Origin: Clostridia bacterium
Lineage (GTDB): Bacteria; Bacillota; Clostridia; Christensenellales; Aristaeellaceae
DNA length: 57,157 nt
Direction: 5' to 3'
NCBI GenBank assembly: GCA_017471885.1
Contig: JAFURI010000087.1
Coordinates: 1-57,157 of the forward strand
Made by a program: the position numbers and the translations under genes. Of the stretch, positions 1-57,157 are shown piece by piece (the first letter of the stretch is position 1; each line of letters opens with the position of its first letter). The notes under the pieces are model-generated. The model searched no databases, was not told the DNA's origin, and saw only the letters and a program-made list of their open reading frames with translations.

Positions 1-82
1 CGCGGATGGTGTCGCCGATGCCGAAAGCGGGCAGATCGGTACGGAGCTGCTTAGCCTCGATAGAACGGATGATTTCGCTCAT
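1..82 (-). CDS. rplS: 50S ribosomal protein L19, N-terminal fragment
   Basis: Only the first 27 codons lie in the window; the gene runs off the left edge. The translation starts MSEIIRSIEAKQLRTDLPAF and continues into a GDTIR segment, the characteristic L19 N-terminus. L19 sits at the 30S-50S interface of the ribosome. The ATG at 80-82 follows an AAGGAGG-type Shine-Dalgarno at about 91-98. A strong sigma-A promoter lies upstream at 176-205, leaving a leader of about 85 nt that can fold (see separate entry). Identification is good despite the short piece. Confidence 0.85.
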   Translation of the reverse strand, partial: MSEIIRSIEAKQLRTDLPAFGIGDTIR

Positions 83-116
83 GGTTATGTGCCTCCTTCC
101 CTCATAGACGTTCGTA

Positions 117-146
117 CTCGCTCCACATGAGCAGTGGATTCCCGAG
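117..146 (-). promoter_or_regulatory. Hairpin in the rplS leader (possible L19 autoregulatory leader)
   Basis: Between the rplS promoter and its ribosome site the transcript can form a stem: CTCG (146-143) with CGAG (120-117), and TCCAC (138-134) with GTGGA (126-122), separated by an internal loop. Firmicute rplS genes are known to carry an L19 leader RNA at this position. I cannot confirm a match to that family by eye, so this is a positional inference plus a visible stem. Confidence 0.3.
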
Positions 147-175
147 CAGCGGACCGCCCGTATGTCAACTCTATT

Positions 176-205
176 ATTATAGCACAGACTGACATGGAAT
201 TGCAA
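176..205 (-). promoter_or_regulatory. Sigma-A promoter of rplS
   Basis: On the minus strand TTGCAA (205-200) and TATAAT (181-176) are separated by 18 bp. The -10 box is consensus. It is oriented toward rplS. Confidence 0.7.
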
Positions 206-241
206 GCGTTTTTTCAGATTTCTGTACGCTTTTTTCCAAAC

Positions 242-1015
242 TTACAGCCATGCGGGCAGACGCTGCACGCTCGTCCGTAGCGCCTGCACAGTCTTGGTTT
301 CAAGCACCATACGCGCGTTGCTTTCCTTTGCCTGACGGAAACGGGCCTTCAGATCAATCTCTCCGTCGCCCAGCGCCAGATGATCCTGCCTTCCCCGCGC
401 ATCATGCCCATGCATGTGGTTCAAACGCTCCCTGCGCTTTGCAAAGAACGGGAGATCCACTTCCCCGGCGCCGTGCAGATGCCCGATATCCAGCGTCAGG
501 CCGAACACGGGCGACTCCAACAGATAATCAAGGGCTTCCTGCTCATGCGGACGGAAGCCGTTCGTGTTCTCTATGCAGATCCGAAGCCCTGCATATCCAG
601 CCTCGTCCTCACAGATACTTCTGAACTCATGAACTGCGGCGGCATATTCACCTCGGTACCGCTCGTAAAGGAATACCTTCTCTGTAGGTAGGGTGATATA
701 CACGCCGCGGGGCATGTGCATGTTCAGAACCGGCATCCCTGCCGCCTTTGCCAGACGGATCTCACGGCGCAGCACCTCAATCCACGCAGCCCGCACAACA
801 GGCTGGAACGCGAAGGGATCAAGCTCCTCTTCCGAATGCAGGGTAAAGAATACGCCGTATCGCTCCTGCAGCCGGAGAAGCTCCTCAGCGCCCAAACCCT
901 GACATGGCGGGAAGTTGGCGTTCAGCTCCACAAAGGAGAGTCCCAGCTCCCGGCATAGCAGGCAGGCTTCCTCTACGTCTTCATGCTCAAGCAAAAACGG
1001 CATACCGAAAGTCAT
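242..1015 (-). CDS. Sugar phosphate isomerase/epimerase family protein (AP-endonuclease-2-like TIM barrel)
   Basis: The 257-residue product resembles xylose-isomerase-like TIM barrels (Pfam AP_endonuc_2). Visible metal-site candidates in the usual order are the Glu of ICIENTNG, the Asp/His of LDIGHLHG, the His cluster HMHGHDARG and the Glu of VLETKT near the C-terminus. Such enzymes isomerise or epimerise sugars or act on related substrates; the substrate here is unknown. I chose the ATG at 1015 because GGAGG precedes it and because it overlaps the stop of the upstream gene as ATGA, which implies translational coupling. A longer reading frame exists upstream but runs inside the neighbour. Confidence 0.7.
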   Translation of the reverse strand: MTFGMPFLLEHEDVEEACLLCRELGLSFVELNANFPPCQGLGAEELLRLQERYGVFFTLHSEEELDPFAFQPVVRAAWIEVLRREIRLAKAAGMPVLNMHMPRGVYITLPTEKVFLYERYRGEYAAAVHEFRSICEDEAGYAGLRICIENTNGFRPHEQEALDYLLESPVFGLTLDIGHLHGAGEVDLPFFAKRRERLNHMHGHDARGRQDHLALGDGEIDLKARFRQAKESNARMVLETKTVQALRTSVQRLPAWL

Positions 1016-1818
1016 TGCACGTCCTCCGCATAGACGATATCCTGACGCAGACGGTACAGCGTCGCGCCGCGCTTCTTGTGACAAAAGGTGCCGGCCCACC
1101 ATTCCACGCTCCTGACCTCGTCAAACTGGACGATGCCGTAGCGGATGCCGTTGACCTTTTTGCCGCGCATGTTGGAATCCATCCAATGTACGGAGTCGGT
1201 GGACGGATCATAATCGGCGATGATGATGGCGCTGTGTGCGCCGGTGCCGTATTCATACTGACCGCTCATCTGCAGGAAGTCGCCGCGCCGCGCCTCACGC
1301 ATAAAATCGCAGGCCTTGTCGAAGTTCTCCTCCGGGGACAGATCGCTGTCATAGAGGAACTGCGCGCCCACCTCAAAGGGATTGCCCTGCGCGGCGGTCT
1401 TATCCTCCCAGAACATGCCGTAGTAGTAAGGACGGCACTTGGCGGACGGAAGGTTGTTGGGAATGATCAGCTTCGTGTCCGGATACTCCGCCATGCGGAA
1501 ATCGTCGCGGTTCTTGCGGAACAGGTAGGTAGTGAAATTCTTGCACACATAGATGTCGCCGGAATAATGGGCGCGCTGGGACTTGCCGTCAGCCTTCACA
1601 TACAGGTCGTGGCCCATATCAATGATCCGCGTGATGAAATCCTCACGGGCAGGGTTCTCCGGTTCTGCGGAGGACTCCAGCAGGATCTCCTCACCGTCTT
1701 CTGTGATCAGCACGTCCTCCACAATCTCTTCAATATAGATTTCAGGATCTTCCTCCGCCGATGCAAAGGAGATAATCAGCAATACAGCGCACAGCATCAT
1801 GAGCAATTTCTTCAGCAT
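1012..1818 (-). CDS. Exported protein of unknown function, possible papain-fold (NlpC/P60- or amidase-like) hydrolase
   Basis: The 268-residue protein begins with a clear signal peptide (MLKKLLMMLCAVLLIISFASA) followed by an acidic linker of about 40 residues. The C-terminal half has features that recall NlpC/P60, CHAP or amidase_6 domains: a Cys in YVCKNFTTYLF, then RRGDFLQMSG, then a GAHSAIIIADY His segment and a later Asp/Asn (WMDSNMRGK). The order Cys, then GDxxQ, then His is typical of that fold, but the family is not certain. The start at 1818 has GGAGTG upstream. It is coupled by ATGA to the TIM-barrel gene downstream. Confidence 0.5.
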   Translation of the reverse strand: MLKKLLMMLCAVLLIISFASAEEDPEIYIEEIVEDVLITEDGEEILLESSAEPENPAREDFITRIIDMGHDLYVKADGKSQRAHYSGDIYVCKNFTTYLFRKNRDDFRMAEYPDTKLIIPNNLPSAKCRPYYYGMFWEDKTAAQGNPFEVGAQFLYDSDLSPEENFDKACDFMREARRGDFLQMSGQYEYGTGAHSAIIIADYDPSTDSVHWMDSNMRGKKVNGIRYGIVQFDEVRSVEWWAGTFCHKKRGATLYRLRQDIVYAEDVQ

Positions 1819-1904
1819 ATCATTCACTCCCGAATGGTTTAGGACAGCGTCCGCCTTATATTGTACATGAGTATGAAGCAATCCGCAAGCCAATCCGCGG
1901 GATT

Positions 1905-2420
1905 TTACAGCCCACGTTCAAACAGATCACGCAGTTCAGCGCTGTCCAGCAGCTCATGCTGCGTAAAGAAGGTGCGTCCGTCAAGCCCCGAATAGGCCGC
2001 GCATACGTCGGAAACAAACTTCCCATAGCCGCCGCGAAACATCCGCCCGGGAATCTCGCACCATGAAACGCCGTGATCAACCGTCCGAACCCGGCCATGA
2101 TATTCGTCGATTTCCTCCCATATGCGGCGAAGCTGCCATCTGCCGCTGGGAAGACGGTCAAAATATGCGCTTGTGACAACGTAGCCCGGATGCTCAAACG
2201 CAACGGTCCGGCACAGTGACCGTCCGTCAAAGAACCGCTGCAGCGCTTCATTCTGCTTCAGCTCCTCGTTCAGCTCAATCGGGCTTTGCTTACGCTCAAG
2301 GGCCAGATCGCCCGCGAGCACCAGCTTCATGCACAGCGCCGGAGAAGGCAAACTCGCGTCTGACGGGATCCGGCTCAGTTGTTCTTCCGTCAATGCGGTA
2401 GTCATAGCCGTTTTCATCAT
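1905..2420 (-). CDS. Hypothetical protein, possibly 5'-frameshifted
   Basis: The 171-residue reading frame is not a family I recognise. It has no signal peptide or membrane segment; the middle is rich in aromatic and basic residues (HPGYVVTSAYFDRLPSGRWQLRRIW). The start is doubtful. Only a weak AGAGGC lies before the ATG at 2420, whereas a good AAGGAG precedes an ATG at 2457 in another frame. That other frame reads as plausible protein (MKQMQLGRGVLVHDENGYDY) up to about 2385. A one-base shift would join the two. Either the gene is broken or the annotated start is simply internal. Confidence 0.5.
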   Translation of the reverse strand: MMKTAMTTALTEEQLSRIPSDASLPSPALCMKLVLAGDLALERKQSPIELNEELKQNEALQRFFDGRSLCRTVAFEHPGYVVTSAYFDRLPSGRWQLRRIWEEIDEYHGRVRTVDHGVSWCEIPGRMFRGGYGKFVSDVCAAYSGLDGRTFFTQHELLDSAELRDLFERGL

Positions 2421-2477
2421 GGACAAGCACGCCTCTGCCCAGCTGCATCTGCTTCATCCGTCAGCGCTCCTTCTTGC

Positions 2478-2501
2478 AAAAAAGCGCGGCAGAAGCCGCG
2501 C
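2478..2501 (-). terminator. Rho-independent terminator after the ATP-grasp gene
   Basis: On the minus strand GCGCGGC (2501-2495) pairs with GCCGCGC (2490-2484) across the loop TTCT, followed directly by TTTTTT. It lies 6 bp past the stop codon of the gene at 2508. Confidence 0.85.
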
Positions 2502-2507
2502 CATGTA

Positions 2508-3515
2508 TCAGACGTTGATGAACTTGCGGAATTCCGGCAGGATGCCGATTCCGTCCGGATAATGCGCCGCAAACTGAGGTACCGCATGGCTGGGGAAGCT
2601 ATTGCCCTCGATGAAGGTGGGGCCGTCGGGCGTGATGGCCACGTCCCACGCCACAAAGCGCATCTGGGGTACCTTCTTCGCCGCCTCCATGCACATCTGC
2701 TTGGCTTCCTCCCAGTACGGAATGGTAAAGCCAATAATTTCAGTGCCGGTGATCGGGTGCCTGGTGAAGGTGTTGCCTGCCTTGTCCGCGCCGACAGTCA
2801 GCAGCATGCCGCTGTCCAGATCAATACGCGCCGCCATGCCGCCGCAGTCCACGTTGTCCATGACCTTGCCGTTGCCAATGCGCAGGAAGCCGTACACAAT
2901 ACCCTCCTGCTTGTCGCCCAGCAGCGTGGCGATGCGGCAGGTATTCACCGAGTGGGGGCACAGCTTCGCCATGGTAGGATGCTGCACCACAACCTCCTCC
3001 AGAATGCCGATGCCCTTGCCGCGCAGCAGCTCCAGAAACACCACCGGACCGCTCCTCCAGTCGTCCGGGGTGAACTTCAGGATGCCCACGCCGCTGGAGC
3101 CCTCCAGAGGCTTGCCGATCAGCTGGGGCAGCGTCATCATCTCTTCCAGCTGCTCGGGCATGGTCTTTTCGTTGATCAGCAGCCACTTACGGGGAATCCA
3201 TTCCCTGAACAGCTCGTTGAACTGGGTCTTGTCGTCAAAGAAGTGCCAGTAAGCCTTGTCGTTCATCCGGCGGACAATGCTGTTGGAAATGCCGCGGGTG
3301 ATGACCGTCCTGCGCTGCTCGTCGTTCAGCTCGTACATATGGGCGATCTTGTAATCAATATAGCCCGCATTGTACTTGAAGCCGCACTGGATCATATCCG
3401 CCAGCAGCCACATCCGACTCTTACCGGAACGTTCCTTGAGCAGTCCGGTAGTCTTCCACATGGCCTTCCAGTCCATCTTCAGCGCACGTTTGATCAGATA
3501 GGAAACCCGACTCAT
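2508..3515 (-). CDS. Sugar-transfer-associated ATP-grasp domain protein
   Basis: The 335-residue protein matches the ATP-grasp family often linked to glycan or polysaccharide clusters (ATPgrasp_ST type). Visible elements: the phosphate-binding loop KPLEGSSGVGI near residue 140, the N-T-C-R-I-A-T strand near 190, and the metal-binding FIEGNSFPSH near the C-terminus. ATP-grasp enzymes ligate a carboxylate to an amine, thiol or hydroxyl through an acyl phosphate. The substrate is unknown and no glycosyltransferase neighbours are present here. The start ATG follows GGAAGGGATG about 10 nt upstream. The gene has its own terminator, so it is probably monocistronic. Confidence 0.75.
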   Translation of the reverse strand: MSRVSYLIKRALKMDWKAMWKTTGLLKERSGKSRMWLLADMIQCGFKYNAGYIDYKIAHMYELNDEQRRTVITRGISNSIVRRMNDKAYWHFFDDKTQFNELFREWIPRKWLLINEKTMPEQLEEMMTLPQLIGKPLEGSSGVGILKFTPDDWRSGPVVFLELLRGKGIGILEEVVVQHPTMAKLCPHSVNTCRIATLLGDKQEGIVYGFLRIGNGKVMDNVDCGGMAARIDLDSGMLLTVGADKAGNTFTRHPITGTEIIGFTIPYWEEAKQMCMEAAKKVPQMRFVAWDVAITPDGPTFIEGNSFPSHAVPQFAAHYPDGIGILPEFRKFINV

Positions 3516-3595
3516 TCAGAATCATCCCTTCCATTCCCCCTTACATGCGCATACGGCATGACCGAAGGGAACTAACTTGATCGCAGAACGGGAGT

Positions 3596-3649
3596 CCAGA
3601 GGGGTGATATCCCTCTGGCAGGGGTTCTAAGGGGACAGCGTCCCCTTAG
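3596..3649. repeat. Two adjacent hairpins at the ychF 3' end
   Basis: Stem 1 is CCAGAGGG/CCCTCTGG (3596-3603 with 3611-3618). Stem 2 is CTAAGGGGA/TCCCCTTAG (3627-3635 with 3641-3649) and includes the ychF TAA stop. Neither is followed by a T-run on either strand, so they are not classic terminators. They may protect the mRNA 3' end or be a dispersed element. Confidence 0.55.
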
Positions 3650-4743
3650 ACGTTGAAGCGGAACAGCGTGATGTCGCCGTCCTTCATCACATATTCCTTG
3701 CCCTCGGAGCGGACAAGGCCCTTTTCCTTGCAGGCAGCCATGGAGCCCAGCTCCACCAGCGTGTCGAAGGGCACGATTTCAGCGCGGATAAAGCCCTTCT
3801 CGAAGTCGGTATGAATCTTACCTGCAGCCTGAGGAGCCTTGGTGCCGTTGACAATGGTCCATGCACGGCACTCGTCCTCGCCCGCAGTCAGGAAGGAAAT
3901 CAGACCCAGCAGACGATAGCAGGCGGTGATCAGACGATCAAGACCGCTCTGACCAATGCCCAGCTCCTCCAGGAACTCCGCCTTTTCATCAGCGTCCATC
4001 TGGGCGATTTCCTCTTCGATGGCGGCGGAAATCACCAGCACCTCGGACTTTTCTTCATCAGCGATGGCCTGCACCTTGTCCAGCCCGGGGATCTGGGCAG
4101 CATCGGCGCCCAGATCATCCTCGGCAATGTTGGCAGCGTAGATCACAGGCTTGGTGGTCAGCAGGAACCAGCCGTCCAGCACAGCGCGCTCATCGTCGTC
4201 CACGTCGCAGGTACGGGCAGGCTTGCCGGACTCCAGATGCGCATACAGCTTGTCCGCCAGCTCAACCTCCACGCCCGCCTTCTTGTCGCCGCCGCGGAAA
4301 TTCTTCATAGCCTTGTCCTTGCGGCGCTGGACGGTTTCCATGTCCGCAAAGATCAGCTCCAGATTGATAGTTTCAATATCGCGGGCAGGGTCGATGGTAC
4401 CGTCCACGTGGATGATGTTCTCATCCTCAAAGCAGCGCACCACATGCACGATGGCATCCACCTCGCGGATATGGCTCAGGAACTTGTTGCCCAGACCTTC
4501 GCCGTGGGACGCGCCCTTGACCAGACCGGCAATATCCACAAACTCGATGGTGGTGGGAGTCACCTTCTTGGGATGATACATCTCCGCCAGCACGTCCAGA
4601 CGGCTGTCGGGCACCATCACCACGCCGGTATTGGGCTCAATGGTGCAGAAGGGATAATTGGCGGCCTGCGCGCCCGCCTTGGTGATTGCATTGAAAAGGG
4701 TGCTCTTGCCGACGTTCGGCAGACCCACTACGCCAAGCTTCAT
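3646..4743 (-). CDS. ychF: Redox-regulated ribosome-binding ATPase YchF (OBG family)
   Basis: The 365-residue product starts [20 protein letters not shown], giving the Walker A GLPNVGKS. It has the [20 protein letters not shown] switch region of OBG-type P-loop proteins and the C-terminal TGS domain ([21 protein letters not shown]). YchF binds ribosomes, prefers ATP over GTP and acts in translation and stress responses. The length is typical. The gene is preceded by its own sigma-A promoter at 4786-4814 and a GAGAGGAG ribosome site. Confidence 0.95.
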
Positions 4744-4785
4744 GTGAAAGAAAACTCCTCTCTATCATTGACAGACATCCCTATT

Positions 4786-4814
4786 ATTATAAATGAAACG
4801 CGCTGGAATTGCAA
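4786..4814 (-). promoter_or_regulatory. Sigma-A promoter of ychF
   Basis: TTGCAA (4814-4809), 17 bp spacer, TATAAT (4791-4786) on the minus strand. The TTGCAATTCCA start of this promoter is identical to that of rplS. Confidence 0.75.
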
Positions 4815-4843
4815 TCCGTCCGGCGTAAAATTGATGGATTTGC

Positions 4844-4876
4844 AAAACAAAAGGCGCGGCTCATCACAACCGCGCC
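4844..4876 (-). terminator. Rho-independent terminator of the RCC1-repeat gene
   Basis: GGCGCGG (4876-4870) pairs with CCGCGCC (4859-4853) across a 10-nt loop, followed by TTTTGTTTTG on the minus strand. Confidence 0.8.
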
Positions 4877-4892
4877 GAAAAGACTGCCTGAA

Positions 4893-5915
4893 TTACCACA
4901 GCTTCCATTCAGAGACGTCGCACTGACCAACGCCATTGCTGCCGGCGGTAACCAACGTACCGTCCTTCTTCAAGCCCACAGAATGACTGCTGCCCGCAGC
5001 CACAGCTACAATCTCTGTCCAGGAGGACACGTTGCACTCGCCGTTCTCATTGTCGCCGGTCGCCACCACGGTGCCGTCGGACTTGAGACCCAGCACAAGG
5101 CTCTGATTCACGCTGATGGCCACAATATCCGTCCACTCGCCCAGGCCGGGGAAGCGGGTCGTATCCTCAACGGTAAAGCTGGTGTAGATCACCGTACCGT
5201 CCTTCTTCAGACCCACCAGCACCTCGTTGGCAAACTCTGCATCCACAATATCGTGCCAGTCGTCATCGTCGTAACGGGTGCACACTGCATCCCACAGACC
5301 GTCGATGAGCACCGTGCCGTCCTTGGTCAGGCCCGCAATGATGCCGTTGGAGGAGGCCGTAACCTTCACCACGTCAACAAACTTGGCGCGGACTTTTGCA
5401 GAAGGTGCAGCGCTGCCGACGCGGGTCACCGTGCCGTCAGAGATAAGACCGGCAGTCTGATAGCCGCCGAGAGCAACGTCCACCACGTTCTTGCTCTTCA
5501 GCGTTCCGTACACGTCCGCGCCGTTGCGGCCATAGCCCCACAGCTCATAGACATAGCCCTCAAAGGTGCCGTCCGCACGCAGACCGATCAGACCGTTGAG
5601 GCTGTTGCGCACGCGGGTAATGCCCGTCCATTCCTCGACGGCGCTGCGGATGGAATATCCGCCGGTCACCAGCAGGGCGCCGTCGCTGCTGATCGCCACG
5701 GTAACGCCCTGTCCGGCAGCAAGCATGCCCTCGTACTGAGCCGCCGCTTCACGGGTCAGGGCAAAGGGAGCGTCCTTCTTTGCTCCGCTGCTGATTGAAT
5801 TGGTGTCTTCCACTTTCCTGACCTTTTTGATCTCCTCGTCCTTGGCCAGCGCAACGCTCAGAGCGCAGGAAAAAAGCAGGCATGCCGCAAGAATCAGGCA
5901 GACAAATCTCTTCAT
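4893..5915 (-). CDS. Exported RCC1-like beta-propeller repeat protein
   Basis: The 340-residue protein starts with a signal peptide (MKRFVCLILAACLLFSCALS) and then carries seven repeats of the type GLKKDGTVxxxG (for example GLRADGTF, GLISDGTV, GLTKDGTV, GLKSDGTV), typical of bacterial RCC1_2 repeats that build a seven-bladed propeller. Function in bacteria is generally unknown; surface binding is an inference. The start at 5915 is preferred over an ATG 15 nt upstream because that ATG is part of the GGAGG ribosome site of the later start. It has its own strong promoter and terminator, so it is a single-gene unit. Confidence 0.8.
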   Translation of the reverse strand: MKRFVCLILAACLLFSCALSVALAKDEEIKKVRKVEDTNSISSGAKKDAPFALTREAAAQYEGMLAAGQGVTVAISSDGALLVTGGYSIRSAVEEWTGITRVRNSLNGLIGLRADGTFEGYVYELWGYGRNGADVYGTLKSKNVVDVALGGYQTAGLISDGTVTRVGSAAPSAKVRAKFVDVVKVTASSNGIIAGLTKDGTVLIDGLWDAVCTRYDDDDWHDIVDAEFANEVLVGLKKDGTVIYTSFTVEDTTRFPGLGEWTDIVAISVNQSLVLGLKSDGTVVATGDNENGECNVSSWTEIVAVAAGSSHSVGLKKDGTLVTAGSNGVGQCDVSEWKLW

Positions 5916-5968
5916 CTTATTTTCCTCCATATCAAGTTTTCGGAACGAAGCAAATTCTGCTTTACAAT

Positions 5969-5997
5969 ATTATACAATATGAGAAACAGCCCGTCAA
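5969..5997 (-). promoter_or_regulatory. Sigma-A promoter of the RCC1-repeat gene
   Basis: TTGACG (5997-5992), 17 bp spacer, TATAAT (5974-5969) on the minus strand; near-consensus. Confidence 0.8.
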
Positions 5998-6045
5998 GCA
6001 GCAACGCCTTTCCGCTTAATAAATGAAAACATTTTTGCAGGCATG

Positions 6046-6074
6046 ATGACACCGCCGCGAAGATATGATATACT
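6046..6074 (+). promoter_or_regulatory. Sigma-A promoter of uppP
   Basis: ATGACA (6046-6051), 17 bp spacer, TATACT (6069-6074). A second TATAAT at 6076-6081 lacks a matching -35 box. Confidence 0.6.
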
Positions 6075-6111
6075 ATATAATGGTTATTTTTGTGAAGGGA
6101 GACCTTATCCG

Positions 6112-6948
6112 ATGACAATCCTGCAAGCTGCAGTTCTGGGTCTGGTTCAAGGCCTGGCTGAATTCCTCCCGGTTTCCTCCAGCGGACATCTGCTGCTGAG
6201 CCGCATGATCATGGGCATTTCCGACGAAGCCGCCGCTACCGGCGCATACATGATGCTGGACGTGCTTCTGCACACCGGCACGCTGCTGGCTGTGATCGTT
6301 GTGTTCTGGAAAGACTGGTGGGCCATCCTGCGCAATCCCTTCCGCTCAAAAACGCTGCTGCTGCTTTTTATCGCATCACTCCCTGCCCTGGCGGTGGTTG
6401 TGCTATTCGGCGACATTGTGGATCAGTTCTTCACAGGCTGGTTCCTCGGCGTGAGCTTCCTGATCACCGCGCTGTTCCTGCTTGTGGCGGAATGGGTCAG
6501 CGACCGGCAGACGAAACGGGCAGACAAGCCCAGCTTCAGGCATGCTGTGGTAATGGGCCTGATGCAGGCTGTCGCGCTGCTTCCCGGCGTAAGCCGCAGC
6601 GGCTCCACCCTGACAGGCGGCCTGCTTTCCGGCCTTGACCGCAAAGCGGGAGCGAAGTTTGCCTTCATGATGAGCGCGCCCGCCATTGTAGGCTCCCTGC
6701 TGTTTGAAGCCAAGGACGCAGTTGAAATGGGCTATCTTGCCGAGCTTGCGCTGATTCCCACCATCGTGGGCATGGTCGTGGCTGCCGTCAGCGGCTATCT
6801 TGCCATCCGCTTCATGCTCAAGCTGATCAACCGCGTATCCCTCAACTGGTTTGCGCTGTATGTGGCCATCCTGGGCCTGATCGTCCTTGTTCTGCAGCTC
6901 CTTGGCGTTCCCGGCGTTCCCGCTTTTGTCATGCCTGCCATGGGCTGA
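6112..6948 (+). CDS. uppP: Undecaprenyl-diphosphatase UppP (BacA)
   Basis: The 278-residue polytopic membrane protein carries both family signatures: EFLPVSSSGHLLL near residue 20 and the PGVSRSGSTLTGG segment near 160-175. It removes a phosphate from undecaprenyl diphosphate, recycling the lipid carrier of peptidoglycan synthesis, and confers intrinsic bacitracin tolerance. The ATG at 6112 follows GAAGGGAG; an upstream in-frame ATG at 6043 lies in the promoter and is unlikely. The next gene also acts on peptidoglycan, but each has its own promoter. Confidence 0.95.
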   Translation: MTILQAAVLGLVQGLAEFLPVSSSGHLLLSRMIMGISDEAAATGAYMMLDVLLHTGTLLAVIVVFWKDWWAILRNPFRSKTLLLLFIASLPALAVVVLFGDIVDQFFTGWFLGVSFLITALFLLVAEWVSDRQTKRADKPSFRHAVVMGLMQAVALLPGVSRSGSTLTGGLLSGLDRKAGAKFAFMMSAPAIVGSLLFEAKDAVEMGYLAELALIPTIVGMVVAAVSGYLAIRFMLKLINRVSLNWFALYVAILGLIVLVLQLLGVPGVPAFVMPAMG

Positions 6949-6961
6949 CGGAATCTTCCGC

Positions 6962-6990
6962 TGTACAAACTGATTTCAATCTGTTATAAT
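6962..6990 (+). promoter_or_regulatory. Candidate promoter of the D,D-carboxypeptidase gene
   Basis: TGTACA (6962-6967), 17 bp spacer, consensus TATAAT (6985-6990). The -35 box is weak. Confidence 0.55.
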
Positions 6991-7025
6991 ATTTTAGTTA
7001 TTCCAATGCAAAGGAGGGCTGTACC

Positions 7026-8477
7026 ATGACCATGCTGCGCCGTGTCTTGTGCATTGTGAGTGCGCTGCTCATACTGTGCAGCGCCTTCACAGCCTCAGCT
7101 CTTGAAATTCCCGAGCCCACGCTCTCCCCTGACGCCGCGCCCTATGACGCGGAGAAGCCGGAGGAGCTTGAAGAGGATCAGCTCTACGCTGTTTCCGCCA
7201 TCCTGATCGAGGCCGAAACCGGCACAGTCATCTTCGAGAAGAACGCTGACCGGATCATGTATCCCGCTTCTACCACCAAGATTCTGACTGCGCTTCTGGC
7301 CATTATCTCCGGCGATCTGGATCAGACCTGCGTCACGTCGCTCAACGCCATTACCTTCTATGAAGATGACGTGACCACCATCGATCTGCGCGAGGGCGAG
7401 AAAATGCCCCTGCGAGATCTGCTCTATGCCATTATGGTCAAATCCGCCAACGACGCGGCCAACGTCATTGCAGAAAACATCTCCGGCTCGGTCAGCGGCT
7501 TCGTCGACCTGATGAATCAGGCCGCAGCGCTGTACGGCTGCACCAACACCCACTTCACCAACCCCCACGGTCTGCATGACGACAACCATTACACCACAGC
7601 CCGCGACATGGCCATCATCACCCGCGAGGCCATGAAAAACGAAACCTTCCGCAAGCTGGTATCCGTCAACACCTATACCGCAGCGCGCACAAACCTGGTC
7701 CGCGCCCGCACCTGGACCACCAGCAACCGTCTGATGATTCCCAGCACCTCGGAAAGCACCAACAAGTATTACTACCCGGACGCCATCGGCGTCAAAACCG
7801 GTACCACCTCCAAGGCGGGCTACTGCTTTGTCGGCGCTGCCGAAAGGGACGGCGTGGAGCTGATCAGCGTGCTTTTCTACACCGGCGAGAACGCACGTTG
7901 GGCCGATACCATCAAGCTGATGAACTACGGCTTCAGCCAGTACGTCAGCGTAACGCCCATTGATCTGTACAACATGAATCCCATCTCCATCGAGACCACC
8001 GGCTTCTCGCTGGAAGACGCCAACATGGGCACCCTTCCCCTGACCTGCGTCCCCGTGGACAGCAGCAACACCGCCACCATCATCGCTACCCGTGATGAAG
8101 TGGAGCTGATGGCCAGCAACCTGCGCGATACGGTGCTGATTGAGTACGAGCGCGACTTCACCGCCCCCATCCAGGCCGGCGAAATCATGGGCACGATGAC
8201 CTACTTCCCCGAAGGCCGCGAGCCCGTGGAGTACAATCTGATCGCCTCCCGCTCCATCGACAAGCGCGAAAACGCGCCCCTGACGCTGGAGGAAATCGTA
8301 GCCATGACCATGGCGGATCCCAATCCCTTCCCGCCCTTCACGCTGGAAATGGCGCTGTACATTGTGGTACCCGTGGGCGGGCTGTGGCTGCTCGTCTCGA
8401 TCCTGCGCAGGTTCATCCGCCGCCGCAGAGTGCACAATGCCCGTATGCCAAAGATCAAGAACCGCTACGTCAAGTAA
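7026..8477 (+). CDS. D-alanyl-D-alanine carboxypeptidase (penicillin-binding protein, S11 family)
   Basis: The 483-residue exported serine peptidase trims the terminal D-Ala from peptidoglycan stem peptides. It has a signal peptide (residues 1-25), the three active-site motifs SxxK (PASTTKILTALL), SxN (VKSANDAAN) and KTG (GVKTGTTSKAG), and a C-terminal beta domain. It ends with a hydrophobic segment and a basic tail (LRRFIRRRRVHNARMP), so it is held by a C-terminal membrane anchor. AAAGGAGGG precedes the start. Related Firmicute enzymes are DacA, DacB and DacF; I cannot tell which one this corresponds to. Confidence 0.92.
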   Translation: MTMLRRVLCIVSALLILCSAFTASALEIPEPTLSPDAAPYDAEKPEELEEDQLYAVSAILIEAETGTVIFEKNADRIMYPASTTKILTALLAIISGDLDQTCVTSLNAITFYEDDVTTIDLREGEKMPLRDLLYAIMVKSANDAANVIAENISGSVSGFVDLMNQAAALYGCTNTHFTNPHGLHDDNHYTTARDMAIITREAMKNETFRKLVSVNTYTAARTNLVRARTWTTSNRLMIPSTSESTNKYYYPDAIGVKTGTTSKAGYCFVGAAERDGVELISVLFYTGENARWADTIKLMNYGFSQYVSVTPIDLYNMNPISIETTGFSLEDANMGTLPLTCVPVDSSNTATIIATRDEVELMASNLRDTVLIEYERDFTAPIQAGEIMGTMTYFPEGREPVEYNLIASRSIDKRENAPLTLEEIVAMTMADPNPFPPFTLEMALYIVVPVGGLWLLVSILRRFIRRRRVHNARMPKIKNRYVK

Positions 8478-8490
8478 ATCAGGCAAACAT

Positions 8491-8530
8491 AAAACCGACC
8501 GGAATCCGATTATGGATTCCGGTCGGTTTT
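8491..8530. terminator. Bidirectional terminator between the carboxypeptidase gene and era
   Basis: A 17-bp perfect stem (8491-8507 with 8514-8530) with a 6-nt loop starts with AAAA and ends with TTTT, so it works for both converging genes. Confidence 0.9.
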
Positions 8531-8539
8531 TCATTGTGC

Positions 8540-9436
8540 TTACTTATTCTCGTAACCAAGGGTGCGCAGGTCGTCCATGCGGTTGCGCCAGTCATGACGC
8601 ACCTTCACCCACAGCTTCAGGTTCACATGCATGCCCAGCAGCTGCTCGATGTCCCTGCGGGCTTCGCTGCCGATCAGCTGCAGCATGGAGCCGTGCTTGC
8701 CGATGATGATGCCCTTGTGCGCGTCACGCTCGCAGTAAATGGTGGCATGGATCTCCATGAAACCGTCGTTCTCCTTGGTCATGGCCATCATCTCCACACC
8801 GATGCCGTGAGGCACCTCGTCGCGCAGATGCATAAGAGCCTTCTCACGGATCATTTCCGCGCAGATCAGCCGCTCAGGCTGGTCAGTCATCATGTCGTCG
8901 GGGAAATACTTGGGGCCCTCGGGCAGACGGGAGATCAGCGCGGCGGAAAGCTCCTCCAGACCGTCGCCGGTCTTTGCACTGATGGGGATGATGGCGTCAT
9001 ACCCGTTCTGCGCGAAGCCGGCAATCAGCTCCAGCAGCTTTTCCTTGGGCAGCAGGTCAATCTTGTTCAGCGCCAGAATCTTGGGCACCTTCTTACCGCT
9101 CATTTCCGCCACGATCTTGCGGTCGTGCTCACCCACCTGCGTGGCGTCCACCAGCACCAGAATGCCGTCCATGCCGTCCATAGCCTCCCTGACGGACTGC
9201 ATCATGTATTCGCCCAGACGGGTACGGGGATTGTGGATGCCGGGGGTATCGAGGAACACAATCTGCGCCTCGGCCTTGGTCATCACGCCCATGATGCGGT
9301 TGCGGGTGGTCTGGGGGCGGTTGGACACGATAGCCACCTTCTCGCCCACCAGAGCGTTCATCAGCGTGGACTTACCCACATTGGGACGGCCTACGATGGT
9401 TACAAAACCGGAATGAAACTTCTTTTCAGTCTGCAT
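8540..9436 (-). CDS. era: GTPase Era
   Basis: The 298-residue protein has the G1 motif GRPNVGKST near residue 14, G3 DTPG, G4 NKID and a C-terminal KH domain (IIIGKHGSMLQLIGSEARRDIE). Era binds the 3' end of 16S rRNA and is required for 30S maturation. I prefer the ATG at 9436 because GCAGGAG lies 8 nt upstream; an ATG at 9454 overlaps that site. It is the last gene of the yqfC operon and lies 29 nt after ybeY-cdd, which fits shared work with YbeY in 16S rRNA processing. Confidence 0.95.
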   Translation of the reverse strand: MQTEKKFHSGFVTIVGRPNVGKSTLMNALVGEKVAIVSNRPQTTRNRIMGVMTKAEAQIVFLDTPGIHNPRTRLGEYMMQSVREAMDGMDGILVLVDATQVGEHDRKIVAEMSGKKVPKILALNKIDLLPKEKLLELIAGFAQNGYDAIIPISAKTGDGLEELSAALISRLPEGPKYFPDDMMTDQPERLICAEMIREKALMHLRDEVPHGIGVEMMAMTKENDGFMEIHATIYCERDAHKGIIIGKHGSMLQLIGSEARRDIEQLLGMHVNLKLWVKVRHDWRNRMDDLRTLGYENK

Positions 9437-9465
9437 ATGATTTATCTCCTGCATATGTATGCTAA

Positions 9466-10356
9466 TTATCGGTCAAGGGATTTGGGGCCGAAGCCGTGGG
9501 GAAGCAGCTGCGACAGCGGAGCTTCATCCGTCTGTCCGTCCCACGTGACGATCACGCGGATCCCGGGCGCAAACTCATTCAGCACCTGACGACATGCGCC
9601 GCAGGGCCAGGGAGCAGAGCCGGAAGCAGCGATGGCAATGACGGTGAAATCACCCGCGCCCTCGCTGACAGCCTTGAACACAGCCGTACGCTCCGCGCAG
9701 TTGGTCAGGCCAAAGGATGCATTCTCGATGTTGCAGCCCTGAAATACCCGTCCGTCCGCGCACAGCAGCGCCGCGCCCACCGCATAGCCGGAATAGGGCG
9801 AATAGCTGCGCTCCATAGCCTGACGCGCCATCGCCAGCAGCGCCTCGTCGGACACAGGCTGCACGTCGCGTTCCATGGCAATGGAGGAAAGAATCTTCTC
9901 TTCCATCGTACGCATCTGCCGCTTCTCATCCTCTTCCATGTGATCGTAGCCCATCAGATGGCACAGACCGTGGACGGTCAGGTAGGCAGCCTCGCGCTGC
10001 ACCGCATGACCGTATTCCTTTGCCTGCGCAATGACATGAGGCACGGATATGATCAGGTCGCCCAGCATCACTGCATCCGCCTCATCGTCCCATTCGCGGC
10101 GAAGAAGCCGGTCAGCCTGTCCCGCCGTTACACCGGCTGGATAATTGACCGTAGGAAAGGAAAGCACGTCCGTGGCTCTGTCCACGCCCCGGTATTCCCG
10201 GTTAATCTCATGGATGGCCTCGTCGTCGCAAATGCGGATGCACACAGCGCACTCCCGCTCCACGCCTTCGGCGATAAGAGCCGCTTCTGCGGCCTTCTGC
10301 ATCAACGTGAGCCAAGTAGGATCGACCTGCGTATCAAGCTCCCATAGGATTTTCAC
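9466..10356 (-). CDS. Fusion of endoribonuclease YbeY (N-terminal) and cytidine deaminase (C-terminal)
   Basis: This is one uninterrupted 296-residue frame. Residues 1 to about 160 are YbeY: strand segment RGVDRATDVLSFP and the zinc motif HGLCHLMGYDH. YbeY is needed for 16S rRNA 3' end maturation. Residues about 165-296 are cytidine deaminase: YSPYSGYAVGAALL, then GCNIENASFG, NCAERTA (zinc Cys and catalytic Glu) and PCGACRQVL (two zinc Cys). It converts cytidine or deoxycytidine to the uridine form. In related operons ybeY, dgkA and cdd are separate; dgkA is absent here and the two flanking genes are joined. Both active sites look intact. Confidence 0.93.
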   Translation of the reverse strand: MKILWELDTQVDPTWLTLMQKAAEAALIAEGVERECAVCIRICDDEAIHEINREYRGVDRATDVLSFPTVNYPAGVTAGQADRLLRREWDDEADAVMLGDLIISVPHVIAQAKEYGHAVQREAAYLTVHGLCHLMGYDHMEEDEKRQMRTMEEKILSSIAMERDVQPVSDEALLAMARQAMERSYSPYSGYAVGAALLCADGRVFQGCNIENASFGLTNCAERTAVFKAVSEGAGDFTVIAIAASGSAPWPCGACRQVLNEFAPGIRVIVTWDGQTDEAPLSQLLPHGFGPKSLDR

Positions 10357-12659
10357 GCCTGCCCCTCCTTTTCTTCATCAGCCGGCTTCTCCACAGCTTC
10401 TTCAGCCGGAGCGGGATCAGCGGCAGTTTCCGCAGGGGCGGGCTCCTTAGGCGCTTCAACAGCCTTCACAGGTGCTGGAGCAGCCACAAGCGCCTCTCCG
10501 TTGCGGGCGGGCACAGCCACGGTAGGATACTCGATGCGCTCATGGAACACGCCGTTGAGCACCGTGGCAAAGGCCTCGCAGATACCGTCGATATCCTGCA
10601 GGGTCAGGGGCGAATTGCTCAGCTGTCCGTCCTCCAGTTTGCCGCGCACAAGGCGCTCGATGAAGCGCTCAATGGCCTGGGGCGTGGGATCGGGCATGGA
10701 GCGAACCGCCGCCTCGATGGTATCTGCCAGCATGATCACCGCGCTCTCACGGGTGGAGGGGCGGCAGCCGTCGTAGCGGAAATCGGCTACGTCTACAGCC
10801 TTGCCATCGGCCTGCTGCAGAGCCTTGTGGTAGAAGAACATTACCGGCGTGTCGCCGTGATGTTCTGCAATGATCCGCTGGATTTCCGGCGGCAGGTGAT
10901 ACTTCTGCGCCAGCTGCACACCGTCGCGGGTATGGGCGGTCACAATGGCGGCGGATACGTAAGGATCCGTCCTGTCATGGGGATTCTCACCCATCTGGTT
11001 TTCCTTGAAGTACAGAGGCCGCTTCAGCTTGCCAACGTCATGGAAATACGCGCCGGTACGGGCGAGAATGTGATTCGCGCCGATTTTCTCCGCCGCCGCC
11101 TCCGCCAGATTAGCCACAATGATGGCATGGTGATAGGTACCGGGAGCCTCGATGAGCAGACGCCGCAGCAGCGGATGATTGGGGTTGGCCAGCTCCAGAA
11201 GCTTGCTGGGCGTAGCCAGATTGAATACAGCCTCGCACACCGGCTGCAGACCGGCTGCAAGCAGCGCGCTCAGCGCGCCGCCGCCCAGCGCCCAGCAGGC
11301 GCTGACCAGCACCGCATGCAGATCGTTGGAGGTCATAAGGCCGGTTGCCAGAATCAGCAGCATATTCAGCACGCCTACCAGCAGACCGCAAAGCACCACG
11401 CGGAAGCGCTGGGGCTTGCCCTTGAGGAAGTGCACAGTCACCGCGCCGCCCAGCACGCCCGCCATCAGGATATGCACCATCTCGGCGGAGAAGGCCGTAT
11501 TGCTGGCTGCCGCAAGACTGGAGCACAGCACCGACATACTGAGCGAGGCGGCGAGACCGGCAGGCACGCCCAGCAGACTGGTCAGCAGCATGGAGGCCAT
11601 GTTCACCGGCGACCGGTAGATATGAATCAGCTTGGTCATCAGCACGGACAGACCCATGTTAATCACCAGCACCAGCATGATGACGGACATGCGCCGCGCA
11701 TCGCGCAGAAGCTCCGGATGCTGCAGCTTCAGCATCAGCGCCATGAGGACAACAGCCGCCAGCACCATCAGGGCCGCGCCGATGTAGATGGAGTAATCGT
11801 AGTCGTCGTTTTCCAGAAGGCCAAGGGCCGTCAGCATGGCAATCTGGTTGGCGTTGACCTGCTCGCCCTCGCGCACGATATTCTGGCCCTGCAGATACAC
11901 CACCGGCTCCACTGCATCCATAGCCTTCTGGCGGGCGGCGGCGGTGGCCTCCTCCTCAATGACCATGTTGGGCTTGATGCAGCTACGCAGCACCGCAGGC
12001 ACAATGTTCTGGAACAGGGAGATGTCCACCTTGTAGCCCACAATCTGCAGAATAGTATTGATGGACTGGGTCACCTGACCCTCACGGATGGTGGTATTGA
12101 GGGTATTCTGCACGGCCTGCATCAGGCTTGTGACCATCTCGTCATAGTCGTCCGTGCTGGTGCGCATCAGCGTGGTCGCCTGATAGCGGGTCAGCGAGAT
12201 CGTCTTGACGAGGCTCTGGGCGTAATCAAGCTCGCTGTCAGTAAAGGAATGATAGCGCCATTCCTCGTCGGTCACGCCCTCGCCGCGCAGGGTCAGGCCA
12301 TACTGCTGCACCGTGCGCAGCTCCGCAAGAAGGCCCTCCAGAGAAGACATCACTTCCTCAGAAGCGCCCTCCTGCAGATGATAGGTCGGCTCCACGGCGG
12401 CAGCGGCAGCGCTGCGGCGGTCAGCGGTGGCGATCTCATCCACCACGTCCTTGGTCGCTGTAATCGTCTGGTGGGAGATGGAACCCACGGACAGATTGTA
12501 CCGCTGGGGTGCGCTGGCCAGGCTGAACAGGCCGAAGATCGCCAGCGTACCGATGGCGACGATCAGCGTACACCGGGCTTCCACGCTGTGGAACCACAGC
12601 CCCACCCTTCGAAGCCAGCTCCTGCTCCTGTCTCTTTCGCTCCATTTACGGCGCATCAT
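10353..12659 (-). CDS. pgpH: 7TM-HD family cyclic-di-AMP phosphodiesterase PgpH (YqfF)
   Basis: The 768-residue protein has an N-terminal membrane segment (about 28-50), an extracytoplasmic 7TMR-HDED domain (about 55-300), seven membrane helices, then a cytoplasmic HD domain with the HHAIIVANLA and YFHDVGKLKRP motifs and a second His region (IIAEHHGDT). Homologues hydrolyse c-di-AMP. The last 60 or so residues are an Ala/Pro/Glu-rich tail (for example KEPAPAETAADPAPAEEA) that looks disordered. Its ATG overlaps the phoH stop (ATGA), with AAGGAG upstream, and its stop overlaps ybeY-cdd. Confidence 0.92.
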   Translation of the reverse strand: MMRRKWSERDRSRSWLRRVGLWFHSVEARCTLIVAIGTLAIFGLFSLASAPQRYNLSVGSISHQTITATKDVVDEIATADRRSAAAAAVEPTYHLQEGASEEVMSSLEGLLAELRTVQQYGLTLRGEGVTDEEWRYHSFTDSELDYAQSLVKTISLTRYQATTLMRTSTDDYDEMVTSLMQAVQNTLNTTIREGQVTQSINTILQIVGYKVDISLFQNIVPAVLRSCIKPNMVIEEEATAAARQKAMDAVEPVVYLQGQNIVREGEQVNANQIAMLTALGLLENDDYDYSIYIGAALMVLAAVVLMALMLKLQHPELLRDARRMSVIMLVLVINMGLSVLMTKLIHIYRSPVNMASMLLTSLLGVPAGLAASLSMSVLCSSLAAASNTAFSAEMVHILMAGVLGGAVTVHFLKGKPQRFRVVLCGLLVGVLNMLLILATGLMTSNDLHAVLVSACWALGGGALSALLAAGLQPVCEAVFNLATPSKLLELANPNHPLLRRLLIEAPGTYHHAIIVANLAEAAAEKIGANHILARTGAYFHDVGKLKRPLYFKENQMGENPHDRTDPYVSAAIVTAHTRDGVQLAQKYHLPPEIQRIIAEHHGDTPVMFFYHKALQQADGKAVDVADFRYDGCRPSTRESAVIMLADTIEAAVRSMPDPTPQAIERFIERLVRGKLEDGQLSNSPLTLQDIDGICEAFATVLNGVFHERIEYPTVAVPARNGEALVAAPAPVKAVEAPKEPAPAETAADPAPAEEAVEKPADEEKEGQA

Positions 12660-13681
12660 TGCTTTTGCTCCTTATCTTTGGCATAGTAAGCGTCATAGGC
12701 CTGCACAATCTGCTGTACCAGCTCGTGACGCACAACGTCCTTGTGGGTCAGATAAACCTTGCCGATGGCAGGGATATCCTTGAGAATCTCCAGCGCCTCC
12801 CCCAGGCCCGATTTCTTGCCGTAGGGCAGATCAGTCTGGGTAATGTCGCCGGTAACCACCACCTTGGAATGGAAACCGATGCGGGTCAGGAACATCTTCA
12901 TCTGCTCGGAGGTGGTGTTCTGCGCCTCGTCAAGAATGATGAAGGAATCAGAAAGCGTTCTGCCGCGCATGTAGGCCAGCGGAGCCACCTCCACCACGCC
13001 GCGCTCCAGCATCTTCTGATAGCTGTCCACGCCCATGAAATCATACAGCGCGTCGTACAGCGGACGGAGATAGGGATCCACCTTCTGGGTCAGATCGCCC
13101 GGCAGGAAGCCCAGCTTCTCGCCTGCCTCCACCGCAGGGCGGGTCAGCACAATACGCTCGATCTCCTTGTTCTTCAGCGCCACCACAGCCAGCGCCATGG
13201 CAAGATAGGTCTTGCCCGTACCGGCAGGGCCCACCGCGAAGGTCAGGTCATGATCGCGGATAGCCTGCACGTATTCCTGCTGACCCAGCGTCTTGCAGCG
13301 GATCTGCTTGCCGCGGTGGGTAATGGCGACCACGCTGCGAAGGATCTCGTCGATCATGTCCACCTTGCCTTCCCGGGCCAGCGCAATGGCGTACCGGATT
13401 CTGGTTCTGTCCACCAGATCATGGTGATGGATCATGTCGATCAGCTTTTCAATCACGCTTGCCGCCAGCTCGCAGTCCTCGGTCTGTCCGCTGATAGCCA
13501 GCTCAGCGCCGCGCAGGGCAATAGTCACGCCGCATTCCTGCTCAATCAGCGCAACGTTCTGATCATTCAGCCCAAACAAAGACATATAAGCGTCCATGGA
13601 GTCGACGGAAAGCAACAGTTTCTTGACTTGTACCAAAGGGAAGTCCTGCCTTTCTCGCTGCCTGATTTCCGGGGCAGCCAT
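12656..13681 (-). CDS. phoH: PhoH family ATPase (PhoH-like protein)
   Basis: The 341-residue protein has an N-terminal KH-like region (about 20-95) followed by the PhoH P-loop ATPase: Walker A GPAGTGKT near residue 155, Walker B IILDEAQNTT near 245, and the sensor VVTGDITQTDLP. Its position before pgpH and ybeY is conserved in Firmicutes and links it to RNA metabolism. The start is uncertain: the ATG at 13681 has no obvious ribosome site, and a TTG at 13636 preceded by CAGGAC would remove 15 residues and still keep the conserved region. Confidence 0.93.
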   Translation of the reverse strand: MAAPEIRQRERQDFPLVQVKKLLLSVDSMDAYMSLFGLNDQNVALIEQECGVTIALRGAELAISGQTEDCELAASVIEKLIDMIHHHDLVDRTRIRYAIALAREGKVDMIDEILRSVVAITHRGKQIRCKTLGQQEYVQAIRDHDLTFAVGPAGTGKTYLAMALAVVALKNKEIERIVLTRPAVEAGEKLGFLPGDLTQKVDPYLRPLYDALYDFMGVDSYQKMLERGVVEVAPLAYMRGRTLSDSFIILDEAQNTTSEQMKMFLTRIGFHSKVVVTGDITQTDLPYGKKSGLGEALEILKDIPAIGKVYLTHKDVVRHELVQQIVQAYDAYYAKDKEQKQ

Positions 13682-13692
13682 GCCGGGAGAAG

Positions 13693-14838
13693 CTACTGAG
13701 TATCCCTTTCCGACACGGCGATATCAATGATCCGCTCGGCATAGGCGACAGCGCAGATTTCCTCACTATCTATCATACTATAATCTACCCATTTGTCAAC
13801 AAAATCATCGCTTCTGCCGACTTTTTCCCTCAGTTTGCGCATGGCGGCCAGCCCCGCTTCGGCCTCCACCGCCTCTGCAGGTCGCTGTGCAATGCGAACC
13901 TCCGCCTCCATATCCGTCCGCCATTCAATCACCGCCGGAAGGAACAGACCGCCCAGCGGCAGGCTCTTCACCGACGTGTCCTGCTGTGCAAAGCCCGAAT
14001 CCTTTTCCCGAAGCAGAGGGAACCAGGGTGTGGATACGCCTGTGTGCCGGAAGGTTCTGCCCGTGTAGACCGTCTGCCTCTCTGACAGGTTCATGGTCAC
14101 CGCATACGCATCCCAAACCCGGGCAGTTACCCGCCCGCGGGCGGCTACAGGGCGCGTTTCCTCCAGACCTGTACGTTCTTCGCCTTTGATCAGCACCTGC
14201 CCTTTACGGACGATCTCACCTGCCTGTACAAGCGGCGTACCGGCTGCGGTCACAATGCCTGTAACAATTCCGTCCCGCGCGGCGACCACGTCGTACCCGC
14301 CCTCCGGCTGCGTGCCGTCCGGCAGCGCAACACCCTGGAATACACGAATCTCAAGCGTCATCCCCCGCCAGCCAACTTCAATCCATGCCACGTCCGGATA
14401 ACGCCATTCCAGCTGATCCCGTAGAGAGCCGGTGTCAATCTTCTTCCGCAGCGCGCCGGGAACCACGCCCACCTCTTCCAGATACAGCCGCATATCGCCT
14501 TCGTATGCGCCGGCGTTCACCAGCTGCGCATACCACAGCAGCTGCGTTCCTGCGATCGCCGTCAGAAGCGCGAGCACACACGCCGATATCAGAAACCTTC
14601 TGCTGCTGATTCTGTCAAGACCTGCGCCGAAGCCGGTCCGGCTTCCGATCGAGAATCCCCAGCCGCCCTCACGCGCCAGCTTCTCCAACGCTGGAATTTC
14701 CTTTTCCGCAGCCTGTCCCGTCATCCGTCTGCCGCTGCGGCTGATCCTGCGAAGCTCCAGCCCCTGTTCTGCCGCGCGACGGATCAGCCTCTCCAGATTC
14801 AGGCCTTCCGCGCTGAAGCTGCGTTTGATCCACTTCAC
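13693..14838 (-). CDS. yqfD: Sporulation protein YqfD
   Basis: The 381-residue protein has a basic cytoplasmic N-terminus, one membrane helix (about residues 80-100, FLISACVLALLTAIAG) and a large outer domain with IRVFQG and DGIVTGIVTAAGTPLV, typical of YqfD. It belongs to the mother-cell sporulation programme in Bacillus; the biochemical role is unknown. I chose the GTG at 14838 because GGAGG lies 9 nt upstream and because GTGA overlaps the yqfC stop, the normal coupling for this pair. Confidence 0.88.
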   Translation of the reverse strand: MKWIKRSFSAEGLNLERLIRRAAEQGLELRRISRSGRRMTGQAAEKEIPALEKLAREGGWGFSIGSRTGFGAGLDRISSRRFLISACVLALLTAIAGTQLLWYAQLVNAGAYEGDMRLYLEEVGVVPGALRKKIDTGSLRDQLEWRYPDVAWIEVGWRGMTLEIRVFQGVALPDGTQPEGGYDVVAARDGIVTGIVTAAGTPLVQAGEIVRKGQVLIKGEERTGLEETRPVAARGRVTARVWDAYAVTMNLSERQTVYTGRTFRHTGVSTPWFPLLREKDSGFAQQDTSVKSLPLGGLFLPAVIEWRTDMEAEVRIAQRPAEAVEAEAGLAAMRKLREKVGRSDDFVDKWVDYSMIDSEEICAVAYAERIIDIAVSERDTQ

Positions 14839-15095
14839 GGCCGTCCGCCTCCGTTCCCGCTGAAGGACAGGCACTCAATCACGCCCGTGACCATCGCCTC
14901 CTCCGCAGTATATGCCCGCAGATCCAACTGCTGCCCCGTGATGCGCACCATTCCGTCCGCCGTGCGGAAGGCCGCCTCCTCAGCCCGATAACAGACCAGG
15001 CCCCTGTGCTGTTCCACCTGCACCGACTGCGTACCCGTCACGGTGATCCGTGCCGCATTTCCTGTTACCTCTGAAGGAAAAATGCTTTCCAGCAT
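14835..15095 (-). CDS. yqfC: Sporulation protein YqfC
   Basis: This 86-residue protein is recognised mainly by position directly before yqfD and by its short beta-rich sequence (ARITVTGTQSVQVEQHRGLV, VRITGQQLDLRAYT, GVIECLSF) that fits the YabP/YqfC family, where GxIxxISF-type endings recur. The ATG at 15095 is favoured since the GGGGGG ribosome site at about 15102-15107 would be too close to an ATG at 15101. The gene heads the operon that continues to era and has a sigma-E-like promoter. Confidence 0.82.
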   Translation of the reverse strand: MLESIFPSEVTGNAARITVTGTQSVQVEQHRGLVCYRAEEAAFRTADGMVRITGQQLDLRAYTAEEAMVTGVIECLSFSGNGGGRP

Positions 15096-15120
15096 GTTCA
15101 TCCCCCCGCTTTTTTGACAG

Positions 15121-15149
15121 ATTCTATGTGCGCAGATGATTCCGTATCA
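15121..15149 (-). promoter_or_regulatory. Candidate sigma-E promoter of the yqfC operon
   Basis: On the minus strand TGATACG (15149-15143), 14 bp spacer, CATAGAAT (15128-15121). The -10 matches the sigma-E consensus CATACAHT at 7 of 8 positions; the -35 keeps the ATA core. yqfC is sigma-E dependent in Bacillus, which supports the call. Confidence 0.5.
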
Positions 15150-15177
15150 CTCTATTTGTTACAAAACGCGGAAACAG

Positions 15178-15206
15178 TTTACTTTTCCGTAAAATAATGA
15201 TATAAT
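15178..15206 (+). promoter_or_regulatory. Sigma-A promoter of the mreB-like gene
   Basis: TTTACT (15178-15183), 17 bp spacer, TATAAT (15201-15206), ahead of the plus-strand gene at 15249. Confidence 0.7.
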
Positions 15207-15248
15207 TATTTAGTTAAGAAAATCATTCAGGAGGACAGGTGGATCAGC

Positions 15249-16274
15249 ATGGCACAGATCAGTGACATCGGTGTGGATCTGGGTACGTCCAACGTGCTAA
15301 TTTATATGAAGGGCAAGGGCATCATGCTTCGCGAGCCCGCTGTGGTGGCCATTGAACGCGAGTCAAAGAAGATTCTGGCCGTGGGCAGCGACGCCTATCG
15401 CATGATCGGCCGTACCCCCGGCAACGTGCTGGCGGTGCGTCCGCTGCGCAACGGCACCGTGTCCGACTTTGAGCTGACCAGTACCATGCTGCGCTATTTC
15501 GTGGGCAATGTGGTCGGCCGCAGAATGTTCAGCCGTCCCCGCGCGGTGGTATCCGTGCCTTCCGGCGTAAACGAGGTGGAGAAGCGCTCCATCATCAGCA
15601 TCATGTTTGACGCGGGCATGCGCCGCACTCAGCTGCTGGACCGACCCGTGGCCGCCGCACTGGGCGTGGGTCTCCAGATCAACGAAGGCTATGGCAGCAT
15701 GATCATCGACATGGGCGCGGGCGTGACTGACATCGCCGTCATGTCCATGGGCGAGGTGGTTGTATCCAGCTGCGTTCCCATCGGCGGCGATTATTTCGAC
15801 GACGCCATCATCCGTTATCTGCGCAGGAAGCACAATCTGCTTATCGGCGAGCGTACAGCTGAGGAGATCAAGATCAACATCGGCTGCGCAGTGCCTCAGA
15901 TAGGCGACATCACCATGGACGTAACAGGCCGCAACCTGATTTCCGGCCTGCCCAAGACCCAGTCCGTCACCACCAGCGAAATTCACGAAGCCCTGAAGGA
16001 GCCTGTGGGCGAGCTGATTGAGGCCATCCAGGCCGTCATCGAGCGCACTCCCCCGCAGCTGGCCTCCGATATTTTTGACGACGGCATCGTCTTCACCGGC
16101 GGCGCAGCCGCCCTCAAGGGCCTGACCGAAGCCGTCTACGGCGCGCTGCACATTCCCTGCGGCGTGGCGGATGACCCCCAGACCAGCGTAGTCATGGGCT
16201 GCGGAAGGGCGCTGGAGGATCTGCAGGGCATGAAACACCTCCTGGGCGACGGACGCAAGAACTGGAACCGGTAA
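15249..16274 (+). CDS. Rod-shape-determining actin homologue (MreB/Mbl family)
   Basis: The 341-residue protein has the actin-fold ATP-binding motifs: phosphate-1 IGVDLGTSNVLIYMKGKGI at the N-terminus, phosphate-2 SMIIDMGAGVTDIAVMSMG near residue 155, the adenosine motif FTGGAAALKGL near 285, and PIGGDYFDDAI. MreB paralogues organise lateral wall synthesis. It stands alone, without mreC or mreD, which is typical for Mbl or MreBH paralogues, so the exact paralogue is left open. GGAGGACAG precedes the start; a terminator follows. Confidence 0.9.
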   Translation: MAQISDIGVDLGTSNVLIYMKGKGIMLREPAVVAIERESKKILAVGSDAYRMIGRTPGNVLAVRPLRNGTVSDFELTSTMLRYFVGNVVGRRMFSRPRAVVSVPSGVNEVEKRSIISIMFDAGMRRTQLLDRPVAAALGVGLQINEGYGSMIIDMGAGVTDIAVMSMGEVVVSSCVPIGGDYFDDAIIRYLRRKHNLLIGERTAEEIKINIGCAVPQIGDITMDVTGRNLISGLPKTQSVTTSEIHEALKEPVGELIEAIQAVIERTPPQLASDIFDDGIVFTGGAAALKGLTEAVYGALHIPCGVADDPQTSVVMGCGRALEDLQGMKHLLGDGRKNWNR

Positions 16275-16292
16275 AATCATCGGCAGCAAATC

Positions 16293-16325
16293 GGCGCACA
16301 TCCTTCACGGGACGTGCGCCTTTTT
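16293..16325 (+). terminator. Rho-independent terminator of the mreB-like gene
   Basis: GGCGCAC (16293-16299) pairs with GTGCGCC (16314-16320) across a 14-nt loop, followed by TTTTT. Confidence 0.85.
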
Positions 16326-16327
16326 CT

Positions 16328-16356
16328 GTATATTTCAAGCGGACGCTGCATACAAG
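16328..16356 (+). promoter_or_regulatory. Candidate sigma-E promoter of cwlJ
   Basis: GTATATT (16328-16334), 14 bp spacer, CATACAAG (16349-16356). This matches the sigma-E consensus KMATATT / CATACAHT at 6 of 7 and 7 of 8 positions. cwlJ belongs to the sigma-E regulon in Bacillus. It starts directly behind the mreB terminator. Confidence 0.65.
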
Positions 16357-16377
16357 TCCCCATGGAGGTGATCTGCC

Positions 16378-16806
16378 ATGACGGAGCTTGAGCTTTTTGC
16401 CCGGCTGATTCAGTGCGAGGCGGGCGGTGAAGGCGATAACGGTATGCGGGCCGTCGCATCCGTGGTGATGAACCGCGTGCGTACCCGTGTGGGCGAATAC
16501 GGACGATACAACACCCTGTCCGACGTGATCTACCAGACTGGCCAGTTCAACTGCGCCAGAACCGTACTGGGAGGCCAGCAGAATCTGCAGAACATCTACA
16601 ACATGACCCCGCTGCAGATCCACTTTGACATCGCCCAATGGGCTATCGGCGGTGGACGGCTGGGCAACCTGTGGCAGGCGCTGTGGTTCTACAATCCCTA
16701 CTCCCCCAACTGTCGGAATTTCTTCCCATCGGAGGTGGGATATTTCCAGCTGCGGGTTGGCAATCACTGCTTCTATAATCCCTCGCCCTCCTATGCCCAG
16801 ACCTGA
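16378..16806 (+). CDS. cwlJ: Cell wall hydrolase, SleB/CwlJ family (spore cortex-lytic type)
   Basis: The protein is 142 residues, the same length as Bacillus CwlJ, with no signal peptide. It has the catalytic-Glu region LFARLIQCEAGGEGDNGMRA, VASVVMNRV, and the downstream ALWFYNP and GNHCFYNP segments of the family. CwlJ-type enzymes sit in the spore coat and open the cortex during germination. GGAGGTGA precedes the start and a sigma-E-like promoter lies upstream, so expression in the mother cell is likely. gerQ, its partner in Bacillus, is not adjacent. Confidence 0.88.
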   Translation: MTELELFARLIQCEAGGEGDNGMRAVASVVMNRVRTRVGEYGRYNTLSDVIYQTGQFNCARTVLGGQQNLQNIYNMTPLQIHFDIAQWAIGGGRLGNLWQALWFYNPYSPNCRNFFPSEVGYFQLRVGNHCFYNPSPSYAQT

Positions 16807-16810
16807 CCCT

Positions 16811-16839
16811 TTGCACTTGCCCATGAAATGTGGTACAAT
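16811..16839 (+). promoter_or_regulatory. Sigma-A promoter of the ABC-F gene
   Basis: TTGCAC (16811-16816), 17 bp spacer, TACAAT (16834-16839), 27 nt before the start codon at 16867. Confidence 0.7.
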
Positions 16840-16866
16840 GCCTCTGATACAGAAAGGGGCGTTATC

Positions 16867-18678
16867 ATGGCCTGTGCATATACATTCAATCAGGTGACCC
16901 TGCATTACAGCGAAAAGATACTGCTGGACGGCGTGAACCTGACGATTTCCGACGGTGACAGAATCGGTGTGGTGGGCCGCAACGGAGCGGGCAAGAGTTC
17001 CCTGCTGCGTTTGCTGGCGGGGTGCGAGGAGCCCGACCGGGGCGATATAGCCGTGCGCCGCGGCATGAGCATTGCCTATCTTCCCCAGACGCCTGTGCTG
17101 CGGGCAGAGGATACCATCACGCAGGCTGCGCTGTCCTATCTCCCGGCTCGGCCCGGCGAGGATATCGACGCCGCCGCCTACGAGGCCCAGACCATCCTGA
17201 CCCAGCTGGGCTTTACGGATCTGCAGCAAAAGGTATGCGAATTGTCCGGCGGACAGCAGATGCGCGTGGCGCTGGCGGGCGTACTCTGCCGCGAAAGCGA
17301 CGTACTGCTGCTGGACGAACCCACCAACCATATTGATCTGGACATGGCGCAATGGCTGGAGGACCGCCTCGTGGCCCGCAAGGGTACGCTGATTGTAGTC
17401 ACCCATGACCGGTATCTGCTGGAGCGTACCTTCAACAGAATTTTCCACGTAGGCGCAGGGCGCGTGGATACCTTTCAGACCGATTACGCCGGTTATCTGG
17501 AGGAGCGCGCCCAGCGCGAGGAGATGGATGCAGCCACCCTGCGCAAGAACAAATCCCTCTACCGCAAGGAGCTGGCGTGGATCAGGCGCGGCGCGCAGGC
17601 CCGCAGCACCAAGGCCAAGGGGCGTATCCAGCGCTTTGACGCGCTGACCGACGCCATCCGCGAGGCTCCGCCCGAGGAAAAGCTGGCCATGAAGAGCGTC
17701 GCCAGCCGCCTCGGCAAAAAGATTCTGGCATGGGAGCATCTGGACGTTGCCATTGGCGGACAGACGCTGGTGAAGGATTTCTCCTATACGCTGCTGCGCG
17801 ACGACAGGATGGGCATCATCGGCGGAAACGGCGCGGGCAAGACCACGCTGCTGCGCACCCTGTGCGGCGAGATTCCCGCCCAGAGCGGCTCGATTGAGAT
17901 CGGCGATACGGTGCGCATCGGCTACTTTGCCCAGCACTGCCCGCCGCTGGATCCGGATACGCGCATCATTGATGCGGTCAGGGACGTGGCCGTAAAGGTT
18001 TACACGCCCGAAGGCGACCTCTCCGCCTCCCAGATGGCGGAAACCTTTCTCTTCCCCTCCGCCATGCAGTACCAGAAGGTTTCAAGCCTATCCGGCGGCG
18101 AAATGCGCAGACTCTATCTTCTGCGGATTCTGATGACCGCCCCCAACGTACTGATTCTGGACGAGCCGACCAACGATCTTGATCTGGAGACGCTGAACGT
18201 GCTGGAGGATTACCTTGATTCCTTCCAGGGCGCGATTATCGCCGTCAGTCACGACCGTTACTTCCTCGACCGTATCACCACTCACCTGTTCGCCGTGCAG
18301 GACGGACGCATGGTTCCCTACATTGGCGGCTATCAGAGCTATCTGGACGCGAAGGCTGAAGCGGAGGCGGCGGCAAATCCTGCCCCGAAGGCAGAGGCAA
18401 AGCCTGTCCATACCCGCCAGACAAGCTACGACATGCGCTTCAGCTTCAAGGAACAGCGGGACTTCGATACCATTGACGAAACCATTGCAGGCCTTGAAGA
18501 CAAGCTCGCCTCGCTGGATGAGGAGCTTGCCACCAACAGCTCCGATTACGCCAGGGTTACCGCCGTCATGCAGGCCCAGCAGGAAACCCAGCAGAAGCTG
18601 GACGAAGCTATGGAACGCTGGATGTACCTTCAGGAAAAGTGGGAGCGCATTCAGCAGGCCAAGGGAGGCAAGGCATGA
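16867..18678 (+). CDS. ABC-F family ATP-binding protein (Uup-like)
   Basis: The 603-residue soluble protein has two ABC cassettes: Walker A GRNGAGKSS and GGNGAGKTT, signatures LSGGQQMRVAL and LSGGEMRRLYL, and Walker B LLLDEPTNHIDL and LILDEPTNDLDL. There are no membrane segments. A Lys/Arg-rich linker (about 230-300) separates the cassettes, and a C-terminal coiled coil (about 530-600) follows an Ala/Pro/Lys linker, as in Uup. ABC-F proteins act on the ribosome or, for Uup, on branched DNA. An antibiotic-protection role is possible but not shown. Its stop overlaps the next gene (ATGA). Confidence 0.9.
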   Translation: MACAYTFNQVTLHYSEKILLDGVNLTISDGDRIGVVGRNGAGKSSLLRLLAGCEEPDRGDIAVRRGMSIAYLPQTPVLRAEDTITQAALSYLPARPGEDIDAAAYEAQTILTQLGFTDLQQKVCELSGGQQMRVALAGVLCRESDVLLLDEPTNHIDLDMAQWLEDRLVARKGTLIVVTHDRYLLERTFNRIFHVGAGRVDTFQTDYAGYLEERAQREEMDAATLRKNKSLYRKELAWIRRGAQARSTKAKGRIQRFDALTDAIREAPPEEKLAMKSVASRLGKKILAWEHLDVAIGGQTLVKDFSYTLLRDDRMGIIGGNGAGKTTLLRTLCGEIPAQSGSIEIGDTVRIGYFAQHCPPLDPDTRIIDAVRDVAVKVYTPEGDLSASQMAETFLFPSAMQYQKVSSLSGGEMRRLYLLRILMTAPNVLILDEPTNDLDLETLNVLEDYLDSFQGAIIAVSHDRYFLDRITTHLFAVQDGRMVPYIGGYQSYLDAKAEAEAAANPAPKAEAKPVHTRQTSYDMRFSFKEQRDFDTIDETIAGLEDKLASLDEELATNSSDYARVTAVMQAQQETQQKLDEAMERWMYLQEKWERIQQAKGGKA

Positions 18679-19070
18679 AAACTCACGTATTCCGCCTGCA
18701 CCCCGGCGACGATCTGAAAATGTGTCTGGAGGACTACGTCCGCAGGCATGAAATATCCGCTTCCGTCATCCTCTCCTGCGTGGGATCACTGCGTAAGCTG
18801 CGCGTAAGGGACGCTTCCGGCGTGAACATACAGGAGCTTTTGCAGGAGTGCGAAATCGTATCCGCCACAGGCACCGCCGGATGCAGCCGGATCCATGTGC
18901 ATATCAGCTGCAGCAGGGAGGATCTGAGCGTTATCGGCGGTCATCTGACGGAAGGCTGCATCATCAAGACAACCGCGGAGATCGTACTTCTGGAGCTGGA
19001 GAGCGTAAGCTTCGAAAAGGAGTATGATCCCTCCACCGGTTACAACGAACTGAAAATTGCTGCAAAATAA
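18675..19070 (+). CDS. PPC/DUF296 domain protein (predicted DNA-binding)
   Basis: The 131-residue protein is a stand-alone PPC (plants and prokaryotes conserved, DUF296) domain. Visible signatures are the N-terminal RLHPGDDLKMCLEDYV, ASVILSCVGSLRKL, and the family hallmark RIHVHISCSREDLSVIGGHL (split by one residue), with the metal-type His residues. In plants the domain accompanies AT-hooks; the bacterial role is unknown. The ATG overlaps the ABC-F stop, with GGGAGG upstream, so the two are translationally coupled. Confidence 0.8.
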   Translation: MKTHVFRLHPGDDLKMCLEDYVRRHEISASVILSCVGSLRKLRVRDASGVNIQELLQECEIVSATGTAGCSRIHVHISCSREDLSVIGGHLTEGCIIKTTAEIVLLELESVSFEKEYDPSTGYNELKIAAK

Positions 19071-19073
19071 AAG

Positions 19074-19112
19074 GCAGTCCGGCAAATTCAATCGCCGGAC
19101 TGCTTTTTTTTT
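19074..19112. terminator. Terminator after the PPC gene (also serves the converging MATE gene)
   Basis: GCAGTCCGGC (19074-19083) pairs with GCCGGACTGC (19094-19103), followed by nine T on the plus strand. On the minus strand only a short T stretch follows. Confidence 0.88.
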
Positions 19113-20466
19113 ACGCCTCAAGGGGCTTGTTCTTATCGAAAAGTTTGCTGCGGAAGAATGCGACGGCCAGCAGCGCAGAGCACAGCACCCAGCCCAGAGG
19201 ATAGGCCAGAGCCACGCCCACAAAGCCCATATGCAGCACATTGGCGCTGATATACAGGTACGCCTGACGGAATACCACGAAGGATCCGAGCATGATGATC
19301 ATGGGCGTACGGGCATTGCCGATACCGCGCAACGCGCCACCGAAGATCTGGTTGAAGCACATGGTGAGATAGAACGGCGTAACGATATGGATGAACCTGA
19401 CCGCATAATCCTGCACCTGAGCCTCAGGCGTGAAGAGGTGGGTCAGAGGCTTTGCCATCATCATCACCAGTACAGCCAGCACTAGAGAGCAGGAGAAGGA
19501 GGCCGTCACAGCAAAGCGGACGCCCCTGCGGGCGCGCTTGAGATTCTTTGCACCCCAGTTCTGTCCCACAAAGGTGGTGGAGGCCTGCGCGATGGACATG
19601 GCAGGCACCATCATGAAAGCGTCGATCTTGTTGTAGCAGTTCCAGCCCGCCATACAGGCAGAGCCGAAGGCGTTGATGTAGCTCTGCACGAACACATTGG
19701 AGAAGGAGGTAAGCGCCTGCTGGACGCCTGCCGGCGCGCCGTTGGCTGCCACAGACTTCAGTTCAGGCAGGGATATGCGCAGCTTGCGCCACCTTAGGCC
19801 GTAAATCCCCTTCTCCTTTGTCAGCACCACCAGCACCAGCACGGCGGAAAGCCCCTGTGCGATGGTGGTGGCCAGCGCTACGCCTGCCACGCCCATGTTG
19901 AACTTCAGCACAAAGAGCAGATCCAGCACGGTATTGGTCAGGGCAGAGAAAATCAGGAAATACAGCGGCCTTTTGGAATCGCCCACCGCGCGCAGAATGG
20001 CGCTGCCGATATTGTACATCAGCAGTCCGGAGATGCCGGAGAAATAAATGCCCAGATAGGTTTCAGACTCCGCGATGACGTTGTCCGGCGTCTGCATCAT
20101 CTGCAGCATGGGACGGACAAGAAGCCTGCCGACAATGGTTGCAAACACGCACATGATAAAGCCCACAGCGATGGTGGTATGCACCGCACGTTGGAGGCGC
20201 TCTTCATCCTTCGCGCCATAAGCCTGTGAAATCACCACGCCCGCACCCATGGACAGACCGTTGCACAGGCTGATGAGCATATTTACAATGCTGCCCGTGG
20301 AGCCCACGGCCGCCAGCGCTTCCTCACCCACATACTGTCCGACTACGATGGAGTCCACCGTGTTGTACATCTGCTGGAACAGAAGTCCGATGGCCAGCGG
20401 CACGGAAAAGCTGAGAAAATGCCGCCATATTTCGCCCTGCGTCATGTCCGCGTCCTTGCGCGCCAC
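19111..20466 (-). CDS. MATE family efflux transporter
   Basis: The 451-residue protein has about 12 membrane helices and the repeated MATE halves: SVPLAIGLLFQQMYNTVDSI and a GQYVGEEALAAVGSTG segment in the first, and APAGVQQALTSFSNVFVQS with FVGQNWGAKNLKRARRG in the second. It probably exports cationic compounds or drugs by Na+ or H+ antiport; the substrate is unknown. I prefer the GTG at 20466, because AAAGGAGGAG lies 9 nt upstream. A strong promoter lies at 20510-20538. Confidence 0.9.
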   Translation of the reverse strand: MARKDADMTQGEIWRHFLSFSVPLAIGLLFQQMYNTVDSIVVGQYVGEEALAAVGSTGSIVNMLISLCNGLSMGAGVVISQAYGAKDEERLQRAVHTTIAVGFIMCVFATIVGRLLVRPMLQMMQTPDNVIAESETYLGIYFSGISGLLMYNIGSAILRAVGDSKRPLYFLIFSALTNTVLDLLFVLKFNMGVAGVALATTIAQGLSAVLVLVVLTKEKGIYGLRWRKLRISLPELKSVAANGAPAGVQQALTSFSNVFVQSYINAFGSACMAGWNCYNKIDAFMMVPAMSIAQASTTFVGQNWGAKNLKRARRGVRFAVTASFSCSLVLAVLVMMMAKPLTHLFTPEAQVQDYAVRFIHIVTPFYLTMCFNQIFGGALRGIGNARTPMIIMLGSFVVFRQAYLYISANVLHMGFVGVALAYPLGWVLCSALLAVAFFRSKLFDKNKPLEA

Positions 20467-20509
20467 AATGAATCTCCTCCTTTGTATTTCTTTTTTGTCT
20501 TTAGAAAGA

Positions 20510-20538
20510 AGCATAGCATAACGCGCCGTGCTTGTCAA
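20510..20538 (-). promoter_or_regulatory. Sigma-A promoter of the MATE gene
   Basis: Consensus TTGACA (20538-20533), 17 bp spacer, TATGCT (20515-20510) on the minus strand. The -35 box lies inside the foot of the hairpin that follows murA. Confidence 0.8.
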
Positions 20539-20568
20539 AGGGCTTACAGGAATTTCTGTAAGCCCTTT
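20537..20568 (-). terminator. Hairpin directly after murA (likely terminator)
   Basis: A 13-bp perfect stem (AAAGGGCTTACAG, 20568-20556 on the minus strand, with its complement 20549-20537) with a 6-nt loop starts at the murA stop codon. The following T stretch is only TTTG, so termination may be partial. Confidence 0.6.
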
Positions 20569-21836
20569 CAGCCGTGGATGCTGATGTCCGGCAGATCAGT
20601 AACCGCCACGTCTGCGCCAAGGCTGCGAAGCATGGCGGGCAGATCCGCATAGCCCCGGGCAATATGTCCCTGCGGATCCTGCAGGAGCGTTTCTCCCTCC
20701 GCTGCCAGACCAGCCAGCATCATCGCCGCTCCGCCCCGCAGATCCGTACTGCTGACGGCGGCCCCGGCCAGCGTCCGTCCGCCCGTCACCAGCGCAATCC
20801 GATCCTCTATGCGGATATTCGCTCCCAGCCGGGCCATTTCCCGCGCATGCATGAAACGGTTCTCAAACACCGTCTCAAGGAAGACCGACGTTCCCCGCAG
20901 CTTCAGCGCAAGCGCCATCATGGGCGCCTGCATATCCGTAGGAAAGCCGGGATAGGCCAGCGTGCGCACCTGAATGGGGTTTGTTCCCCTGCCGGATACA
21001 CGCAGCCCCGCCGCCGATTCCCGCAGGGTCACGCCTGTCTCCATCAGCTTGAACAGCACAGCCCGCATGTGATCCGGCCTGATTCCCCTTACCAGAACGC
21101 TGCCCTCCGTCATGGCGGCGGCGCACAGGATGGTACCCGCCTCGATCCGGTCCGGTATGGGCCTGTAAGTGCAGCCGTGGAGGCTGGTTCTCCCTTCTAT
21201 GAAGATTGTACCCGTTCCTCCGCCGGAGATTTTCGCCCCCATATCGTTGAGGCATGAGCACAGGTCGATGATCTCGGGCTCCTTGGCTGCGTTCTCGATC
21301 CTTGTGGAACCCCTTGCGAGGCAGGCCGCGAGGATGATATTCTCCGTAGCCCCTACGCTGGGAAAATCAAGATACACATTGCCGCCCCTCAGCTCTCCCT
21401 CCAGCGTCACGGAGCCCGGCGTCAGCTGCGCTTGAGCTCCCAGCGCCTGCATACCCTTGATGTGCAGATCAATGGGCCGCTGCCCGATGGCGCATCCTCC
21501 GGGCAGGGCCACACGGGCATAGCCGGTACGGGCCAGCAGAGGCCCCATCACCAGCACGGACGCACGCATCCTGCTCAGCAGATTCTCTGAGGATGGCGAA
21601 TGCGGCTCATCCGTCCACAGGGTCAGTTCATCCCCGTTGCGGGATATGCCTGCGCCGCACTCCGCAAGGATCTCAAGCAGCGTATCCACGTCCGTCAGCT
21701 GCGGTACCCGTTCTATGGTCACAGGCTCCTTTGTCATCAGCGCCGCGCACAGGATCGGCAGTACCGCGTTCTTTGCCGCGTGGATGCTGCACTCCCCGCT
21801 GAGCTGCTCGCAATGACGGATGCGGTATGTCGCCAT
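20568..21836 (-). CDS. murA: UDP-N-acetylglucosamine 1-carboxyvinyltransferase (MurA)
   Basis: The 422-residue enzyme catalyses the first committed step of peptidoglycan synthesis, moving enolpyruvate from PEP to UDP-GlcNAc. Visible: the KN pair in HAAKNAVLPILCA near residue 22, the catalytic loop GGCAIGQRPIDLH with the Cys that fosfomycin alkylates (about residue 115), and the late FPTDMQAPMMA and LRGGAAMMLAGLAA segments. The usual GAKN motif reads HAAKN here. Firmicutes often carry two copies; I cannot say which this is. CAAAGGAGG precedes the start. Confidence 0.93.
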   Translation of the reverse strand: MATYRIRHCEQLSGECSIHAAKNAVLPILCAALMTKEPVTIERVPQLTDVDTLLEILAECGAGISRNGDELTLWTDEPHSPSSENLLSRMRASVLVMGPLLARTGYARVALPGGCAIGQRPIDLHIKGMQALGAQAQLTPGSVTLEGELRGGNVYLDFPSVGATENIILAACLARGSTRIENAAKEPEIIDLCSCLNDMGAKISGGGTGTIFIEGRTSLHGCTYRPIPDRIEAGTILCAAAMTEGSVLVRGIRPDHMRAVLFKLMETGVTLRESAAGLRVSGRGTNPIQVRTLAYPGFPTDMQAPMMALALKLRGTSVFLETVFENRFMHAREMARLGANIRIEDRIALVTGGRTLAGAAVSSTDLRGGAAMMLAGLAAEGETLLQDPQGHIARGYADLPAMLRSLGADVAVTDLPDISIHG

Positions 21837-21916
21837 GATTCAGCCTCCTTTGAACATTCGGGCATAGTCTGTCCGTTTTTTTGCCCGCTGATGCAGGGAG
21901 AATACCGCGTCTTTTC

Positions 21917-21945
21917 TTGACTTTTGGCGCTGTTCTGGGCATAAT
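21917..21945 (+). promoter_or_regulatory. Sigma-A promoter of the DUF512-der-plsY-lepA operon
   Basis: TTGACT (21917-21922), 17 bp spacer, CATAAT (21940-21945). Confidence 0.7.
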
Positions 21946-22001
21946 AGATATGATGTGGTTTTATGCACATCTTTAAGCATCACGGAAGGAGCGGACGATT
22001 C

Positions 22002-23312
22002 ATGCCCAGTGCCATCACCCACGTCCAGCCCGGTTCCATTGCGGACAGGCTCGGTCTGAAGCCCGGCGATCTGCTGGACAGGATTGCAGGCGAGCCCATC
22101 ATTGACCAGATTGATTATCAGGCCCTGACCGCTCATTCCCGTTTTGATATGAACGTCATTCACCCGGACGGTTCCGCCGTCACCGTGCATGTGCGCAAGC
22201 GGGACTGGGAGCCGCTGGGCGTGACGCTGGATCAGACCATCGTGTCCGAGCCCCGGCCCTGCCGCAATCACTGCGTGTTCTGCTTCATCGACCAGATGCC
22301 CCCCGGCATGCGCAAAACCCTGTACGTCAAGGATGACGATTGGCGGCTTTCCCTGATGATGGGCAACTATATCACCATGACCAACATCTCCGATCAGGAG
22401 CTGGACAGGATCATCCGCCGCAAGGTCAGTCCCCTGTTCATTTCCGTGCAGTGCACCGACCCGGAGATGCGCGTGAAGCTGCTGCGCAATCCCCGTGCGG
22501 CAAGGATCATGGAGGACCTGACGCTGCTGAAGGACAGCGGCATCCGCTTCCATTGTCAGGTAGTGCTCTGTCCCGGATGGAACGACGGCGATATCCTGAT
22601 GAAGACTCTCCGGGATCTGGAATCTCTTGTCCCCGCCGCCTGCTCCGTGGCCCTGGTGCCCATCGGCCTGACCAGATACCGTGAAGGCCTGCCCTATATC
22701 AAGCCTTATGACAAGGCCATGGCGCAGCAGCTGCTGGACGCAATCCGTCCCCTGCAGGAGGAATATCTGCAGCGGCTCGGCACACGCTTCGTTTTCCCCT
22801 CGGATGAGTTCTACTGCCTCTCAGGCTATCCGCTGCCCCGGGACGAGGAGTACGAGGATTATCCGCAGATCGAAAACGGCGTAGGTATGCTGCGAATGTT
22901 CGAGACAGACCTCAGGTACGCCGCGGAGGATTATCCCGTGGAGGAAACCCCGCCCCGCCGTCTGGTGATCGCCTGCGGCACGTCGGTGGCGCCCTTCCTG
23001 CAGCAGCTGGCGGATCAGTATGCTCCCCGCGGCACCACGATCACCGTCAAGCCCATCATCAACCGTTTCTTCGGCGAAACGGTGACGGTATCCGGCCTGA
23101 TCACAGGGCAGGATCTGACGGAGCAGTGCAGGGACGTGGAGGCAGACGAAATCCTGATCGTCCGCAGCATGATCCGCAGCGAAGGCGATCTCTTCCTTGA
23201 CGACATGACCGTGGAAGAAGCGCGCAGACTTCTGCCCGCTCCCCTGCGGATTACCGAAAACACCGGCGAAGGCTTCTGGCGCGCCATCAGTGGATTGGAG
23301 GATATACAGTAA
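22002..23312 (+). CDS. PDZ/radical SAM DUF512 family protein
   Basis: The 436-residue protein begins with a PDZ-like domain (about 1-70, ITHVQPGSIADRLGLKPGD), followed by a radical-SAM-like region with the iron-sulfur cysteines in PCRNHCVFCFIDQMPPGMR (Cx3Cx2C) and the DUF512 domain in the second half (SDEFYCLSGYPLP, FFGETVTVSGLITGQDL). The family is conserved next to der in many Firmicutes, but its reaction is unknown. The ATG at 22002 is preceded by GGAAGGAG. The stop overlaps the der start as TAATG. Confidence 0.88.
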   Translation: MPSAITHVQPGSIADRLGLKPGDLLDRIAGEPIIDQIDYQALTAHSRFDMNVIHPDGSAVTVHVRKRDWEPLGVTLDQTIVSEPRPCRNHCVFCFIDQMPPGMRKTLYVKDDDWRLSLMMGNYITMTNISDQELDRIIRRKVSPLFISVQCTDPEMRVKLLRNPRAARIMEDLTLLKDSGIRFHCQVVLCPGWNDGDILMKTLRDLESLVPAACSVALVPIGLTRYREGLPYIKPYDKAMAQQLLDAIRPLQEEYLQRLGTRFVFPSDEFYCLSGYPLPRDEEYEDYPQIENGVGMLRMFETDLRYAAEDYPVEETPPRRLVIACGTSVAPFLQQLADQYAPRGTTITVKPIINRFFGETVTVSGLITGQDLTEQCRDVEADEILIVRSMIRSEGDLFLDDMTVEEARRLLPAPLRITENTGEGFWRAISGLEDIQ

Positions 23313-24646
23313 TGGCAAGACCCCTTGTAGCAATCGTGGGCCGTCCCAACGTGGGCAAGTCCACCTTCTTCAATAAGATTACGGGCAAGCGCATCTCCAT
23401 TGTGGAGGATACGCCCGGCGTCACCCGCGACCGCATCTATGCGGACGTGGAATGGCAGAACCGCAAGTTTACCGTCATCGACACCGGCGGTATCGATCCC
23501 CGCAGTGACGACGTGCTGCTCTCTCAGATGCGCCGTCAGGCGGAAATCGCCATGGATACCGCAGACGTGATCTGCTTCTTCACCGACGGCCGCGACGGCC
23601 TCACCGACGACGACCGCGAGGTGGCCAATCTTCTGCGCAAGACCAAGAAGCCTCTGCTGCTGGTGGTCAACAAGCTGGATCACATCAATCTGAACGACAA
23701 CATGTACGAGTTCTATGAGCTGGGTCTGGGCGACCCCATCGCCATCAGCGCCATCAACATGCTGGGTCTGGGCGACCTGCTGGAGGAAATCTGCAAGCAG
23801 CTGCCCCCGCCGGATGAGGATGAAATGGAGGAAGAGGATCATGTGCTGCAGCTGGCTGTGGTGGGCCGCCCCAACGTGGGCAAGTCCTCCCTGACCAACC
23901 GTCTGCTGGGTCAGGAACGCACCATGGTGTCCGACATCGCCGGCACCACCCGCGACGCCATCGATACCAGGTTCACCGCTTCCAACGGCACCGAGTACAA
24001 CATCATCGACACCGCCGGTATCCGCCGCAAGAGCCAGATTGAGGATGAATCCCTTGAACGCTACAGCGTGCTGCGCTCCATTGCCGCCATCCGCCGCTGC
24101 GACGTGGCGCTGCTGCTGATTGACGCGCAGGACGGCGTGACCGAGCAGGATACCAAGATTGCAGGCCTCATCCGTGAGGAAGGCAAGGCCGTAGTGGTCG
24201 TCGTCAACAAATGGGACGCCATCGAGAAGGAAACCGGCACCCTTGAAAGCTACAGGAAGAAGGTGCTGGATGATCTGAACTTCATGAGCTACGCCCCGGT
24301 GCTGTTCATCTCCGCCATGACCGGTCAGCGCTCTCACACCGTGCTGGATATGGTGGATCAGGTCTGGGCACAGGCCAGCAAGCGCGTGCCCACCGGCGTA
24401 CTCAACGACGTGCTGGCGGACGCTACCAGCGCCCTGCAGCCGCCCATGACCGGCGGCCGCCGCCTGAAGATCTATTACCTGACCCAGCAGTCTGTATGCC
24501 CGCCCACCTTTATCCTCTTTGTCAACGACGAAAAGCTGATGCATTTCGCCTACGAGCGTTATCTAGAAAACTATTTCCGCAAGACGTTCGACTTCACCGG
24601 TACGCCCATCCGCTTCATCCTGCGCGAGAAGAAGAAGGAGAACTGA
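23312..24646 (+). CDS. der: GTPase Der (EngA)
   Basis: The 444-residue protein has two GTPase domains, each with GRPNVGKS (residues about 9 and 184), DTGGI / DTAGI, and NKLD / NKWD, plus a C-terminal KH-like domain. Der is an essential 50S assembly factor. The start overlaps the stop of the upstream gene by one base (TAATG). plsY follows after 4 nt, indicating one operon. Confidence 0.96.
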   Translation: MARPLVAIVGRPNVGKSTFFNKITGKRISIVEDTPGVTRDRIYADVEWQNRKFTVIDTGGIDPRSDDVLLSQMRRQAEIAMDTADVICFFTDGRDGLTDDDREVANLLRKTKKPLLLVVNKLDHINLNDNMYEFYELGLGDPIAISAINMLGLGDLLEEICKQLPPPDEDEMEEEDHVLQLAVVGRPNVGKSSLTNRLLGQERTMVSDIAGTTRDAIDTRFTASNGTEYNIIDTAGIRRKSQIEDESLERYSVLRSIAAIRRCDVALLLIDAQDGVTEQDTKIAGLIREEGKAVVVVVNKWDAIEKETGTLESYRKKVLDDLNFMSYAPVLFISAMTGQRSHTVLDMVDQVWAQASKRVPTGVLNDVLADATSALQPPMTGGRRLKIYYLTQQSVCPPTFILFVNDEKLMHFAYERYLENYFRKTFDFTGTPIRFILREKKKEN

Positions 24647-24650
24647 CCAC

Positions 24651-25253
24651 ATGCAGATTCTGTACTACATCCTGCTTGCGCTGGGCGCGTACCTGTGCGG
24701 CTCCGTATCCACCGGTATTCTGGTCTCCAAGGTCATGCACGGCCCCAACCTGCGTGAAGTCGGCAGCAAGAACACCGGCGCGTCCAACGTACTGCGCACC
24801 ATGGGTGTTCCCGCCGCAGCCATCACCTTTGTGGGCGATATTCTCAAGGCGCTGATCCCCTGCGTGATCGGCAAGGCGCTCCTCGGACTGAACGGCGCCA
24901 TGATCGGCGGTCTGTTCGCCATTCTGGGCCACAACTGGCCCGTGTTCTTCCAGTTCAAGGGCGGCAAGGGCGTGGCCAGCACCTGCGCCGTGATGCTGGT
25001 GTGCTTCTGGTGGCAGGCCATCATCTGCTATGTGGTCGCCATCTCCACCATCGCCGTCACCCGCTTCATCTCTCTTGGCTCCATGGTGCTGGTAAGCCTG
25101 TACGCCATCCTCGTCATCTGCAGTAACCCCGGCAGCTGGCTGGCCATCCTGTGGGTGCTGCTGCTGGCTGGTCTGTGCATCTGGCGTCACCGTGCCAACA
25201 TCGGCCGCCTGCTCAAGGGCAACGAGGCCAAGATCGGCCAGAAGGTCAAGTAA
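24651..25253 (+). CDS. plsY: Acyl-phosphate:glycerol-3-phosphate acyltransferase PlsY
   Basis: The 200-residue membrane protein has several helices and the three PlsY loop motifs: [27 protein letters not shown] and the glycine-rich [18 protein letters not shown]. It transfers an acyl chain from acyl phosphate to glycerol 3-phosphate, the first step of phospholipid synthesis. Its position between der and lepA suggests co-expression with ribosome factors. Confidence 0.95.
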
Positions 25254-25284
25254 CTCATCTACCACACAACGGAGGAGAATCCCT

Positions 25285-27089
<1,805 letters not shown>

Positions 27090-27090
<1 letters not shown>

Positions 27091-27752
27091 TGAAAGCTGG
27101 TGAGCGTGTGCGCCTTGCTCAAAAGGAATTCGGTTCCCTGTGGCGGCGCGCCCATACGGACGGCCGACTTCAGGAGCCGCCGTCCCGCATCACCCGGCAG
27201 ATGATCGCCTCCGTGTATGAGGATCCCACCCGCCGCCCCCTGACGGTATGCTTCACCGGTCATCGTCAGCTGAACCGCGACCTGCTGCCCGATCTGCAAA
27301 CGCGGCTGCAGCTGCTGCTGGAGGAGCTGTACCGGAAGGGCTACCGCGACTTCATGAGCGGCGGCGCGCTGGGGTTTGATCTGCTGGCGGCCGAGCATGT
27401 GCTGCAGCTGCGCAAAGCCCATCCCGACGTGCGGCTGATCATGGTGCTCCCCTGCAGCAATCAGGCCATGCGGTGGAACCGGCAGGACAGCATCCGCTAT
27501 GAACGGATCCTCTACGATGCCGACGAAACCCGAGTGCTGTCCTCCGCCTACTATCAGGGCTGCATGCTGGTGCGCAACCGGCACATGGTCAACTACAGCT
27601 CGCTGTGCGTGTGCTACATGCTGCGCCTCAAAGGCGGCACCGTATCCACAGTCGCCTATGCCATGCAGCAGGATGTTCCGGTGATCAATCTTGCCATGGA
27701 CACGCCTTCCGCCTATCTGCGTGATGGCTTCCAGGAATATGAGGACAACTGA
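27090..27752 (+). CDS. YpsA/DUF1273-like SLOG superfamily protein
   Basis: The 220-residue protein has a basic N-terminal extension of about 50 residues, then a Rossmann-like domain with VCFTGHRQL, the YRDFMSGGALGFDLLAAE segment, LIMVLPCSNQA and a later SLCVCYMLRLKGGTVSTVAYA. These match YpsA-type (DUF1273) SLOG proteins, which are thought to bind nucleotides; YpsA in Bacillus influences cell division. The N-terminal extension is longer than usual. Its start overlaps the lepA stop, so it is coupled to lepA. Confidence 0.75.
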
Positions 27753-27754
27753 AA

Positions 27755-27791
27755 CCTTCATGTCCAGCGCTTCCGTAATGAAGGCGCTGGA
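27755..27791 (+). other. Two mutually exclusive hairpins before hemW
   Basis: CCTTCAT (27755-27761) can pair with ATGAAGG (27778-27784), or TCCAGCGC (27763-27770) can pair with GCGCTGGA (27784-27791). The two share base 27784 and interleave, so only one can form fully. No T-run follows. This 60-nt gap could hold a processing site or a weak attenuator. Confidence 0.35.
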
Positions 27792-27812
27792 TCTTTCGTA
27801 TCCGGAGGATTT

Positions 27813-28961
27813 ATGGAACTGTACATCCACATTCCGTTCTGCAAAAGCAAGTGCCGGTATTGCGACTTCGCCTCCTACGCCGGTCAGGAGCAAAAAATGT
27901 CCGCATACGTGGACGCGCTGCTGGAGGAAGCCGCCGTGCGCGCTGCGCAGCTTCAGTATCCGCAGATGGACACCGTTTTTATCGGCGGAGGCACGCCTTC
28001 CCTGCTGCCTGCTCATCTGCTGGACAGGCTCCTGTCCGGTCTGAAGGAGCTTTTCCCTCTGTCTCCCGGCGCGGAGTTCACCAGCGAAGCCAATCCCGGG
28101 ACGCTGACCTGCGAATGGCTGACCGCCGCCGTTTCCCACGGCGTAAACCGCATTTCCATGGGCATGCAGGCGTATCAGCCGGAGCTGCTGCGCACACTGG
28201 GACGCATTCACACCTTCGACGAGGTGAAGGAATCGGTCGCCCTCTGCCGTGAGCATGGGGTAAAGAATATCAGCCTCGACCTGATGTTCGGCCTCCCCGG
28301 CCAGACAGAGGCGCAATGGCTGGAAACCCTGCGCATGGCGCTGACCCTTGAGCCGGAGCATCTGTCCTGCTACGGTCTGATTCCCGAGGAAGGCACACCC
28401 CTGACCGCAGATTTGAAGTCCGGCAGGCTCTCTCTCCCGGATGAGGAGGCTGAGCGCCGCATGTATGACGCTGCGCTGGCGCTCCTTCATTCCCATGGTT
28501 ACGAACAGTATGAGATCAGCAACTTCGCCCTTCCCGGCTATGAGTGCAGGCATAATCTGGGCTACTGGCGGCAGATACCCTATCTGGGACTGGGCGCGTC
28601 CGCCAGCTCCATGCTGAGGAATACGCCCGAGGTCTTCTGCCTGCGGGAAACCAATCCTCCTTCGTTGGAGGAATATCTGCGCATGTGCCGGAATCAGGCA
28701 TGGACTTGCCGCGAGACAGTCGCCGTCTCCCCCGAAGAGGCCCGCTTTGAGACGCTGATGCTGGGTCTGCGCACCACACAGGGCGTATCAGAGGCGGCGT
28801 ATGCCGCACTGCACCGCCGTTCCCTCCACGAGGATTACGGCGACAGGCTGTACCCCCTGATGCAGCAGGGTTTCCTACAGCATCAGGACGGCTGGTGGAG
28901 CCTCACCCGCAAGGGCATGGACGTGCAGAACGCAGTGCTGGTGGAGCTGATGGACGACTGA
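27813..28961 (+). CDS. hemW: Radical SAM protein HemW (heme chaperone)
   Basis: The 382-residue protein begins HIPFCKSKCRYCDFASYAG, the Cx3Cx2C motif of HemW-type radical SAM proteins. It then has FIGGGTPSLLP, GVNRISMGMQAYQPELL, and SLDLMFGLPGQT, with a C-terminal HemN_C-like domain. HemW was long called an oxygen-independent coproporphyrinogen oxidase, but homologues bind and deliver heme; the reading GMQ in place of the usual GVQ is minor. GGAGGATTT precedes the start. It often follows lepA in Firmicutes, as here. Confidence 0.92.
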   Translation: MELYIHIPFCKSKCRYCDFASYAGQEQKMSAYVDALLEEAAVRAAQLQYPQMDTVFIGGGTPSLLPAHLLDRLLSGLKELFPLSPGAEFTSEANPGTLTCEWLTAAVSHGVNRISMGMQAYQPELLRTLGRIHTFDEVKESVALCREHGVKNISLDLMFGLPGQTEAQWLETLRMALTLEPEHLSCYGLIPEEGTPLTADLKSGRLSLPDEEAERRMYDAALALLHSHGYEQYEISNFALPGYECRHNLGYWRQIPYLGLGASASSMLRNTPEVFCLRETNPPSLEEYLRMCRNQAWTCRETVAVSPEEARFETLMLGLRTTQGVSEAAYAALHRRSLHEDYGDRLYPLMQQGFLQHQDGWWSLTRKGMDVQNAVLVELMDD

Positions 28962-28969
28962 ACGGGCAC

Positions 28970-28995
28970 AAAAAAAGGAACCTCCGACAGGTTCC
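28970..28995 (-). terminator. Second terminator-like hairpin downstream of the tmRNA
   Basis: On the minus strand GGAACCT (28995-28989) pairs with AGGTTCC (28983-28977) across a 5-nt loop, followed by seven T. It stands 104 bp beyond the main tmRNA terminator and 8 bp from the hemW stop. Confidence 0.65.
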
Positions 28996-29098
28996 AAGGC
29001 TGGGATTATACAAAGAATCTTTCGCGGGAATTCTGTCGGGGTTCATCAATAGTACAGCACATCTTCCGCAGGAAATACAAGGCCCCGTATGTGCCGCC

Positions 29099-29138
29099 AA
29101 AACAAAAACCCGCGCCGGAAAAGATCACCGGCGCGGGT
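29099..29138. terminator. Bidirectional terminator of ssrA and hemW
   Basis: ACCCGCGCCGG (29108-29118) pairs with CCGGCGCGGGT (29128-29138). On the minus strand it is followed by TTTTGTTTTGG, and on the plus strand by TTT, so it should serve mainly the tmRNA. Confidence 0.85.
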
Positions 29139-29142
29139 TTTG

Positions 29143-29166
29143 CTGTCGGATCAGCTGATCCGACAG
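29143..29166. repeat. 24-bp perfect palindrome just after the tmRNA 3' end
   Basis: CTGTCGGATCAG at 29143-29154 is followed by its exact reverse complement at 29155-29166, with no spacer. In the tmRNA precursor it would form a stem of 10-11 bp 7 nt downstream of the mature 3' end, which suggests a processing signal, or it could be a site for a dimeric protein. Confidence 0.7.
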
Positions 29167-29172
29167 ACGAAG

Positions 29173-29514
29173 TGGAGATGAGGGGAGTCGAACCCCTGTC
29201 CGAAGGCTCGCTAACGGGACCTTCTCCGAGCGCAGTCAGTATTTTGACATTCCCTCAGCCGAGCGCCCACTGACAGGCTATCGGCGTCAGTAGCTTCATA
29301 TTACGGACGTACCGCAAAGCTTTGGCACGTTCGTTCCCCGCGTTAATGACGCTGGTTACCGGGCACGCGGGCAGCCCGGGCCAACGTCACGGCATTAAGC
29401 CGCGAAAGCGAAATCGCTATTGTCAGTTACTTTTTTTCCCCGTTTTATCGTGGTCAGGGGCCACGGCTCGCTTATCCCGCCCTCGACAACCCCCGTCGAA
29501 ACCGGATCATCCCC
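29173..29514 (-). ncRNA. ssrA: Transfer-messenger RNA (tmRNA)
   Basis: The 5' end GGGGATGATCCGGTTTCGAC and the 3' end GGGGTTCGACTCCCCTCATC followed by TCCA form a tRNA-like domain; GGGGATG pairs with CATCTCC with one G-U pair. The internal frame after GTAACT reads GAC AAT AGC GAT TTC GCT TTC GCG GCT TAA, giving the tag (A)DNSDFAFAA; the exact resume codon is inferred. The 3' CCA is not encoded (ACTT follows), so it must be added. tmRNA rescues stalled ribosomes with SmpB, whose gene lies just upstream on the same strand. Ends are placed from the acceptor stem. Confidence 0.93.
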
Positions 29515-29586
29515 ATGTGCATGAGGATCAAAACCGAGTGGATGACTGACAATCATCGCCTTCATCTATGGTAACAGCAACGCTGT

Positions 29587-30057
29587 TTACCGCTTCTGGA
29601 AATCACGCATGGCGCGCTGAATCTCGCGGTCCGTATCGCGCTTGGCGATGGTATCCCGCTTGTCGTAGCTGTGCTTGCCCTTGCACAGGCCCAGCTGCAG
29701 CTTCATGCGCCCGTCCTTCAGATAAATCTCCAAAGGCACCAGCGTGTAGCCCTGCCGCGCCACAAGACCGTCCAGCTTGCGGATCTCGCTCTTGTGCATC
29801 AGCAGCTTTTTGGGGCGCAGCGGATCACGGTTGAAGATATTGCCCTGCTCGTATGGGCTGATGTGCATACCTTCCACCCAGATCTCGCCCTGGCGGATCT
29901 GCGCCCAGCTCTCCTTCAGGTTCACACGGCCCTGCCGCATGGACTTGACCTCCGTGCCGAAAAGCTGCAGGCCGCACTCATAGCGCTCCTCCACAAAGTA
30001 ATCATGGAAGGCCTTGCGGTTCTGCGCCACGGTCTTTATTCCCTTCTGATGCGGCAA
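29587..30057 (-). CDS. smpB: SsrA-binding protein SmpB
   Basis: The protein of about 156 residues has [20 protein letters not shown] at the N-terminus, [20 protein letters not shown], the [20 protein letters not shown] segment, and a basic C-terminal tail ([20 protein letters not shown]). SmpB carries tmRNA to stalled ribosomes. I prefer the TTG at 30057: it lies 7 nt after a GGAGG site, whereas the ATG codons at 30078 and 30075 contain that site within the frame and have only weak signals. The tmRNA gene follows 72 nt downstream. Confidence 0.94.
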
Positions 30058-30098
30058 CAAACCCCCTCCCTTCATCATGATACCCTGTCAGGTATTTT

Positions 30099-30127
30099 AG
30101 TATAACATACTCCCGGATGCTTTGCAA
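30099..30127 (-). promoter_or_regulatory. Sigma-A promoter of smpB
   Basis: TTGCAA (30127-30122), 17 bp spacer, TATACT (30104-30099) on the minus strand. The -35 hexamer is shared with the divergent proA promoter. Confidence 0.75.
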
Positions 30128-30149
30128 TCATGAATTTTTCTGCTATAAT
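30122..30149 (+). promoter_or_regulatory. Sigma-A promoter of proA
   Basis: TTGCAA (30122-30127), 16 bp spacer, TATAAT (30144-30149). TTGCAA is its own reverse complement, so the same six bases serve as -35 box for the divergent smpB promoter. Confidence 0.72.
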
Positions 30150-30178
30150 GGAGTGGATTCGACTGGAGGCTGATACTG

Positions 30179-31477
30179 ATGAATGATCTTCACCTGATGG
30201 CAACCCGGTCCCGCGCTGCCGCATGGACGCTGGCCGCTTCCTCCGTGGAGGCGCGCAATGCCGCCCTGCTGGCCATGGCTGATGAACTGAACGCCCGGCG
30301 CGAGGAAATCTTTGCCGCCAATTGCCAGGATATTGATATTGCCCGTGAATCTGATCTGGCCGCTCCCCTGCTGGGACGGCTCCGTTTCCGCGAGGAGAAG
30401 CTCAAGGCCGTGACCGACGGTCTTCGCGCACTGGCTGGATTGCCCGATCCCATCGGTCAGACCACCCTCTCCCGCGAGCTGACAGAAGGCCTCAAACTCT
30501 ACCGCGTCACCTGCCCCATCGGCGTAATCGGTGTGATTTTCGAGAGCCGCCCCGACGCGCTGGTGCAGATTGCGTCCCTCGCGCTCAAGAGCGGCAACGC
30601 TGTGCTGCTCAAGGGAGGTCGTGAAGCTGCGCATACCAACGCCGCCCTTTGCGGCGCGCTGCGGGCAGCAGCGGAGAAATCCGGCCTTCCCGCTGATTTT
30701 GCCCAGCTGATGGAAAGCCGCGAGGACGTAGCCGCCATGCTCAAGGAGGATACGCTGATCGACCTGATCATTCCCCGCGGCAGCAACGCCTTCGTGCGCT
30801 ACATCATGGACAACAGCCGTATTCCCGTGCTGGGTCACGCAGACGGCATATGCCATGTATATGTGGACAAGGCTGCCGATATCGACATGGCCGTGCGCAT
30901 TGCCACGGACAGCAAGACGCAGAATGTGGCGGTGTGCAACGCCATGGAGACTCTGCTTGTTCACCGGGATATCGCCGCAGACTTCCTGCCTGCACTACTT
31001 CCCTGCATGCAGGAAAAGAATGTACGTCTGCTGGGCGACGAAACTGTCCAGGCCCTGATCCCCGTGGAACCCGCCACGGAAGAAGACTGGCACGCTGAGT
31101 ATCTGGATCTGACCCTGTCCATCCGCGTGGTGGACAGCCTGAACGACGCTGTCGACCATATCAACCGCTACGGAAGCCATCATACGGACTGCATCGTCAC
31201 GGACGATCAGGCTGCTGCGAAGGCTTTCCTGACCCGCGTGGACAGCGCAGGCGTGTACCACAATGTGTCCACCCGCTTTGCCGACGGCTTTGTGTACGGC
31301 TTCGGCGCAGAGGTTGGCATCGCCACGGGCAAGATTCACGCCCGCGGCCCCATGGGGCTGGAGGGACTGACCACCTACAAGTACAAGCTTCTGGGCAGCG
31401 GTCAGCTGATGACCGAAATGAAGAATGGTCAGCGCGCCTACACCCATGTGCTGCTGGACGAAAGCTGTCCTGTGTAA
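30179..31477 (+). CDS. proA: Glutamate-5-semialdehyde dehydrogenase (gamma-glutamyl phosphate reductase)
   Basis: The 432-residue enzyme reduces gamma-glutamyl phosphate to glutamate semialdehyde with NADPH in proline synthesis. Visible: VTCPIGVIGVIFESRPDALV, NAVLLKGGREA, the catalytic Cys in QNVAVCNAMETLL, and the C-terminal GAEVGIATGKIHARGPMGLE. Length is normal. GGAGGCTGATACTG precedes the ATG. The usual partner proB is not adjacent, so proline synthesis must draw on another locus. It opens an eight-gene plus-strand run. Confidence 0.94.
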   Translation: MNDLHLMATRSRAAAWTLAASSVEARNAALLAMADELNARREEIFAANCQDIDIARESDLAAPLLGRLRFREEKLKAVTDGLRALAGLPDPIGQTTLSRELTEGLKLYRVTCPIGVIGVIFESRPDALVQIASLALKSGNAVLLKGGREAAHTNAALCGALRAAAEKSGLPADFAQLMESREDVAAMLKEDTLIDLIIPRGSNAFVRYIMDNSRIPVLGHADGICHVYVDKAADIDMAVRIATDSKTQNVAVCNAMETLLVHRDIAADFLPALLPCMQEKNVRLLGDETVQALIPVEPATEEDWHAEYLDLTLSIRVVDSLNDAVDHINRYGSHHTDCIVTDDQAAAKAFLTRVDSAGVYHNVSTRFADGFVYGFGAEVGIATGKIHARGPMGLEGLTTYKYKLLGSGQLMTEMKNGQRAYTHVLLDESCPV

Positions 31478-31501
31478 TCCAACCGAAAGCGAGCGATCAC
31501 C

Positions 31502-32161
31502 TTGGTCGATACAGCCTTTGCCCTTTTTGATTTTGACGATACCCTCGCCCGTGGCGATTCCATCCTGCCTTACCTTATGTACTGCATCAGGCGCGGCAAG
31601 GCCCCGAAGACGCAGCTTCTCCGCGCCGCCTGCGGCTACGTCCGCTGGCTGCTGAATCCCGCCTCTGCCTCCGGCGCAAAGAAGTCCACCCTGACCTTCA
31701 TCAAGGGCATGAAGCAGGATGATATGGACGAGCTGGCCCGGGACTTCTTCCGCGAAAGCCAAAGCCGGAGGTTCTTTCAGGACGGTCTGAAGGAGCTGTG
31801 GAGGCTTCGCGGCGAGGGGTACCGTATTCTGGTGGTATCCGCCTCTGCGGAGGTCTACATGCGCGTGCTACCCGAATTCCTGCCGGTGGACGCGGTGCTG
31901 TGTACTGCCTGCCCGGTGGACGCAGACGGCTGCTATACGGGCGAGGTAGGCGACAACTGTAAGGGCGATGAAAAGCCCCGCAGGATTGAGGCATACCTGA
32001 AGACCCAGCAGCTGCGGCTGGACAAGTCCCGCTCCTGCGCCTACGGCGACTCCCCCTCCGACGCTCCCATGCTGCTGCTGACCGACGCTCCACGCCTGAT
32101 CAATCCCAAGAAGAAGCTGGCGGAAAAGCTGCCTCAGGCAGTCCGGCTCAGCTGGAAATAA
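31502..32161 (+). CDS. HAD-IB family phosphatase (SerB-like)
   Basis: The 219-residue protein has the HAD motif I DFDDTLARGDS at the N-terminus, motif II Ser in LVVSASAE near residue 115, and motif III with GDEKPRRIEAYL and YGDSPSDAPMLLL near 160-190. These define subfamily IB hydrolases that dephosphorylate phosphoserine, phosphoglycerol or similar small molecules. The substrate is unknown. The start is a TTG with a poor ribosome site 24 nt after proA, suggesting cotranscription. Confidence 0.8.
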   Translation: MVDTAFALFDFDDTLARGDSILPYLMYCIRRGKAPKTQLLRAACGYVRWLLNPASASGAKKSTLTFIKGMKQDDMDELARDFFRESQSRRFFQDGLKELWRLRGEGYRILVVSASAEVYMRVLPEFLPVDAVLCTACPVDADGCYTGEVGDNCKGDEKPRRIEAYLKTQQLRLDKSRSCAYGDSPSDAPMLLLTDAPRLINPKKKLAEKLPQAVRLSWK

Positions 32162-32186
32162 CAACACCCGAAAGGAGCAGATTCCC

Positions 32187-32720
32187 ATGGCCCAGAAGGC
32201 TACCGATATCGTGCTGGATTTTGCCCTTGAGCACTACGTCACCTCCACAAAAGTCAGCAGGGTGAACGGCAGGGACAAGAAGATCCGCGTCACCCGTTCC
32301 CAGCTGTCAAAGGATGCCGCGCAGAATCTGCTCAAGTACCTGACCAATCACGGCATGACCGAGGACGAGGCCGTCAGCCATATCACCCGGCGCTTCAACG
32401 TGGTGTTGACCGCACAGACCAAAGCGCCCTTCGGCCTGCGCCGGAAGAGCGACAACACGCTGCTCTACCTCGTCTGCGGCGTAGTGCTGATGCTGGGCGG
32501 CGCAGCCGGTTTGTTCGCTGCCTCCAACAAGACCCTGTACGGCTTCATCCTGCTGATGGGCGCCATGGTGCTGTGGACGGGGCTTGATCCCCTGCCCCGG
32601 GCTATGACGAAGTTCTGGCGGGAATACTGTCAGGACTTTGACGGCATGACCCTTGCCGATCTGGAAGCGCTGCATGAGCTGGTCGTCAAGACGGCACGAA
32701 AGAATTCGCTGGATCAGTAA
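32187..32720 (+). CDS. Small membrane protein of unknown function
   Basis: The 177-residue product has a charged N-terminal half (about 1-88, including KKIRVTRSQLSKDAAQNLLK) followed by two close hydrophobic helices (TLLYLVCGVVLMLGGAAGLF and YGFILLMGAMVLWTGL) and a short acidic C-terminus. I do not recognise the family. AAAGGAGCAG precedes the ATG. It lies between a HAD phosphatase and a GNAT gene in the proA run. Confidence 0.65.
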   Translation: MAQKATDIVLDFALEHYVTSTKVSRVNGRDKKIRVTRSQLSKDAAQNLLKYLTNHGMTEDEAVSHITRRFNVVLTAQTKAPFGLRRKSDNTLLYLVCGVVLMLGGAAGLFAASNKTLYGFILLMGAMVLWTGLDPLPRAMTKFWREYCQDFDGMTLADLEALHELVVKTARKNSLDQ

Positions 32721-32736
32721 AAGGACGTGAAAGGCC

Positions 32737-33297
32737 ATGACCGTAATCCGACGGATCACCCGCGAAACCGCCTCCACGGTGCAGATGATCACAGAACCCG
32801 TGCTTGCAGGCGACGTGACTCTGCTCAGGATTGGCCGCAACAGCCTTTCACTGGGGTACGTCCCCGCCAAGCCAGCCGCCATGACGGTCTTTCCTCCTGC
32901 CGAGCATGTTGATTTTTCCCTTGCGCTTTCGGACAGCTCCACAGCGCTGTTCGCGGCCTATGAGGAAGAAATGTGCATCGGTACGGCGCTCGTCCGCTGC
33001 CGCGAGGACGGCTGGGCAGACGTGGAGGATATCCGCGTGGCCGCCGTACACTGCCGCAAGGGTATTGCCCGTTCCCTGCTGGACGCCTGCGAGGCCTTCG
33101 CCCTTCGCCATGGCTGCGAGGGTCTGCACATGGCCGTTCCTGATTCCAATCCCGGTGCGTGCCAGTTTGCCGAAAAGACCGGCTTCATCCTGCAGGGTTT
33201 TGACAAAGCTGCCCTCATCCTTACCGGCACAGAACGCGCCAAACCCCTTGCCGCACGTTCCGTGCTGCTCCATCTTTATCGAAACAAGAAAGGTTGA
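32737..33297 (+). CDS. GNAT family N-acetyltransferase
   Basis: The 186-residue protein has a degenerate N-terminal half and a C-terminal GNAT core: VEDIRVAAVHCRKGIARSLL is the acetyl-CoA pyrophosphate loop (R/Q-x-x-G-x-A variant reading CRKGIA), followed by GLHMAVPDSNPGACQFAEKT and GFILQGF. The acceptor substrate cannot be predicted. GTGAAAGGCC lies before the ATG, 16 nt after the previous gene. Confidence 0.72.
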   Translation: MTVIRRITRETASTVQMITEPVLAGDVTLLRIGRNSLSLGYVPAKPAAMTVFPPAEHVDFSLALSDSSTALFAAYEEEMCIGTALVRCREDGWADVEDIRVAAVHCRKGIARSLLDACEAFALRHGCEGLHMAVPDSNPGACQFAEKTGFILQGFDKAALILTGTERAKPLAARSVLLHLYRNKKG

Positions 33298-33305
33298 TAT
33301 ATCCC

Positions 33306-34016
33306 ATGATGCGTTTGCAGAAGTACCTTGCCCTGTCCGGCGTGGCCAGCCGCCGCGCCTCCGAAAAGCTCATCGCTGAAGGCCACGTCGCCGTGAACGG
33401 TCAGGTCATCACCGAAATGGGCGTGCAGGTGGACGAAACCCGCGACCGTGTGACCGTAGACGGCACGCTGATCCACCTGGAGGAAGAAAAGCACTACATC
33501 GCCTACAACAAGCCCATGGGCGAGGTGACCACCGTTTCCGATCCCGAAGGACGCGCCACCGTGATGGACAAGTTCCGCGATTACCCGGTGCGGCTTTTCC
33601 CTGTGGGACGTCTGGACTATGACAGCGAAGGCCTGCTGCTGCTGACCAACGACGGCGAGCTGATGAATGATCTTCTCCATCCCAGCCGCGAGGTCAACAA
33701 GACCTATCTGGCCAAGGTCAGCAACCATGTGGATGACGACGTGCTGCGCCGTCTGCGCGCCGGCGTGTCCATCGACGGACGCCTGACCTCCCCCGCCAAC
33801 GCCCGTCTGGTGCGTCACGAAGCTTTCGACAGCTTGGTAATGGTGACGATCCATGAGGGCCGTTACCGTCAGGTTCGCCGCATGTTTGAAGCAGTGGGCC
33901 ATCAGGTGGTGCAGCTCAAGCGCGTGGGCTTTGCCTCTGTGCAGCTGGGCGATCTGCCCCGGGGTCAGTGGCGGCATCTATCGGCGGAAGAAGTCAAGCG
34001 TCTGAAGGAGCTGTAA
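33306..34016 (+). CDS. rluB: rRNA pseudouridine synthase, RluB/RsuA family
   Basis: The 236-residue enzyme has an N-terminal S4 domain (RLQKYLALSGVASRRASEKL) and the RsuA-type catalytic domain with the Asp in GRLDYDSEGLLLLTNDGE, plus the late EGRYRQVRRMFEAVGHQV. RluB modifies U2605 of 23S rRNA; RluE or RsuA assignments cannot be excluded. An earlier in-frame TTG at 33294 is possible, but GAAAGG fits the ATG at 33306 better. Confidence 0.88.
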   Translation: MMRLQKYLALSGVASRRASEKLIAEGHVAVNGQVITEMGVQVDETRDRVTVDGTLIHLEEEKHYIAYNKPMGEVTTVSDPEGRATVMDKFRDYPVRLFPVGRLDYDSEGLLLLTNDGELMNDLLHPSREVNKTYLAKVSNHVDDDVLRRLRAGVSIDGRLTSPANARLVRHEAFDSLVMVTIHEGRYRQVRRMFEAVGHQVVQLKRVGFASVQLGDLPRGQWRHLSAEEVKRLKEL

Positions 34017-34019
34017 GCC

Positions 34020-34586
34020 ATGGCCTACATTCTTCGATCCGCACGGTACATCGCCGCCGACTGCCTGCACCAGATCATTCAGCCCGGCGATACGGTGATT
34101 GACGCTACCCTTGGCAACGGTCACGACACCTGCATGCTGGCAGAGCTGGTCGGCGAAGAGGGGCAGGTCATCGGCTTTGATATCCAGCCCGACGCTGTGG
34201 AGCGCACCCGTGCGCTGCTGACCGGAAAGGGCCTGATTGCCCGGTGCGAGCTCCACGCGGAGGGACATCAGCACATTCCGGACTATGTGCATACCCCCGT
34301 GCGCGCCGCCGTATTCAATCTGGGCTGGCTTCCCGGCGGCGACAAGTCTGTCACCACCCGCTGGGAAACCACCTTCGCCGCTATTTCCGCCGCACTGAAG
34401 CTGCTGGTCAGGGACGGCGTATGCACCGTGTGCGCCTATCCCGGACATGCCGAGGGCGACAGGGAGCGCGGCGCACTGATGGAATGGCTGTCCACGCTCC
34501 GTCCGCAGGAGTACAACGTGCTGCATCACCGTTTCCTCAATGCCGGAAGCGGCGCGCCGGAGTGCTTCATCATCCAGAAACAGTGA
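34020..34586 (+). CDS. mnmM: tRNA (mnm5s2U34) methyltransferase MnmM-like (YtqB family)
   Basis: The 188-residue class I SAM methyltransferase has motif I VIDATLGNGHDTCMLAELVG near residue 27, GFDIQPDAVERTR, and the family-specific FNLGWLPGGDKSVTT. These mark the YtqB (rRNA_methylase) family, whose Bacillus member methylates nm5U34 of tRNA. It starts 4 nt after rluB, so the two RNA-modification genes are cotranscribed. Confidence 0.82.
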   Translation: MAYILRSARYIAADCLHQIIQPGDTVIDATLGNGHDTCMLAELVGEEGQVIGFDIQPDAVERTRALLTGKGLIARCELHAEGHQHIPDYVHTPVRAAVFNLGWLPGGDKSVTTRWETTFAAISAALKLLVRDGVCTVCAYPGHAEGDRERGALMEWLSTLRPQEYNVLHHRFLNAGSGAPECFIIQKQ

Positions 34587-34596
34587 GGTACCGCCG

Positions 34597-35031
34597 ATGT
34601 TGATCCGCCGTGCAGAACCCGCCGACAGTACGACCCTTTCAGCGCTTGCCTGCCGGATGTGGGAGCATGATCCGCAGGAGCTGGCTGCTGAATTTGACCA
34701 GCTTACCACCTCGCCGGAAGCCGCGTGCTTTCTCGCGTACTGCGGAGACGTTCCCGTCGGCTTTGCGCAATGCCAGCTGCGGCATGATTACGTGGAGGGC
34801 ACGACCACAAGCCCCGTAGGCTTTCTGGAGGGCGTATACGTGGATGAAGCCCATCAGCGCCGCGGCATTGCACGCTGCCTGATCGCAGAGTGCGAGGACT
34901 GGGCCCGTAGCATGGGCTGCACCGAGTTCGCCAGTGACTGCGAGATTGACAATCAGGCAAGCCTCGCCTTCCATCTGGCGGCGGGCTTTCAGGAAACAGG
35001 CCGTACCATCTGGTTTGCAAAAAAGCTGTAA
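34597..35031 (+). CDS. Aminoglycoside 6'-N-acetyltransferase-like GNAT protein
   Basis: The 144-residue GNAT protein closely follows the AAC(6')-I pattern: LRHDYVEGTTTSPVGFLEGV, then the acetyl-CoA loop DEAHQRRGIARCLI, then GCTEFASDCEIDNQASLAFH and AAGFQETGRTIWFAKKL. In known AAC(6')-Ic/Ii-type enzymes the DYV-G-SPV-FLEG stretch and the ASD-I-N stretch are conserved and the length is about 145. They acetylate the 6'-amine of kanamycin- or tobramycin-type drugs. Here it lies in a housekeeping operon without mobile elements, so it may be a chromosomal intrinsic enzyme with another natural substrate. The ATG at 34597 has GTGAGG upstream. Confidence 0.75.
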   Translation: MLIRRAEPADSTTLSALACRMWEHDPQELAAEFDQLTTSPEAACFLAYCGDVPVGFAQCQLRHDYVEGTTTSPVGFLEGVYVDEAHQRRGIARCLIAECEDWARSMGCTEFASDCEIDNQASLAFHLAAGFQETGRTIWFAKKL

Positions 35032-35043
35032 AGGAGACGTATC

Positions 35044-35496
35044 ATGCGTCGCAAGGAGCTTGTCACCTTCACCAACATGTGCATGATCGAAGACGGGCAT
35101 GGCAATGTGGCGCTTCAGGAGCGCACGGGCAGCTGGCCTGGCACAGCCTTTCCCGGAGGCCATGTGGAGTTCGGAGAAAGCTTCACCCGGGCCGTGATCC
35201 GGGAGGTACAGGAGGAAACCGGCCTAACCATTGTGCATCCCCGGCTTGTGGCCGTAAAGGACTGGGTCAATGAGGACGACAGCCGGTATGTGGTGCTTCT
35301 CTACCGCGCCAATCGCTTCACCGGCACGCTTACCTCATCCTCCGAGGGGCGCGTATGGTGGCATCCCCTGGACAAGCTTGACGAGGCAGGCATGCGGGAC
35401 TCCATGCGCTGGATGCTTCAGGCCTTTCTGGATGAAGACGTCAGCGAACACCTGCTTTACGAAGAAGACGGAGAATGGAAGAATATCCTGCTGTAA
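35044..35496 (+). CDS. Nudix hydrolase (8-oxo-dGTP diphosphatase-like)
   Basis: The 150-residue protein carries a complete Nudix box, starting GGHVEFGESF at about residue 38 and ending REVQEETGLTI. The pattern GX5EX7REUXEEXGU is intact, so it should hydrolyse a nucleoside diphosphate linked to another group. MutT-type sanitising activity is a guess from overall likeness (LLYRANRFTG, WHPLDKLDE). AAAGGAGACG precedes the ATG. It is the last gene of the proA run and is followed by a terminator. Confidence 0.85.
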   Translation: MRRKELVTFTNMCMIEDGHGNVALQERTGSWPGTAFPGGHVEFGESFTRAVIREVQEETGLTIVHPRLVAVKDWVNEDDSRYVVLLYRANRFTGTLTSSSEGRVWWHPLDKLDEAGMRDSMRWMLQAFLDEDVSEHLLYEEDGEWKNILL

Positions 35497-35529
35497 GCAT
35501 GAATGCAGAGCTTCAAAAACGCCTGCAAC

Positions 35530-35565
35530 CGCAAAAGCTCCTGCTTTTCAGCAGGAACTTTTGCG
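35530..35565. other. Long hairpin without T-tract after the Nudix gene
   Basis: CGCAAAAG and TCCTGC pair with GCAGGA and CTTTTGCG (35530-35565), with one mismatch and a small loop. It precedes the true terminator by 24 bp and may protect the mRNA end. Confidence 0.5.
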
Positions 35566-35588
35566 ATTGTTGGCTTTTTGATGATCTG

Positions 35589-35620
35589 ACAGCTGCTGAT
35601 TGATATCAGCAGCTGTTTTT
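35589..35620 (+). terminator. Rho-independent terminator of the proA-Nudix run
   Basis: ACAGCTGCTGAT (35589-35600) pairs perfectly with ATCAGCAGCTGT (35605-35616), followed by TTTT. Confidence 0.88.
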
Positions 35621-35632
35621 GTTATTGATGCA

Positions 35633-36205
35633 TTATTGATGTATCATGATATCCGACCCGCAGTATTCGCAGGCGACCGTACGGGACTTTCCGTCGGCAG
35701 TAATCGGCGCGCCGCACTGGGGACACTTGATCACCCGCGGGCCCGTCATTACAGGCTCCGCAGGCTTCGGCTCCACGGGCTCTGACTGCGCATATGCGCC
35801 TCCGCCGATGTAGACAACGCCCACAACCTGATTGATGCGCACACCCTGCAGATATTTCCGCTCCAGCAGCATGAGCACGTCCTTTACTGCCTGTTCGCTG
35901 CCCATATGCCTTTTGAAATCGCCCACCGACTGCACGGGCTGCGGAATGTACGCAAGCCTCTCCGCATAGGAGCGGGCAAGCTTGCGCCGGCGACGGTAGC
36001 GGATCAACCGGTACAGCGGATACCCCGGAAGCGCAGTCAGGGCCAGACCAATGATCATTCCTTCATCAATCTCAAAAATGAGGATCAGCGACACCAGACC
36101 GAAAATGAAGGTGTAAAAGCCCAGCACAAGCATACCTATCCATTCCAGACAGGATATGCCTCCCCGGGCCTTACGGTCCAGAAAGGTTTCAGGAGAACGG
36201 ATCAT
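35633..36205 (-). CDS. Membrane protein with C-terminal zinc ribbon, unknown function
   Basis: The 190-residue protein has two hydrophobic helices (about residues 22-45 and 50-66), a basic stretch (RLIRYRRRRKLARSYAERL), a small folded region (about 95-130), and a C-terminal zinc ribbon with CPQCGAP and CEYCGSD. The overall plan, membrane anchor plus ribbon, is common in uncharacterised Firmicute proteins. It starts 4 nt after the trpS stop with GGGGG upstream and is therefore likely under the same T-box control. Confidence 0.7.
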   Translation of the reverse strand: MIRSPETFLDRKARGGISCLEWIGMLVLGFYTFIFGLVSLILIFEIDEGMIIGLALTALPGYPLYRLIRYRRRRKLARSYAERLAYIPQPVQSVGDFKRHMGSEQAVKDVLMLLERKYLQGVRINQVVGVVYIGGGAYAQSEPVEPKPAEPVMTGPRVIKCPQCGAPITADGKSRTVACEYCGSDIMIHQ

Positions 36206-36208
36206 GCA

Positions 36209-37231
36209 TTACCCCCGGCTGGCGAAACCGACCTTCTTCTGCACCTTGCGAAGGGTCTTGTTGGCCAGATAATTGGCAGTTCTGGCATTCTCATCCAGCA
36301 CGCCCTGCAGATAGGCCTTGTCGGCAATCAGGCGCTTGAATTCCGCCTGAAGGGGCTCCAGCGTGGCGATGACGCAATCGGTGGTTCGGGCCTTCAGCGT
36401 ACCGTAGCCCTGACCGGCAAGCTCGTTCTGCAGCTCCTCCAGCGTGCCCGCGCCCAGCGCAGACATGATGGACAGCAGGTTGCTCACGCCGGGCTTGTTT
36501 TCCGGATCATAGCGAATCTCGCCGTCGGAGTCGGTCACCGCGCGCTTGATCTTGCGGCGGATGGTATCCGGATCATCCAGCAGAGCCACATACGTGTCCT
36601 CAGGATCGGACTTGGACATCTTACGGGTGGGCTCCTGCAGGCTCATGACCTTGGCGCCGACCTTGGGAATGTAGCCCTCGGGAATGGTGAACACGTCGCC
36701 ATAGACGCCGTTGAAGCGCTGCGCAATGTCGCGGCACAGCTCCAGGTGCTGCTTCTGATCCACGCCCACAGGCACCAGATTGGTCTGGTACAGCAGAATA
36801 TCGGCAGCCATCAGCACAGGATAGGTGAACAGGCCGGCGTTGATGTTGTCGGCATGCTTGGCAGCCTTGTCCTTGTACTGGGTCATGCGCTGCAGTTCGC
36901 CCATGTAGGTGAAGCAGTTCAGGATCCAGCTCAGCTCGGCATGACCGGGCACATGGCTCTGGCAGTAGATCAGGCTCTTCTTGGGATCAATGCCGCTGGC
37001 GATATAGATGGCGGCCAGCTCCATACAGCGGCGGCGCAGCTCCGCAGGATTCTGACGGACAGTGATGGCATGCATATCCACGATGGAATAGATGCAGTCA
37101 TACTCGTCCTGCAGCTTGGAGAAGTTACGCAGCGCGCCAATGTAATTGCCCAGCGTCAGGGTGCCGGAGGGCTGAATACCGGAGAAAATGATCGGCTTTT
37201 TTTCGGGCTTCTGGTTCTGTACCTCGGACAT
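36209..37231 (-). CDS. trpS: Tryptophanyl-tRNA synthetase
   Basis: The 340-residue class I synthetase charges tRNA-Trp. Visible: the HIGH-like motif [17 protein letters not shown] near residue 18, [16 protein letters not shown], and the KMSKS motif RKMSKSDP near residue 205. The length is normal. AAGGAGG precedes the ATG. A T-box leader with a Trp-type specifier lies upstream, so expression rises when uncharged tRNA-Trp accumulates. Confidence 0.96.
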
Positions 37232-37522
37232 GGGAATTCCTCCTTACAATTTACGGCGCAGGATACGGGGAATCCCGTTTCGCCGGAAAATAAAAAACAC
37301 CTGTCCTGCTCTGGGGACAGATGACTGCGGTGCCACCCCTGTTGCACGCCGAAAAACAGCGCGCCTCTTGATCCTGATCACGGTGGAAGCCGTCGCGGGA
37401 TACTGATGATACACGTTCCCCCGCGCCCTCGGGGCTCCACGGATCCGCCGCCTGCTGCCGGGCTCTCACCTGCCCCGGCTCTCTTGAAGCTGCTCTGCGT
37501 ATCTCCCTGCCCGTCAACGGTT
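37232..37522 (-). promoter_or_regulatory. T-box leader of trpS (Trp specifier)
   Basis: The minus strand holds the T-box core AACAGGGGTGGCACCGCAG at 37343-37325, upstream of a terminator stem, and a 5' Stem I region with AGAGAGCCGGGGCAGGTGAG at about 37481-37462. A TGG at 37439-37437 in CCGTGGAGCCCCGAG lies where the specifier is expected and would read tryptophan, matching the downstream trpS. Binding of uncharged tRNA-Trp to the specifier and to the T-box bulge would favour the antiterminator. Confidence 0.88.
37291..37320 (-). terminator. T-box-controlled terminator before trpS
   Basis: CTGTCC (37320-37315) pairs with GGACAG (37306-37301), followed by GTGTTTTTT. The 5' arm competes with the antiterminator formed with the T-box sequence. 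Confidence 0.82.
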
Positions 37523-37528
37523 TAATCC

Positions 37529-37557
37529 ATTATAGCCCAGATCGTCCCTGTTGGCAA
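37529..37557 (-). promoter_or_regulatory. Sigma-A promoter of the trpS T-box leader
   Basis: TTGCCA (37557-37552), 17 bp spacer, TATAAT (37534-37529) on the minus strand. Confidence 0.8.
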
Positions 37558-37607
37558 GAGCAAATTTCGCCGTTCCTGTATTTCCGGCAGGAAATTCCCC
37601 CAGGGTA

Positions 37608-37636
37608 TTGACAATATACTATACCTGTGGTTTAAT
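37608..37636 (+). promoter_or_regulatory. Sigma-A promoter of the XRE-cupin gene
   Basis: Consensus TTGACA (37608-37613), 17 bp spacer, TTTAAT (37631-37636). Two operator palindromes follow. Confidence 0.78.
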
Positions 37637-37651
37637 GTATATCGTTTCAGG

Positions 37652-37703
37652 GTTTAGAATTTCTAAACAAACCACATTGATTCGCGGTTTAGAATCAGTA
37701 AAC
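37652..37703 (+). promoter_or_regulatory. Two tandem operator palindromes (GTTTA-N7-TAAAC)
   Basis: Site 1, GTTTAGAATTTCTAAAC at 37652-37668, is a perfect palindrome. Site 2, GTTTAGAATCAGTAAAC at 37687-37703, keeps GTTTA and TAAAC at the same spacing. Centres are 35 bp apart. Both lie between the promoter and the start codon of the XRE-cupin gene, so autoregulation by that protein is the simplest reading. Confidence 0.75.
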
Positions 37704-37725
37704 TTCCTTTGAAGGAGGGATCGCT

Positions 37726-38268
37726 TTGGATATCGGCGAAAAGCTGCGTCTGCTTCGTCTGCAGCGCGGTCTTACGCAGGAGGATCTGGCTGACCGGTGC
37801 GAGCTGAGCAAGGGCTTCATCTCGCAGGTAGAGAGGAATCTGGCCTCCCCTTCCATCGCTACGCTGACGGATATGCTTGAATGCCTCGGCTCCTCCCTCT
37901 CAGCCTTCTTCAGTGAGAAGACTGCGGAGAAGATCGTATATACGCCTCAGGACATGTTTGTAAAGGAAGACAGCGAGAACATCCGGGGCTCCATCACATG
38001 GCTCATTCCCGATGCGCAGAAGAACGCCATGGAGCCCATCCTGCTGGATATGGACGAGGGTGGCGAAAGCTATCCCCTGCCTCCCCATGAGGGCGAGGAG
38101 TTCGGCTATGTGCTTTCCGGCAGCATTTACCTGATTATGGGCGAAAAGAAAACGCGCATACGCACCGGCTGCAGCTTCTGCATCCATCCCAGAGAAACCC
38201 ACTCTCTGCGCAATGCCGGCAAGACCCGCGCCCGTGTGCTGTGGGTATCCAATCCGCCCACATTCTGA
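37726..38268 (+). CDS. XRE-family regulator with cupin domain (PuuR-like)
   Basis: The 180-residue protein has an N-terminal helix-turn-helix (about 10-62: [20 protein letters not shown], then [18 protein letters not shown]) and a C-terminal cupin (about 105-178: [34 protein letters not shown]). Cupin-type XRE proteins sense small molecules; this arrangement directly before potABCD is typical of regulators of polyamine uptake. The start is TTG at 37726 after GAAGGAGG. It likely represses its own operon through the palindromes upstream; the ligand is inferred, not shown. Confidence 0.88.
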
Positions 38269-38306
38269 TTTTCCCTCATTCTGATATATGGAAGGGAGTT
38301 TGTCCC

Positions 38307-39365
<1,059 letters not shown>

Positions 39366-39369
39366 CGTC

Positions 39370-40371
39370 ATGATCTCGAGCGTTGCACTTCCCTGGTGGG
39401 CCATGGTGTGCATGGGTGCGGGGCTGGCGGCGTTTATCGCGATGCTGGTGATTTCCATCAAGCGGAATCACGGCGTCAAGCGCTCCCTGTTTGCATCCCC
39501 CTATGCGCTGTGGATGATCATCTTCACCGTGCTTCCGGTGATCCTGATCAGCTATTACGCCTTCACCGACTCCAACGGCGCATTCACCCTGGATAATTTC
39601 AAGAATTTCTGGGACTCCCATTATGAAGCCAACAAGGTCATCGCCGCCGAAGCAGAGCGGCTGGGCGTGGACTACTCCCAGTACATTGTCCGCGGCACGG
39701 TGAACGTAGATACGCTGGTCTATTCCCTGTGGATGGCCTTCCAGTGTACGGTCATCTGCCTGCTGCTGGGCTATCCGGCCGCGCTTTTCATGGCTGACCG
39801 GAAGATGAAGCTGGGCTCCACGCTGGTGGTTCTGTTTATCATTCCCATGTGGATGAACTTCCTCCTGCGCACTATTGCATGGATGAGCCTTCTGGAGGAC
39901 AGCGGCCTGATCAACAGCTTCCTGCGCTGGCTGGGCTTCGACAGCGTGCAGTTGATGTACACCTCCGGCACGGTGCTGCTGGGCATGGTATACAACTTCC
40001 TCCCCTTCATGGTCTTCCCCATCTACACGGTGCTGAACAAGATGGACTACCGTCTGAGCGAGGCCGCCGCTGACCTTGGCTGCAACAGCTGGCAGACGCT
40101 GTATAAGGTGACCATGCCCCTGTCTATCCCGGGTGTGATCAGCGGCATTACCATGGTATTCATGCCCTCTGTCACCACGTTCTTCATTCCCCGTATACTG
40201 GGCGGCAGCTATACCATGATGTTCGGCGACCTGATCGAGAGCAAATTCCTGACCGAGGGCAACTGGAACGCAGGCTCCGCGCTGTCCCTGATCATGATGC
40301 TGCTGATTCTGGTAAGCCTGTCCATCCTGCGCAAGGCTGATCCCAATGGCGAAGGAGGCGGCATTGCATGA
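39370..40371 (+). CDS. potB: Spermidine/putrescine ABC transporter permease PotB
   Basis: The 333-residue permease has a normal PotB core with the cytoplasmic EAA loop (LSEAAADLGCNSWQTLYKVT near residue 235) and about six helices. It also has an extra N-terminal helix (LPWWAMVCMGAGLAAFIAML) not usual for PotB, followed by a basic KRNHGVKR stretch. An internal insertion after the second helix (about 75-115) is charged. The gene starts 4 nt after potA and overlaps potC by 4 nt. Confidence 0.9.
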   Translation: MISSVALPWWAMVCMGAGLAAFIAMLVISIKRNHGVKRSLFASPYALWMIIFTVLPVILISYYAFTDSNGAFTLDNFKNFWDSHYEANKVIAAEAERLGVDYSQYIVRGTVNVDTLVYSLWMAFQCTVICLLLGYPAALFMADRKMKLGSTLVVLFIIPMWMNFLLRTIAWMSLLEDSGLINSFLRWLGFDSVQLMYTSGTVLLGMVYNFLPFMVFPIYTVLNKMDYRLSEAAADLGCNSWQTLYKVTMPLSIPGVISGITMVFMPSVTTFFIPRILGGSYTMMFGDLIESKFLTEGNWNAGSALSLIMMLLILVSLSILRKADPNGEGGGIA

Positions 40372-41141
40372 TGAAGTTCCTCAAGCGCTTCTACCTCGGA
40401 ATCATCATGGTGTTCCTGTACATTCCCATTGTGGTGCTGATTGTGCAGAGCTTCAACGCCGGTGAAAGCCGCGCCAAGTGGGAGGGCTTCTCCCTGCGCT
40501 GGTACGGCGAGCTCCTGCGGGACGAGCGCATCCTGAACGCGCTTTACATCACCGTGTCCATCGCGGTGCTGGCCATGATCATCTCTACCGTGCTGGGCAC
40601 GCTGGCCGCCATCGGCATTCACGCCATGAAGAAGCGTCCTCAGGCCCTGATGATGACCATGACCAACCTGCCCAATACCATGCCCGATATCGTCACCGGT
40701 ATTTCACTGATGCTGCTGTTCCTCTTCACGCAGGTAGACCGCGGCTATGTGACCATGCTGCTGGCGCACATTACCTTTGACACTCCCTACGTCATCCTCT
40801 CCGTGCTGCCGAAGCTGAAGCAGATGAACCGGCACACCTACGAGGCCGCGCTGGATCTGGGCGCTACGCCCATGTACGCGCTGTTCCATGTGATCATCCC
40901 CCAGTGCAAGCAGGGTATCATCACCGGCGCCATGCTGGCCTTTACCCTCTCGCTGGACGATTTCACCATCAGCTACTTCACCACCTCGCCGCTGGTGCAG
41001 AATCTGTCCACGCTGATCTATTCCGCTACGCGTACCGGCATCGATCCTACACTGAACGCACTGTCTGCGCTGATGTTCATCGCGCTGCTTGTGCTGCTGT
41101 TGATCGTCAACCGCCGCACCGCAGAGGATTCCGCACACTGA
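40368..41141 (+). CDS. potC: Spermidine/putrescine ABC transporter permease PotC
   Basis: The 257-residue permease has about six helices (first: LGIIMVFLYIPIVVLIVQSF) and the EAA loop TYEAALDLGATPMYALFHVI near residue 160. FTLSLDDFTISYF is a PotC hallmark. It pairs with PotB in the membrane. The ATG overlaps the potB stop, and potD begins 17 nt downstream. Confidence 0.93.
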   Translation: MMKFLKRFYLGIIMVFLYIPIVVLIVQSFNAGESRAKWEGFSLRWYGELLRDERILNALYITVSIAVLAMIISTVLGTLAAIGIHAMKKRPQALMMTMTNLPNTMPDIVTGISLMLLFLFTQVDRGYVTMLLAHITFDTPYVILSVLPKLKQMNRHTYEAALDLGATPMYALFHVIIPQCKQGIITGAMLAFTLSLDDFTISYFTTSPLVQNLSTLIYSATRTGIDPTLNALSALMFIALLVLLLIVNRRTAEDSAH

Positions 41142-41158
41142 TCAAGGAGGAGATAGTC

Positions 41159-42238
41159 ATGAAAAATCTTTTGAGGGCTGCGCTGACTGCCGTCGTGTGC
41201 CTGTCTCTTGTCTTCTCCTGCACAGCGCTGGCTGATTCCCAGCCCGTGACAGATCAGGTAGTAAACGTCTTCAACTGGGAGGATTACATTGCTCCCGAGG
41301 TACTGACCATTTTTGAAGAAGAGACCGGCATCCATGTAAACTACATGTGCTTTACCACCAACGAGGACATGATTGTTCAGGTGGAGGCCAATCCCGGCGC
41401 GTTTGACTTATGCTTTCCCTCGGACTACATCATCCAGCGCATGATCGCCAAGGACATGCTGGCAGAGATTAACTTTGACAACGTGCCCAATGCGATACAG
41501 ACCATGGATCATCTTCTGAATCCCAGCTATGATCCGGAGAACAAGTACTCCATCCCCTACATGTGGGGTACAGTTGGCATCCTCTATGACGCTTCCCGTC
41601 TCCCTGAGCCGGACAGGAGCTGGTCCATCCTGTGGGATGAGCAGTATCAGAGCAGCATCTTCATGATGGATTCCATCCGCGACAGCTTCGGCGTGACGCT
41701 GAAGTATCTGGGTCAGAGCGTCAACTGCACGGATATTCCTTCCCTCTTCGCCGCCCGCGACAGGCTGATTGATCAGAAACAGCTGGGCGTTGTCAAAGCC
41801 TATCAGGTGGACGAAACCAAGGATAAGATGGTAGCCGGCGAAGGTCTGCTGGCTGTGATGTGGTCCGGCGATGCAATGTACGCCATCGACCTCAACGAGA
41901 ATCTTGACTATTTTGTTCCCCGCGAAGGCTCCAACGTCTGGGTTGACGGCGCGGTGATCCCAAAGACCACCAAGAACAAGGAGAATGCGGAGAAGTTCAT
42001 CAACTTCCTCTGCCGTCCCGATATCGCCGCCATGAACTGGAATTACATCTGGTACTCCACACCCAACAAGGGAGCAATCGCCATCATCGAATCGGAATAT
42101 GAGTACGATTACACATCCAACCACGTGCTCAATCCTTCCGACGAGACACTTGCCACCTGCGAGTTTTTCCAGGACATCAGCGATGATTTCCTCAGCGTAT
42201 ATGAAGCGCTCTGGATGGACGTCAAGAATACCAAGTAA
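41159..42238 (+). CDS. potD: Spermidine/putrescine-binding protein PotD
   Basis: The 359-residue extracellular solute-binding protein has a signal peptide with a Cys (MKNLLRAALTAVVCLSLVFS, then CTALA), so it is probably a lipoprotein. It continues with VVNVFNWEDYIAPEVL, the PotD N-terminal signature, AFDLCFPSDYIIQRMI, YMWGTVGILYD and VPREGSNVWVDGAVIP. Acidic and aromatic residues in these motifs bind polyamines in homologues. AAGGAGGAG precedes the ATG at 41159. A terminator follows. Confidence 0.93.
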   Translation: MKNLLRAALTAVVCLSLVFSCTALADSQPVTDQVVNVFNWEDYIAPEVLTIFEEETGIHVNYMCFTTNEDMIVQVEANPGAFDLCFPSDYIIQRMIAKDMLAEINFDNVPNAIQTMDHLLNPSYDPENKYSIPYMWGTVGILYDASRLPEPDRSWSILWDEQYQSSIFMMDSIRDSFGVTLKYLGQSVNCTDIPSLFAARDRLIDQKQLGVVKAYQVDETKDKMVAGEGLLAVMWSGDAMYAIDLNENLDYFVPREGSNVWVDGAVIPKTTKNKENAEKFINFLCRPDIAAMNWNYIWYSTPNKGAIAIIESEYEYDYTSNHVLNPSDETLATCEFFQDISDDFLSVYEALWMDVKNTK

Positions 42239-42242
42239 AACG

Positions 42243-42271
42243 AAAAACCACCGGCCATTCCGGTGGTTTTT
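42243..42271. terminator. Bidirectional terminator between potD and the HTH gene
   Basis: AAAAACCACCGG (42243-42254) pairs with CCGGTGGTTTTT (42260-42271) across a 5-nt loop, giving T-runs on both strands. Confidence 0.9.
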
Positions 42272-42274
42272 CAT

Positions 42275-43765
42275 TTATCCTTCCTCCGTCGCTATGCGCG
42301 CCAGCTCATCAAAGGCTGCGATCGTTTCCTGATACGTTGTAGCATATTTGGGCAGTAGCTCCTGCATGTAAAACTCCCGGAACTTTCTGGCAAAGCCCTT
42401 ATGCGTCACAAGCGCTTCGGCATGATCGCCGGACAGGTTGTAGGTTGTGTCCACCTTGGTGAACATGACGCCGACGCCCTCATACAGCGCAATCTCCATG
42501 CTGGGCAGCGGGTTGCCTTTTTTCAGGAACCGGATGGAGAAGTACGGATTATTCACCGTCTGATCCCGCAGGTGCTTGATGATCGCCATCCTCTCCGCCA
42601 GCGTATACGGTCTCATGGCAAAGAAGTGATTCGTCTGCTTGCCTGTCAGCACAAAGTTCTTCATTGCATCAAAGCTGAACACCACGTTTGTCACCTTACG
42701 CTTGTTCATGATGTTGTTATAGCGGTTCAGATGCACGTCGTAAAACTGCTGCACAAAGCAGGGCATATCGGCAGGATCGAGAAATCCGCTCTGACGGAAT
42801 CCATCCAGCGCAGAGGAACGCAGCACGTCGGGATGGATATAGTAGATCGAGATGTCCGGCTTAATGGAGAAGATCTCCTTATCCTTTTCCATCTGACGCA
42901 GCTGACTCGTATAGGAAACATAGTCTCCCACAGACATAGACACGGGGAAATTATTCTTCAGCTTCGGCAGATATCGTCCATAGAAATTCAGCAGACGCAC
43001 GGTTTTGTCCTCGCCGTCGCAGGGGCGCGACTCTGCCAGATACAGCGTGTGCTGATTATGCATCAGCAGATTCCGGACGTGCTTCTCACCGTTTTCAGCC
43101 GTATGCATCATGATCATCATGTTGGACTGATAGATGGCGCTCATTTCCTCCGGACACACGCCTGGCTCCACCAGAAGCGCATCATACCAACTGTAGTACA
43201 AAAGCGGCTGGATGGCAATCACGTTCTGCACAGCCACGTCGTCCGCCATGTTGACAAAATGCCGCACGGAAACACGGCCCTCCCGCCCGGCGGCAGCAAG
43301 CTCCTCCGCCAGAAGCGTGCACAGGCTGACGTTCAGACAGCCGCAGATGGTGATCTCCAGCCTGCCGCTGGCTGCTGCATGACGGATCAGCGGGCGTATT
43401 TCCTTCGTTGTATAGCCGCTCTCCGGCTGCGGCAAATTGAGGCTGATACCGCAGCACTTTCTCGCGCCTGAAAGTACAAGTTCACGGAAGGCCTTCCTGT
43501 CCTGATAATCCACTACGCCCATCCTGCTGATTTCCAGCGCTTCCTCCAGCTCCAGCCAGTGCCGCTGCGGCCATCCGCTCCCGATATGCTCCTTGAGCGC
43601 GTCATAAAACTCTTCCTGCACACGGATGCTCGTCTGGTCGGACAGAATCCTGAATATGCTGTTGCGGCTTCTGAAGCCCACAAGCCTTGACACTTCGGAG
43701 GCAGAAATCCCTTCCTCCTCCAGAATACGCCTCAGGCAGGCGCTGAACTGCTCATACTTTTTCAT
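42275..43765 (-). CDS. Large helix-turn-helix protein of unknown family
   Basis: The 496-residue protein has an N-terminal XRE-like helix-turn-helix (about 5-60: ILEEEGISASEVSRLVGFRS then RNSIFRILSD). The remaining 430 residues match no domain I recognise; they contain no membrane segment and are rich in His, Met and Tyr, with IREITICGCLN-like beta segments (LEITICGCLNVSLCTLLAEE). It has its own consensus promoter and shares a terminator with potD, so it is regulated separately. A sensor or regulator role is a guess based only on the HTH. GGGAGATAAGCTG precedes the ATG. Confidence 0.65.
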   Translation of the reverse strand: MKKYEQFSACLRRILEEEGISASEVSRLVGFRSRNSIFRILSDQTSIRVQEEFYDALKEHIGSGWPQRHWLELEEALEISRMGVVDYQDRKAFRELVLSGARKCCGISLNLPQPESGYTTKEIRPLIRHAAASGRLEITICGCLNVSLCTLLAEELAAAGREGRVSVRHFVNMADDVAVQNVIAIQPLLYYSWYDALLVEPGVCPEEMSAIYQSNMMIMMHTAENGEKHVRNLLMHNQHTLYLAESRPCDGEDKTVRLLNFYGRYLPKLKNNFPVSMSVGDYVSYTSQLRQMEKDKEIFSIKPDISIYYIHPDVLRSSALDGFRQSGFLDPADMPCFVQQFYDVHLNRYNNIMNKRKVTNVVFSFDAMKNFVLTGKQTNHFFAMRPYTLAERMAIIKHLRDQTVNNPYFSIRFLKKGNPLPSMEIALYEGVGVMFTKVDTTYNLSGDHAEALVTHKGFARKFREFYMQELLPKYATTYQETIAAFDELARIATEEG

Positions 43766-43800
43766 CAGCTTATCTCCCGAACTTGATCATCTATCTTCAA

Positions 43801-43828
43801 AGTATACACTTTTTCCATTCCCTGTCAA
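43801..43828 (-). promoter_or_regulatory. Sigma-A promoter of the HTH gene
   Basis: Consensus TTGACA (43828-43823), 16 bp spacer, TATACT (43806-43801) on the minus strand. Confidence 0.8.
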
Positions 43829-43860
43829 TCAAATTTGTCCCCGGAAGCTGTTCAGAACAT

Positions 43861-43890
43861 AAAAAAGACGAGGCCGCAGCCTCGTCTTTT
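43861..43890 (-). terminator. Rho-independent terminator of the argF-carA-carB operon
   Basis: AAAAGACGAGGC (43890-43879) pairs with GCCTCGTCTTTT (43874-43863), followed by further T on the minus strand. Confidence 0.88.
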
Positions 43891-43900
43891 CATTATGCAT

Positions 43901-46900
43901 TTAAATGCGGATAACACCCTCAAAGTCGGTCACAGCATCGCCGGTAAGCCACACCTGACCATCCTTCTCATAGCGTACCACCAGCGTACCGCCAGGCAGC
44001 TGCAGATCAATATCCGAGCCGCGGGTGCACAGACCGGTCTCCACTGCAGCCACAGCCACAGCGCATGCGCCGGTGCCGCAGGCAGCGGTTTCGCCAATGC
44101 CGCGCTCCCAGACGCGCATCCTGATGCTGTTGCCGTCGATTACCTGTGCAAAGGAAACGTTCACACGCTGGGGGAAGAGCGGATCATTCTCAATCACAGG
44201 GCCTACCTGCGCCAGATTGATGCGGTTCACGTCCTCCACAAACATGACCACATGGGGGTTGCCCATGCTCACGCAGCAGATCTCACGCTCCTGACCTGCC
44301 AGATAGACCTTGCGCTGCATCACACGCTCGCCATCCAGCTTGACAGGAACCTCGCTGGGGCTGAAGGCCGGATAACCCATATCCACCAGCACAGAGAACA
44401 CCTCGTCCTCGCGAATGAACAGCTGGGCGCTCTTCACGCCGCTGCCGGTTTCCAGCTTCATCTGATCCTTGCGGACACGACCGGATTCGTACAGGTACTT
44501 TGCCACACAGCGGATGGCGTTGCCGGCCACATAGCCTTCGGAGCCGTCCGCATTGAACATGCGCATCTTCGCATCAGCCTTGTTGCTGGACATAATCAGC
44601 ACAATACCGTCCGCGCCCACGCCGGTACGGCGATTGGACAGGCGAACCGCCAGAGACTTGGCGCTCTCCACGCTCTGCTCGAAGCAGTCGAAGTACAGAT
44701 AGTCGTTGCCGGTGCCGCGCATCTTGACAAAGTGCAGCTTCTTGCGCTCGGTGCGCATATTGTTGATGTCCACCAGCTCCACGTTCTGCAGCGTGTAGCG
44801 GCTGGTCAGCGCATCCACCAGGGCATTGGCGGTATCCAGACTGGTGAACAGCGGGATGCCGCGCTCAACGGCCTTGCGGCGCACGCGCACAGATTCCAGC
44901 AACGGGCTGCGGCCCTTGTTGGAGGTGGAAATCACATACTGCACCTGATTCTTCTCCAGCAGGCTTTCCATGGCGTTATGGCGCACCGTGGCGGCAAACA
45001 GACCGTGCTCCTGCAGGGCCTTTGCCGTGCCGGGAGTAGCAAAGAGATTGAAGCCCAGCTTGGCAAACTTGCGGGCCACGTCGGCCGCTTCCACCTTGTC
45101 CTTGTCGCGGACGGACAGCAGCAGGCCGCCGCTGTGACGCATCTTGTAATTTGCAGCCACAAGGCCCTTGTAGATGGCCTCCTGCAGGTTGGTACCCAGA
45201 CCCAGCACCTCGCCGGTGGACTTCATCTCCGGGCCGAGGTGGGTATCCACGTCAGCCAGCTTTTCGAAGGAGAAGCAGGGCACCTTGACGGCGTAATACG
45301 GGCTCTGACGGTACAGACCAGTGCCGTAGCCCATATCCCTGATCTTCTCGCCCAGCATGGCGCGGACGGCCAGATCCACCATGGGAACGCCCGTCACCTT
45401 GCTGATGTAAGGCACGGTACGGCTGGCACGGGGATTCGCCTCGATGACGTAGACCTCGTTGTGATAAACGATGTACTGAATGTTGATCAGACCCAGCGTG
45501 CCCAGCTCGATGGCAATCTGCTTGGTCACCTCAATCAGGCGCTGCGTCATGGCGCCGGTCAGATTCCATGCAGGATAGACCGCGATGGAGTCGCCGGAGT
45601 GCACGCCTGCAGATTCCACATGCTCCATGATGCCGGGAATCAGCACATCCTCGCCGTCGCAGATAGCGTCGGCCTCGGCCTCAATGCCCTTGAGGTACTG
45701 ATCGATCAGGATCGGATTCTCAATGCCCTGTGCCAGGATGATCTTCATGTACTCCACGATATCGCTATCCTGGTAGGCAATGATCATGTTCTGGCCGCCC
45801 AGCACATAGGAAGGACGCACCAGCACGGGATAGCCCAGCTCGTTGGCAGCCTTCAGCGCTTCCTCGGTGTTCATCACCGTGGTACCCTGAGGACGCTTGA
45901 TGCCGTACTTCTCCATAGCAGCGTCGAAGCGCTCACGATCCTCGGCTGCGTCGATCATATCCGCAGAGGTGCCCAGAATCTTCACGCCGGCCTGCTCCAG
46001 CGCATGGGTCAGCTTGATGGCCGTCTGACCGCCGAAGGCCGCCACCACGCCCACGGGCTTTTCGGTAGCAATCACGCCCAGCACGTCTTCGGGCGTCAGG
46101 GGCTCGAAGTACAGGCGGTCGGCGGTATCAAAGTCGGTGGACACGGTTTCGGGGTTATTGTTGATCATAACCACGTCGTAGCCGGCCTGCTTGAGCATCC
46201 ACACGCAGTGGACGGACGCATAGTCGAACTCAATACCCTGACCGATACGGATGGGGCCGGAGCCAAGCACCATGACGCAGGGCTTCTTGGGACGGCTGGC
46301 AATGAACTGCTCGGCCTCGTTCTCCTCGTCATAGGTAGCGTAGAAATAAGGCGTCTGGGCCGCGAACTCAGCGGCACAGGTATCCACCATCTTATACACG
46401 GGATCGCGGTGGAAAGGCACCTTCTCGCCGGAGAGGCGCTCGATGGCCTTGTCGGGATAGCCCATCTTCTTGGCGGCCATGTAGGTATCGCTGTCGACGT
46501 GGCCTTCCTTCAGGCGGGTTTCCATATCAAACAGGTTCTTGAACTTGTTAAGGAAGAAGTAGTCGATCTTCGTGATCTCGTGCAGCTGCTCCAGGCTCAC
46601 GCCGCGGGCAATCGCCTCATACACGGCGAACATGCGCTGGTCGGTGCACTTGCCGATCAGCTCGATCAGCTCTTCATCATTCAGCTCCGCCATGGCCTTC
46701 ATGCGCATGGTGTCGCAGCCGATTTCCGCGCCGCGGACGGCCTTCATCAGCGCCTGCTCTACGCTCACGCCAATGGACATCACCTCGCCCGTGGCCTTCA
46801 TCTGGGTGCCCAGCGTACGCTTGCCGTACACAAACTTGTCAAAGGGCCACTTGGGCACCTTGGCCACGATATAGTCGATGGTGGGTTCAAAGCCGGCGAT

Positions 46901-47926
46901 GGTCTTGCCGGTCAGCGCGTTCTTGATCTCGTCCATCGTGTAGCCGATGGCGATCTGCGCAGCGCACTTGGCAATGGGGAAGCCCGTTGCCTTGGAGGCT
47001 AGCGCGGAGGAACGGCTCACGCGGGGATTAACCTCGATGACGGCATACTCAAAGGAATCAGGATGCAGGGCAAACTGGCAGTTGCAGCCGCCTTCCACCT
47101 CCAGCGCAGTCACAATATCCAGCGCAGCGCGGCGAAGCATCTGATACTCAGCGGTATCCAGCGTCATGGCGGGAGCCACCACGATGGAGTCGCCGGTATG
47201 CACGCCCACAGGGTCGATGTTCTCCATGGAGCACACGGCGATCACGTTGCCCTTGCTGTCGCGCATGACCTCACACTCGATTTCCTTCCAGCCGGAGATG
47301 CACTTCTCCACCAGAATCTGGGTGATGGGGCTCAGTCGCAGACCGTTGGCTGCAATCTCGCGAAGCTCCTCCTCATTCTGGCAGATGCCGCCGCCCTCGC
47401 CGCCCATGGTGAAGGCAGGACGCACAATCACAGGGTAGCCGATCTTCTCTGCCAGCGTCAGCGCGTCCTCCAGGGTTTCCACCACGTCGGAGGGAATGCA
47501 GGGCTGGTGGATGGACTCCATGGTTTCCTTGAACTTGAGACGATCCTCCGCTTTCTCGATGGTCTCACACTTGGCGCCCAGCAGCTTCACGCCATGCTGA
47601 TCAAGGAAACCCTCCTTGGCCAGCTGCATGGACAGGGTCAGGCCGCTCTGGCCGCCCAGCGTGGACAGCAGACTGTCAGGCTTTTCCTTCAGAATGATGC
47701 GGCGCAGCACGTCCAGAGACAGGGGCTCGATGTAAATGTGATCCGCAGAGGAATGGTCGGTCTGGATGGTGGCCGGATTGGGATTGACCAGCACCACCTC
47801 AAGACCTGCAGCCTTCAGCGCACGGCAGGCCTGAGAACCGGCATAGTCAAACTCTGCGGCCTGACCGATCACGATGGGGCCGGAACCAATGATCATGACT
47901 TTTTTCAGTTCAGGATTCAGCGGCAT
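43901..47926 (-). CDS. carB: Carbamoyl-phosphate synthase large subunit fused to a diaminopimelate-epimerase-like domain
   Basis: One open frame of 1341 residues. Residues 1 to about 1056 are a full CarB: IGSGPIVIGQAAEFDYAGSQ, two ATP-grasp halves (RPAFTMGGEGGG; RPSYVLGGQNM), a second GSGPIRIGQGIEFDYAS near 560, and the C-terminal MGS-like allosteric domain. From about 1062 the frame continues as DapF: KMRGTGNDYLYFD, NADGSEGYVAGNAIRCVAKY and ETAACGTGACA. DapF uses two Cys; the second is present (Cys1283), but the first, normally in the MCGN motif, is Ala1134 here. CarB makes carbamoyl phosphate from bicarbonate, ammonia and ATP. The start overlaps carA, with GGAGG upstream. Confidence 0.95.
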   Translation of the reverse strand: MPLNPELKKVMIIGSGPIVIGQAAEFDYAGSQACRALKAAGLEVVLVNPNPATIQTDHSSADHIYIEPLSLDVLRRIILKEKPDSLLSTLGGQSGLTLSMQLAKEGFLDQHGVKLLGAKCETIEKAEDRLKFKETMESIHQPCIPSDVVETLEDALTLAEKIGYPVIVRPAFTMGGEGGGICQNEEELREIAANGLRLSPITQILVEKCISGWKEIECEVMRDSKGNVIAVCSMENIDPVGVHTGDSIVVAPAMTLDTAEYQMLRRAALDIVTALEVEGGCNCQFALHPDSFEYAVIEVNPRVSRSSALASKATGFPIAKCAAQIAIGYTMDEIKNALTGKTIAGFEPTIDYIVAKVPKWPFDKFVYGKRTLGTQMKATGEVMSIGVSVEQALMKAVRGAEIGCDTMRMKAMAELNDEELIELIGKCTDQRMFAVYEAIARGVSLEQLHEITKIDYFFLNKFKNLFDMETRLKEGHVDSDTYMAAKKMGYPDKAIERLSGEKVPFHRDPVYKMVDTCAAEFAAQTPYFYATYDEENEAEQFIASRPKKPCVMVLGSGPIRIGQGIEFDYASVHCVWMLKQAGYDVVMINNNPETVSTDFDTADRLYFEPLTPEDVLGVIATEKPVGVVAAFGGQTAIKLTHALEQAGVKILGTSADMIDAAEDRERFDAAMEKYGIKRPQGTTVMNTEEALKAANELGYPVLVRPSYVLGGQNMIIAYQDSDIVEYMKIILAQGIENPILIDQYLKGIEAEADAICDGEDVLIPGIMEHVESAGVHSGDSIAVYPAWNLTGAMTQRLIEVTKQIAIELGTLGLINIQYIVYHNEVYVIEANPRASRTVPYISKVTGVPMVDLAVRAMLGEKIRDMGYGTGLYRQSPYYAVKVPCFSFEKLADVDTHLGPEMKSTGEVLGLGTNLQEAIYKGLVAANYKMRHSGGLLLSVRDKDKVEAADVARKFAKLGFNLFATPGTAKALQEHGLFAATVRHNAMESLLEKNQVQYVISTSNKGRSPLLESVRVRRKAVERGIPLFTSLDTANALVDALTSRYTLQNVELVDINNMRTERKKLHFVKMRGTGNDYLYFDCFEQSVESAKSLAVRLSNRRTGVGADGIVLIMSSNKADAKMRMFNADGSEGYVAGNAIRCVAKYLYESGRVRKDQMKLETGSGVKSAQLFIREDEVFSVLVDMGYPAFSPSEVPVKLDGERVMQRKVYLAGQEREICCVSMGNPHVVMFVEDVNRINLAQVGPVIENDPLFPQRVNVSFAQVIDGNSIRMRVWERGIGETAACGTGACAVAVAAVETGLCTRGSDIDLQLPGGTLVVRYEKDGQVWLTGDAVTDFEGVIRI

Positions 47927-49005
47927 TCCTTATTACCTCCCATCAGCGCAATAAAGCGGTCGTAGATGCAACGGGTATCCATGGGGCCGCCGCAGGCTTC
48001 CGGCTGGAACTGCACGGAGAACGCGGGCATATCGCTGTAATCCAGGCCCTCGCAGCTGCCGTCGTTGCGGTTGACAAAACGGAGGATCACGTTCTCCGGC
48101 AGCTGCGTATGATCCACAGCGTAGCCGTGATTCTGGCTGGAAATATAGTTCAGCCCGGTGATTACGTCCTTCACAGGCTGATTTCCGCCGCGATGACCGT
48201 ACTGCAGCTTCAGGGTGGTGCAGCCCTGGCTCATGGCCAGCAGCTGATGACCCAGGCCAACGCCCATCACAGGCAGCTTTTCCTCGCACAGCATGGCGAT
48301 CTCGCGGACGATCTCCTCATTGTCCGCAGGATTGCCCGCACCGTTGGAGATCAGTACGCCGTCAGGATTCAGTGAAAGAATATCCTTCGCGGTATAGGAT
48401 GCAGGCACGCAGGTTACCGCGCAGCTGCGCTTTTCCATCTCAGTCTGACCATTGCCCCTTGCGCCAAGATCCCACAGGACAACGTTGTACATGCCCTTGG
48501 TGCGGGGGAGCTGCACTTCCTTGCAGGTATGCGCATCAACGCTGGGATGGAAGCCCATCTCCTTCAGCTGAGCAACCACCTCATCGGCGTTCTCGGGCTT
48601 TTCGGTCAGGATGGCGGCGTTCATTACGCCCTTGTCGCGCAGCTTACGGGTCAGGGCACGGGTATCCACGCCGGTCAGCGCCGTCACGCCGTACTCCTTC
48701 AGATAATCGTCCAGCTTGCCCGTGCAGCGGAAATTGCAGGGCTGATCGGTGATTTCACGCGCTACATAGCCGGACAGCACCGGATTGGGACAACCCTCTT
48801 CCCGCGGAATCACGCCGTAGTTGCCTATGCAGGGAAAGGTCTGCACCACAATCTGGCCCGCATAGCAGGGATCCGTCAGGGTTTCCATGTATCCGACCAC
48901 AGAGGTGTTAAAGACCAGTTCCGCCATGGCGCACTTCTGTGCACCCCGCAGCTCGCCCTCGTACAGGGAGCCGTCTTCCAGCAGCAGATAACCCTTCTTC
49001 GCCAT
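47917..49005 (-). CDS. carA: Carbamoyl-phosphate synthase small subunit, glutaminase site lost
   Basis: The 362-residue protein has the CarA N-terminal domain (AELVFNTSVVGYMETLTDPC, GYVAREI, GVTALTGVDTRALTRKLR) and a class I glutamine amidotransferase fold. The nucleophile motif reads GVGLGHQ with Gly250 where the Cys of CLGHQ should be, and the catalytic His is Gln334 (SVQFQPEA instead of QFHPEA); Glu336 is kept. It should therefore not hydrolyse glutamine, and the synthase would depend on free ammonia. Retained fold and operon position argue that it still binds CarB. It starts 3 nt after argF and overlaps carB by 10 nt. Confidence 0.92.
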   Translation of the reverse strand: MAKKGYLLLEDGSLYEGELRGAQKCAMAELVFNTSVVGYMETLTDPCYAGQIVVQTFPCIGNYGVIPREEGCPNPVLSGYVAREITDQPCNFRCTGKLDDYLKEYGVTALTGVDTRALTRKLRDKGVMNAAILTEKPENADEVVAQLKEMGFHPSVDAHTCKEVQLPRTKGMYNVVLWDLGARGNGQTEMEKRSCAVTCVPASYTAKDILSLNPDGVLISNGAGNPADNEEIVREIAMLCEEKLPVMGVGLGHQLLAMSQGCTTLKLQYGHRGGNQPVKDVITGLNYISSQNHGYAVDHTQLPENVILRFVNRNDGSCEGLDYSDMPAFSVQFQPEACGGPMDTRCIYDRFIALMGGNKECR

Positions 49006-49007
49006 GC

Positions 49008-49919
49008 TTACTCCCCCTTCATCACAGCGACCATAACGGCCTTCTGGGCATGCAGACGATTCTCGGCCTCGTCAAAGATCTCATCCGCATGAGCTTCGAA
49101 CACGTCCGCGGTAATCTCCTCGCCGCGGTGAGCAGGCAGGCAGTGCTGCACCATACATCCGGGATGCGCCTGCGCCATCAGCTCTGCGTTGACCTGATAG
49201 CCTGCAAAAGCCTTTTCGCGGATCTCCTTCTCACCCTCCTGACCCATGGAAGCCCATACGTCGGTGAAGATAACGTCTGCATCCTTCGCCGCCTCCATGG
49301 GCTTGTCGGTCATGAAGAACATGCCGGGATATTCCTTCGTAAATTCCAGCACCTTCTGATCAGGCTGATAGGCCTCAGGACAGGCAATGGACACATGGCA
49401 GCCCATCTTCAGGAAACCTACGATGAGGCTGTTGGCCATGTTGTTGCCGTCGCCGATGTAGCACATATTCAGGCCTTCCAGCCTGCCCTTGTGCTCGCGG
49501 ACCGTCTGCAGATCCGCCAGCACCTGACAGGGATGGCAGAAGTCCGTCAGGCCGTTGATAATCGGGATGCTGCCGTAACGGGCCAGCGTTTCCACTTCCT
49601 CCTGCTCAAAGGTGCGGATCATAATGCCGTCCAGATAGCGGCTCAGCACGCGGGCGGTATCCTCCACGGGCTCGCCGCGGCCGATCTGCAGATCCTTGCT
49701 GGAGAGGAACAGCGCATGTCCGCCCAGCTGGTACATACCCGTTTCAAAGCTGACGCGGGTACGGGTAGAAGATTTTTCAAAGATCATGCCCAGAGTCTTT
49801 CCCTGAAGGATCGGGTGAGGTATCCCTGCCTTGTTGTCGGCCTTGAGCTTGTCCGCCAAGTCAAGCAGCTCCTTGATTTCACCGGGGGTCAGATCAAGCA
49901 GCTTCAGCAGATGCTTCAT
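49008..49919 (-). CDS. argF: Ornithine carbamoyltransferase
   Basis: The 303-residue enzyme transfers the carbamoyl group to ornithine to give citrulline. Visible: the carbamoyl-phosphate loop KSSTRTRVSFE near residue 50, DGIMIRTFEQEEVE, LTDFCHPCQVLADLQT, and the ornithine-binding HCLPAHRGEEIT near 270. It is the first gene of an operon with carA and carB, so the carbamoyl phosphate made there is expected to go to arginine synthesis (or citrulline turnover). AAGGCGG precedes the start. Confidence 0.93.
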   Translation of the reverse strand: MKHLLKLLDLTPGEIKELLDLADKLKADNKAGIPHPILQGKTLGMIFEKSSTRTRVSFETGMYQLGGHALFLSSKDLQIGRGEPVEDTARVLSRYLDGIMIRTFEQEEVETLARYGSIPIINGLTDFCHPCQVLADLQTVREHKGRLEGLNMCYIGDGNNMANSLIVGFLKMGCHVSIACPEAYQPDQKVLEFTKEYPGMFFMTDKPMEAAKDADVIFTDVWASMGQEGEKEIREKAFAGYQVNAELMAQAHPGCMVQHCLPAHRGEEITADVFEAHADEIFDEAENRLHAQKAVMVAVMKGE

Positions 49920-49973
49920 ATACGTGATTCCGCCTTTCCCTATTCTGCATGATAGAGTATGTGTTCATTTGCA

Positions 49974-50016
49974 GGGTGCAACGCCAATCAAAAGACAATC
50001 CAAATCCTTTGCACCC
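49974..50016 (-). promoter_or_regulatory. 5'-terminal hairpin in the argF leader
   Basis: GGGTGCAA (50016-50009) pairs with TTGCACCC (49981-49974) around a 27-nt loop. It begins about 8 nt downstream of the -10 box, that is at the very 5' end of the transcript, so it may stabilise the mRNA or respond to a ligand or ArgR-type protein. Confidence 0.5.
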
Positions 50017-50023
50017 ATTTTCC

Positions 50024-50052
50024 ATTATAGCATAGTTTGCTGGTGGAGTAAA
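50024..50052 (-). promoter_or_regulatory. Sigma-A promoter of argF-carA-carB
   Basis: TTTACT (50052-50047), 17 bp spacer, TATAAT (50029-50024) on the minus strand. Confidence 0.68.
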
Positions 50053-50133
50053 GACTGCCGAAGCGATAGAACAAACGCAGAACGAAACTTTTTCGCAGGA
50101 TTTGCTCCAAACATTCGTAAAGGAGGCTCCTTT

Positions 50134-50886
50134 ATGCAGAATCAGGGCCGTATCTGTCCCCGCGGCGCAAGCTATTACACATGGAAGCAGGGCGATACCC
50201 TTGCCAGCGTCGCCCGGGTAAACGGCACCACGGCGCAGGCTGTTCAGGTCATCAACGAGGACGTAGATTTCTCTTCCATCGCTCCCGGGACGGAAATCTG
50301 CATTCCCAGTCAGGTCTACACCTGCATCACAGGCCGCGCCTACGCAGTGCAGTCCGGCGAAACCTTCCAGAGCATTGCGGATAAGCTGGGTATCACCGTA
50401 TATGAGCTGCAGGAGCGCAATCCCGGTGTGGACGCAAACAACCTGACCATCGGCCAGGTCATCTGCATCCCGGATGCATCTACATCCGCCCCGTCCCAGC
50501 CGCAGCAGCCCACCCAGCCCCCCGCGACCGTTCCGCCTACGCCGTCCTTCTCCTGCCCTGTCGGTTACGAAGCCCGCTCTGTGCGCACCGGCCAGACCTA
50601 TGCCGATCTTCTGCAGGAGCTGAACGTCAGCTACCGCGCCATGCGCACCGCCAACCCCACCCTGCGTCCCGGCGGTTTGGTAAGTGGCATGCGCTATTGT
50701 GCGCCGCCCGCCGGTACAAGGCAGATCTGCAGCGGTACGCGCACCTATACCATCCAGCCGGATGAAAATCTTGACGTGCTGGCAGCCAATCTGCGCACCA
50801 CCAAGGGTCGGCTGCTGATGCTGAATCCCACACTCCTGCCCTCGGACTTCTCCTCCGGCACCGTCATCTGCGTGCCCCTGACGTAA
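50134..50886 (+). CDS. LysM repeat protein without signal peptide
   Basis: The 250-residue protein contains two clear LysM repeats in the first half (YYTWKQGDTLASVARVNGTT with GTEICIPS; YAVQSGETFQSIADKLGITV with IGQVICIPD), a Pro/Gln/Ser linker (PSQPQQPTQPPATVPPTP), and two more diverged repeats (YEARSVRTGQTYADLLQELN with YCAPP; YTIQPDENLDVLAANLRTTK with ICVPL). LysM binds peptidoglycan or chitin. Lack of a signal peptide in a spore former suggests a spore coat or cortex protein, but that is inference. AAAGGAGG precedes the ATG. Confidence 0.85.
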   Translation: MQNQGRICPRGASYYTWKQGDTLASVARVNGTTAQAVQVINEDVDFSSIAPGTEICIPSQVYTCITGRAYAVQSGETFQSIADKLGITVYELQERNPGVDANNLTIGQVICIPDASTSAPSQPQQPTQPPATVPPTPSFSCPVGYEARSVRTGQTYADLLQELNVSYRAMRTANPTLRPGGLVSGMRYCAPPAGTRQICSGTRTYTIQPDENLDVLAANLRTTKGRLLMLNPTLLPSDFSSGTVICVPLT

Positions 50887-50890
50887 CAGT

Positions 50891-50924
50891 AAAAGGGATG
50901 ACAGCAAACGCTGTCATCCCTTTT
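50891..50924. terminator. Bidirectional terminator between the LysM gene and fumB
   Basis: AAAAGGGATGACAGC (50891-50905) pairs perfectly with GCTGTCATCCCTTTT (50910-50924) across AAAC. Confidence 0.9.
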
Positions 50925-50926
50925 GT

Positions 50927-51481
50927 TCATCCGATCGAATCCAGATAGGCCTGCTGGCCCAGCGCGAAGGCATCGTTTCCCTCGCAGTCCACCGCCACCA
51001 CCAGCGGCAGCTCCTTCACCGTCAGTCGCTTTACCGACTCCGGGCCCAGATCGTCCCACGCAATAACCTCCAGCGAAGTCACGCACTTTGCGCCCAGCGC
51101 AGCAGCTCCGCCAACTGCGGCAAAATAAACAGACGGATGCTTCCGCATGGCGGCAACCACCTCCGCGCCGCGAAGTCCCTTGCCGATCATGCCGGACAGT
51201 CCCCTCTCCAGCAGCGGTGGCGTACAGGCGTCCATGCGTACCGAGGTGGTGGGGCCGATGGAACCCACGGGACGGCCCTGCGGCGCAGGAGTCGGGCCCG
51301 CATAGTAGATCACCTGACCCTCCAGCGGAATGGGCAGCTCCTCATCCCGGCGGATGCAATCCATCATCCGCAGATGCGCAGCGTCACGGGCCGTGTAGAT
51401 CACTCCGCTGAGCAGAACCTGATCCCCCGCATGCAGGGAACGGATCACGTCCTCCCCCAGCGGTGTGGTGATATGCCGCAT
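50927..51481 (-). CDS. fumB: Fumarate hydratase class I, beta subunit
   Basis: The 184-residue protein matches the C-terminal half of class I fumarases: LLSGVIYTARDAAHLRM, YYAGPTPAPQGRPVGSIGPT, then TSVRMD and FAAVGGAAALGAKCV. With the alpha subunit it interconverts fumarate and malate, or acts on tartrate in close relatives, so substrate is provisional. It starts 13 nt after the alpha subunit. Confidence 0.9.
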   Translation of the reverse strand: MRHITTPLGEDVIRSLHAGDQVLLSGVIYTARDAAHLRMMDCIRRDEELPIPLEGQVIYYAGPTPAPQGRPVGSIGPTTSVRMDACTPPLLERGLSGMIGKGLRGAEVVAAMRKHPSVYFAAVGGAAALGAKCVTSLEVIAWDDLGPESVKRLTVKELPLVVAVDCEGNDAFALGQQAYLDSIG

Positions 51482-51494
51482 TAGCTCCGCCTCC

Positions 51495-52334
51495 TTACAA
51501 TACGATGGTCTTGTGCCGGGTCACATGACAGCCCACGTTAACCGCCACAGGCAATCCGGCGATATGCGTGGGCGCAGCCTTGATATGCAGTCCCAGACAG
51601 GTGGTGCGGCCGCCCAGCCCCTGCGGGCCGATGCCGCTGGCGTTGACTGCTTCCAGCAGTTCCCGCTCCATTTCCGCGTAGAAGGTATCGGCATTCGCCT
51701 GATCCAGCGGCTGAAGCAGCGCTTCCTTGGCCATCAGCGCAACCTGCTCAAAGTCGCCGCCAATGCCCACACCCAGCACCATGGGCGGACAGGGATTGGC
51801 TCCGGCCAGCCGCACCGTTTCCAGTACGAACTGCTTCACGCCCTCCCTGCCTTCGGCAGGCGTCAGCATGGCCAGACGGCTCATGTTCTCGCTGCCAAAG
51901 CCCTTTGGGGCGATGGTCAGCGTCAGCTGATCTCCCGGCACAAGGGATGCATGAATAATTGCAGGAGTGTTGTCCCCGGTATTCCTGCGGCGCAGGGGAT
52001 CTTCCACCACACTCTTACGCAGCAGGCCGTCAACATAACCGCGTCTCACGCCCTCATGCACCGCCTGATTGAAATCGCCCTCGATATGCACGTCCTGGCC
52101 GATCTCGGCAAACACCACAGCCATGCCGGTATCCTGACAGATGGGCATGCGCTCCCTGCGGGCGATTTCCTCATTCTCGCAGAGGATCTCCAGCATCCCG
52201 CGTGCAGGCGCAAAAGGCTCGCAGGCCGCGCAGCGATGCAGCGCGCAGGCGATATCGCCGGGCAGATCCACATTGGCCTCCACACAGGCCTGTGCCACCG
52301 CCTCCGTGACAGCCGAAGCCTTGATCGTCCTCAT
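51495..52334 (-). CDS. fumA: Fumarate hydratase class I, alpha subunit
   Basis: The 279-residue protein has the Fe-S cysteines expected of class I fumarases: PICQDTGMAVVF near residue 66, GANPCPPMVLGVGIGG near 180, and GCHVTRHK near the C-terminus. Other signatures are NTGDNTPAIIH and APKGFGSENMS. The split alpha/beta form, an oxygen-sensitive 4Fe-4S enzyme, fits an anaerobe. Its ATG overlaps the rsmI stop (ATGA), so it is coupled to a translation gene. Confidence 0.92.
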   Translation of the reverse strand: MRTIKASAVTEAVAQACVEANVDLPGDIACALHRCAACEPFAPARGMLEILCENEEIARRERMPICQDTGMAVVFAEIGQDVHIEGDFNQAVHEGVRRGYVDGLLRKSVVEDPLRRRNTGDNTPAIIHASLVPGDQLTLTIAPKGFGSENMSRLAMLTPAEGREGVKQFVLETVRLAGANPCPPMVLGVGIGGDFEQVALMAKEALLQPLDQANADTFYAEMERELLEAVNASGIGPQGLGGRTTCLGLHIKAAPTHIAGLPVAVNVGCHVTRHKTIVL

Positions 52335-53197
52335 TCTTCATCCTCCATGAAAAGCCGCTTCAGGTTCAGCGCCGCCGCCTTGACGGCGTTTTTCTTGATC
52401 CCCATTGCGGTCAGTTCCGCCTGCGCCTGACGCAGATCAAGCCCGGACAGCATCTGCTCCACCAGCTGTGCCTCCAGCGACTGCTCTGCGGCGGGAGTCT
52501 TCTCCTCCGGCAGCGTTACCTCGTGAAAATCCAGCACAAGGCAATACTCGCCCTTTTCGGCCTTGGGATTGCTCTTCAGCATCTCCAGCACCTCTCCGGC
52601 CGTACCGCGGATGGTCTTTTCATGCAGCTTGGTCAGATCGCAGGAGGCAGAAATCCGGCACTGCGGCAGCGTCTGCTGAATCACTTCCACCAGCTCGATC
52701 ACCCGGAAGGGCGACTCATGCACCACAGCGATTGCCGTCTGCCGCGCCATGGATACAAGCTTAGCCCGCAGATCCTTTTTCTCCCGGGGCAAAAAGCCGT
52801 AGAAGGCAAACTCGCGGGAATCGAAGCCGCTGACGGACAGCGCAGACACCGCCGCGCAGCAGCCGGGAATCGGGATGACCTCAATCCCCCGCTCCACGGC
52901 GGCCTTCACGAACCCGTAGCCGGGATCGGACACGCAGGGCGTGCCTGCATCCGTGGTCAGAGCCACGTCGATATTCTCCGCCAGCATGCGGTCTGCCAGC
53001 CACGCGCCCTTGTTCTCCTCATTATGCTGATGACAGGAGGTGAGCGGCGTTTCCAGCTGGAACACGTTAAGCAGCTTTTTGGTGACGCGGGTATCCTCCG
53101 CCGCGATCAGCGCTACGCTGCGAAGCGTTTCCACCGCGCGGGGGCTCATATCCTGCAGATTGCCGATGGGCGTCGCCACCACATAGAGCGTGGGCAT
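52331..53197 (-). CDS. rsmI: 16S rRNA (cytidine-1402-2'-O)-methyltransferase RsmI
   Basis: The 288-residue SAM-dependent enzyme has LYVVATPIGNLQDMSPRAVE at the N-terminus, AAEDTRVTKKLL, ALTTDAGTPCVSDPGY, and IPIPGCCAAVSALSVSG, followed by the small C-terminal RsmI HTH domain. It 2'-O-methylates C1402 of 16S rRNA. Its start overlaps the rsmH stop (TGATG); RsmH methylates N4 of the same nucleotide, so the pair builds m4Cm1402. Confidence 0.95.
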   Translation of the reverse strand: MPTLYVVATPIGNLQDMSPRAVETLRSVALIAAEDTRVTKKLLNVFQLETPLTSCHQHNEENKGAWLADRMLAENIDVALTTDAGTPCVSDPGYGFVKAAVERGIEVIPIPGCCAAVSALSVSGFDSREFAFYGFLPREKKDLRAKLVSMARQTAIAVVHESPFRVIELVEVIQQTLPQCRISASCDLTKLHEKTIRGTAGEVLEMLKSNPKAEKGEYCLVLDFHEVTLPEEKTPAAEQSLEAQLVEQMLSGLDLRQAQAELTAMGIKKNAVKAAALNLKRLFMEDEE

Positions 53198-54144
53198 CAG
53201 TCATCCACCTCCAGCCTCTGGGCCACGCGCAGCTTCGCGCTTCTGGCACGGAGATTGCGCGCCACCTCCTCATCGGAGGGAGGCACAGCGCCCCTGGCAA
53301 GCACCTTCACCAGAGGCTTCCTGCCGCAGGTGCAGATAGGCGCCTTCGGCGGACAGGTGCAGGGGTTCTGCAGCCGCTGGAAGCAGCGCTTCACCAGCCT
53401 GTCCTCCAGCGAATGGAAGGTAATGACCAGAATCCGTCCACCGGGCTTGAGACAATCCACAAAGTCGCACAGCGCCTTGTCCAGCGGATCCAGCTCGTCG
53501 TTCACTGCGATACGGATAGCCTGGAAGGTTCTGCGGGCGGGATGACCGTCGTCCTTGCGGCGTACAGCCTTCGGGATGGCCGCATCCACCGCATGCACCA
53601 GATCGAAGGTGGTCTCAAAGGGCTTCTTCGCACGATGCTCACAGATGATGGACGCAATCCGGGCCGCCCACTTCTCCTCACCGTAGTCGCGGATGATCCG
53701 GCAGATTTCCTTTTCCGGCAGCGTGTTGATCAATTCTGCCGCCGTCACGCCCCGGCTGGTATCCATGCGCATATCCAGCGGCGCATCCTCATGATAGGAG
53801 AAGCCGCGCTCACCCCTGTCCAGCTGGGGAGAGGATACGCCCAGATCCAGCAGCACGCCGTCAAGCAGGGGCGCACCCGCCGCCTCAAGCAGCTGCTTAC
53901 CGTCATGGAAATTGCCGTGCAGGGCATGGAAGCCCTCAAATCCGCCCAGACGCTCCGAAGCGGCGTTGATGGCAGTCATATCACGGTCAATGCCATAGAG
54001 GGAGGCCGTTCCGCCGGATGCGCGCAGAATAGCGCCGCTGTGGCCGCCTCCGCCCAGCGTTCCGTCAGCATAAACGCCCTGCTCCTTTACGTTCATCCAT
54101 TCAAGGACCTCATTGAGCAGTACAGGTTCGTGGATAAATTCCAT
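53197..54144 (-). CDS. rsmH: 16S rRNA (cytosine-1402-N4)-methyltransferase RsmH
   Basis: The 315-residue enzyme starts EFIHEPVLLNEVLEWMNVKE and has the SAM motif ADGTLGGGGHSGAIL, LDLGVSSPQLDRGERGFS, and GGRILVITFHSLEDRLVK near the C-terminus. A Cys/Pro-rich segment near residue 280 (CTCPPKAPICTCG) is usual. RsmH (MraW) is normally the second gene of the division and cell wall cluster; here it pairs with rsmI instead. AAGGAGAAG precedes the ATG. Confidence 0.95.
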   Translation of the reverse strand: MEFIHEPVLLNEVLEWMNVKEQGVYADGTLGGGGHSGAILRASGGTASLYGIDRDMTAINAASERLGGFEGFHALHGNFHDGKQLLEAAGAPLLDGVLLDLGVSSPQLDRGERGFSYHEDAPLDMRMDTSRGVTAAELINTLPEKEICRIIRDYGEEKWAARIASIICEHRAKKPFETTFDLVHAVDAAIPKAVRRKDDGHPARRTFQAIRIAVNDELDPLDKALCDFVDCLKPGGRILVITFHSLEDRLVKRCFQRLQNPCTCPPKAPICTCGRKPLVKVLARGAVPPSDEEVARNLRARSAKLRVAQRLEVDD

Positions 54145-54177
54145 GACACTTCTCCTTATTATCTACTGTGGATATGA

Positions 54178-54600
54178 TCAGTCGTCCTTGTTCGCCGCAA
54201 GCTCCTTGCGGAAAATGATTTCCATCGGCTCACCGGGCAGGATCAGCGAGCCTGCATCCCTGTAGCCCAGACGCCGGTAGAAATGCTGCGCATCCTCGTT
54301 GGACTGGGTGGAGGTCAGGACCGAATCGAAGCCCTGAAGCGCCATCAGCCTCTCCCAGTGTTCCGCCAGCTTTGCGCCCGTCCCCTGTCCCCGCCAGCCT
54401 TCCAGCAGGTACAGCATGTTCATGAAGGGCGTATTGTCCCAGAACAGGCCCCAGCGCAGCCAGCCCACGCGCTGATTCTCCGTTTGCGCAATCAGTACGC
54501 GCCGGGTCTCGATCACCCTGTGCAGCTCGCCGTCGGATACGTGGCGATCGTGCTGCCGCAGCCAGTCATAATCCTCATGCGAGGCCATCCGAATCTGCAT
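54178..54600 (-). CDS. GNAT family N-acetyltransferase
   Basis: The 140-residue protein is a short GNAT: N-terminal MQIRMASHEDYDWLRQHD, then VGWLRWGLFWDNTPFMNMLY, the acetyl-CoA loop GWRGQGTGAKLAEHW and NEDAQHFYRRLGYRDAG. The acceptor is unknown. I prefer the ATG at 54600, since GAGG lies 8 nt upstream while an ATG at 54606 is too close to it. It lies between folC and rsmH in the valS-fumB run. Confidence 0.78.
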   Translation of the reverse strand: MQIRMASHEDYDWLRQHDRHVSDGELHRVIETRRVLIAQTENQRVGWLRWGLFWDNTPFMNMLYLLEGWRGQGTGAKLAEHWERLMALQGFDSVLTSTQSNEDAQHFYRRLGYRDAGSLILPGEPMEIIFRKELAANKDD

Positions 54601-54610
54601 ATGCATCACC

Positions 54611-55891
54611 TCAGCGCCACGTAAGGCCCAATTCCGTCCGAAGGCTGCCTGCGAAGTACAGGGATCCTGCCGCGATGACCACGCCGTCATCCCCTGCCAG
54701 CCTACGGGCCATGTGGAGGCCTTCCGACAGCGAGGATGCCGCCTGAGCGTTTCCGCCCAGCTCGTTCAGACGCCCTGCCAGCTCCTGCGCCTCCATGGCG
54801 CGGGGATTATCCGGCGTGACGGTCACAGCTGCGTCGGCCATTTCCGCCAGCATGGTCAGCATCTCCGGCTGAACCTTATCGGCCAGCACGCCGGTGAGCA
54901 GCACCCTGCGGCGAGGCTGCAGATGGCGGCTGACGTAACGATTCAGTGCCTCCACGCCCTGGGGATTGTGCGCGCCGTCGATCAGCACCCTCCCGCACCA
55001 CTCCAGCCGGGCAGGCCATACCGCAGCCTCCATGCCCCGGCGCACAGCATCCTGCGGCAGATGGAAACCCTGCGCCTGCAGCGCTTCCACAACGCCCAGC
55101 ACGGTCAGCGCATTGGTCAGCTGATGCTCGCCCGGCAGCGGAATACGCATATCCCGCCAGCTTTGATCCAGCTCATACGTCGCCGTAGAGCCGTACAGAT
55201 CGCTCTTCGCGGAATGAATCATGCCGGTGTGCATCTGCCGCAGCGGCGCATGCTTCTCCTCCGCTGCACGGCGGAACACAGCCGCCACCCCGTCGTCCGC
55301 CGGATGGCAGACCACAGGTACGCCGGTCTTGATGATCCCCGCCTTCTCGGCCGCTACCTCCGCAAGCGTCGTGCCAAGGTACGCCATATGATCCAGCCCA
55401 ATGGCGCCGATCGCGCAGACCAGCGGCTGAACGAAGTTGGTGGGATCCAGTCTGCCGCCCATACCGACCTCAACAATGGCGATATCCACCTGCTCGCTTT
55501 CAAAGGCCGCAAATGCCAGCGCCGTACCCAGTTCAAAGGGCGTGGCATGGCTTCCGGTTTCCTTTGTCAGACGTGCGGAAGCCTCCAGCAGTGGCTCGCC
55601 GCATCGTACCATTACGTCGTCGGACAGCGGGATTCCGTTGATCCTGATACGCTCCTGATAGGCCTGCAGGAACGGGGACGTATACAGACCCGTCCTGTAG
55701 CCTGCATGGCGCAGGATGGACTCCAGCATGGCGCAGGTACTGCCCTTGCCGTTGGTGCCTGCCACATGAATCACAGGCACCCTGCGCTGCGGACAAAGAG
55801 CGTCCACAAGATACATAACGTTCTCCAGCCCGCGCTTGCTGCCAAGCGCATAGGAGCCGTGAATCGCGTCAATCACCTGCTGAGCGGTCAT
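54611..55891 (-). CDS. folC: Folylpolyglutamate synthase / dihydrofolate synthase FolC
   Basis: The 426-residue Mur-ligase-fold enzyme has the P-loop VIHVAGTNGKGSTCAML near residue 40, the TGLYTSPFLQAYQERI strand, IVEVGMGGRLDPTN, and LIDGAHNPQGVEAL, with GVLADK after it. It adds glutamate to dihydropteroate or tetrahydrofolate. The ATG at 55891 follows AAGGGGGAGAAGG; a longer frame exists upstream but lacks support. folC after valS is a common Firmicute order. Confidence 0.93.
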   Translation of the reverse strand: MTAQQVIDAIHGSYALGSKRGLENVMYLVDALCPQRRVPVIHVAGTNGKGSTCAMLESILRHAGYRTGLYTSPFLQAYQERIRINGIPLSDDVMVRCGEPLLEASARLTKETGSHATPFELGTALAFAAFESEQVDIAIVEVGMGGRLDPTNFVQPLVCAIGAIGLDHMAYLGTTLAEVAAEKAGIIKTGVPVVCHPADDGVAAVFRRAAEEKHAPLRQMHTGMIHSAKSDLYGSTATYELDQSWRDMRIPLPGEHQLTNALTVLGVVEALQAQGFHLPQDAVRRGMEAAVWPARLEWCGRVLIDGAHNPQGVEALNRYVSRHLQPRRRVLLTGVLADKVQPEMLTMLAEMADAAVTVTPDNPRAMEAQELAGRLNELGGNAQAASSLSEGLHMARRLAGDDGVVIAAGSLYFAGSLRTELGLTWR

Positions 55892-55917
55892 GCCTTCTCC
55901 CCCTTCTACGACAACAG

Positions 55918-55953
55918 CGTATGGGAGGGGCGACATGCGCCGCCTCCCATACG
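55918..55953 (-). other. Long hairpin between valS and folC
   Basis: CGTATGGGAGG and GGCG pair with CGCC and CCTCCCATACG (55918-55953) with one bulged base and a 5-nt loop. There is no following T-run, so it may be a processing site or a weak terminator before folC. It lies just upstream of the folC ribosome site. Confidence 0.55.
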
Positions 55954-55963
55954 TTGCAGAACA

Positions 55964-57157
55964 TTACAGAGATTCCTTCAGTTCGTTGATACGGTTCTCC
56001 AGCTGACCAACCTTCACCTGATTGGCAGCCAGTTTTGCCTTCTCCTGCTCCACCAGCGCAGCGGGAGCCTTGCTGATAAAGCCCTGATTGTTCAGCTTGC
56101 CTTCGGCGCGGGCAATCTCCTTGCGGACGTTGTCCAGCTCCTTCTGCAGGCGTGCGATCTCCTTGTCAAAGTCCACCAGATCACCCAGCGGAATGAACAG
56201 CTCGCCTGCCTTGGTGACGGCGGACACGTTCTTACCGGTGATGGTGCCGCGGTCGGCGATCACCTCGGACTCGGAAGCGCCGGCCAGACGGCGGAAGTAG
56301 ATATCCGCATCGGCAAGCGTATCCGCCCAGCCCTCGCCGGGCACCAGCATCAGACGGGTGCGCTTGGAGGGAGCCACGTTCATCTCGGCACGCAGATTGC
56401 GGATGGTGCGGATCACCTCCATGATGCCCTCCATCTGCTCCTCGTCCGAAGAGTAGTCCATTTCGCTCTTCACCTCAGGCCAGGACTTGAGCATCAGGAA
56501 GCCTTCGCTGCCGGGCAGATACTTGTACACCTGCTCGGTGAGGAAGGGCATGAAGGGATGCAGCAGCTTCAGCAGACCCTCCAGCACGTACAGCAGCACA
56601 GCCTGCACAGCGGTCTTCGCTTCCAGATCATCGCCGGTCAGGCGGGACTTGGCAAGCTCAATGTACCAGTCGCAGAACTCGCTCCACGCAAAGTCGTAGA
56701 TACGGTTGGCCGCCAGACCAAACTCGCCCTCCTCCATGTTGCCGGAGATGCTGCGGGCGGCGTCCTGGAAGCGGGAGATAATCCACTTGTCCGCCAGGGT
56801 CAGCTTGCCCTGATCCAGCTCATGCCGCGCGTCCACGTTCATCAGCACGAAGCGGCTGGCGTTCCAGATCTTGTTGGCAAAGTTGCGGGCGGATTCCACC
56901 TTCTCGCGGGAATAGCGGGTATCGTTGCCGGGGCTCACGCCCATCACCAGAGAGAAGCGCAGCGCATCGGCGCCGTACTCGTTGATGATCTCCAGCGGAT
57001 CCACGCCGGTGCCCAGAGACTTGGACATTTTTCGACCCAGTTCGTCGCGCACAAGGCCGTGGATCAGCACGGTCTTGAAAGGTGTCTCGCCCATCTGCTC
57101 CACGCCGCAGGTGATCATGCGGCTCACCCAGAAGGTGATAATGTCGTAGCCGGTCAC
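55964..57157 (-). CDS. valS: Valyl-tRNA synthetase, C-terminal part
   Basis: The gene enters the window from the right edge; 397 C-terminal residues are seen. They include DIITFWVSRMITCG, the KMSKS motif GRKMSKSLGTGVDPLEII, EYGADALRFSLVMG, the anticodon-binding domain (FDFAWSEFCDWYIELAK-like, here YDFAWSEFCDWYIELAK), and a C-terminal coiled-coil arm (DFDKEIARLQKELDNVRKEI) typical of ValS. It is the upstream gene of the run toward folC and fumB. Confidence 0.95.
   Translation of the reverse strand: MTGYDIITFWVSRMITCGVEQMGETPFKTVLIHGLVRDELGRKMSKSLGTGVDPLEIINEYGADALRFSLVMGVSPGNDTRYSREKVESARNFANKIWNASRFVLMNVDARHELDQGKLTLADKWIISRFQDAARSISGNMEEGEFGLAANRIYDFAWSEFCDWYIELAKSRLTGDDLEAKTAVQAVLLYVLEGLLKLLHPFMPFLTEQVYKYLPGSEGFLMLKSWPEVKSEMDYSSDEEQMEGIMEVIRTIRNLRAEMNVAPSKRTRLMLVPGEGWADTLADADIYFRRLAGASESEVIADRGTITGKNVSAVTKAGELFIPLGDLVDFDKEIARLQKELDNVRKEIARAEGKLNNQGFISKAPAALVEQEKAKLAANQVKVGQLENRINELKESL

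Follow-up and report, generated by a model that had tools for sequence, protein, structure and literature searches.

The carbamoyl phosphate synthetase (CPS) encoded in the window, by which we mean the whole 57,157-nucleotide stretch of DNA analysed here, probably combines a glutaminase-dead small subunit (CarA), kept as a partner, with a large subunit (CarB) fed by free ammonia, and this switch appears to have been repeated in the window's order together with glutaminase losses in other nucleotide-making amidotransferases. It can be proposed that the disappearance of the nucleophile, the base, and Ser47 would abolish glutamine hydrolysis by CarA, that free ammonia would feed an intact CarB, and that CarA would stay because CarB needs a structural, perhaps allosteric, partner. 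A bacterial clade devoid of glutamine-dependent CPS, with intact sisters adjacent to it, would be a natural experiment in the conversion of an amidotransferase into an ammonia enzyme, and the clade and its repeats in other families bear on whether the replacement of the nucleophile by glycine is adaptive. If the ammonia reading is true, it predicts bacteria that rely on free ammonia for both pyrimidines and arginine. Moreover, the label "glutamine-hydrolyzing" would be wrong for a share of the CarAs in this order.

The carA gene lies on the minus strand at positions 47917-49005 and encodes 362 amino acids, as assigned from the translation and family profile models. The protein scores above the curated cut-offs of NF009475 (395.2 versus 221 bits) and TIGR01368 (367.5 versus 307.35 bits), and its PF00117 match of 117 bits is also above the cut-off. 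Both the full-length profile match and the adjacency of carB on the same strand are those of a glutamine-hydrolysing CarA, whereas the Cys-His-Glu triad reads Gly, Gln, and Glu. Residues were numbered by alignment to the E. coli CarA taken from PDB matches; all codons given here are read on the minus strand. Codon 250 (48256-48258) is GGC, placing Gly where the nucleophile Cys269 is expected, and codon 334 (48004-48006) is CAG, placing Gln at His353, so that the codons and the alignment agree with a preliminary description of this DNA; the equivalent of Glu355 is retained (codon 336, GAA, 47998-48000). That description had reported the loss of these two catalytic residues, and both losses stand, but the account was incomplete, since further pocket residues are changed too. 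Codon 47 (48865-48867) is TGC, giving Cys instead of Ser47, a position that presumably has a role in glutamine binding. Codons 221-225 (48331-48345), which we take to be the oxyanion loop, read NGAGN instead of NGPGD, with Pro242 replaced by Ala and Asp244 by Asn (NGAGNP for NGPGDP). The second of these replacements means little, because Asn also occupies this place in 19 of the 131 intact CarAs of the order set. At the ammonia-tunnel position, Gly293 in E. coli, codon 274 (48184-48186) encodes Gly. In E. coli, Cys269 has reportedly been replaced by Gly and Ser (Rubino et al., 1986). Collectively, the glutaminase site of the window CarA is predicted to be dead; Cys269 and His353 of the E. coli enzyme are described as essential for glutamine hydrolysis (PMC6245113).

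The preliminary description had proposed an alignment of CarAs from relatives, and such an alignment shows the loss in most members of the genus. CarA was found in 17 of the 18 genomes of the genus, with G184 yielding none, and 15 of the 17, the window included, combine Cys-to-Gly with loss of His; as genomes of related species they are not independent, and many are incomplete (77% completeness for the window's genome). The place of His is taken by Gln, Met, or Leu, and the equivalent of Glu355 is kept in the window only; in each of the remaining 14 this place is occupied by Ala or Gln. Intact CarAs are found in G162 and G111 of the same genus and in the near relatives G008, G002, and G033, which belong to other genera. 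Ser at position 47 is present in all five of these intact proteins and in none of the 15 dead ones, and tunnel position 293 is Ala in the five and Gly in the 15. Pro242 is lost in 13 of the 15, and the equivalents of Gln273 and Asn311, assumed here to be glutamine contacts, are retained in all of them. A CarA tree from which most active-site columns had been left out joins the 15 dead proteins in one clade with an SH-aLRT support of 97; together with the intact CarA of G162 they form a group supported at 99. Cys and His were both present at every one of the 80 best-matching loci, which are the best 80 of 591 and thus relatives.

The incompleteness of the window's genome (77%, 145 contigs) might suggest that the loss is an error of sequencing or binning, or that carA is a pseudogene. 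This explanation is scarcely credible and can be rejected, since the window shares its loss with 14 more genus members in one supported clade; open frames and purifying selection also stand against it. The frames of all 15 dead carA genes of the genus are open and without stops. Among pairs with dS below 0.5, the 11 dead ones, ten of which come from the genus, have GATase-domain omega values of 0.10-0.27, and the seven intact ones have values of 0.02-0.29, five of them below 0.1, so that close dead pairs tend to lie above most close intact ones. Medians of dN/dS over all pairs (0.37 for dead, 0.36 for live) are saturated and were set aside in favour of these close pairs. The view that the gene is a pseudo-glutaminase rather than a decayed gene is thus upheld by the 15-genome clade, the open frames, and the omega values. 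Selection on dead CarA is relaxed and the gene is maintained.

It may also be considered that CarA is drifting towards loss as a mere passenger of a CarB that needs no glutaminase, and that deletion may already have happened in G013, G318, and G345. Full CarB without any CarA found is present in these three relatives (loci L401, L402, and L403, respectively), where carB lies among pyr genes; in G013 and G345, unlike G318, it comes directly after a pyrC-like gene, and no CarA-like open reading frame was found upstream of carB at the G318 locus. The median ratio of CarA to CarB divergence, which is 3.2 for dead CarA (78 pairs, 13 genomes) and 2.1 for intact CarA (10 pairs, 5 genomes), and the higher omega of the close dead pairs point in this direction too. 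Drift towards loss is nevertheless unlikely in view of the stop-free frames in all 15 genomes and the low omega of the GATase domain, and omega does not differ consistently when the GATase half of CarA is compared with its N-terminal half.

The surroundings of carA are those of an operon, as had been described previously, with the order argF-carA-carB on the minus strand. An argF-type ornithine carbamoyltransferase gene, identified from its reading frame and matches, lies immediately upstream of carA (49008-49919, minus strand), and an argF-type match was found at 30 of 41 loci. The carB gene (43901-47926, minus strand) is fused in frame to dapF, as deduced from the reading frame and profile matches: the 1341-residue product contains a CarB part at about residues 1-1044 and a DapF (diaminopimelate epimerase) part at residues 1065-1339. 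Among the 41 loci, carB-dapF forms a single frame in 30, is unfused in six, and is undecidable in five cut loci; the two are split in G166 (L149) and unfused in G163 (L159 and L160). The CarB gate residues Cys232, Ala251, and Ala314 (E. coli numbering) are conserved in the window according to an alignment counted by eye, and CarB identity among the genus members compared is 87-90%, second copies aside. The gate residues of the CarB tunnel and the role of Gly293 are named in PMC4655335. From its sequence, the window CarB is judged to be intact. Elsewhere in the window, positions 39370-42238 carry genes resembling a polyamine-type ABC transporter, with two permeases and a binding protein, as read from the open reading frames only.

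Since the hydrolysis chemistry appears to be dead and no other source of carbamoyl phosphate was found in the genomes checked, free ammonia is most likely what the window CarAB uses to make this compound, as the preliminary description had proposed. The dead protein is the sole CarA found in 14 of the 15 dead genomes of the genus. The remaining genome, G206, has a second, intact CarA (L139, contig C103), with full-length GuaA and PyrG encoded on the same contig; this CarA copy pairs in the tree with a second copy of G096, from another genus, and the contamination of G206 is 7%. The contig may therefore be misbinned. A bypass through carbamate kinase was considered and discarded, as a profile search of 18 genomes gave no match above the cut-off of 358 bits and only weak ones of 20-34 bits in 12 of them; every one of the 14 controls gave a match of some kind, two of them above the cut-off. 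Matches to PF02729, a profile that does not separate ornithine from aspartate carbamoyltransferases (OTC and ATC), were obtained in 17 of 18 genomes, and at least two were present in six of the seven dead genus genomes checked, with one in G024. No PF02729 match was obtained in G369, which is 81% complete and in which dead CarA is the only CarA found. In the window's genome, PyrB-, PyrE-, and PyrK-like genes were recognised by eye on contig C16.

The loss of the CarA glutaminase seems to have arisen repeatedly in the window's order of uncultured bacteria, which is probably Christensenellales (with Aristaeellaceae as the probable family), so that dead CarA is not the oddity of a single gene that it had first appeared to be; the recurrent change is mostly Cys to Gly. 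The order sample comprised 200 genomes, 123 of which gave a match, some of the matches being other amidotransferases. Together with the genus and family loci, and after removal of repeats and of matches shorter than 150 residues, it provided 170 distinct CarAs; this set takes in only part of the listed matches and the sample is not random. The 170 are divided into 131 intact, 34 without Cys, three without His only, and two incomplete sequences, and Cys is replaced by Gly in 30 of the 34, by Ser in two, and by Asp and Ala in one each. Forty further CarAs of the family, mostly weaker matches, added 29 intact proteins, ten without Cys (eight with Gly), and one with a gap at His. Cys is accordingly absent from 44 of 210 CarAs of the order, 38 times as Gly, in what is a non-random sample.

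Parsimony requires at least 15 changes for the loss of Cys or His on the 170-row tree, against 17 when the two incomplete rows are taken as dead, and at least 19 changes for the loss of Cys on the 210-row FastTree; single placements of loss events are unsure on the long branches. Three Gly-to-Cys steps were placed on the 210-row tree, and these more likely represent extra losses rather than regains. First losses lead to Gly in 11 of 14 cases on the 170-row tree and in 12 of 16 on the 210-row tree. For the former, p is about 1e-7 against an expectation of one in seven missense neighbours of the Cys codon, assuming independent events. Across independent pairs, Ser47 tends to be lost where the triad is lost (median p 0.004), and Gln273 is also lost in eight of the 34 Cys-less rows. 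Gly at position 293 had been considered as a general signature of dead CarA; although it tells dead from intact proteins within the genus, it fails to do so over the 210 rows, where it is found in 23 of the 44 CarAs without Cys and in 68 of the 166 that have Cys, and the paired test is only suggestive (median p 0.06). Among 32 loci picked out by a Cys-to-Gly DNA pattern, 13 were without CarA and were taken as chance. In addition, G421 carries a tandem pair of CarA genes (L263, contig C87, 3084-5237), which are close paralogues and both have Cys and His.

Speculatively, the replacement of Cys by Gly, combined with smaller residues at Ser47, Pro242, and 293, could turn the former glutamine pocket into an open port through which ammonia would enter the ancestral tunnel to CarB. 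In favour of such a port are the Gly at position 293 in all 15 dead proteins of the genus and the lowered ammonia Km of the Plasmodium GMP synthetase mutant described below. Outside the genus this port idea is weak, because dead and intact CarAs are not told apart by position 293 and the paired test stays at the median p given above. Dead CarA might still bind glutamine, because the equivalents of Gln273 and Asn311 are kept throughout the 15 dead genus proteins. This retention, and the purifying selection on CarA, would also suit a glutamine sensor that binds glutamine without hydrolysis and sets the activity of CarB, with CarB taking up ammonia by its own route, a reading that is compatible with ammonia use. 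Such a sensor is rather unlikely, as Ser47 is lost in all 15 and Pro242 in 13 of the dead genus CarAs, and Gln273 is gone from the eight Cys-less rows of the order set mentioned above.

The inferred ammonia use of the window CarAB departs from what is described for bacteria. According to PMC6245113, glutamine is the donor that matters in E. coli, a statement extended there to all bacterial CPSases, and the E. coli enzyme prefers glutamine, using ammonia only at very high concentration. Likewise, all CPS types except CPS1 are said to use glutamine (PMC4655335); both sources thus take glutamine dependence as the rule for bacterial CPS and set CPS1 apart, and the present clade would depart from this. 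In general, the ammonia of CPS may come from outside or from the glutaminase (PMC6022934). Searches of the literature were made partly with very narrow phrases, and none of the matches listed describes a bacterial CarA whose glutaminase is dead, in line with the preliminary description, which knew of none with both residues changed; no CarB-DapF fusion and no GATase-less bacterial GuaA were found among them either.

The E. coli CarA (CPS II) is, like the window CarA, partnered by CarB, and the two are homologous over both domains, with Cys269, His353, and Ser47 in the former corresponding to Gly, Gln, and Cys in the latter. The dead glutaminase site deduced for the window CarA is a feature of CPS I, whereas the single glutaminase-synthetase chain of CPS I is absent, carA and carB being separate genes. 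Vertebrate CPS1 retains a glutaminase-like domain that is dead, uses ammonia, and needs N-acetylglutamate (PMC4655335). It is one chain with a Cys-to-Ser change, unlike the two subunits of the window, in which Cys is Gly and His is lost as well. The preliminary description had attributed the dead site of CPS1 to a single Cys change, which does not hold for human CPS1, as it differs by more than Cys to Ser according to PMC4655335; in the same source, the CPS1 tunnel is blocked by Gln318 at the position of Gly293, where the window CarA has Gly. The window CarA resembles CPS1 in outcome and is of independent origin. For the CPS III of the fish Alcolapia, a convergent shift to ammonia has been proposed from sequence, although the catalytic triad is kept there and one binding residue is changed (PMC7657897), whereas the window CarA has lost Cys and His. 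Outside CPS, the NAD synthetase family includes ammonia-using amidotransferases (PMC3376133), and a Plasmodium GMP synthetase, working on free ammonia in a double mutant that has lost a second Cys besides the catalytic one (Cys to Ala), shows an NH4Cl Km 6.7-fold below that of the wild type (PMC9312489).

Other amidotransferases were searched in 30 genomes, namely 12 from among the 15 genus members with dead CarA, eight others with dead CarA, two without CarA, and eight that showed intact CarA only. No CTP synthase domain was found in 16 of the 22 genomes with dead or no CarA, including 10 of the 12 from the genus, and all eight intact ones have it, relatedness not being allowed for in this comparison. 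G024 has a CTP synthase with Cys replaced by Gly and His kept, and three genomes with intact CarA (G111, G008, and G033) carry one of this type as their second copy (loci L365 and L367-L369). GMP synthase is without a GATase in nine dead genus genomes (G000, G064, G024, G148, G174, G203, G194, G204, and G201), and likely also in G206, as judged from frame length; such loci in the genus and some relatives are L387 (G000, contig C83), L389-L397, and L398-L400. In G131 and G089, only a GuaA-like form of about 490 residues with a degenerate GATase was seen. The GATase-less GMP synthase, the missing or Cys-to-Gly CTP synthase, and CarB without CarA all point the same way, towards the use of ammonia. 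Whether the order repeatedly turned CarA, GMP synthase, and CTP synthase into free-ammonia enzymes, by Cys to Gly or by glutaminase deletion and with Gly making the ammonia port, is a broader proposal that we hold tentatively, at slightly less than an even chance.

HisH (in G000, G064, and G148) and TrpG-type proteins (in G000 and G203) retain Cys and His, and glutamine would still be used by these bacteria because both are intact where seen. The presence in the genus of HisH, TrpG, and PuuD-type proteins with Cys could also suggest that another glutaminase feeds ammonia to CarB in trans. This is very unlikely, as a PF00117 search of G064, which is 96% complete, gives just three members, one of them being CarA, and we know of no HisH, TrpG, or PuuD-type protein that docks on CarB. 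The same profile revealed no separate GMP-synthase glutaminase in G064. Full-length GuaA was found in seven of the eight intact-CarA genomes, whereas G002 showed the short form only, and in some of these genomes a short GuaA is present beside the full-length one.
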